Below, piece by piece: positions 1 through 26,918 of a DNA stretch of 26,918 nt. The translations under genes were made by a program, and so were the position numbers. Each line of letters starts with the position of its first letter. Positions within the stretch are counted from its first letter, which is position 1. The DNA is taken from positions 1 to 26,918 of IMG/VR virus record IMGVR_UViG_3300042868_004388; one strand, 5' to 3'. This DNA comes from a virus. Under the pieces are notes generated by a model. That model saw only the letters and a program-made list of their open reading frames with translations, was not told the DNA's origin and did no database searches.

Positions 1-10
1 GAGGTTGCTG

Positions 11-715
11 ATGCCTCTTAGTTCTGTTGTTGGTGCGCAATCGATTATTAAACCTGGTGTGTGTACGTCGTCTACTCGCCCTGCTGTGCCGTTTGAAGGT
101 CAAATGATTTTTGAGACAGACACAGACCGTCTTTATGTTTACAACGGTACGGCTTGGGTTATCCCCAACAGCCCCGCACAAAATCCAATGGGTTTGGAAC
201 TTGTTACTACGGCTACCTGCACATCGGGTGGCACAGCATCAGGTGGTGTGGTCACTATCGGCACAACACAAGCAACCGTCACTGTTACCAATGCTTTCAA
301 TGCGACCTACTCAGATTACAGAGTTGTGATTTCAGGTGTTACTTGCTCAACAGCAAACAACGATATTCGTGTGAAATTTGAAACTTCCCTTTCTACATAC
401 AACTGGGCTGGAACATATCAAACATATTCAGGACCAACAACCATTACTGGAACAGGTGCAGCAAATACAAGTAACGGAATTGCAGTAGGCGCATCGGAAA
501 CATCAGGAAACTTCAGTTGCTCATTTGATGTTCAACGCCCGAACCTTGCGTCATCAACAGTAGTTACTGGAACCCACGCAAACGCTGCATACCGAACTAC
601 ATATTCAGGGATAATGAATACTTCAACAGCGTACACAGATTTGATTGTCAATCAGAGTGGTGGCGCAACCATGACTGGTGGGACTATTCGTGTCTACGGA
701 TACAGGAACTCGTAA
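11..715 (+). CDS. Tail fibre / receptor-binding-type structural protein
   Basis: Probable virion tail-fibre or tail-associated protein. The N-terminal part (about residues 30-50) has the phage-fibre pattern GQMIFETDTDRLYVYNGTAW, a short beta module that recurs in fibres. The remainder is rich in Thr, Ser, Gly and Asn with alternating hydrophobic residues, typical of a beta-structured adhesin, and has no enzymatic motif. ATG at 11 is preferred because GAGG lies at 1-4, six bases upstream; an in-frame TTG at 5 has no room for a ribosome site in the window. It is followed directly by a 38-residue gene and then a glycosyltransferase on the same strand. The exact receptor role is inference; the structural assignment is fairly safe. 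Confidence 0.7.
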   Translation: MPLSSVVGAQSIIKPGVCTSSTRPAVPFEGQMIFETDTDRLYVYNGTAWVIPNSPAQNPMGLELVTTATCTSGGTASGGVVTIGTTQATVTVTNAFNATYSDYRVVISGVTCSTANNDIRVKFETSLSTYNWAGTYQTYSGPTTITGTGAANTSNGIAVGASETSGNFSCSFDVQRPNLASSTVVTGTHANAAYRTTYSGIMNTSTAYTDLIVNQSGGATMTGGTIRVYGYRNS

Positions 716-717
716 CA

Positions 718-734
718 GGTAGCAAATGGCTACC
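718..734 (+). promoter_or_regulatory. Small hairpin with a start codon in its loop
   Basis: GGTAGC (718-723) and GCTACC (729-734) form a perfect 6-bp stem. The 5-base loop AAATG contains the ATG (726-728) of the next small gene, and the AGG that would serve as its ribosome site is inside the stem. The arrangement could limit initiation on free mRNA or depend on translation of the upstream gene, whose stop is at 713-715. Structure seen; function inferred. Confidence 0.3.
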
Positions 735-842
735 CTCTATAACCAAACAGGATACACCTACAACCAAATAGGTGCAATCTACAACCAGGCTGCAATCGAA
801 CGCACAGCCACAGGCTCAGGTACAAAAACACTGGCAGAATAG
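726..842 (+). CDS. Small YNQ-repeat protein (38 aa), phage hypothetical
   Basis: A 38-codon reading frame lies between the tail-fibre gene (stop 715) and the glycosyltransferase (start 878). It begins MATLYNQTGYTYNQIGAIYN and contains the tripeptide YNQ three times at spacings of 8 and 7 residues, so it is a short internal repeat protein. An AGG at 717-719 gives a weak ribosome site. Short polar Tyr/Asn/Gln repeats next to fibre genes suggest a small virion accessory or fibre-tip protein, but no function is known to me. Its compact fit between two genes on the same strand is the main reason for calling it coding. Confidence 0.5.
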   Translation: MATLYNQTGYTYNQIGAIYNQAAIERTATGSGTKTLAE

Positions 843-877
843 CCACTAAGAGAAGGAAACCTTGTTAGTATCTCACT

Positions 878-1936
878 ATGCGCTTTCATTTAGTTTCCCT
901 GCCGCACACAAATACGACCGAAGCCTTCACCGCCTGTGCCTATACGGAGAAAGTCCGCAAATTCGCAATCATGATGAAGAACCTCGGGCATACCGTGTTT
1001 CTCTACGGCGGAGAATTCAATGAAGCACCCTGCGACGAACATATTACTTGTATTACAGAAGAACAGCGACTAAAAGCCGTAGGCAACAATCACTATTCGG
1101 CAGCATCTTTTGACTGGAACCTCCCACACTGGATTGAGTTTAATAACAATGCGATTAAAGGAATCAAAGAACGCCTAGAACACAAGGACTTTATTTGTCT
1201 TATAACAGGATTTGCATCTAAGCCAATCGCCGATGCTTTCCCTGATGAGCTAAGCGTGGAGTTCGGTATTGGTTATGGTGGCTCGTTTGCTCCATTTAAG
1301 GTTTTTGAGTCATACGCATGGATGCACTCTTGTTACGGGTCAAAAGTAACCGACCCCCACACTCTTGACGGCAAGTTCTATGACGCTGTAATTCCAAGTT
1401 ACATAGACGTTGACGATTTCCCTCTACAGGAAAAGCCTAATGACTACTATCTGTACATAGGACGGCTTATAGAGCGTAAAGGCTATCAGATTGCAGTTGA
1501 CATTTGCAAAGCCTTAGGCAAGCGTCTTGTTATTGCTGGTCAAGGTGTACCGCCAGAGTACGGTGAATACGTTGGGGTGGTCGGCACCGAGGAACGAGCA
1601 AAACTGATGGGCGGAGCCATTGCAACTTTTACTCCAACTATCTATGTTGAGCCATTTGGAACTGTTGCAGTAGAAGCAATGGCGTGCGGTTCACCTGTAA
1701 TTTCAACCGACTGGGGCGCGTTTACCGAAACCGTCATTGACGGAGTTACTGGGTTTAGATGTCATACTCTGCAAGAATTTATTAATGCTGCGAAAGCAGC
1801 ACCGTACCTAGACCGCAAAGCAATCAGCCAATACTCAAAAGATCGCTATGGTTTGAATACAGTAGGTATAATGTATGAAGAGTACTTTACTCGGCTGCAA
1901 ACTCTATGGGGTAAAGGCTGGTATGAACTTACATAA
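878..1936 (+). CDS. GT4-family glycosyltransferase
   Basis: A 352-residue GT-B fold glycosyltransferase that should transfer a sugar from an NDP-sugar donor. The C-terminal donor-binding domain is clear: GRLIERKGY at about 195-203, then LVIAGQG, and the EX7E signature in VEPFGTVAVEAMACGSPVIS, with E258 and E266. The N-terminal Rossmann half is more divergent but starts normally (MRFHLVSLPHT). ATG 878 is the only in-frame start after an in-frame stop at 866. The best ribosome site, AAGGAAAC at 854-861, is unusually far away (about 16 bases). It sits downstream of tail-fibre genes, on the opposite strand and far from the other glycosyltransferases, so virion-protein or host-surface glycosylation is a reasonable guess. 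Acceptor unknown. Confidence 0.85.
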   Translation: MRFHLVSLPHTNTTEAFTACAYTEKVRKFAIMMKNLGHTVFLYGGEFNEAPCDEHITCITEEQRLKAVGNNHYSAASFDWNLPHWIEFNNNAIKGIKERLEHKDFICLITGFASKPIADAFPDELSVEFGIGYGGSFAPFKVFESYAWMHSCYGSKVTDPHTLDGKFYDAVIPSYIDVDDFPLQEKPNDYYLYIGRLIERKGYQIAVDICKALGKRLVIAGQGVPPEYGEYVGVVGTEERAKLMGGAIATFTPTIYVEPFGTVAVEAMACGSPVISTDWGAFTETVIDGVTGFRCHTLQEFINAAKAAPYLDRKAISQYSKDRYGLNTVGIMYEEYFTRLQTLWGKGWYELT

Positions 1937-1964
1937 CGAACACAACAAAAGGAAAACATACGCA

Positions 1965-2105
1965 ATGGATATTGATGCACAGACAATAGTAAACGATCTT
2001 TTAGAGCAGATTAAGCAACTGACATTTCAACTTGCAGTTGCAAGAGCGACAATTACTCAGTTGCAGAGTCAGAGTCAGAGTCAGAGTCAGACTGAAAAGG
2101 ACTAG
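1965..2105 (+). CDS. Short coiled-coil protein with QS repeat tail
   Basis: A 46-residue protein starting MDIDAQTIVNDLLEQIKQL. Residues 1-35 show leucine/isoleucine heptad spacing expected of a short coiled coil, and the C-terminus is a QSQSQSQSQ run followed by TEKD. ATG 1965 is chosen because AAAAGGAAAA lies about 10 bases upstream; an upstream in-frame ATG at 1923 would overlap the glycosyltransferase. The last 53 bases overlap the 3' end of the convergent WhiB-like gene, and the QS run is encoded by the same CAGAGT repeat that encodes the DS run on the other strand. Function unknown; a small oligomeric virion or assembly protein is possible. Confidence 0.6.
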   Translation: MDIDAQTIVNDLLEQIKQLTFQLAVARATITQLQSQSQSQSQTEKD

Positions 2106-2586
2106 CTCCTTTAGACGTCTTAGACTTCTTTGAAGTCTTACTTGCGTGGTACGCGTCTACTGCATTTGCGCTTGTGCGACTTCTCCATGTAAATTCGCAC
2201 TCACCGCATACAACAAGCTTCATTGTTTTCCAGCGGCCACCTTCCGGTGAGTCTGCCACAATAACGCTAAGCTTAGAAGGCCGTCCACCGCATGCTGGAC
2301 AATTTGGAAACCGTTGCCTACGAATCTCTTGCCCAGTGTGCGACACGGACAATGCTCGGCGAATTTCTCCTTCATCTTTTCCACCCCACACGCCGTGAAT
2401 TTGTTTGTTTTCAAGAGCGTACTTTAGGCAGTCTAGGCGCACATCGCAGGTGAAGCACAAATTGCGTGCGGTGTACTTTTCATTTGGAATGCTAGAAAAA
2501 AAGAACTTTCGTATATGCTTATTGACAGGCTTTACGCACTCAGCGTTGTCTTGCCAGCCGACGTTGCTTAACCCTTTTTTGTTCAT
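2053..2586 (-). CDS. WhiB-family Fe-S transcription regulator fused to a zinc ribbon
   Basis: WhiB-like proteins bind a [4Fe-4S] cluster and regulate transcription with the sigma factor in Actinobacteria and their phages. The four cluster cysteines are visible (C17, C44, C47, C53; Cx2Cx5C), followed by the WhiB turn GVWGG at 65-69. At 177 residues it is longer than most WhiB proteins. After the WhiB domain there is a second metal site, C96-P-A-C99 and C127-G-E-C130, that looks like a zinc ribbon, then a Lys/Ser/Thr-rich linker and a (DS)n tail. The start codon overlaps the stop of the preceding gene (2583-2586). This is the strongest host clue in the window. The regulatory target is unknown. 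Confidence 0.85.
   Translation of the reverse strand: MNKKGLSNVGWQDNAECVKPVNKHIRKFFFSSIPNEKYTARNLCFTCDVRLDCLKYALENKQIHGVWGGKDEGEIRRALSVSHTGQEIRRQRFPNCPACGGRPSKLSVIVADSPEGGRWKTMKLVVCGECEFTWRSRTSANAVDAYHASKTSKKSKTSKGASPFQSDSDSDSDSATE
2064..2093. repeat. CAGAGT hexanucleotide repeat coding on both strands
   Basis: Four perfect CAGAGT units (2064-2087) and a fifth changed unit, CAGACT (2088-2093). On the + strand it encodes a Gln-Ser run at the end of the coiled-coil gene; on the - strand it encodes an Asp-Ser run at the end of the WhiB-like gene. Because the unit is 6 bases, changes in copy number preserve both frames. Confidence 0.9.
2122..2138. terminator. Possible bidirectional hairpin at the convergent junction
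   Basis: AGACTTC (2122-2128) and GAAGTCT (2132-2138) form a perfect 7-bp stem with a TTT loop, 17 bases after the + strand stop at 2105; the palindrome AGACGTCT lies just before it (2113-2120). There is no T-run after the stem, and the sequence is also the Lys/Ser/Thr-rich coding region of the WhiB-like gene, so the terminator role is weak inference. Confidence 0.25.
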
Positions 2587-2921
2587 AAAGCTACTAGAGT
2601 TATTTCAACTATTCTGTCAACTTTGTCACCGTCTCTTGTTTCACCGTTGCTATTGCATATTGTAAGTTCTGTGTCATTGTCAACTTCTCCAGCAGACACG
2701 TGAAACACATTTCCTTTTTCTGCCATTTTGTATCCATCGCCAAGTGATACTGCAGACCCGTCGTGTTGAAGAGCAGATGCAAGAGCTCTTAGCACTATTT
2801 CATTTTCAAGTCCTACATGGTCTTCAGTGAAGAACACTAAACTTGAGACAGGTAAAAGCGCTTCTGCGCCGATGCCAGTCCACTCAGACCAGAGACACTC
2901 GCCTTTTCTTGAATCCTTCAT
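2583..2921 (-). CDS. Hypothetical phage protein (112 aa)
   Basis: I do not recognise this gene. It is a 112-residue, slightly acidic soluble protein without signal peptide or membrane segment, starting MKDSRKGECLWSEWTGIGAE. The N-terminal half has LPVSSLVFFTEDHVGLENE and the C-terminal half alternates polar and hydrophobic residues in strand-like fashion. Its stop overlaps the start of the WhiB-like gene by four bases, suggesting co-translation and perhaps a shared early or regulatory role. The ATG at 2921 has only a distant AGGA upstream. A phage accessory protein is the safest description. Confidence 0.55.
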   Translation of the reverse strand: MKDSRKGECLWSEWTGIGAEALLPVSSLVFFTEDHVGLENEIVLRALASALQHDGSAVSLGDGYKMAEKGNVFHVSAGEVDNDTELTICNSNGETRDGDKVDRIVEITLVAL

Positions 2922-2964
2922 TACTAGAAATAATATCCTGCATTCTAGTGAATTCTAAGCACGT

Positions 2965-3028
2965 GGCCTAGCAAGATGCATACACGATTTACAAGCAACC
3001 TTTAAGAGCTTCTATGATGATCTAGGCC
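2965..3028. repeat. Inverted repeat in the intergenic region 2922-3037
   Basis: GGCCTAG (2965-2971) and CTAGGCC (3022-3028) are perfect 7-base complements separated by 50 bases. They lie ten bases after the stop of the - strand gene at 3038. The span (64 bases) and the absence of a T-arm consensus rule against a tRNA. It could be a long-loop structure in the leftward transcript or a protein-binding inverted repeat. No gene is seen in 2922-3037. Confidence 0.35.
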
Positions 3029-3037
3029 GCAATGGCG

Positions 3038-3544
3038 TCAAGCTACGTAACCGTCCTGATGCGGCCAAATATAGTCGTACGTACTTGGTGCTTTTCCAGT
3101 GTTTTCGGCCCAGTCAAATTGCGAGTACCATTCGTAGTTTTTGCACAGTAGCGCTGTCCTATGGGTAGAGCAGAGCGACTCAAAGTACTCAGTATTTTCC
3201 ATCCACCTTGGGAGAACAAGATCACTAGAAATGCGATTGAGCGCTATTGCTTTATCGTACGTGCGGTACGTTTTATCAAGCAACGTAGACTTAAATCCAC
3301 GAGACTTCCATTCAAAGTATGTGGCCGAGATATAAGAAACGAATAACGTTTCATGGCCTCGCCACATTTTTACTACTGGATGGTTTGACCAGCCTTTTGG
3401 CGTACGATGATTTCCGTCAGGATCAAGCTCGCACATAGTCATTAAGCATTGCCACGCTTCAAGAGTTTGTTTGTGCAGCCGTTTGTTGTCGAGATGGCTA
3501 GCAACTAAAGCGAATGAAGAAGTGTCCGTAAGAAATGATTGCAT
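3038..3544 (-). CDS. Pyrimidine dimer DNA glycosylase-like (Pyr_excise, MSMEG_6728-type) protein
   Basis: This 168-residue protein follows the pattern of actinobacterial MSMEG_6728-type proteins, which carry a Pyr_excise (T4 endonuclease V-like) domain: an N-terminal MQSFL, then HLDNKRLHKQTLEAWQ, GWSNHPVVKMWRGHE, HRTALLCKNYEWYSQFDW and a final YDYIWPHQDG. T4 endonuclease V excises UV dimers, but the catalytic N-terminal Thr of that enzyme is not obvious here, so activity on dimers is uncertain. The gene has its own promoter-like element (3572-3577) and a good ribosome site, AAAGGGA about 8 bases before the ATG at 3544. It probably acts in DNA repair or DNA modification sensing; family assignment is from remembered motifs. 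Confidence 0.7.
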   Translation of the reverse strand: MQSFLTDTSSFALVASHLDNKRLHKQTLEAWQCLMTMCELDPDGNHRTPKGWSNHPVVKMWRGHETLFVSYISATYFEWKSRGFKSTLLDKTYRTYDKAIALNRISSDLVLPRWMENTEYFESLCSTHRTALLCKNYEWYSQFDWAENTGKAPSTYDYIWPHQDGYVA

Positions 3545-3564
3545 GTGTGGTGTCCCTTTGTCGT

Positions 3565-3586
3565 TTTAGCCATTATACCACACTTA
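3565..3586 (-). promoter_or_regulatory. Extended -10 promoter candidate
   Basis: On the - strand the intergenic sequence contains TGTGGTATAATGG: a perfect TATAAT (+ strand 3572-3577) preceded by TGG as in an extended -10 element. No convincing -35 box lies 16-18 bases upstream. It would start a leftward transcript about 20 bases before the Pyr_excise-like gene. Of the - strand intergenic regions inspected this has the clearest -10 match. Confidence 0.5.
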
Positions 3587-3601
3587 CTTTAAAATATGCT
3601 A

Positions 3602-4852
3602 TTAGCCTTGCTTATTCGCATACCAGGTTTTCTTAACAGTCTGGCGGCTAAATCCTTTGTCAGTATCAATCAGCCACTCTCTGTTACCAATGAGTTCGCC
3701 CTGCGGTCCGCTTGGCTGACCGTCTAAAGCAGCAACTGCTGCTTGACCAATCCAATTAGCGGCCTGTACTGCAACGGCTTTGCCCCATGTTGCTCCCAGT
3801 GCGGAATACGTTTTTGCCTTAGAAAATTCCCAGTTGTCTGGAAGACCTTGAATGCGGGCGGCTTCTCTGTGTGTAATTCTTCGTTGAAGCGTTGGATGTA
3901 CGATGTGATCAAGCGCGCCGCCTGTCATCACGTGGCACCACGAGTCGCCGTTCCAGCGGCAAGGCATAGAAAATCCCATGTAAAAATCTTTAGCACGGAT
4001 CTTTTCTTCTTGACCAAGCCAGGCTTGTGGGAACCTATCGCCGTTGCGGTCAACAGCTTCACGAAGCGCTTTGTTGATCGGCATCATTGGCTTCCATCCG
4101 TCGTTGCCGAGGATGTCAAAGATTTCTTGAATTCTCTGGGAATCCAAGTTGTTCTTATTCATGTGGCCATCAACAACGCCGCTTGCGTTGCGCAAGTGTT
4201 TTACGTACTTGGATGGCTCCGAAACGTATCGCTGTGCGTCCCATGTGATCTCAAGATCAGCTAAGTCACCGATTACATCCATCATTGTTGGCATTTCAGC
4301 GGGAGCAATTGCTTGAGCGCCAAACGGCATTCCTTTTTCAACAGCAGTCCAGAAGTACCGCGCTCGGTACGAGAATCCACCGACCTGAAGGTTATTCATT
4401 TTTACATGATACAGGTCATACTCTTTGCCAGACAGTTCTTCAACCATGTCGCGGTACTTAACCATCGTGTCACGGCCTTGCGTGTACGCCTGCTGAACAC
4501 ACTCAAAGATGATCATTTTTGGTTTGATCCGTGCCGCGTACTTCATGAACGCGACTGTGTGCTCGTGTGCTTTTGCGTCGGCACCTCGGTTTGCTGGGCC
4601 TGACCATACGGACCAGCCCGAACACGGTGGACAACCCAGCACTACATCAGCTTTTACATCAGGCCATTCATTTGGGTCGTCAGAAAAGAATGAACTCCAA
4701 TTGTCTCCAAGATGGTGCCTGTTCAACTCTGCAACAGGGTTGCCAAAATTAAGCGTCCCTGTTCTGATATTCATTTCCATTCCAGAGTTTACAAACCCAA
4801 GACTCATGAAAGCTGCAAGTCCATTGCAGTCTGCGAATGTGTATTTTGCCAT
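3602..4852 (-). CDS. C5-cytosine DNA methyltransferase
   Basis: A 416-residue SAM-dependent DNA methyltransferase that should methylate cytosine at C5. Motif IV is VVLGCPPCSGWS with the catalytic Cys77; motif VI is IIFECV (E117, usually ENV); motif VIII is SYRARYFW (R163, R165); the C-terminal HPTLQRRITHREAARIQGLP matches motifs IX-X, which help shape the SAM pocket. Motif I (FADCNGLAAFMSLGF) departs from the usual FxGxG form. No restriction endonuclease gene is beside it, so it is an orphan enzyme: it could protect phage DNA or, as in phage TET clusters, make 5mC for further modification. No TET/JBP dioxygenase is visible in this window. Recognition site unknown. Confidence 0.85.
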   Translation of the reverse strand: MAKYTFADCNGLAAFMSLGFVNSGMEMNIRTGTLNFGNPVAELNRHHLGDNWSSFFSDDPNEWPDVKADVVLGCPPCSGWSVWSGPANRGADAKAHEHTVAFMKYAARIKPKMIIFECVQQAYTQGRDTMVKYRDMVEELSGKEYDLYHVKMNNLQVGGFSYRARYFWTAVEKGMPFGAQAIAPAEMPTMMDVIGDLADLEITWDAQRYVSEPSKYVKHLRNASGVVDGHMNKNNLDSQRIQEIFDILGNDGWKPMMPINKALREAVDRNGDRFPQAWLGQEEKIRAKDFYMGFSMPCRWNGDSWCHVMTGGALDHIVHPTLQRRITHREAARIQGLPDNWEFSKAKTYSALGATWGKAVAVQAANWIGQAAVAALDGQPSGPQGELIGNREWLIDTDKGFSRQTVKKTWYANKQG

Positions 4853-4919
4853 GATGTAGTTCTCCGTGTGTCTAATTCGTTAGTACAACCGTATCAAGTG
4901 AGGGCCGATGTACGTGACA

Positions 4920-5210
4920 CTAGTCTTTGTGTATTGACCCTACTTCAAAGCCGCAAGCTGCGTATCCAGCAATGTCAGTCCAAGTGTCTGGCTGAAATCC
5001 AGATTTTGAGGCGTACCTAGCAACTTTTACTGCAACCATAGCCATGGCAACATCTTCGTTAGTGACTGGAATACCAAAGATCACAGACCAGATTTGCGCA
5101 ATGCGGTTAAAGTTACTTTCCGGGCCGCCGTACTGAACATCACGCTCGCCCGAGACGATGCGCGCTGCTTCTTCGAGGCATACCTGCCGTGGTTGCTTGT
5201 TACTCGGCAT
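4920..5210 (-). CDS. DUF6378-like small phage protein
   Basis: A 96-residue all-helical protein with the layout I associate with DUF6378: CLEEAARIVSGERDVQYGGP (residues 11-30), NFNRIAQIWS, an EDVAMAMVAVKVARYAS helix (52-68), then DTWTDIAGYAACG. The R..YG.P, K.aR and D..GYa positions are the conserved ones. Related small helical proteins resemble MazG-type nucleotide pyrophosphohydrolases, but the acidic EXXE metal sites are not evident, so I do not assign catalysis. It overlaps the 66-residue gene upstream by 11 bases, consistent with one operon. Between it and the methyltransferase (4853-4919) there is a 67-base gap with no gene. Confidence 0.65.
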   Translation of the reverse strand: MPSNKQPRQVCLEEAARIVSGERDVQYGGPESNFNRIAQIWSVIFGIPVTNEDVAMAMVAVKVARYASKSGFQPDTWTDIAGYAACGFEVGSIHKD

Positions 5211-5400
5211 TGTCTATTTTCATTCGTACAAACACCTTAGCACTGTAGTCGCTCCCGGCGTGCGGGACAATATGTATTTCAGCATCACTAGGTATTTCAG
5301 CATCTATATCTTCCATAAGGTCTTTCCAAGATTTTCTAGCTTCATTAAGCATTAGTGGAAGTGTTGACCCTAGTACTTCAAACTCAATTGCTGCTCTCAT
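5200..5400 (-). CDS. Hypothetical small phage protein (66 aa)
   Basis: Unrecognised. A 66-residue soluble protein, starting MRAAIEFEVLGSTLPLMLNE, with a mixed alpha/beta pattern: a strand, an amphipathic helix with ARKSWKDLMEDID (about 21-33), then two strands (IHIVPHAG and AKVFVRMKID). This is the order of a small ferredoxin-like or dodecin-like fold. It overlaps both neighbours (4 bases upstream, 11 bases downstream), so it is likely translated as part of the same operon. No catalytic residues stand out. Confidence 0.5.
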   Translation of the reverse strand: MRAAIEFEVLGSTLPLMLNEARKSWKDLMEDIDAEIPSDAEIHIVPHAGSDYSAKVFVRMKIDNAE

Positions 5401-5627
5401 TCAACTACTCTCTTTTCTAGTGTGTGCGGAGCATGATGCGTTCTGCTGAGATAAGGCAACATTTCGTCTATAGAGCATACGATAATGTCACCGTCTCGTG
5501 CCTCAAGCACTTTGCACAATCTTCCATTGTGTATTTTTCCAAGCTCTCCGCGGTATGCGCTAGACCGTACTCTGACAACGTCACCGGCTACAACATTTTT
5601 TGAATGAACTGCCAGCCAGTAGTCCAT
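5397..5627 (-). CDS. Hypothetical protein with KOW-like N-terminal region (76 aa)
   Basis: Starts MDYWLAVHSKNVVAGDVVRV. Residues 10-45 (AGDVVRVRSSAYRGELGKI...KVLEARDGDIIV) look like a small SH3/KOW-type beta barrel: a hydrophobic strand, a basic segment, a Gly turn, then two more strands. KOW-like folds often contact nucleic acid or ribosomes, but no function can be assigned. ATG 5627 is chosen over the longer frame (to 5660) because GGGAG sits seven to eight bases upstream and the start is one base after the stop of the pyrophosphatase gene. It also overlaps the next small gene by four bases. Confidence 0.55.
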   Translation of the reverse strand: MDYWLAVHSKNVVAGDVVRVRSSAYRGELGKIHNGRLCKVLEARDGDIIVCSIDEMLPYLSRTHHAPHTLEKRVVE

Positions 5628-5628
5628 G

Positions 5629-6105
5629 TTAAGCTCCCTTTGCGGGGCAAAGTGCGTCATTACAATTGCTTACGTCGTAGTCATCTAAGGCTCTATTGCA
5701 CCTTGTACATTTCATTCCATCGTCAAGTACTCGGTAGCCATTCTTTTGGCGGTCAGCATTTTTTTGCATTTTCTTAAGATATTCCATGTCGAGTTCTTCG
5801 TCAGTGGCCCCTGCTGCGCAAAGAATGTTCGCAACAAAGTGCAAGACATCAACGCACTCTTTGACAATCTCCTTGCGATCTGCGTACGGCTCATCGTGCT
5901 GCCACGGCTTCCAAGAAATGGCTTGACGAACTTCGGCAAGCTCATCGTCAATGGCGAGCATATTCCAACGGATGTACTCAATTAACTCATTGAGGTCGCT
6001 TGGCTCGTTACTGTGAAACTTGTCGTAGTTCGCGTTGTACACATCTGTTTGCAGCTTTGTGGTCATTTCAAGCCATCTATTGAATAATACTGACATGGTT
6101 GTCAA
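5629..6105 (-). CDS. All-alpha NTP pyrophosphatase (dUTPase/MazG-like) with C-terminal zinc knuckle
   Basis: Members of this superfamily hydrolyse dUTP, dCTP or other NTPs to the monophosphate and pyrophosphate using Mg. The paired acidic helices are visible: DDELAEVRQAISWKPW with E55/E58 (EXXE) and KEIVKECVDVLHFVANIL with E79, E83 and D86. The C-terminal part carries an extra metal site, C133-T-R-C136 ... C148-x4-C153. In hydroxymethylcytosine phages an unrelated dCTPase removes dCTP; this enzyme could do an analogous job here, but its base preference is unknown. TTG 6105 is taken as start because AAGGAA lies seven bases upstream; ATG 6096 is an alternative. It overlaps the upstream gene by 29 bases. 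Confidence 0.7.
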   Translation of the reverse strand: MTTMSVLFNRWLEMTTKLQTDVYNANYDKFHSNEPSDLNELIEYIRWNMLAIDDELAEVRQAISWKPWQHDEPYADRKEIVKECVDVLHFVANILCAAGATDEELDMEYLKKMQKNADRQKNGYRVLDDGMKCTRCNRALDDYDVSNCNDALCPAKGA

Positions 6106-7099
6106 TTCTCATTTCCTTGTGTAGTTGTGTAAGTGTTTCGTGTGGTGTTGGAATAGCTTCAGCATACTCTTCTCGCTGAGCCGCCGCGAGCTCGTACCTA
6201 TCAATTGAAGACATTTGTTCAATACCCGCGGCTAAATGACTCCACGAGCTACCTATTGTACCCGCCGTTCGCCATTCGGTAGCAACAGGCGTAAGTGTGT
6301 TCATAGCTTGAAAAAATCTAGGAGACCACCAAGTGATCTTATCGTCGTGCGGTCCAATTAGCAAACCGACGCTTTTAGATATAACTTCCATTGCTTCAGC
6401 ATCTCCGTCAGTCTTAACCTGCTTAGTTGCTATGCTTGGGAACATAAGATTTTCTGAGGTTTTTACTGCCCAAGAAGACCGCAAAGATTCAACAGCCCAC
6501 CGATTGCTACGCTCTTTTACTTTAGAAGAATTTTCTATATAAAAAGAATCAACGTTGATTCCAACAAATGAACTAGTGACGTTTTCTGGAAGTCCTGTAG
6601 CTGAAAAGTGTTTAGCGTTCCACGGAAGAGTTGGGTACAGCGTTGTTGGCCACTTCTCGTTTAGCAAGTAGTCGGCAGCGTCTACTATCTTCGGAAGATC
6701 TACCGCTATCTTAAAATCTTTTCTCTTTGAATAAAACTCTTTGAATAGTCGCGAACTGTAGTCCTTGCTTGCTGACCGAAGACTTGCGTGTACTTTAGAC
6801 GGCTCGGGAGCATCGATAAATAAGCAAAGTCTTTTGTCATTTTTCATCGTGTCAATCAGTGACAAGATGCCGTAAGACTTATTCGCTGTAAGACTTAAAA
6901 CTGGAGCAATTCCAAGCAGCACAGCGTCATATTCTGCAACACTGTCAATCGTCCACCCAACCTGCGGATCTTGCCAGACAACTTCAACTCCGCTGTACTC
7001 AAGAATTTTACAAATCGCACCCGCAAAAGAAATGTTCTTTTCGTTTAGCAATTTAGAAGACTGCGGTGCAGTCATTCCAGATATAAGTACTTTTGTCAT
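6077..7099 (-). CDS. Putative glycosyltransferase-like protein of the sugar cassette
   Basis: A 340-residue protein, probably with a GT-B-like two-domain layout. The N-terminus MTKVLISGMTAPQSSKLLNE looks like a first Rossmann strand and loop, followed by EYDAVLLGIAP (about 57-67). The C-terminal half contains VGLLIGPHDDKITWWSPRFFQAMNTLTPVATEW, similar in layout to the donor-side segment of GT-B enzymes (a strand, an acidic loop, then a helix and a strand with a change-of-status motif). No clean EX7E motif is seen, so this is a tentative assignment. It is the last gene of the nucleotidyltransferase/HAD/kinase cassette (abutting it at 7099), which supports a transferase role. A polysaccharide pyruvyl-transferase-like or unknown fold is also possible. 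Confidence 0.5.
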   Translation of the reverse strand: MTKVLISGMTAPQSSKLLNEKNISFAGAICKILEYSGVEVVWQDPQVGWTIDSVAEYDAVLLGIAPVLSLTANKSYGILSLIDTMKNDKRLCLFIDAPEPSKVHASLRSASKDYSSRLFKEFYSKRKDFKIAVDLPKIVDAADYLLNEKWPTTLYPTLPWNAKHFSATGLPENVTSSFVGINVDSFYIENSSKVKERSNRWAVESLRSSWAVKTSENLMFPSIATKQVKTDGDAEAMEVISKSVGLLIGPHDDKITWWSPRFFQAMNTLTPVATEWRTAGTIGSSWSHLAAGIEQMSSIDRYELAAAQREEYAEAIPTPHETLTQLHKEMRIDNHVSIIQ

Positions 7100-7839
7100 T
7101 AAACTACGCCACCTGACTCAGTGTACGCTGACGGAATTCCAACGTCAATTGCTTTTACATCAACAAGCGTCGTACGAGTGCTTAGTATTTGAGACAGATA
7201 CGGCCCAATCTTGAGCTCGCTTTGCTTCAATTCAGGACTAAAAGATTCAGCACTTTCCCATGCTTCTGAAAAAACTTGAAGTGCTCTACTTGTATTGAAT
7301 ATGACAGGCCCGCACCAGACTTTAACCATTGTAGATCCCTCCCAGGCGTCATCTAGTGACACGCTAGACCCTTCAACATAGTCGTATGATTCGTTACCGG
7401 TGCTGCGGATACGCGTGAATCTGTGCGCTTGCTGTATTGAAACAGTTCTTACGCCTATGGCGTTATCGCCAGTCATAGCGCTGTCTAGCGCCATTTTGAC
7501 AACAGTGTCTTGGTCCATAATGTTGTCGCTCATTAACAGCATAACTGTATCCGATTGGATACATTTAAGTGCAAGCAACGTGGCATGCCCGGGACCAAGC
7601 GGTTCTTCTTGAACTACAATTTGTACCCATTGAGAGTAGGCCGAAAGAACACTAGAAACTTCTTCTTTATTGTGCGGCGACACTACTACATGACACGCAG
7701 TGGCGCCAGATGCCGATGCGTACTCTACAGCGTATGCAAGTAGTGGGATCCCGTTTAGCTCTAGTAAAGGCTTAAAGAATGGCTTAGCAACTCCAGCCAT
7801 GCGTTGGCCTCGGCCTGCTGCAAGTACTACTGCTTCCAA
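7099..7839 (-). CDS. Sugar (or choline)-1-phosphate-type nucleotidyltransferase, RmlA/LicC-like
   Basis: An NTP_transferase-fold enzyme that should couple an NTP with a phosphorylated sugar or small alcohol to make an NDP-activated donor. The nucleotide-binding signature LAAGRGQRM follows the start directly, then KPLLELNGIPLLAYAVEYA and VMLLMSDNIMD, corresponding to the conserved acidic metal-binding strand (GDN in RmlA). It is about 246 residues, the usual length for a single catalytic domain without a hexapeptide repeat. TTG 7839 is chosen as start since AGGA lies seven bases upstream and the protein then begins at the conserved first strand (LEAVVLAAG); a longer frame to 7872 would run further into the HAD gene. 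Substrate unknown. Confidence 0.8.
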   Translation of the reverse strand: MEAVVLAAGRGQRMAGVAKPFFKPLLELNGIPLLAYAVEYASASGATACHVVVSPHNKEEVSSVLSAYSQWVQIVVQEEPLGPGHATLLALKCIQSDTVMLLMSDNIMDQDTVVKMALDSAMTGDNAIGVRTVSIQQAHRFTRIRSTGNESYDYVEGSSVSLDDAWEGSTMVKVWCGPVIFNTSRALQVFSEAWESAESFSPELKQSELKIGPYLSQILSTRTTLVDVKAIDVGIPSAYTESGGVV

Positions 7840-8357
7840 GGCCAGTCCTGCTTGGCCCAAATAAAATCCCAACCCGCTGCATGCGCAGGCGCTTGTCCTT
7901 CAATGCGATCGTCAATGTACACACCGCGACTTCCAAGCTTGCGGAAGACTGCTTCTCTTTCAGTAGTTGAAACTCCGTGGCCAACTAAGTTTTTGTGGTT
8001 GAGACCAAGTTCTGTAAGAATTGTGAGTGCCGTGTCATTGGCTGCGCCGGTGACGTAGTACACCAAGCACGCTGGGTCACGCTCCAACGCTCTAGCAATG
8101 TCAGCAAATGGAAGCTTGTGTTTTATCGCTGCGCCATTTTTTAGTGTTTCTACATATTTTTTAGTTTTTTCCGCATGAAGTTCTCTTGCTTTTTCCAGCG
8201 AACCTAAGGCGTTCGGCAACCATGTCTGCCACGGGTGACCCCAGGCTTGCACAGGCATTTCAACACCAACAGCAGCGTATGATTCGCGAACAAGTTCACG
8301 AGAATCAACAAGCACGCCGTCAATGTCAGAGCACCATATTGTCATCTGTTTTACCAT
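7827..8357 (-). CDS. HAD-superfamily phosphatase
   Basis: A 176-residue HAD hydrolase. Motif I is CSDIDGVLVDS with nucleophile D11 and acid D13; motif II is the threonine in CLVYYVTGAA; a downstream YIDDR is the acidic motif IV. Such enzymes dephosphorylate small metabolites. In this cassette it may remove a phosphate from a phosphorylated sugar intermediate, as GmhB does in heptose activation, before the nucleotidyltransferase step. It overlaps the kinase gene upstream by 7 bases and the nucleotidyltransferase downstream by 13 bases, so the three are probably co-translated. A polynucleotide 3' phosphatase or 5' nucleotidase cannot be excluded. Confidence 0.75.
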   Translation of the reverse strand: MVKQMTIWCSDIDGVLVDSRELVRESYAAVGVEMPVQAWGHPWQTWLPNALGSLEKARELHAEKTKKYVETLKNGAAIKHKLPFADIARALERDPACLVYYVTGAANDTALTILTELGLNHKNLVGHGVSTTEREAVFRKLGSRGVYIDDRIEGQAPAHAAGWDFIWAKQDWPWKQ

Positions 8358-9112
8358 CGTTCTATCGCTCTCTCTAGCACTGTAAGTACTCTTGGTAGTG
8401 AGTCAGGAATGTTTCTTAAAACGTAAGGCACAGCGCGCATCACGTGAACAACAGCCCATGCCTCACCTACAACAAATAGCCTATCATCATCAATAAGATC
8501 TTTTACGTCTGCTCTGCGGTACGCAATCACTCCGTTATTGTACTTAGCATCTTCCCAGCCGCATGCACTCTGCAGGATCTTTCCAATGTCAACTGCTGGT
8601 GAGTCGGGAACAGTTTCTGTCGCCCGAATTGGGTCAATGAATACTCTTCCGTACCCAGCACGGTTCATTACGTTTTCAGCCGTCGGGTCTCCATGTGAGA
8701 GACAGTGCTTCATTCTAAAAGCGCCATCGCCTGCTATTTTAGCAGAGTTAATTATTTCTTTCGTAGTTGCTTCATCAATATGCTCTGCTAAGTACTTGTC
8801 AATCGTGTGTTTCATTTTGGCTTCAAGTAGCTCTTGTGTGTTAGCTGTAGGCGGAACTACGGCTGGCTGAGTCCACACATGATTAGCAAGCGCGGGAACA
8901 ATAAATGACGGAGTACTTTCCCAGTACTCGACGTACTCAAGTTCTTCCATTGTGTACCCGTCGTCTGTGATTGAAAGCACCTGCGGAAATATGACTCCAC
9001 CATGCTGCATAATCCACTCGCCTTGTTCTCGAGTGCGCTCAACTATGCCACCAGACTTTTTTACTATTCCATTAGGAAGTATCTCGACAACAGCCCCTGA
9101 CAAACCCCTCAC
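8351..9112 (-). CDS. APH-fold small-molecule kinase
   Basis: A 253-residue aminoglycoside/choline phosphotransferase-fold kinase. The catalytic region LSHGDPTAENVM holds H140, D142 and N147, and FIDP (D160) is the second metal-binding acidic residue. The N-terminal glycine-containing loop LSGAVVEILPNGIVKKS (about 4-20) matches the ATP-binding strand of the family, with K18/K19 near the expected lysine. APH-fold kinases include choline kinases, methylthioribose kinase and N-acetylhexosamine 1-kinase, all able to feed a nucleotidyltransferase. It is in a tight operon with the HAD phosphatase and nucleotidyltransferase and overlaps the GT-B gene by four bases. Substrate unknown; aminoglycoside resistance is unlikely in this context. 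Confidence 0.75.
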   Translation of the reverse strand: MRGLSGAVVEILPNGIVKKSGGIVERTREQGEWIMQHGGVIFPQVLSITDDGYTMEELEYVEYWESTPSFIVPALANHVWTQPAVVPPTANTQELLEAKMKHTIDKYLAEHIDEATTKEIINSAKIAGDGAFRMKHCLSHGDPTAENVMNRAGYGRVFIDPIRATETVPDSPAVDIGKILQSACGWEDAKYNNGVIAYRRADVKDLIDDDRLFVVGEAWAVVHVMRAVPYVLRNIPDSLPRVLTVLERAIERW

Positions 9113-10356
9113 GAGAACGCGCTTTCAATCATAATTTCAGCGCTCTTGCGTGGATCATTTCGTGTACGCAAGACTTCTCTGTTGTGACGAGCAATTTCAA
9201 GTCTGTCGCTGTCAGAAATCTCTAGACACTTGACAAAAGCTGCAGTGACTTGGTCAATGATTTCTCGGCCTTCAGGCTTCACGAGCCTCCCTTGTGTTGG
9301 AGATCCCTTATACCAATCAAGCACCATCATACGAAACTGCGGGTCAGATAGATGCTGCGGAACAATACACATGGCGCCAGCATCGGCTGCTTCAAGCGTG
9401 GAGTACTCCACAAGTCCTCGAGCAAAGTTATACGCAGTCAAGTTCATATGAACCTTAAAGCGCGATGCGATTGCAGCAGAATCAGTGTAGTTGCCAAGAT
9501 AGCGAACTAAGGCTTTTCCTGGAATCCGTGCGTCCCAAGCGTACGGAGTAATTATGTTTCCATCCTTACGTCCATCTGGCCTATCCATATCTGCTTGCTT
9601 AGCATAGCGGATAACTTTAGCGCCAAAATTGTCGCGAAGTTGTTCATACGTAATGTACGTCGGTGAAGGACCTAGCCCTACTGAACACGATCCCCATATC
9701 TCAACCACAATGTCTTCTGGCAATTGTGCGCCTGCAAGAGCAATTAACGGCTGTCCTTTATTGTAGATAAATCTTCCAGATGTTCCTACAATGTTTTCCT
9801 GCGGAATTGGGTCATCAATCGCAAAGCTTGGAAGAAACGGCATACATCCTTTGATCCATTTCATTCCTTTGAATAGATCATTGCTATCCGTAGCTGAGTC
9901 GTCGCTCATTGTGACGAGCATGCTGCCTCTATTTTCAGCCTCGAGCAAACGTGGAACAAACGGAATTGTGCTCGCTGGGTAAAAAGATCCGTGTAATGAA
10001 GTTGTCCACCTAGCTTTTGTGCGAAGAAGCGCATCAACGTACTCAGGTATGACATCTTCGCCTGCTTTGATTGCCATTTTGTCGTGCAAAGGGACTTTGA
10101 TTTCTGGAAGAACAACCATGTCGTATTTATCTAGCAACTCGACAAGGTTAGCGCTCTTGACAACTACGTCTGGCGCTTCATTCCACCATCGGCCGCCTGG
10201 TTGAGGCTTTCCCCACGATGATCTGACTTTTCCACTCTTTGTAAAAGAAACTACGTCGCACTCGTGACCTAGTTCTCTAAATCCATATCTCATTCTGAAA
10301 GCCCAAGCCGTTGGGCCTTTTACTCCTGGCTCTGGTTCAAGTATCGCTACCCGCAT
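9109..10356 (-). CDS. GT-B glycosyltransferase
   Basis: A 415-residue GT4-like enzyme. The N-terminal domain begins MRVAILEPEPGVKGPTAWAF, a Rossmann strand followed by a glycine-rich loop. The donor domain has GTSGRFIYNKGQPLIALAGA (about 191-210), VVEIWGSCSVGLGPSP and, near 317-322, VEYSTLEAADAGAMCIVP, with E317 and E322 in the donor-sugar contact region; the usual EX7E spacing is shortened. AAGGAG five to six bases before the ATG at 10356 is the best ribosome site of the cassette, and the long hairpin region lies just upstream, so this is likely the first gene of the leftward sugar operon. Acceptor could be modified DNA, a virion protein or a host wall polymer. Confidence 0.75.
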   Translation of the reverse strand: MRVAILEPEPGVKGPTAWAFRMRYGFRELGHECDVVSFTKSGKVRSSWGKPQPGGRWWNEAPDVVVKSANLVELLDKYDMVVLPEIKVPLHDKMAIKAGEDVIPEYVDALLRTKARWTTSLHGSFYPASTIPFVPRLLEAENRGSMLVTMSDDSATDSNDLFKGMKWIKGCMPFLPSFAIDDPIPQENIVGTSGRFIYNKGQPLIALAGAQLPEDIVVEIWGSCSVGLGPSPTYITYEQLRDNFGAKVIRYAKQADMDRPDGRKDGNIITPYAWDARIPGKALVRYLGNYTDSAAIASRFKVHMNLTAYNFARGLVEYSTLEAADAGAMCIVPQHLSDPQFRMMVLDWYKGSPTQGRLVKPEGREIIDQVTAAFVKCLEISDSDRLEIARHNREVLRTRNDPRKSAEIMIESAFS

Positions 10357-10401
10357 ACACTCTCCTTGTTTCGCTGTGTCGTATTAGAAATGATATCACG
10401 G

Positions 10402-10470
10402 ATGCGGCATAAACGGTGTGCCTACACAAATAAATATAAGTGTAGTAAACACGTTCCGTCTATGCCGCAT
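10402..10470. repeat. Long imperfect hairpin in the intergenic region
   Basis: The arms 10402-10416 (ATGCGGCATAAACGG) and 10456-10470 (CCGTCTATGCCGCAT) pair at 14 of 15 positions. Inside, 10422-10427 (CTACAC) and 10440-10445 (GTGTAG) add a perfect 6-bp stem around a 12-base A/T-only loop (10428-10439). It is the main content of the gap 10357-10498 between the ssDNA-binding protein gene and the sugar cassette. It could be a terminator or processing site, an operator, or a replication-origin structure. I see no second copy in the window. Confidence 0.65.
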
Positions 10471-10498
10471 CACACGACAAACTCCTATGATCTAGTGA

Positions 10499-11080
10499 TC
10501 AGAAAGGAGCGGCTGGCGGTGTGTTGATGTCTACTGGTGCTGCTGCTGGAGCCGGAGCTGCTGCAACTGGTGCCGGTGCAACTGCAGGAGCAGGCGCTGG
10601 GGCCGGTGCTGGAGCAGGAGCCGGTGCAGGGGCTGGAGCAGGAGCTGCCGCCGCTGCAATAACAGGTGCTGACGCAACTGCACTGTAGTATGACTTGATT
10701 TCATTCTTCTTTTGACCCTGCCAAGTGCGTGACCCAATTTGCGCACGGAATGTGCGTCCCTTGAGTGCTTGCTCAATTTGAGCGTTGGTTGGGCTTGTTG
10801 CGAAGAAATCGCGGTTAAGACCAAGCGCATTCATTTTGCGGAAAAAGATTCCAAGCGCAGTTGGGTTGTCGGTTGAGACAACCAAGTTGTCCCAGACGAG
10901 ACGCTTCATGTGGGCGCCTGTCTGAACCTGTGCTTTAACTGCGAACATTGTTTTTCCTGATTGCGTTGTCTTTGCGACGCCTTCTACGATTGCAAGATCG
11001 TAGTCACCGTCTGGAAGTGGATCATAGCTGCCGACATCGCCAGCTTCTTTAACTAGGTCTCCCCAATTGAGTGTACTCAT
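10499..11080 (-). CDS. Phage ssDNA-binding protein (DUF669-like) with Pro-Ala tail
   Basis: A 193-residue protein whose N-terminal 130 residues match the phage DUF669-type single-strand-binding proteins: MSTLNWGDLVKEAGDVGSYD, then LPDGDYDLAIVEGVAKTTQSG and KRLVWDNLVVSTDNPTALGIFFRKMNALGL, an OB-like beta pattern. It is immediately downstream of a Sak4-like ATPase, the usual pairing in phage recombination modules. Residues 141-183 are an Ala/Pro low-complexity tail, (PA)n, that takes the place of the acidic tail of typical SSBs; the protein ends PPAAPF, and a C-terminal Phe is typical of SSB tips. The start ATG has only a weak ribosome site. Binding activity is inferred from family and context. 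Confidence 0.75.
   Translation of the reverse strand: MSTLNWGDLVKEAGDVGSYDPLPDGDYDLAIVEGVAKTTQSGKTMFAVKAQVQTGAHMKRLVWDNLVVSTDNPTALGIFFRKMNALGLNRDFFATSPTNAQIEQALKGRTFRAQIGSRTWQGQKKNEIKSYYSAVASAPVIAAAAAPAPAPAPAPAPAPAPAPAPAVAPAPVAAAPAPAAAPVDINTPPAAPF
10532..10660 (-). repeat. (Pro-Ala)n coding repeat
   Basis: About 129 bases of near-tandem GCx/CCx codons encode residues 141-183 of the ssDNA-binding protein. The synonymous codons are varied, so the DNA is less repetitive than the protein. This suggests selection for a flexible Pro-Ala linker rather than recent slippage. Shadow frames through it are not genes. Confidence 0.85.
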
Positions 11081-11110
11081 GGTATTTACCGTGTCTTTCT
11101 GTGTTTGTTG

Positions 11111-11872
11111 TTATTTGGTTTCTGAAGCAGGACGAGGCCCAAAGACGATGTCAAGCATCGCCTCTATGCCTAAGTTCTGTTGTTCTACTACTTTTCCAAG
11201 CCTACCCTGAACTCGCTCACCAGCTTCGTACTGGTTGGTGCGCTCAACGTGCATCCTACGTGCTTTTATTGGAAGCTGCGTAGGATCTGGGTTTGGAAAT
11301 TCCTCAACGGTGATAGCGCCAAGGATGTCGTAGAAATACGGGGCTTGAATTGCAAGTTGTCCTTGCAAGTATGGACGGTATCTGCCGTCTTGCCCCTGTC
11401 TGGCCATTGCTGTAAGAACAACTGCCTCAAGTGGATTAGTTGCATGCATTGTGAGGTCGCGCAAATCTCGAAGAAGCGCTCCCATGTGGCGAAGAAGCTC
11501 GCCCCATTGCTGCATTTGCATTTGATTCTTTCCAGCAATGTTATCAACGCACTTTACTTGAAGCTCAGATACTGAGTCAATAATCAACGACTTAAACTGA
11601 TGCTTGCCAAGTTGCAACCACTGGTACGCTTTGATAACAGTGTCGTATTCAATTACGTTTACGACGCATGTGTCCCATGTTCCGTCTGCGACAGGCGGCT
11701 CTTCTCGTAGTGGGTCCCAATACTTGACATTGATGGGAAGGAACCTGTGTCCACCCTCTACGTCAAGCATCAGTCTTGGGTACGGTGCTGTCACCGCAAA
11801 TGTAGACTTACCTACCTTAGATTCTCCGTAGACCATCATGGTCAATGAACGTTGTACTCTTGACATTGTCAC
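11111..11872 (-). CDS. Sak4-like RecA-fold ATPase (AAA_24) recombinase
   Basis: A 253-residue ATPase of the AAA_24/Sak4 type, used by phages for single-strand annealing or strand exchange. Walker A is YGESKVGKST (residues 15-24), followed by LMLDVEGGHRFLP, and the Walker B-like strand is SLIIDSVSEL. A C-terminal RxEx region, IKARRMHVERTNQYEAGER, is basic and may contact DNA. GTG 11872 is chosen because AAGGAA is about five bases upstream and it overlaps the nuclease stop (GTGA); ATG 11866 is an alternative. It lies between a PD-(D/E)XK nuclease and an SSB, giving a full nuclease-recombinase-SSB recombination set. Confidence 0.8.
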   Translation of the reverse strand: MTMSRVQRSLTMMVYGESKVGKSTFAVTAPYPRLMLDVEGGHRFLPINVKYWDPLREEPPVADGTWDTCVVNVIEYDTVIKAYQWLQLGKHQFKSLIIDSVSELQVKCVDNIAGKNQMQMQQWGELLRHMGALLRDLRDLTMHATNPLEAVVLTAMARQGQDGRYRPYLQGQLAIQAPYFYDILGAITVEEFPNPDPTQLPIKARRMHVERTNQYEAGERVQGRLGKVVEQQNLGIEAMLDIVFGPRPASETK

Positions 11873-12852
11873 TCGTTTCCTTTTAGCTCTGTTGGTTTGT
11901 AGTAACCGTACGGGTCATCGACCACATACAATTCGGCAATTGCTTGTTCGGCGGCGCTTCCGTCGTCAAACAGTGGGCAAATGGCGAAGAATTGGCATTT
12001 CCACTTACAGTCTCGGCTAGGCCGAGGATACGCTACGTTGTGATGGTCTTGGCCATCATCAAGCGCTTTGCGCACTATAAGCATGTCACGAACCGTGCCA
12101 TGTATTCGCGACCAGAATGATCTGAGAGCGAATGTGTTATGCCGAACTTCAATTTGCTCGTAGAAAGGAGGCTTTGCGTTAGCAGTACGCTTCACTTTCT
12201 TGAGCATTGTAAATATACCGCCTTCGCTGCGCTCTCCTTCAGCGTTTTGTGCAGCTTCAAGAAGCATGTACGTCAAGATTTGTTCGTTCATGTGCGCAAG
12301 AGATGCGAACTCAGTGAACGATCCGCCAACTGTCTTGAAGTCTCTAAACATGCGTACTCCATCGCCTTTGCGACGGACTCGCATATCGAGCTTTCCTTGA
12401 AGTATCACTTCACCATCAAACATCGGCATCGCAATAATCTCTTCAGTAGAAATCATCTCGAGTTCTGCGTCAATGCCGTTCTCGTCTACCCATTGAAGGT
12501 ATCCTTCGAGCATAATGCGGCCAAGCTCGGCTTCAGTGTCTAGATCCATAGTGTCACGGAAGCTATCAATCAACAACTGCTTGTCACGAGCAACAAGCGT
12601 TGCGTGCGCGTCAAGAAGAGGAGTGTCTGTTGAGTAGTACATATCAAGAGCGCCGTGAATTCTAGAGCCAAGTGCAAGAGCACCAGTGAAGTTAGTGCTT
12701 TGTGGTTGAAGCCTACGATAGTAGTTAAGCCACCACTTACGACGGCAATCTTTAAATGTCTGGATTTCTGAGTTAGAAATCTTTAGTGGTTTCTTTATTC
12801 CAATTTCTACTGGAACACCCATAACACCATCAGTGACGTTAAACTCTGTCAT
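11869..12852 (-). CDS. PD-(D/E)XK nuclease with Fe-S cluster (Cas4/RecB-like)
   Basis: A 327-residue exonuclease of the PDDEXK_1 group. The active site is seen as LQGKLDMRV (D156) and FRDFKTV (D171, K173), with the RecB-type QILTYML helix following. A single N-terminal cysteine (C36 in DCRRKWW) and a C-terminal set (C282, C286, C292) fit the Cas4/AddB-type [4Fe-4S] layout. Such phage nucleases process DNA ends to give substrates for the adjacent Sak4-like recombinase. Its start overlaps the stop of the helicase gene (TAATG), consistent with coupled translation. No CRISPR array is present, so a recombination role is preferred over spacer acquisition. Confidence 0.85.
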   Translation of the reverse strand: MTEFNVTDGVMGVPVEIGIKKPLKISNSEIQTFKDCRRKWWLNYYRRLQPQSTNFTGALALGSRIHGALDMYYSTDTPLLDAHATLVARDKQLLIDSFRDTMDLDTEAELGRIMLEGYLQWVDENGIDAELEMISTEEIIAMPMFDGEVILQGKLDMRVRRKGDGVRMFRDFKTVGGSFTEFASLAHMNEQILTYMLLEAAQNAEGERSEGGIFTMLKKVKRTANAKPPFYEQIEVRHNTFALRSFWSRIHGTVRDMLIVRKALDDGQDHHNVAYPRPSRDCKWKCQFFAICPLFDDGSAAEQAIAELYVVDDPYGYYKPTELKGNE

Positions 12853-14645
12853 TAAATCCCTGCCTTTTCGTCTCGTAGCATTTTCATTAGCTGTGCCTTG
12901 TCTCTTACGATATTCTCGAAGTTGTCAGCTTTGCTGTCAAGCACTTGAATAACTCGTTCTTCAATAGTTCCTTCGGTAACATAGTCCATAATGACGATGC
13001 TGTCGTGTATCTCGCTACCGATGCGGTGTACACGGTCAAGAGCTTGCTTGTAGTCAACCAGTGACCAAGGACGCTGAAGCATTACGAGCCTGCGAGCTGC
13101 TGTAAGCGTGATGCCGACACCACCAGCCTGGGCTGTAAATAGGATCCACTTAATCTTTCCAGACTGAAAATCATCAACCGCTTGTTGACGTTCGTCTTCA
13201 TTCTGCGCACCTGTGATCAATCCGTGCGGGATTTTAGCTTTTGTCATTGCTGTGCTGAGAAGCTCAATGAGCTGCCGCGATACTGCGCAAACTGCTACAG
13301 AGTCATCGCCGAAGTCGCCACTTGAAATGTCATCCATAAGCGCATCAACTTTGCATGAAGGCTCAGATAGCAGTACTTTCATTTGGCCTGTCAATTCGTC
13401 TATATCTATAGAAGCGAAAGAGCTAGCAAATTGAAGCAAGCGTGTTGTCTGCGTAAGCGGACTTGGCGCAACTACTGCTTCGCCAACCTCGAGCTCAGCA
13501 ATCATTGTATCGCGCATTTGCTGATATGCTTTCTTTTGCTTAGTTGACATCTCAACGTCACGGCGTTCGCGTAGGACCGGCGGAAGCCATGGAAGCACTC
13601 GTGCTTTAAGCATTCTGCGCATGCGAGGATGCACTCCAGCGTAGAACTCATCGTTCATGTGCGGCTTTACGCCGATGACAATCATTCCCCCAAAAGCGTT
13701 AAGCATTGTGTCAACCATACGATCAATCCATCGCGTCTTGCTAGGCCATTCAGTTGGCGATAGCCAGTGAAGAATTGCCCAAAGGTCAAGTACGTTGTTT
13801 GCAATTGGTGTACCAGTCATCGCATACCGAATGTCTGCGTTGCCAGTGGCTGCCCACAGAGCACGAGTTTGTTTTGACTTAGGTTCTTTAGACCTGTGAA
13901 TTTCGTCAGCTACTACGGCTTTGAAATCAATTTTATTCAGCTCGCGTAAGTGGACTTCACAGCGGTTTTCAGTTACTTTTTCATCGTGACCGCCACACTC
14001 TGGGCATCGCGCCAGAGCGACTGAACCGTACGGTGCTAGGCGAGAGTGGCCGCGGAGGGATTCCCAGTTAATAACGAATACATCAGCTTCTGTCTCAAGC
14101 TGCGCTCGGCGCTGCGATGCAGATCCAGAGATCACTTGAACCTTTACGTCTGGCCACCACATCGCAAACTCACGCTTCCAGTTTTTCTTTAGCGTGTTTG
14201 GGCAAACGATAAGAGCAGGAAATACTTGCTCAGTTTCTTTAAGCTTTTTTAAAGCACGGATTGCCTGTGCTGTTTTACCAAGGCCAGGCTCATCGGCCAG
14301 TAACGCACGGCGTGCTTGCGAAAGAAATGCAACTCCAGCGCGCTGGTGAGGATACAAATCTTCGTCGCCTTCGTACGTATCTAAGTCTCGTAGTTCGTTT
14401 GCTGGCGTGACTCGTATAGCAAGCTCGTTGCCTGCCCACGCAGCTAACCGTGGGCCAATTTCTAAATCAGACTTAAACACTGACCTAAGAGCCAAGCATG
14501 TTGTCCAACCTAAAGGAGCTCGCCACGCTTGATCTCCAGCATTCCATGTCGCGCCAGGAATACTCTTGCAGAGTTCCTTATAGCGCCATTCTGTCTCAAT
14601 TCGGATGTGCTCGCCCGACTCGTTGAGCTCGACTGCTACTGGCAC
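12852..14645 (-). CDS. SNF2-family helicase with HARP-like N-terminus and zinc insert
   Basis: A 597-residue SF2 SNF2-type ATPase. Walker A is ADEPGLGKT (117-125), Walker B is VVADEIH (D247, E248), motif III is YAMTGTPIANN, and motif VI is QALDRVHRIGS. Residues about 13-45 (HIRIETEWRYKELCKSIPGA) resemble the HARP domain of SMARCAL1-type annealing helicases. Between Walker A and B there is an inserted C214-P-E-C217 ... C229-x2-H232 zinc knuckle. It may remodel forks or recombination intermediates next to the resolvase and polymerase. The GTG start at 14645 follows an AGAGGAAAC ribosome site. Confidence 0.85.
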   Translation of the reverse strand: MPVAVELNESGEHIRIETEWRYKELCKSIPGATWNAGDQAWRAPLGWTTCLALRSVFKSDLEIGPRLAAWAGNELAIRVTPANELRDLDTYEGDEDLYPHQRAGVAFLSQARRALLADEPGLGKTAQAIRALKKLKETEQVFPALIVCPNTLKKNWKREFAMWWPDVKVQVISGSASQRRAQLETEADVFVINWESLRGHSRLAPYGSVALARCPECGGHDEKVTENRCEVHLRELNKIDFKAVVADEIHRSKEPKSKQTRALWAATGNADIRYAMTGTPIANNVLDLWAILHWLSPTEWPSKTRWIDRMVDTMLNAFGGMIVIGVKPHMNDEFYAGVHPRMRRMLKARVLPWLPPVLRERRDVEMSTKQKKAYQQMRDTMIAELEVGEAVVAPSPLTQTTRLLQFASSFASIDIDELTGQMKVLLSEPSCKVDALMDDISSGDFGDDSVAVCAVSRQLIELLSTAMTKAKIPHGLITGAQNEDERQQAVDDFQSGKIKWILFTAQAGGVGITLTAARRLVMLQRPWSLVDYKQALDRVHRIGSEIHDSIVIMDYVTEGTIEERVIQVLDSKADNFENIVRDKAQLMKMLRDEKAGI

Positions 14646-14685
14646 CTGTTTCCTCTCGTCATTTTGATATGTGTCACTGTATCAT

Positions 14686-14732
14686 ATACTAAGACAAATA
14701 TGTCATAGTTTTGCAATTTATTTTCTTAGTAT
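14686..14732. repeat. Inverted repeat 14686-14694 / 14724-14732
   Basis: ATACTAAGA (14686-14694) and TCTTAGTAT (14724-14732) are perfect complements around a 29-base A/T-rich spacer that also holds the smaller GACA/TGTC pair 14693-14704. It starts directly after the TAG stop of the resolvase gene (14733-14735), upstream of the helicase gene. The 87-base gap may hold a terminator-like structure, an operator or a promoter; the A/T-rich stretch is consistent with a promoter but no consensus pair of boxes is convincing. Confidence 0.45.
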
Positions 14733-15200
14733 CTATTGAAGTAGTCTAAGAGGTGTCCAACCGTTTTTTGCTAGGAATAGCAGACCGTGGCGTATGGCGT
14801 CTAAAGCGTGTCCTCCACCACCAACATGCCAGTACCCTAGTTTCTTTAACGCTTCATTTGGAAACATTCTTTTGGCATCTGACGGGTTTTGATACTTCAG
14901 ATCTATATCTTTCATTCCACAGTCGCGCATTATCTGCTTAAGAACTCCAATTTGTTCTAGAGAGTAGGGTGCCTGCGAGTTTCTCACTGTTTGAGCGTTT
15001 ATTGTAAACCGCTCGCATACTATTTCTATATTGCAGTTGCCTGCTGCGTACTCAGCAATGGCCTGTCTAAGAGGCTGCGCGTATTCCTCTGGCTGATACT
15101 CGCCTGACCACAGCAGTACTGGCTCTTCTCCTTGCGCAATGCTAAATGCGCACATTCCACTTGCCTTCCCTGGGTCTACAGCTATTACTACTCTTTTCAT
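14733..15200 (-). CDS. RuvC-like Holliday junction resolvase
   Basis: A 155-residue RNase H-fold endonuclease. The start strand VVIAVDPGKASG carries the first catalytic acid (D9); IVCERF holds E63; and the C-terminal GGGGHALDAIRHG provides H131 and D134, the usual RuvC order D-E-H/D-D. It is near the family's usual length (about 155-175). It should cleave branched replication or recombination intermediates before packaging. Its ATG overlaps the polymerase stop (TGATG) and it precedes the SNF2 helicase, consistent with one replication-recombination operon. Among RuvC-fold proteins a transposase is excluded by size. Confidence 0.8.
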   Translation of the reverse strand: MKRVVIAVDPGKASGMCAFSIAQGEEPVLLWSGEYQPEEYAQPLRQAIAEYAAGNCNIEIVCERFTINAQTVRNSQAPYSLEQIGVLKQIMRDCGMKDIDLKYQNPSDAKRMFPNEALKKLGYWHVGGGGHALDAIRHGLLFLAKNGWTPLRLLQ

Positions 15201-17023
15201 CAGTACTTATCCCCCCAATTTTCAAGTGGACCGTCAACGTCTGCTGTTAAAGGAACAGCCCAGCCTTCGGTTGTTGTCATGCATTCTTTTACAATACGTT
15301 TGATTTCTTCAGCATCTTTGCGTGGTGCATTGAGCACTATTTCGTCGTGAACAGGAACGATAAGCAGCTCTGTAAGATCCGCTTGATCCAACTTAATGAG
15401 GTTGCTCTTGAACACCTCTGCTGCTCCACCTTGAATTAGGTAGTTGACTAAGGTGTATACGCGGTTATCGTCGCATGGAAGTCTACGCCCAGTCCATGTG
15501 TACACGTAGCCTTGGCCTTCAGCTCTAGTCCTCCGCATACCGACATCTTCAATTTGTTTTTGGAAATGCGACATGCCGGGGAACCTGCTATCAAAAGCGT
15601 CTGAAGTATGCTTCATCTGCGCCTCGTGCACTCCAGCAGTTAGCGCCTGCTTTGCGACGCCTGCTCCATATAGTCGCCCGTACACCATGCTCTTAATAAG
15701 CCCACGTCGTTTGTCTGACTTCTGCATTTCAGGATCTGCGTAAACCTCACGACCGATTTCAGTAAAAGGATCTGATCCAGTGGCGTCTGCCAGATGGAAA
15801 AGATTAACTAAGTTCTCATCTTGAGACAGACTTGCAAACATTCTAAACTCAACCTGGTCAAGGTCGCTTGTGACAATCACATGGTCATCATCTTTTGGAA
15901 TAAACGCGCTACGGACTACATTGTCGCCTTTTGGAAGAGTCTGTAGGGCAGGACTCGTAATAGACATACGACTTGTCCTAGCACCAAGTGTTCTAACAGA
16001 TGGATGAACGAAGCCGTTGACGTTGTCAGTAATGAAATTAGAAAAATAAGTATTGGCCAGTTTGTCGGCTTTTCGTTGCTTCAAGCACGTGTCGGCTAAA
16101 TTGGTTATTTCTGGCGTAGTGTCAATCATCAGCATTCTGAGCTGATCTTTAGTGCAAGACTTCTGGCCAGTAGGAGTGTACTCACTAATTTCTGCGCCAA
16201 GACTCTCAAACAAACGAACTAACTGCTGGTTGCTTGTAATTGACACTCCACCATATTGCTGCTTAGCCCAGACTTTGACCGAGTCTGCGTACGCTGTCAG
16301 CTCTTCGTATTTCTTCTTTGAGTAGTCTAAGTCAATTCGTGCGCCGTTTAGTTCCATGCGTGTGACAATTCGTCGTGTCTGCATTTCAAGTTCATACGGT
16401 TTTGAGTACGCAGCACCAGGGCCGCACTTTTCGTAAAACTGTTCCCAGAGACGAGTAGTCAATACGCAGTCAAGCGCGCCATACGACCAATATGGTTGGA
16501 AGTTAATAGGCACAGTTCCCCATGTCCAACCATTCTTTGCTAGTTCAGTGTCTAGCGTGTCCTGAAGAGCAACTGCACGGCTATCAATGTGCAATGCTGC
16601 AAGACGCTTGAGAGCGCCAGATCCAAGTGGGTCAATAATATGAGCCATAATCATCGTGTCATGCGCACGGTGCCAAGGTAGTTCCCAACGAGACTGAACA
16701 GCAAACCATCGCGCTTCAAACGCAATGTTGTGGCAGATGATAGGACCGTCAAACTTATCCATGCCTTCGTAGAAGACACCTTTCCATTCGTCCCACGGAA
16801 TAGACCAACCTTGCTCACCGTCGCCAACCTGGACTAAACGAAGACGACCATGCCATGGAGAAAATGCGTGGTCCCGAGGATTGCCTGGAAGCTCGCCAGT
16901 TTCAGTGTCAACGGCAAGCGCGTTGTGCGGACGCCGCTGGCTCAACCACTCAAGAAACTGAGTAGCTTTTTCGGCCGAGTCTACTAAGTGTAGTTGTACG
17001 TTTGATAAGTCTGTTGTTGTCAT
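15200..17023 (-). CDS. polA: Family A DNA polymerase with 3'-5' exonuclease domain
   Basis: The replicative polymerase: 607 residues without a 5'-3' exonuclease domain. The N-terminal proofreading domain shows ExoI AVDTETG (D39, E41), ExoII HNIAFEARWF (usually FD, here FE) and ExoIII YGALD (D185). The polymerase domain has motif A SDLDQVEFRMFA (D387, Q390, E392, R394), motif B RGLIKSMVYGRLYG (K444, Y448) and motif C VPVHDEIV (H559, D560, E561). Tyr448 aligns with E. coli Phe762, the residue whose identity correlates with phage life style; Tyr is common in virulent phages. It is close to T7-type size. The start overlaps the dCMP deaminase stop by four bases (ATGA). Confidence 0.9.
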   Translation of the reverse strand: MTTTDLSNVQLHLVDSAEKATQFLEWLSQRRPHNALAVDTETGELPGNPRDHAFSPWHGRLRLVQVGDGEQGWSIPWDEWKGVFYEGMDKFDGPIICHNIAFEARWFAVQSRWELPWHRAHDTMIMAHIIDPLGSGALKRLAALHIDSRAVALQDTLDTELAKNGWTWGTVPINFQPYWSYGALDCVLTTRLWEQFYEKCGPGAAYSKPYELEMQTRRIVTRMELNGARIDLDYSKKKYEELTAYADSVKVWAKQQYGGVSITSNQQLVRLFESLGAEISEYTPTGQKSCTKDQLRMLMIDTTPEITNLADTCLKQRKADKLANTYFSNFITDNVNGFVHPSVRTLGARTSRMSITSPALQTLPKGDNVVRSAFIPKDDDHVIVTSDLDQVEFRMFASLSQDENLVNLFHLADATGSDPFTEIGREVYADPEMQKSDKRRGLIKSMVYGRLYGAGVAKQALTAGVHEAQMKHTSDAFDSRFPGMSHFQKQIEDVGMRRTRAEGQGYVYTWTGRRLPCDDNRVYTLVNYLIQGGAAEVFKSNLIKLDQADLTELLIVPVHDEIVLNAPRKDAEEIKRIVKECMTTTEGWAVPLTADVDGPLENWGDKY

Positions 17024-17493
17024 TTGTCCTCGATAGCTAATACTTCAATGCCGCACTTTATCAGGTAGTCAATAACGTCGTACGGACGCCGATGCATATC
17101 TGCCTGGCGAAGTCGGCATACAACTCGGTATATGCCAGAGTTAGAAATAAGTTTAGCGCATTGCGTGCACGGTGCGCTTGTTATGTATATAGTTCCAAAC
17201 TCACTTACAGAGCGGTCTACGTACAAAAGAGCGTTTGCTTCGGCGTGAATTGCTGGACAGCCGTCGTACATATTGTCTAGTGGAGTTTTGCCCTGAGCTC
17301 GTTCGCACCAGTTCATACAGTCACCAGCTTCTGGCCAAGTAGCCGCCGGCCCGTTGTATCCAGTTGACACAATGTGCTGATCGTGAGAAACAATGACAGC
17401 GCCCATCTGAGCGCGAGAGCATCTAGAGCGTTTGCTTATAGTTTCGGCTACAGCGAGCCATGTCTCGTCCCACGAAGGACGTGTGTCCGTCAC
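17020..17493 (-). CDS. Deoxycytidylate (dCMP) deaminase
   Basis: A 157-residue zinc cytidine/deoxycytidylate deaminase that converts dCMP to dUMP. The zinc and catalytic site is AIHAEANALL (H83, E85) with SAPCTQC (P108, C109, C112), and the substrate loop TGYNGPA is at 44-50. An extra CMNWCERA segment (C59, C63) is consistent with the second structural zinc seen in phage dCMP deaminases. GTG 17493 overlaps the stop of the preceding small gene (TAGTG). Together with the neighbouring thymidylate synthase-fold enzyme and dNMP kinase it forms a dNTP-pool module. dCMP versus tRNA-adenosine substrate is decided by context. Confidence 0.85.
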   Translation of the reverse strand: MTDTRPSWDETWLAVAETISKRSRCSRAQMGAVIVSHDQHIVSTGYNGPAATWPEAGDCMNWCERAQGKTPLDNMYDGCPAIHAEANALLYVDRSVSEFGTIYITSAPCTQCAKLISNSGIYRVVCRLRQADMHRRPYDVIDYLIKCGIEVLAIEDK

Positions 17494-17666
17494 TATTGGT
17501 CGTCCTGACTGTGTCTAATTGCGTCACTAACTGCGGATGTCATTATTTTAGAAACCAGCTCGAGAGCTTCTCGTCTAGAGAATCCTGCTTCTTTAAGTGT
17601 TTCATACAACTCATGCATGCTTACCGCAGCATCTTTCATCGGTGTTGAGTTGAACTTGTCGTCCAT
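17493..17666 (-). CDS. Small hypothetical helical protein (57 aa)
   Basis: An unrecognised 57-residue protein beginning MDDKFNSTPMKDAAVSMHEL. Residues 14-50 form one or two amphipathic helices (HELYETLKEAGFSRREALELVSK split by FSRREA), typical of a small helix-turn-helix or adaptor protein, with an acidic C-terminal end. The longer frame to 17720 would cover the end of the synthase gene; ATG 17666 is preferred because AAAGGAAAA precedes it and it lies two bases after the synthase stop. It is linked to dCMP deaminase by a one-base stop/start overlap. Function unknown. Confidence 0.6.
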   Translation of the reverse strand: MDDKFNSTPMKDAAVSMHELYETLKEAGFSRREALELVSKIMTSAVSDAIRHSQDDQ

Positions 17667-17668
17667 AT

Positions 17669-18523
17669 TTATTTTCCTTTGTTCTTGTCTATTGCTTTGA
17701 TCATTGCGTCTGCGTACCACCGCTCGGCTGGTGATAAACGTTCAAGTGTGTCTGGGTGCGTAGTTGCGTACAACGCTAAAGATGCAGAAGCTTCGACTTC
17801 ACGCCACGATCTTCCTGTTATTTCTGGCGGTACTTCAACATTGCTTGTTTTTCTAAGAGCGTCCGCTGCTTCATAGTTGTTTTCGTAAATGTGAAGAGAA
17901 CCGACGTGGTGGGCATAGGCACCTGGCTCAATACCAAGAACGGAGCACATAGCCAATTGCACTCGTGTGAATTGAAAGAAATCGTATGCGGCGCCAAGCC
18001 ACACGTCATTTGATCGCATATATACGCTCATGTTAAGCTTGTTATTGCGGATACGGAACTGATGCAAAATTGTGCAAGGGTAGTCGCGCTTCTTTTCAAG
18101 CATGTCACGCTCAGGATTCCAAATAGTGACTACTGCTTGTCTCGTATCTGGGTCTTTGCGTAGTCTTTCAATCATCACATCGTATTGACCTTTTGTTCTT
18201 GTTCCGTACGAGCCGTGAAATAGCCCGTCGTCCTCCGTGTAATTGGCAAACTGCGGACCAATGTCAATCACCAATTGCGGAATGCTTAGCCCTGACATCA
18301 ATTGGCATGCTTCAACAGCACCGATACCTGGAACAGTGCCTCGGTTTACACCTAAAGGAAGCGCGGCTCTGACGTCTGAAATATAAATAGTAGCATCTTC
18401 TATTTCTCTAGTATTCATTCCTCTAGGCGCGACATGCTCGCCGTGCTTTAACACGTGTTGAACAAGATCAACGTAGCCGTTTACGCCGTCTTCAATCTCA
18501 ATCGTTTTTACCTTTACATCCAT
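17669..18523 (-). CDS. Thymidylate synthase-fold enzyme, probable dCMP-specific (hydroxy)methylase
   Basis: A 284-residue thymidylate synthase homologue. The phosphate/active-site elements are present: FHGSYGTR (103-109), TRQAVVTIW, catalytic DYPCTILHQF (C150), RSNDVWLGAAYD (170-181) and GSLHIYENN (H211, Y213). The residue that binds the base, Asn177 in E. coli TS, 31 residues after the catalytic Cys, is Asp181 here, also exactly 31 after C150. In T4 dCMP hydroxymethylase this position is Asp179, and Asn-to-Asp is the known uracil-to-cytosine switch. The enzyme therefore likely acts on dCMP, giving 5-hydroxymethyl- or 5-methyl-dCMP. AAAGGA lies about 10 bases before ATG 18523. Methylase versus hydroxymethylase cannot be told from sequence; a true dUMP enzyme would need Asn here. 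Confidence 0.8.
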   Translation of the reverse strand: MDVKVKTIEIEDGVNGYVDLVQHVLKHGEHVAPRGMNTREIEDATIYISDVRAALPLGVNRGTVPGIGAVEACQLMSGLSIPQLVIDIGPQFANYTEDDGLFHGSYGTRTKGQYDVMIERLRKDPDTRQAVVTIWNPERDMLEKKRDYPCTILHQFRIRNNKLNMSVYMRSNDVWLGAAYDFFQFTRVQLAMCSVLGIEPGAYAHHVGSLHIYENNYEAADALRKTSNVEVPPEITGRSWREVEASASLALYATTHPDTLERLSPAERWYADAMIKAIDKNKGK

Positions 18524-18528
18524 TATTG

Positions 18529-19350
18529 CTATATCCTTTCAATCTCGGGATTGCCAAGAATTGTGATAAGGCTGGTTAGCCTTCCAACAGACATATTGTT
18601 CTGATTGACTACACCAGCGCTTCGCCACACAGTATCTGGCAATGACTCAATAAGCGCTTCTTCTGAGCTTCCTTCTGCTGGGAAGCATGGAAGAATGCTG
18701 CCATTAGTGTCCCAGCTACCGATGTAAAGAATTTTAGGGTTTGGAGACCCGATGTACTCGCCAAATTGCGCTAACTTTTTGGCCTCATCGTGTACTTCTT
18801 CTGCGCGGTGTATGACATATTGAGCAAGCAAGTCAATGGAGGCAACGCTGTCAGCGCGAGGAGTCAGTTTGCCAGCAAGACTGAAAACTTCCTGAGAAGT
18901 CTGTTCATATAGATCTACGATTTTCTCGAGTTCATCTAGTTTTACAAAATCATCTCCACGAATAGCCACCCTAGTTTTGATTACATCTAAAGGTTGATAA
19001 AGCCAGAATTGCGCAATACCCCGTGACGCCATAAACCACTCTGTCCAGCGCCAACCAGCTACGCCAAGAAGACCGAAGGCGTCTTTACACGTGTGAGGCC
19101 GCTTTACCGGTGCGTATGTTGCTTCGCCCCAATGCCATCTGTCCGCTACAGCGACGGCCTCAAACCAGTTAATGTTTTCAATCGACATTACCCAATCGTT
19201 AAGAACCCACCTGCGAGACTCTTCTTCTGGGCGCCCTTTGTGGAAACGCGTGATATGAAAGTCGGGGTATCTGTCCGCTAACTGGCGGGAAACCTCGTCT
19301 GTAAGAGAGCTTTTGCCAGAGCCGTCTGAGCCTTCTATAACTATGAACAT
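18529..19350 (-). CDS. Thymidylate/dNMP kinase-like protein with C-terminal extension
   Basis: A 273-residue P-loop deoxynucleoside-monophosphate kinase. IEGSDGSGKSSL gives Walker A (G7-S15), and ADRWHWGEATY (D70, R71) corresponds to the DRY/DRW substrate motif of thymidylate kinases; the lid is represented by RGDDFVKLDELEK. Residues about 200-273 form a separate extension with ILYIGSWDTNGSILPCFP and a GSSEEALIESLP segment, whose spacing reminds me of the degenerate uracil-DNA glycosylase-like tails on some phage dNMP kinases, but without a visible catalytic motif. It precedes the synthase by five bases, so it is likely the kinase that returns the modified dNMP to the triphosphate pool. Confidence 0.75.
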   Translation of the reverse strand: MFIVIEGSDGSGKSSLTDEVSRQLADRYPDFHITRFHKGRPEEESRRWVLNDWVMSIENINWFEAVAVADRWHWGEATYAPVKRPHTCKDAFGLLGVAGWRWTEWFMASRGIAQFWLYQPLDVIKTRVAIRGDDFVKLDELEKIVDLYEQTSQEVFSLAGKLTPRADSVASIDLLAQYVIHRAEEVHDEAKKLAQFGEYIGSPNPKILYIGSWDTNGSILPCFPAEGSSEEALIESLPDTVWRSAGVVNQNNMSVGRLTSLITILGNPEIERI

Positions 19351-19402
19351 TGAAACCGTCTTTCGTCTTTGCTGTTTCTAATATAACAACAAAAAGCGCT
19401 GG

Positions 19403-19885
19403 CTACGGGATCATCTCAATTTTGTAGACAGACTCAATTCCTTTGTCGAGCGAGGCGGCTTGTTCAAGTAGCCTTTGCGCTACATTCGTCAAATAGCGAG
19501 CCCCGCCATTGTCGTATTTATATAGAGCATCTAGCACGGCGCTTGGGTCGTCACTTACTTGGGCCCAGTACCTATTTTTTTCTGGGAAGATCAATTCTGC
19601 AGCGAATGATGGAGTGCACACATCGCACGGGACAAGCAGTTGCACCCGATCTTTTGGTACATCATTTACTGGAATGTCCTGAAGGCTGTAGCGCTTTACT
19701 AAGTGACATGCTGCGCAATGGTAAATAACTGAAACGCCAATACGTGAAAGTACGTATGACCCGTTTTCTGTTTTATAGAGTTCAAACTCAATCCACCGCA
19801 GCGAGTCCTTACGATATGACGAGGACTTGCCGAGTAATGTCCCGTTGAACTGTAGTGTGCGTGCGCCGTCTTTAACTTGAATCAT
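19403..19885 (-). CDS. Hypothetical phage protein with CxxCH...CxxC site (160 aa)
   Basis: A 160-residue protein not assigned to a known function. The N-terminal part (DGARTLQFNGTLLGKSSSYR ... LRWIEFELYKTENGSYVL) is a beta-rich domain of a type seen in other actinobacterial phage and plasmid proteins. A central metal-like site is C57-A-A-C60-H61 and C87-D-V-C90. The C-terminal third (ALYKYDNGGARYLTNVAQRL) is helical. It stands alone between the tail module and the nucleotide operon: 52 bases separate it from the kinase gene, and a 58-base A/T-rich gap (19886-19943) without a gene lies upstream. Only a weak ribosome site precedes ATG 19885. Confidence 0.6.
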   Translation of the reverse strand: MIQVKDGARTLQFNGTLLGKSSSYRKDSLRWIEFELYKTENGSYVLSRIGVSVIYHCAACHLVKRYSLQDIPVNDVPKDRVQLLVPCDVCTPSFAAELIFPEKNRYWAQVSDDPSAVLDALYKYDNGGARYLTNVAQRLLEQAASLDKGIESVYKIEMIP

Positions 19886-19943
19886 TTTGTTGTCGTTTCT
19901 CGTGTCGTGCTTGTTATTGAAATTCTAACCATGTTTAGCATAG

Positions 19944-21632
19944 TTACTGGTTACTTTCTAATTCTTTGACTTTTGCAGAAAGTTCTTGAACTGCCTTAAT
20001 TAGCATTGGTATGAATTGATCGTATTTTAAGCCTTGAGAAGAGTCTGGATCATCTACATTACTAAGAGTCCACGGGCCAAAATCAGAAGGATCTATTCCA
20101 AGATCTGCTACAGCTTGGCGAACTTCTTGAGCTATTAGTCCATAAAGAGTTCTAAGGCCAGGACCAATTGATTCAACAGGAGTGATATTCGTAATAGGGT
20201 CTCTAACTTCTTTGCCATCTTCGTCAAGAACTGGCCTATTTCCTTCCGACACCCACTTATACGACACTGGTCGCAGCTTTTCAATAAAATTAAGACCAAG
20301 ATCAGTAGTTTTGATTTCTGTTTTAAGACGAGCATCTGACGCGCTGATTGCGGTGTTGACTGCGAAGACATTCTTCCATCTAAAACCTGACGTTCCAAGG
20401 TTCGCGTTATTGTCATAATACGGATACCATGCGGACTTTGATCCACCTGTACTTGTTGACCTAAGAGATACTGCGTTCAGCAGCACTCCGTTGTCAACAT
20501 CTACGACGAAAGATCCTGGCTTGGCATCGTTAAATTGATAAGCAACGAATGATCCGTTGGAAAGCAACGCTGCGATTGGATAGGTGACGCCGCCAGAAGC
20601 ATAAGTCCCTCCGGTCGTGAATCCGCCGCCTGAAATGTTCCAGCCGGCAATAGTTCCTCCAGATGAGTTTATCGTGCCAGTGATACTTGCCGAAGTCGCG
20701 GTGAGATTTCCAGCAGTGTCAACACTAAAAGTTCCGCTTCCATTGTTGATAGCGCGTCCAGTAAGAGTTCCAGCAGTGATTCTGTCAGCGTTGATGTCAG
20801 CAGCGGAGATACTTGTCGACGTAATTCTTGCTGATGCAATTGTTCCAGCAGTAAGTCTGTCAGCATTAATGTCAGCAGCTGAAATGCTTGTTGACGTAAT
20901 TCTTGCTGCCGCAATTGTGCCAGCAGTAAGATTTCCGGCATTTAGATTAGAAACTGTAATAACACTTGCATCAATAGTTCCTGCTGTAATCTTGTTTGCA
21001 TTGATGTTTGCGAGAGCTTCTCCGCCAAGTTGAACTGCTGTCCACGCAGAGCTAGTGCGTCGGTAGATCTTGTTGTTGTCATCGGTGTCAAACCACAAGT
21101 CGCCTTCGGCGTACGTTCCTCCTGTAGGCTCTGCCGTTTGCCTGTATACTTTATTCTTGCCGTCTGCTGTAGTCTGCGCTGCAGCAGCTGCAGTGGAAGC
21201 AGCGTCTGCACCAGCTTGAGCAGCAGCAATGCCAAGGTCTCGCATCGAAACCCAGTTGGTTCCGTCGTAGCGTTTTAGTTTGAGACTGTCCGACGAGTCA
21301 AACCACACGTCGCCGACTGCAGGGTTCACAGGCTGAGAGCCACTAAATGTAGTGTCTGCACCGCCTGCGCCTAATGCTAATTCAGTGTCTGAGACAGCTC
21401 CAGGTGCAATTGCGTCTTGCGTTACAGAGTCGGGTGCCAGAGCTTCTGGTGTTACAGAGTCGGGCGCGAGTTCTACAGGTGTGACTGCGTCTTTTTTAAT
21501 ATTCGCTGAAGAAACTACACGCTTTCCAACTCGCCTAGGCACCGGTCGTTTTTGCACGAACCTAAGTCTAGACTGCATGTTCGTTACTACTTTTCCAAGC
21601 GATTTAGTGCTGCGTCGTCTGTTACTAGCCAC
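19944..21632 (-). CDS. Tail fibre/spike with C-terminal peptidase S74 chaperone
   Basis: A 562-residue fibre. The basic N-terminus (residues 1-45) is followed by repeats of the type TPVELAPDSV (51-78), two GDVWFDSSD-like modules (107-133, 177-202), and TAGTI/ITSTSISAADINADR repeats (215-290), a triple-helical or beta-helical stalk. The C-terminus has the intramolecular chaperone of S74 peptidases: SDARLK with Ser432 and Lys437 as the self-cleavage dyad, then YGLIAQEVRQA and a final LIKAVQELSAKVKEL coiled coil. The chaperone trims itself after trimerisation. GTG 21632 overlaps the tail-tip stop and has AGGTGG upstream. Confidence 0.9.
   Translation of the reverse strand: MASNRRRSTKSLGKVVTNMQSRLRFVQKRPVPRRVGKRVVSSANIKKDAVTPVELAPDSVTPEALAPDSVTQDAIAPGAVSDTELALGAGGADTTFSGSQPVNPAVGDVWFDSSDSLKLKRYDGTNWVSMRDLGIAAAQAGADAASTAAAAAQTTADGKNKVYRQTAEPTGGTYAEGDLWFDTDDNNKIYRRTSSAWTAVQLGGEALANINANKITAGTIDASVITVSNLNAGNLTAGTIAAARITSTSISAADINADRLTAGTIASARITSTSISAADINADRITAGTLTGRAINNGSGTFSVDTAGNLTATSASITGTINSSGGTIAGWNISGGGFTTGGTYASGGVTYPIAALLSNGSFVAYQFNDAKPGSFVVDVDNGVLLNAVSLRSTSTGGSKSAWYPYYDNNANLGTSGFRWKNVFAVNTAISASDARLKTEIKTTDLGLNFIEKLRPVSYKWVSEGNRPVLDEDGKEVRDPITNITPVESIGPGLRTLYGLIAQEVRQAVADLGIDPSDFGPWTLSNVDDPDSSQGLKYDQFIPMLIKAVQELSAKVKELESNQ
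20781..20930 (-). repeat. 75-bp tandem repeats in the fibre stalk
   Basis: Residues 235-284 are two near-identical 25-residue units (LTAGTI..ARITSTSISAAD and so on, ending INADR), with a partial third at 285-290 and degenerate earlier units. The DNA copies differ at scattered synonymous sites, so the repeats are old or under selection. They are stalk repeats, not a CRISPR array. Confidence 0.8.
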
Positions 21633-23997
21633 GTTTGTCCACCTCTGGTTCTGATATTAGGTCGAGCTCTACCTGCTCTGGAAATGTTGGAGTGTCTGGT
21701 ACGCTAACCGAAAACGAATTTATTTTTCTAACAATGACTGTGTCGCGCGGCTCAAGATCACTAGCTAGGCGCTGACGAACAAACGTGTCGTCAACAATTA
21801 TTGAGCACCAGTCACCGGGAGCGTACGTTCCGATTACTGGGTCTAATGATCCATTCACGCTTACGTTAAAATCTGAAATTGGTGGCCGATGCTCTGCAAG
21901 GTACCTGGCTGCGTACTTATATAGTTTTTCTTCGCTTTCGTAGTCTACACTTTCTTCTGCATCGAGAATTGGCCAGCCAGCATTCAACATGTCTTTTGCT
22001 GAAGCAGCGGCGTACGGTTGACTTGCGTCTTCGCCAAGATCACCAATGTTGCCAACAACAAAAAATCTAGTTGCTGCATTTTCTGCCGACTCGTCCATTT
22101 TTACGTTAGAAATGTTACCAGGATACTCAAACACAAGTTTGTCTGCTCCAAAGCGACTTGGCGGTGATGCCTCGCCTGGGTCTGGCGGATTCGGGTAGTC
22201 AATAGGCATAAGAACTAGCGTCTTAGAAAAAGACCCAGTTTCATAATCATAGTCGCAATCAACTCTAAACTCAAAACCATCAACAGTGTCAGAGTAATTG
22301 TCAAGCTCTTCGCCTACAGAAAGCAGCTCGTATCCTCTATACGTTTTGTTTTCTACGTTTTTTCCACTATACGTAGTAGTTGACTTTTCATATGTAATCA
22401 AGTCCATCCACTGCTCTTGAAGAGTGTGCAATGCCTCAGCGTACGCCGAAGCGTCTACAGTATTTCCGCTGGCAAATTTTCCAAGGTGTTGGCCTGTAGT
22501 CGTGGCGTATGCTGAAGCATCTGCGCTAGTCCACAGTCGCCCATTTATTATTCTTGGGTATACAACTTCATATCCGCCGATAAGCGAAGACTCACTATAT
22601 AGCGTGCTTATTGTTCCATCTGTGTTTGTATATAACGGTCGTGCAGTCAAAACGATATTGCCAGCAACAACAGGTGTTGGCGAAGTTGGGTACAGCGTAG
22701 CTGGAAGACCAGCAGCAGTTATTTGCGCAGTAGTCGGATACTGTGGCGCCATGTTTTCGGCAATCAACCCTAAGCCAATGTCTGCGCTGTATGGAAATGG
22801 CCCGTACGTCGGTACATACATATACGGAGCGACTGTCGCTGTTGGCGTTTCTGTAGCAGACCAATTGCTAGTTGCAGTTAGTGCGATATCGTCAACGCCT
22901 GAGCTGATGTAGCTAAACGTAGTAGAAGTTACTGCTGTAATTGGATACTCACCATCAAAAACAGCTTGTGTCGCGTCAGATGCATCGACCGCAGTGACAA
23001 CTACTTTAGCCCCGACTGTGAATCCATGCGCTACAGACGTAGTTAAGGTTGCAACATACGTTGTTAATTGCTTATGCGTTACGCTTCGCGATACTGCTGA
23101 TTTTGCAGTTGATGCAATGTTAGAGCCAGACGACGCAAACGATACTCGGTAGTCGTCAGGTACTGCGGTGACTTCGTGAAAACCGTTTAGTGCGCTGTCT
23201 ACGTCTTGGATTTGAACTACCTGCCCAATAATAGCGTCATGCGTAGTGTCAACAGTGATTGTCGCAACGTTAGAAGTTCTTACTATATTGGTGACTGAGT
23301 ACTCTTCAGCAAGTGCGGGCTCTATTTCTGTATTGTCAAACATGATAGATACAAAATCTGTAAACGTGTTGTCCATTAGCTGCCGAACGTAATCGTATGT
23401 ATCCGAGCGGATAACAACAGTACATAGTGTGTAAGTTCCGTTTGGCAGACTTGGCATGTCTACGTAGAAAACGTTTGCAGTTGGGGCAGGACTGCTTTTT
23501 ACTTCGTAGTACCCGTTATGCGACATATCACTTACTTCATAGAAAAACACTCGCACAGACGAAAGCGCTGGTGGTTCATACTCACCATCGTCAATAGTTA
23601 CCTGCACAACTCCACTGCTAGCAACAAGCGTGGCTTCAAATTCGTGACTATACGTTTTCCAGATATTCCTATGGTACAAATAGCTAGTAAACTCAGATGC
23701 GTTTACGCTCAGCATCTTTTGACCGACATCGTATGCGCGACTCCAAATGATTCCGCCCCAAACGCAGACACTGTCACGAACTACATACAGTGCTGTTTTA
23801 CCTGGCATTGTGCTTTCATACAAATCCATAGAGCTAGTGTCATCTATGATAGGTATTGATCCACTAAAAGAGCCAGCAGACTTTAGCGCTCTTTCGTACT
23901 TAACACCCTTAAACGGTATTTCAGCAATTAGCGCGTTGCTTAACAGGTCTACTGTAAAGTACCTATAATTTGGCGCTATGGTAACTGATGATGGCAT
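21625..23997 (-). CDS. Tail-tip/baseplate protein, Siphovirus ReqiPepy6 Gp37-like
   Basis: A 790-residue tail protein. The N-terminus (DLLSNALIAEIPFKGVKYER ... SAGSFSGSIPIIDD) and the conserved YVVRDSVCVWGGIIWSRAYD, LSVNASEFTSYLYHR segments match the Gp37-like tail proteins of Rhodococcus phage ReqiPepy6 type. The C-terminal part (GDWCSIIVDDTF...RVRKIN-like, QVELDLISEPE) closes the fold. Between about residues 236 and 378 two related beta modules (SNVATITV...HD... and TYVATLTT...AHGFTVG...) are inserted; a third degenerate one is at about 127-185. It lies between the distal tail protein and the S74 fibre, as expected for the hub connecting tail tube and fibres. Confidence 0.75.
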   Translation of the reverse strand: MPSSVTIAPNYRYFTVDLLSNALIAEIPFKGVKYERALKSAGSFSGSIPIIDDTSSMDLYESTMPGKTALYVVRDSVCVWGGIIWSRAYDVGQKMLSVNASEFTSYLYHRNIWKTYSHEFEATLVASSGVVQVTIDDGEYEPPALSSVRVFFYEVSDMSHNGYYEVKSSPAPTANVFYVDMPSLPNGTYTLCTVVIRSDTYDYVRQLMDNTFTDFVSIMFDNTEIEPALAEEYSVTNIVRTSNVATITVDTTHDAIIGQVVQIQDVDSALNGFHEVTAVPDDYRVSFASSGSNIASTAKSAVSRSVTHKQLTTYVATLTTSVAHGFTVGAKVVVTAVDASDATQAVFDGEYPITAVTSTTFSYISSGVDDIALTATSNWSATETPTATVAPYMYVPTYGPFPYSADIGLGLIAENMAPQYPTTAQITAAGLPATLYPTSPTPVVAGNIVLTARPLYTNTDGTISTLYSESSLIGGYEVVYPRIINGRLWTSADASAYATTTGQHLGKFASGNTVDASAYAEALHTLQEQWMDLITYEKSTTTYSGKNVENKTYRGYELLSVGEELDNYSDTVDGFEFRVDCDYDYETGSFSKTLVLMPIDYPNPPDPGEASPPSRFGADKLVFEYPGNISNVKMDESAENAATRFFVVGNIGDLGEDASQPYAAASAKDMLNAGWPILDAEESVDYESEEKLYKYAARYLAEHRPPISDFNVSVNGSLDPVIGTYAPGDWCSIIVDDTFVRQRLASDLEPRDTVIVRKINSFSVSVPDTPTFPEQVELDLISEPEVDKRG
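22864..23292 (-). repeat. Two inserted 'VATLTT-HG' beta modules in the tail-tip gene
   Basis: Residues about 236-304 and 309-378 both follow the pattern NVAT.TT..H....G..V.V..VD....F.G.H.V..V...-F.Y.SS. The same module occurs in the distal tail protein (24238-24453). It resembles the Ig-like/hyalin-type inserts of virion proteins. Confidence 0.7.
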
Positions 23998-24036
23998 TTG
24001 TGTCTTCTCCGTTTTGCGTCGTGCTCTGGCATAAAC

Positions 24037-25242
24037 TTAACCTATCCAGCCAGAGCGATAGTATACAGACAATGATGCTGTGCTATTTGCGTTACCCTCA
24101 TCTGTAAATTGTAAAACGTTAGCGCCTGGGTCCAAGCGTATCCAGTCAACAAGAGTGTCAACCATTGAACGGTTGCCAGCTACTATTCCGTTAAGAGCCA
24201 CCTCGTGATCGTACGTATCTACTTCTAGAACGTCTGTATCGCGGACCACTGTTCCGCTCGTGGTTGATGTGTTTGCAACGTTTGTAGCGGTCTTAGCATA
24301 CGTAAAGGTTGTTGTCGTCGGAACACTCAATACTTCGTGCTCGCCATTGAATGTGCTATCTATCCCAGCTACAGTAACAATGTCGCCAGCAGATAAGCCG
24401 TGAGTTGTTGAAGTAGTAAGTGTCGCGACGTTGCTTGTAAGCGATCTAAACGTAGTTGCCTTGCTTACACCAGCACGAAGGCTATCAGCAATAATAAGCA
24501 ACTCATCAGTAGTTTGATTGTAAATAGTAGCCGGGCCAGTAATTGGCCCTGTAACTTCAAAGACTGCCGATACCGCAGTGTTGCCGACATTAGTAATTGT
24601 AGTAGTACCTGTTCTGGCGGGCGATGCGCTTTTGCACAAGACAGTAGTCAGCGAGTATCCTTCTTCATTTGCATCAATCCATTCGTACTTGATTGGGTCA
24701 GCAGCTCGCAAGCCTATTGAGAATTCAGTACGCCCACGCGGATTAACCGTAGTAATGTCTGGCCGTCCGCTAAGACGAACGTATGAAGCACGTGGTGGAT
24801 CTTCGTTCACAACTAGCCATGCGCCAGTGTGTACAAGGCTTGTTGCTGAAATTAGTGTATTACGAGCAGCAGCAACACTGTCACCGTCTGGTGTAAGAAA
24901 AACACCTGAAAGCGTCAGTTGCCTAGCTTGCCATCGGCCTTTAACATCGTAAGAACCATCTCCCCAACCACGAGCAATGTCAGGAACTTCTGGGTCTGGA
25001 TGCACCCACCAGCCTTCAATGTCAGTGCATACCCACACTACGTTGTTGGCATCAATTGTATTTAGCACCAGAGTACCAAGCTTGACATCTGCCTGTAGCT
25101 TTAGCCCGGTAAATAGTGGCGCTGGAACTACTCTTAGCGTGTTGTCTACAGCGGTGGTTTCTACTCCTAGCGATGCAGCCTCAAGGTACTCACCAGTGCC
25201 GTATGTTGAGGTGCCGTAGTACGGAGTTGCTAAAGTAGGCAT
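24037..25242 (-). CDS. Distal tail protein (Dit-like)
   Basis: A 401-residue siphovirus tail protein. Residues 30-190 hold the N-terminal Dit core (LKLQADVKLGTLVLNTIDA, WWVHPDPEVPDIARGWGDG, GRWQARQLTLSGVFLTPDGD, FSIGLRAADPIKYEW), which forms the hexameric ring at the tail end. Residues 200-260 start the C-terminal beta sandwich (TTTITNVGNTAVSAVFEVTG), interrupted at about 264-335 by the VATLTT...HGLSAG...TTTTFTY module. The ending LDPGANVLQFTDEGNANST and SVYYRSGW is the usual Dit C-terminal strand set. It lies directly upstream of the tail-tip protein, the usual order. Ribosome site weak; coupling to a small ORF upstream is possible. Confidence 0.75.
   Translation of the reverse strand: MPTLATPYYGTSTYGTGEYLEAASLGVETTAVDNTLRVVPAPLFTGLKLQADVKLGTLVLNTIDANNVVWVCTDIEGWWVHPDPEVPDIARGWGDGSYDVKGRWQARQLTLSGVFLTPDGDSVAAARNTLISATSLVHTGAWLVVNEDPPRASYVRLSGRPDITTVNPRGRTEFSIGLRAADPIKYEWIDANEEGYSLTTVLCKSASPARTGTTTITNVGNTAVSAVFEVTGPITGPATIYNQTTDELLIIADSLRAGVSKATTFRSLTSNVATLTTSTTHGLSAGDIVTVAGIDSTFNGEHEVLSVPTTTTFTYAKTATNVANTSTTSGTVVRDTDVLEVDTYDHEVALNGIVAGNRSMVDTLVDWIRLDPGANVLQFTDEGNANSTASLSVYYRSGWIG
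24238..24453 (-). repeat. VATLTT-HG module in the distal tail protein
   Basis: Residues about 264-335 (SNVATLTTSTTHGLSAGD, VTVAGIDSTFNGEHEV, TTTTFTYAKT) have the same pattern as the two modules inserted in the neighbouring tail-tip gene, an inserted domain shared between two adjacent tail genes. Confidence 0.7.
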
Positions 25243-25325
25243 AGTCTAGCTTTCTTTACGTAGACCATAGCAAAATAGATAGCACACTGTGAAGTACCGC
25301 TATCGTATTGCTTTAAAATTGTCAT
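25230..25325 (-). CDS. Possible very small ORF (31 aa) between tail genes
   Basis: A 31-residue frame starting MTILKQYDSGTSQCAIYFAM sits between the Fn3 gene (ends 25349) and the distal tail gene (starts 25242), overlapping the latter by 13 bases. AAGGA lies nine bases before its ATG, a better ribosome site than that of the distal tail gene, so it may be a short leader that couples translation. The residues have no recognisable fold. It may equally be non-coding; the 106-base gap 25243-25348 holds nothing else I can name. Confidence 0.3.
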   Translation of the reverse strand: MTILKQYDSGTSQCAIYFAMVYVKKARLCLL

Positions 25326-25348
25326 TGTTTAGTATCCTTGCTGCTTCA

Positions 25349-25999
25349 TTAGTAGTCGGCGGTAACTCGGATATTGCTGTTGCCAATGAAAGTCTCACCA
25401 GCAATAGTAAATGTTGGTCTTAGCCAATAATAGATGGAATTGGTAGGAAAGGTTATTGATGCAGAAACCCTAGTGCTTGAAAATCCGCTTGAAAAAGAAG
25501 ATGGTGTTGCGGCAAAAGATGTGACAGATGCAAAATTTTCTGTCGTGCTTCGCTGAATAGTAGGACTTGATACAGTAACACCCGAATTTTGAGGGGTTAT
25601 ATCAACATAAAAAATTGTAGGGTTGTCATAAACAATGAACCCATCCATGCTGAATGGGTTGGTTGCCTGAGGTTTACTGTATTGCGTAAACGATACTCCT
25701 GCTGAAGAATCCCCTACCCCATTAGCATTAACAGCCCTTAAATAAAGAGTGTAAGCAGTATTTTCACCTAAACCAGTAATACTTACTGGACTTGTTGTAT
25801 CAACAGGACTTAGCGCAGTAAAAGTTGAGTTGTTAAACGAGTATTGGTAGTTCGTGATAGCAGAACCACCGTCACTTGAAGGTGCAGTAAAAGAAATCGT
25901 AGCAACATTGACTCCAGGAGCAGCACTTAATGAAGTTGGAGCAGTTGGTACAGTCCTGCCTTTCGTGCTTCCAATTAGACCACCTAGTACGCCAGCCAT
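25349..25999 (-). CDS. Fn3-domain virion protein
   Basis: A protein with a fibronectin type III domain at about residues 15-105: VPTAPTSLSAAPGVNVATIS, SSDGGSAITNYQYS, ITGLGENTAYTLYLRAVNANG, the canonical Fn3 strand order ending in the L..N..G turn. It is a common surface-exposed decoration of tail or capsid proteins and may aid weak binding to cell surfaces. The second half (FVYDNPTIFYVDITPQ..., residues 120-215) is another beta domain. ATG 25999 overlaps the preceding stop in a TAATG pattern seen elsewhere here; the longer frame from 26029 would add ten residues. It is immediately upstream of the distal tail protein. Confidence 0.7.
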   Translation of the reverse strand: MAGVLGGLIGSTKGRTVPTAPTSLSAAPGVNVATISFTAPSSDGGSAITNYQYSFNNSTFTALSPVDTTSPVSITGLGENTAYTLYLRAVNANGVGDSSAGVSFTQYSKPQATNPFSMDGFIVYDNPTIFYVDITPQNSGVTVSSPTIQRSTTENFASVTSFAATPSSFSSGFSSTRVSASITFPTNSIYYWLRPTFTIAGETFIGNSNIRVTADY

Positions 26000-26918
26000 T
26001 AGGTCAATCCATTTCCACTGATTATCCATGATGTTGATGTTATCTTTACGGCAGTTGCTACTCCGAATGCCGCAAGAGTTCTAGAACCAGTCGCTCCAGT
26101 ACCAGCCAAATACATAGTGTCTGATGTAATTGCGATTGTTACTGTTGCTCCTGTTCCAGCAACAAACACAACAGTTGAACCAATAGGCATTGCAATCGTT
26201 GCATTGGCAGGAATAGTTACCGTGCGAGTTGCAGTTGAATAAATATGTAGCCCAGCATCAGCAGCAACTATTCCATAAGCACCTGTAGTTGCGGAGTTTT
26301 GTGGCAGTCCCATATACCCAATACCGCTGGCACCAGTTGTTGTTGTTCCAGCGGTAGGGCTTCCAGTTACGGTGCCAGTGAATGTCGGTGAAGCAAGAGG
26401 TGCTTTTAATCCAATTGCAGTTGCCGTTGTAGTAGCAAAGTTTGTGTCATCTCCAAGCGCTGCTGCTAGTTCGTCAAGTGTGTTCAATGTTGCTGGAGCA
26501 GAGTCCACAAGTGCTGCTACTGCCGCATCTGCATAAGCAGTTGTTGCAATTTGAGTATTATTTGTTCCAGCAGCAGCAGTTGGCGCTAATGGCGTGCCAG
26601 TGAATGTTGGTGAAGCCAGAGGTGCAATTGTCGTAGTATCAACGGCTACAGTCGGGGTAGCGCCTTCACCTGAGTTATTGGTGAGCGTTACACCTGTCCC
26701 AGCAACCAATGATGCTACATATGAACCTGTAGTGTCTGTACCTAAATCAATCGCGTCGTTTACCCATACGGTGCCGTTCCACTTGAGGAATTGGCCAGAG
26801 GCAACTGACGTAATTGTTACATCTGTGATGTCGTCAAGGGTAGCAACAGTAGCACCGCTAACTGCGTCGTTAATCCATGCAGTGCCGTTCCACTTAAGGA
26901 ATTGGCCGGCCGTAGCAC
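25999..26918 (-). CDS. Tail fibre protein, 5' end beyond the window (partial)
   Basis: The reading frame stays open to the right edge, so the start is outside the window. The upstream part has two GQFLKWNGTxWxNDA modules 37 residues apart, then LVAGTGVTLTNNSGEGATPT, APLASPTFTGTP twice and NTLDELAAALGDDTNFATTT, the classic repeats of phage long tail fibres and trimeric adhesin-like stalks. The C-terminal 90 residues (GLHIYSTATRTVTIPANATI, STVVFVAGTGATVTIAIT) form a beta-rich cap. Its TAA overlaps the Fn3 gene start. A TTG at 26709 is not needed as start since coding clearly continues. Confidence 0.75.
   Translation of the reverse strand, partial: ATAGQFLKWNGTAWINDAVSGATVATLDDITDVTITSVASGQFLKWNGTVWVNDAIDLGTDTTGSYVASLVAGTGVTLTNNSGEGATPTVAVDTTTIAPLASPTFTGTPLAPTAAAGTNNTQIATTAYADAAVAALVDSAPATLNTLDELAAALGDDTNFATTTATAIGLKAPLASPTFTGTVTGSPTAGTTTTGASGIGYMGLPQNSATTGAYGIVAADAGLHIYSTATRTVTIPANATIAMPIGSTVVFVAGTGATVTIAITSDTMYLAGTGATGSRTLAAFGVATAVKITSTSWIISGNGLT
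26771..26907 (-). repeat. Direct repeat encoding the GQFLKWNGT module
   Basis: The stretches 26771-26796 and 26882-26907 are nearly identical (GTGCCGTTCCACTT, then G or A, AGGAATTGGCC) with a period of 111 bases, i.e. 37 codons. They encode the recurring GQFLKWNGT module of the partial tail fibre and probably continue beyond the window. Confidence 0.75.

Follow-up and report, generated by a model that had tools for sequence, protein, structure and literature searches.

Gene content of the window

The window, by which we mean the entire 26,918-nucleotide stretch of viral DNA analysed here, carries a thymidylate synthase (TS)-family gene together with the minus-strand genes and residues summarized in Table 1. 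The coordinates that an earlier note on this DNA had given for the TS-family gene were right, and the strand, which that note left unstated, proved to be minus; in frame 1 of the plus strand the same interval (17669-18523) contains several stops. Thymidylat_synt was the sole Pfam match of the encoded protein (E=1.3e-25), and this match, together with the minus-strand ORF, rules out a chance or wrong-frame origin. Eight NCBIfam thymidylate-synthase models matched as well, all of them under cut-off (the top one, thy_syn_methano, at 83 bits vs 174.55). When the sequence was searched against solved structures, the top match was the CMP 5-hydroxymethylase MilA (1e-19), and a profile of 19 lineage sequences scored MilA at 110 bits, the best TS at 87 and T4 dCMP hydroxymethylase (dCH) at 63. 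When ten window proteins were run through PADLOC, the models matched were of methyltransferases and, in one case, a deaminase, besides two weak kinase matches.

Table 1. Genes and active-site codons of the window. The tblastn counts refer to 83 loci (80 from IMG/VR plus L001-L003), which end at a contig end or flank, where misses are not absences.
Feature	Coordinates	Strand	Remarks
C5-cytosine DNA methyltransferase	3602..4852	minus	PC and E-x-V motifs kept
All-alpha dUTPase/dCTPase family protein (PF08761)	5629..6105	minus	T4 gp56 dCTPase matches PF08761 too
Glycosyltransferase-like protein	6077..7099	minus	Predicted fold closest to T4 beta-glucosyltransferase (BGT), SenB tied
Nucleotidyltransferase, sugar-1-phosphate type	7099..7872	minus	
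HAD-type hydrolase, candidate sugar phosphatase	7827..8357	minus	Weak, sub-cut-off match
APH-like phosphotransferase, candidate sugar kinase	8351..9112	minus	Pfam APH E=3.1e-4, just below cut-off
GT-B/GT4-like glycosyltransferase	9109..10356	minus	T4 alpha-glucosyltransferase (AGT) among top fold matches
DNA polymerase I-like polymerase	15200..17023	minus	Named after annotated DSL-LC01 homologue; tblastn 82/83 loci
dCMP deaminase	17020..17493	minus	Pfam 7.6e-20; PHROG 174 1.5e-41; tblastn 82/83 loci
Small ORF between hydroxymethylase and deaminase	17493..17720	minus	75 aa; tblastn 70/83 loci
Predicted TS-family pyrimidine hydroxymethylase with dCMP-type active site	17669..18523	minus	284 aa
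Asp181 codon	17981..17983	minus	E. coli TS Asn177, T4 gp42 Asp179; cytosine recognition
Ser171 codon	18011..18013	minus	E. coli Ser167, MilA Ala176; deoxyribose preference
Catalytic Cys150 codon	18074..18076	minus	Aligns with E. coli ThyA Cys146
Asp147 codon	18083..18085	minus	T4 Asp145, E. coli Leu143; hydroxymethylation signature, Cys-3
Arg128 codon	18140..18142	minus	E. coli Arg126, MilA Lys133; phosphate binding and deoxyribose preference
Thymidylate-kinase-like P-loop protein, candidate hm-dCMP kinase	18529..19350	minus	PHROG 761 E=3.3e-14; Pfam, NCBIfam sub-cut-off; tblastn 80/83 loci

Active-site residues of the TS-family protein

Several determinants of substrate and product have been published for this family. 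Asp145 of T4 dCH was described as the water-activating residue, the D145N mutant giving no 5hm-dCMP, and Asp179 as the cytosine determinant (PMC6400193). Ser94 is a proposed part of the hydroxymethylation signature. The ribose preference of MilA was attributed to Ala176 and Lys133 (PMC5175136). In the MetaGPA study, positions 177 and 147 were the best separators of modified from unmodified contigs, modified contigs carried Asp at 177, and TS, dCMP deaminase and PRA-PH domains were found together on them (PMC8670742).

We aligned the best 80 of 114 confirmed IMG/VR loci, relatives at 65-100% identity that amount to 59 distinct proteins, and added 18 other rows, made up of 16 references, a MilA fragment and the window protein itself. 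Cys150 and Asp181, which the earlier note had singled out as lying 31 residues apart, are both present in the translation, the latter within VWLGAAYD, and they align with ThyA Cys146/Asn177 and with the corresponding Cys and Asp of T4 gp42. Leu143, His147 and Asn177 of ThyA are replaced by Asp, Thr and Asp in the window protein and in 80/80 relatives (best 80 of 114), and T4 gp42 and MilA carry the same Asp/Thr/Asp set. Likewise, Asp147, Cys150, Thr151, Ser171, Arg128 and Asp181 (window numbering) were invariant in 80/80 relatives (59 distinct proteins among the best 80 of 114), a collection that leans to Asp in that one of the six search peptides, AAYDFFQF, includes the switch Asp. Both Asp positions, 147 and 181, are coded by GAC as well as GAT across the relatives.

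The reference rows fell into other sets at positions 143/147/177 (E. coli numbering): Leu/His/Asn in E. coli ThyA, phiNIT1 TS and PHB12 TS, Leu/Met/Asn in Miami TS and the T5-like phage TS, and Asp/Asn/Asn in SPO1L1, KN2-1 and Montesquieu, which were taken as dUMP type. Four rows lay outside any class, namely RB69p048 (Glu/Thr/Asp), L122 (Asn/Thr/Asp), Candle (Asp/Thr/Asn) and Shrew (Arg/Thr/Asp). L122, a Propionibacteriaceae MAG homologue, combines Asn at Cys-3 with Asp at 177; going by T4 D145N, it may not hydroxymethylate and is a candidate dCMP methylase. The active-site set is broken in the TS-family proteins of the Mycobacterium phage Candle (L093; Arg at 58) and the Curtobacterium phage Shrew (L134; Gln at 94, Arg at 143), and to judge from these residues both are possibly inactive or repurposed. 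Homologues on the Micromonosporaceae contigs L118, L119 and L120 are of the dCMP-type, not the CMP-type.

The window protein has the catalytic Cys, the Asp at Cys-3 (Asp or Glu in the type) and the Asp at E. coli position 177 by which dCMP-type hydroxymethylases are recognized. It lacks the Leu143/His147/Asn177 set of the five true TS compared (Met at 147 in Miami and the T5-like phage), has Asp181 in place of the Asn177 of SPO1-type dUMP hydroxymethylases, and carries Ser171 and Arg128 rather than the Ala and Lys found at the ribose site of the CMP hydroxymethylases MilA and BcmA. Since Ser171/Arg128 stand where MilA has Ala176/Lys133, dCMP would be preferred to CMP, and a ribonucleotide substrate appears to be ruled out by these two residues. 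Thr151, as in dCMP-type enzymes, supports dCMP as the substrate, and Asp147, the published hydroxymethylation signature at Cys-3, favours hydroxymethyl over methyl. The earlier reading of dCMP rather than dUMP is thus reinforced by the added residues and by the tree described below; of the two products it had allowed, 5-hydroxymethyl- and 5-methyl-dCMP, Asp147 favours the former and disfavours the latter.

T4 Ser94, two residues before Tyr96, corresponds to Gly104 of the window protein (Gly104-Ser105-Tyr106), whereas the T4 gp42 subgroup is defined by Ser/Thr two before the active-site Tyr; a Gly at this place also occurs in PW916, MW202510 and phage G. At position 61, the window lineage, L117 and the Gordonia phages have Gln, most other rows have Trp, and Miami and the T5-like phage have Ala and Gly, respectively. 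By its sequence, the window protein would work like gp42, yet it is placed outside the T4 gp42 subgroup.

Relatives and phylogeny

Additional homologues came from a pattern search of genome contigs, which gave 20 stretches, half of them (10) confirmed, with 7 of the confirmed ones used in trees; both search patterns contain Asp, in the second the switch Asp itself, and the resulting loci lean to Asp. Two trees were built from chosen rows: one of 39 rows, including 14 of the 80 IMG/VR relatives, with all columns, and one of 38 rows, including 6 of the 80, without the specificity columns 143, 147 and 177. The 38-row tree separated the five true TS from the 33 other rows (100/100), the latter including the window protein as well as four rows with Asn177 (SPO1L1, KN2-1, Montesquieu and Candle); four changes were needed at position 177 over this tree. 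With the specificity columns out, the protein therefore falls on the hydroxymethylase side, and membership in a true-TS clade that happens to have Asp, a possibility named in the earlier note, is ruled out.

Within this tree, six IMG/VR rows and DSL-LC01 were the nearest neighbours of the window protein (100/99); Phendrix/GMA2 joined next (87/76), followed by an Acidimicrobiales MAG protein (95/80), and the all-column 39-row tree gave it the same neighbours. RB69p048 and Shrew adjoin this group (96/93) on long branches; many branches are long, and the placements of T4 gp42, RB69p048 and Shrew are unsure. Identity to the window protein by tblastn was 68% for DSL-LC01, 37% for Phendrix and 35% for GMA2 over the matched stretches. 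The window may be labelled an actinophage by way of these relatives (DSL-LC01 and the Gordonia phages).

Trp175 and Ala178-Ala179 had been suggested as signs of a distinct branch. The lineage is indeed distinct, but Trp175 does not define it, as VWLG also occurs in PW916, MW202510 and L118. Ala178 and Ala179 are near-constant in the lineage (78/80 and 80/80, respectively, among the best 80 of 114), although the usual Leu-Pro is absent elsewhere too, in T4 gp42, MilA and the Gordonia phages.

Conservation of the neighbourhood

The window matches the 116,822-base record G002 over its full length, at 99.99% in one part of 14,168 bases and at 99.66% in another of 12,750. Whole-record searches covered 16 long records chosen from among the 83 loci (13 from IMG/VR and 3 phage genomes), of which G001/G002 and G005/G010 look near-duplicate. 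A single PF00303 gene, a PF08761 gene and profile matches to the 6077-7099 glycosyltransferase (GT) were each found in 16/16 records, and a C5-methyltransferase in 14/16. Going downstream from the TS-family gene, and on its strand, one meets first the GT, then the PF08761 gene and, in 14/16, the C5-methyltransferase; the distance is 9-14 kb in the IMG/VR records and DSL-LC01, and 20-29 kb in the two Gordonia phages. The GMA2 methylase gene shares four bases with the dUTPase gene, the GT-like genes come next, and a Pfam Glycos_transf_1 gene, above cut-off, lies between the two GT-profile matches of this phage. In Phendrix, the methyltransferase gene is separated by one short ORF from the MazG-like gene, and two glycosyltransferases are annotated next. 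Aligned over 136 columns, the window PF08761 protein and T4 gp56 are 27% identical (pairwise E=2e-12).

ThyX was found in 2/16 long records, some of which are fragments. One of the two is G002, indicating that dTMP need not come from the TS-family gene there. A TET-type route, in which 5mC is oxidised to hmC, was rejected as the 16 records held no Tet_JBP match above cut-off, in a search that had no positive control (14 control genomes were equally blank). Tet_JBP matches below cut-off were present in G009 and G011 of the 16 records searched. In G009, the record of L017, four such matches lie inside 7 kb at 50688-57449.

Glycosyltransferases and the sugar cassette

Neither Pfam nor PHROGs assigned a family to the 6077-7099 or 9109-10356 protein, and the sequence of the former gave no useful match to solved structures. 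For the 6077-7099 model (pLDDT 90.6), VIA-align ranked T4 BGT at the top (Z 17.4, rmsd 3.9, 296 aligned), with SenB at Z 16.7, tied within 1 Z unit, and AGT at 14.9. Foldseek matches to this model were weak (best E 3.7e-5, a macrolide GT; AGT 3.4e-4), and T4 BGT was not in the 50 Foldseek matches listed. For the 9109-10356 model (pLDDT 73.1), T4 AGT held ranks 2-4 in Foldseek (E about 2e-9), while TarM (Z 21.7) and PimA (21.2) led AGT (20.4) in VIA-align. SenB, PimA, TarM and BshA score as well as AGT/BGT or nearly so. The two models thus resemble T4 AGT and BGT in fold, a resemblance that is not exclusive and that makes DNA activity a candidate function only. Outside the minus-strand module, the window also has a plus-strand glycosyltransferase at 878-1936 (PHROG 3408, 1.5e-83).

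In the window, the 9109-10356 GT is followed by the APH-like, HAD-like and nucleotidyltransferase genes and then by the 6077-7099 GT. Among the 63 loci with a homologue of the gene at 10499-11080, 33 have two complete GT-like ORFs (400-446 and 337-347 aa) beyond it and 12 have a GT of the 9109-10356 type, many others being cut short. DSL-LC01 and L050 have a UDP-galactopyranose mutase beyond this homologue. In DSL-LC01 (L001), a tryptophan halogenase and a UDP-galactopyranose mutase are annotated at 32222-33793 and 24324-25421, the mutase lying between two GT-like genes. For GMA2, protection from restriction has been mentioned as a possible role of its methylase and glycosyltransferase genes (PMC4524720); for DSL-LC01, both the methyltransferase and the mutase are named in the paper on that phage (PMC10611076). 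The window adds a set of candidate DNA glycosyltransferases with exchangeable sugar-supply genes.

A conserved C5-methyltransferase

The PC and E-x-V motifs of the C5-methyltransferase were kept in 11/11 aligned sequences (the window and 10 loci, two of them window near-duplicates). The window protein has an unusual N-terminal motif, DCNGLAAFMSLGF, where the usual motif I would stand. A C5 that is already hydroxymethylated cannot be methylated. Conservation of this enzyme therefore implies either that cytosine replacement is partial or that the enzyme has another role; it is hard to square with hydroxymethylated cytosine and argues against complete replacement or for that other role.

One possible arrangement, which we put forward tentatively and think more likely wrong than right, is a fixed core of hydroxymethylase, dCTPase and GT in which the sugar is varied by cassette swap, with a dedicated C5-methyltransferase acting on the same DNA, where it would mark residual cytosines or edit 5-hydroxymethylcytosine, in a lineage with lake-water, wastewater and soil relatives. 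The swappable cassettes would be the kinase/HAD/nucleotidyltransferase set, the UDP-galactopyranose mutase, or just two GT-like genes. If true, it would be new in bringing together two C5 chemistries in one phage genome and lineage-specific sugars. The gene set also poses the question of which purpose a C5-methyltransferase serves where the phage is expected to carry hydroxymethylcytosine.

Proposed pathway and alternative explanations

We conclude that the TS-family gene encodes a dCMP hydroxymethylase, with a probability of roughly 0.8. The enzyme type is known, and this is a further member of it in an uncultured phage lineage. From the family, residues, gene order and fold resemblance computed above, we infer each enzymatic step of the following pathway as well as the modified DNA. 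The PF08761 pyrophosphatase would convert dCTP to dCMP, and the dCMP deaminase would shunt dCMP to dUMP. With methylene-tetrahydrofolate, dCMP would receive a one-carbon unit at C5 as Cys150 attacks C6 and Asp181 binds and protonates the cytosine N3, and water activated by Asp147 would complete 5-hydroxymethyl-dCMP. The adjoining thymidylate-kinase-like protein would take hm-dCMP the first step toward hm-dCTP, which the phage DNA polymerase I-like polymerase would insert. Two phage glycosyltransferases would then add sugar to hmC in DNA, the APH/HAD/nucleotidyltransferase cassette being the source of the activated sugar. Virion DNA probably contains modified cytosine, a prediction strengthened by the dCTPase-family and glycosyltransferase-like genes, and we lean toward glycosylated hmC as its form.

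An alternative with the same enzyme step is that hm-dCMP is made but the glycosyltransferases target the host surface or virion proteins, leaving plain or partial hmC in the DNA. GT-B folds are generic, a shared fold being no proof of DNA activity, and the PHROG to which the 878-1936 glycosyltransferase belongs is classed under 'moron, auxiliary metabolic gene and host takeover'. Against this, the GT-like and PF08761 genes lie on the same strand, with match centres 0.7-0.9 kb apart in 15/16 records and 2.9 kb in Phendrix. We consider this alternative unlikely, albeit the most serious of those weighed here.

The main rival product, absent from the options of the earlier note, is 5-hydroxy-dCMP, made by a synthase of the RB69 (Mosigvirus) type that places OH directly on C5, the sugar cassette then supplying a sugar for that OH. 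RB69-type phages combine a TS-superfamily 5-hodCMP synthase with a sugar kinase/NTP-transferase/arabinosyltransferase cluster (PMC13390438), and Thanatos has an O-linked deoxypentose on cytosine with a comparable gene set (PMC12838424). The corresponding window genes are similar to those of RB69 only weakly (NTP-transferase vs ORF053, pairwise E=0.018; APH-type gene vs ORF052, 21% identity, pairwise E=3e-4). RB69p048 and Shrew join the window lineage in one tree, on the long branches noted above, and the 19-sequence lineage profile scored two 234-238-aa chains named thymidylate synthase at 74 bits, above T4 dCH. However, at E. coli TS positions 143, 169, 173 and 209 the window protein differs from RB69p048, the one RB69-type sequence compared: its Asp at Cys-3, its Asp173, Gly177 and Tyr213 stand against Glu, Asn, Val and Phe, and T4 gp42 and MilA match the window protein at all four positions. 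On balance, we take an RB69-type synthase to be improbable.

A dCMP methylase yielding 5-methyl-dCMP, as named for phage Xp12 (PMC5175136), is less probable still. The change of Asn to Asp alone can turn TS to dCMP and yield 5-methyl-dCMP, according to work cited in PMC8670742, but the window protein has Asp147, the reported hydroxymethylation signature, at Cys-3 where five true TS have Leu, and the tree places it on the hydroxymethylase side. Finally, a phage dTMP synthase of relaxed specificity with an incidental Asp is hardly credible: the gene is annotated thymidylate synthase in DSL-LC01, Phendrix and GMA2, no second PF00303 member occurs in any of the 16 long records, and ThyX was found in just 2 of these, but ThyA Leu143, His147 and Asn177 are all replaced in 80/80 relatives (best 80 of 114), the near-identical record G002 encodes ThyX, and the tree keeps the window protein off the true-TS side.

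Taken together, hydroxymethylation of dCMP as proposed here predicts modified, probably glycosylated, cytosine in uncultured phages (114 related IMG/VR loci) and in cultured Gordonia phages. In the literature searched by title and abstract start, with subscription journals mostly outside, the matches listed held no enzyme assay or nucleoside analysis for the lineage, including the Gordonia phages and DSL-LC01. The cultured Gordonia relatives, in which the gene is annotated thymidylate synthase only, make the prediction directly testable.

Comparison with known systems

The window protein shares with T4 gp42 the Cys, the Asp at the 177-equivalent and at Cys-3, the Thr after the Cys and the Ser/Arg deoxyribose set, and the window, like T4, has a PF08761 pyrophosphatase (the gp56 family) and one AGT-like and one BGT-like predicted fold. 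Unlike T4 gp42, which it matched over residues 112-234 only (29%, E=2e-7), it has Gly for Ser94 and Gln for Trp after the catalytic Glu, and the window neighbourhood differs from that of T4 in its DNA polymerase I-like polymerase, sugar cassette and C5-methyltransferase. MilA (PDB 5b6d; 5jnh is the same molecule) is the best structure match by both sequence and profile and has the same base-recognition residues, but differs in having Ala176/Lys133 for Ser171/Arg128. The TS on modified contigs in the MetaGPA study likewise have Asp at 177 and are linked with an NTP-pyrophosphohydrolase domain as well as a dCMP deaminase. The modification validated there was carbamoylation of hmC (PMC8670742), whereas a carbamoyltransferase was found in 0/11 Pfam-scanned window proteins.

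Like RB69 and Thanatos, the window combines a TS-family enzyme with sugar kinase, NTP-transferase and GT genes, but in those phages the sugar is on the C5 hydroxyl, not on a hydroxymethyl (PMC13390438, PMC12838424). The window further departs from RB69 at the four active-site positions, in the HAD-like gene of its cassette and in the weak sequence similarity. With DSL-LC01 (an Actinomycetia phage from a lake metagenome assembly), Phendrix and GMA2 it shares the homologous TS-family gene, flanking replication genes, GT-like genes, PF08761 and the C5-methyltransferase, although in DSL-LC01 a UDP-galactopyranose mutase fills the slot of the window kinase/HAD/nucleotidyltransferase genes.
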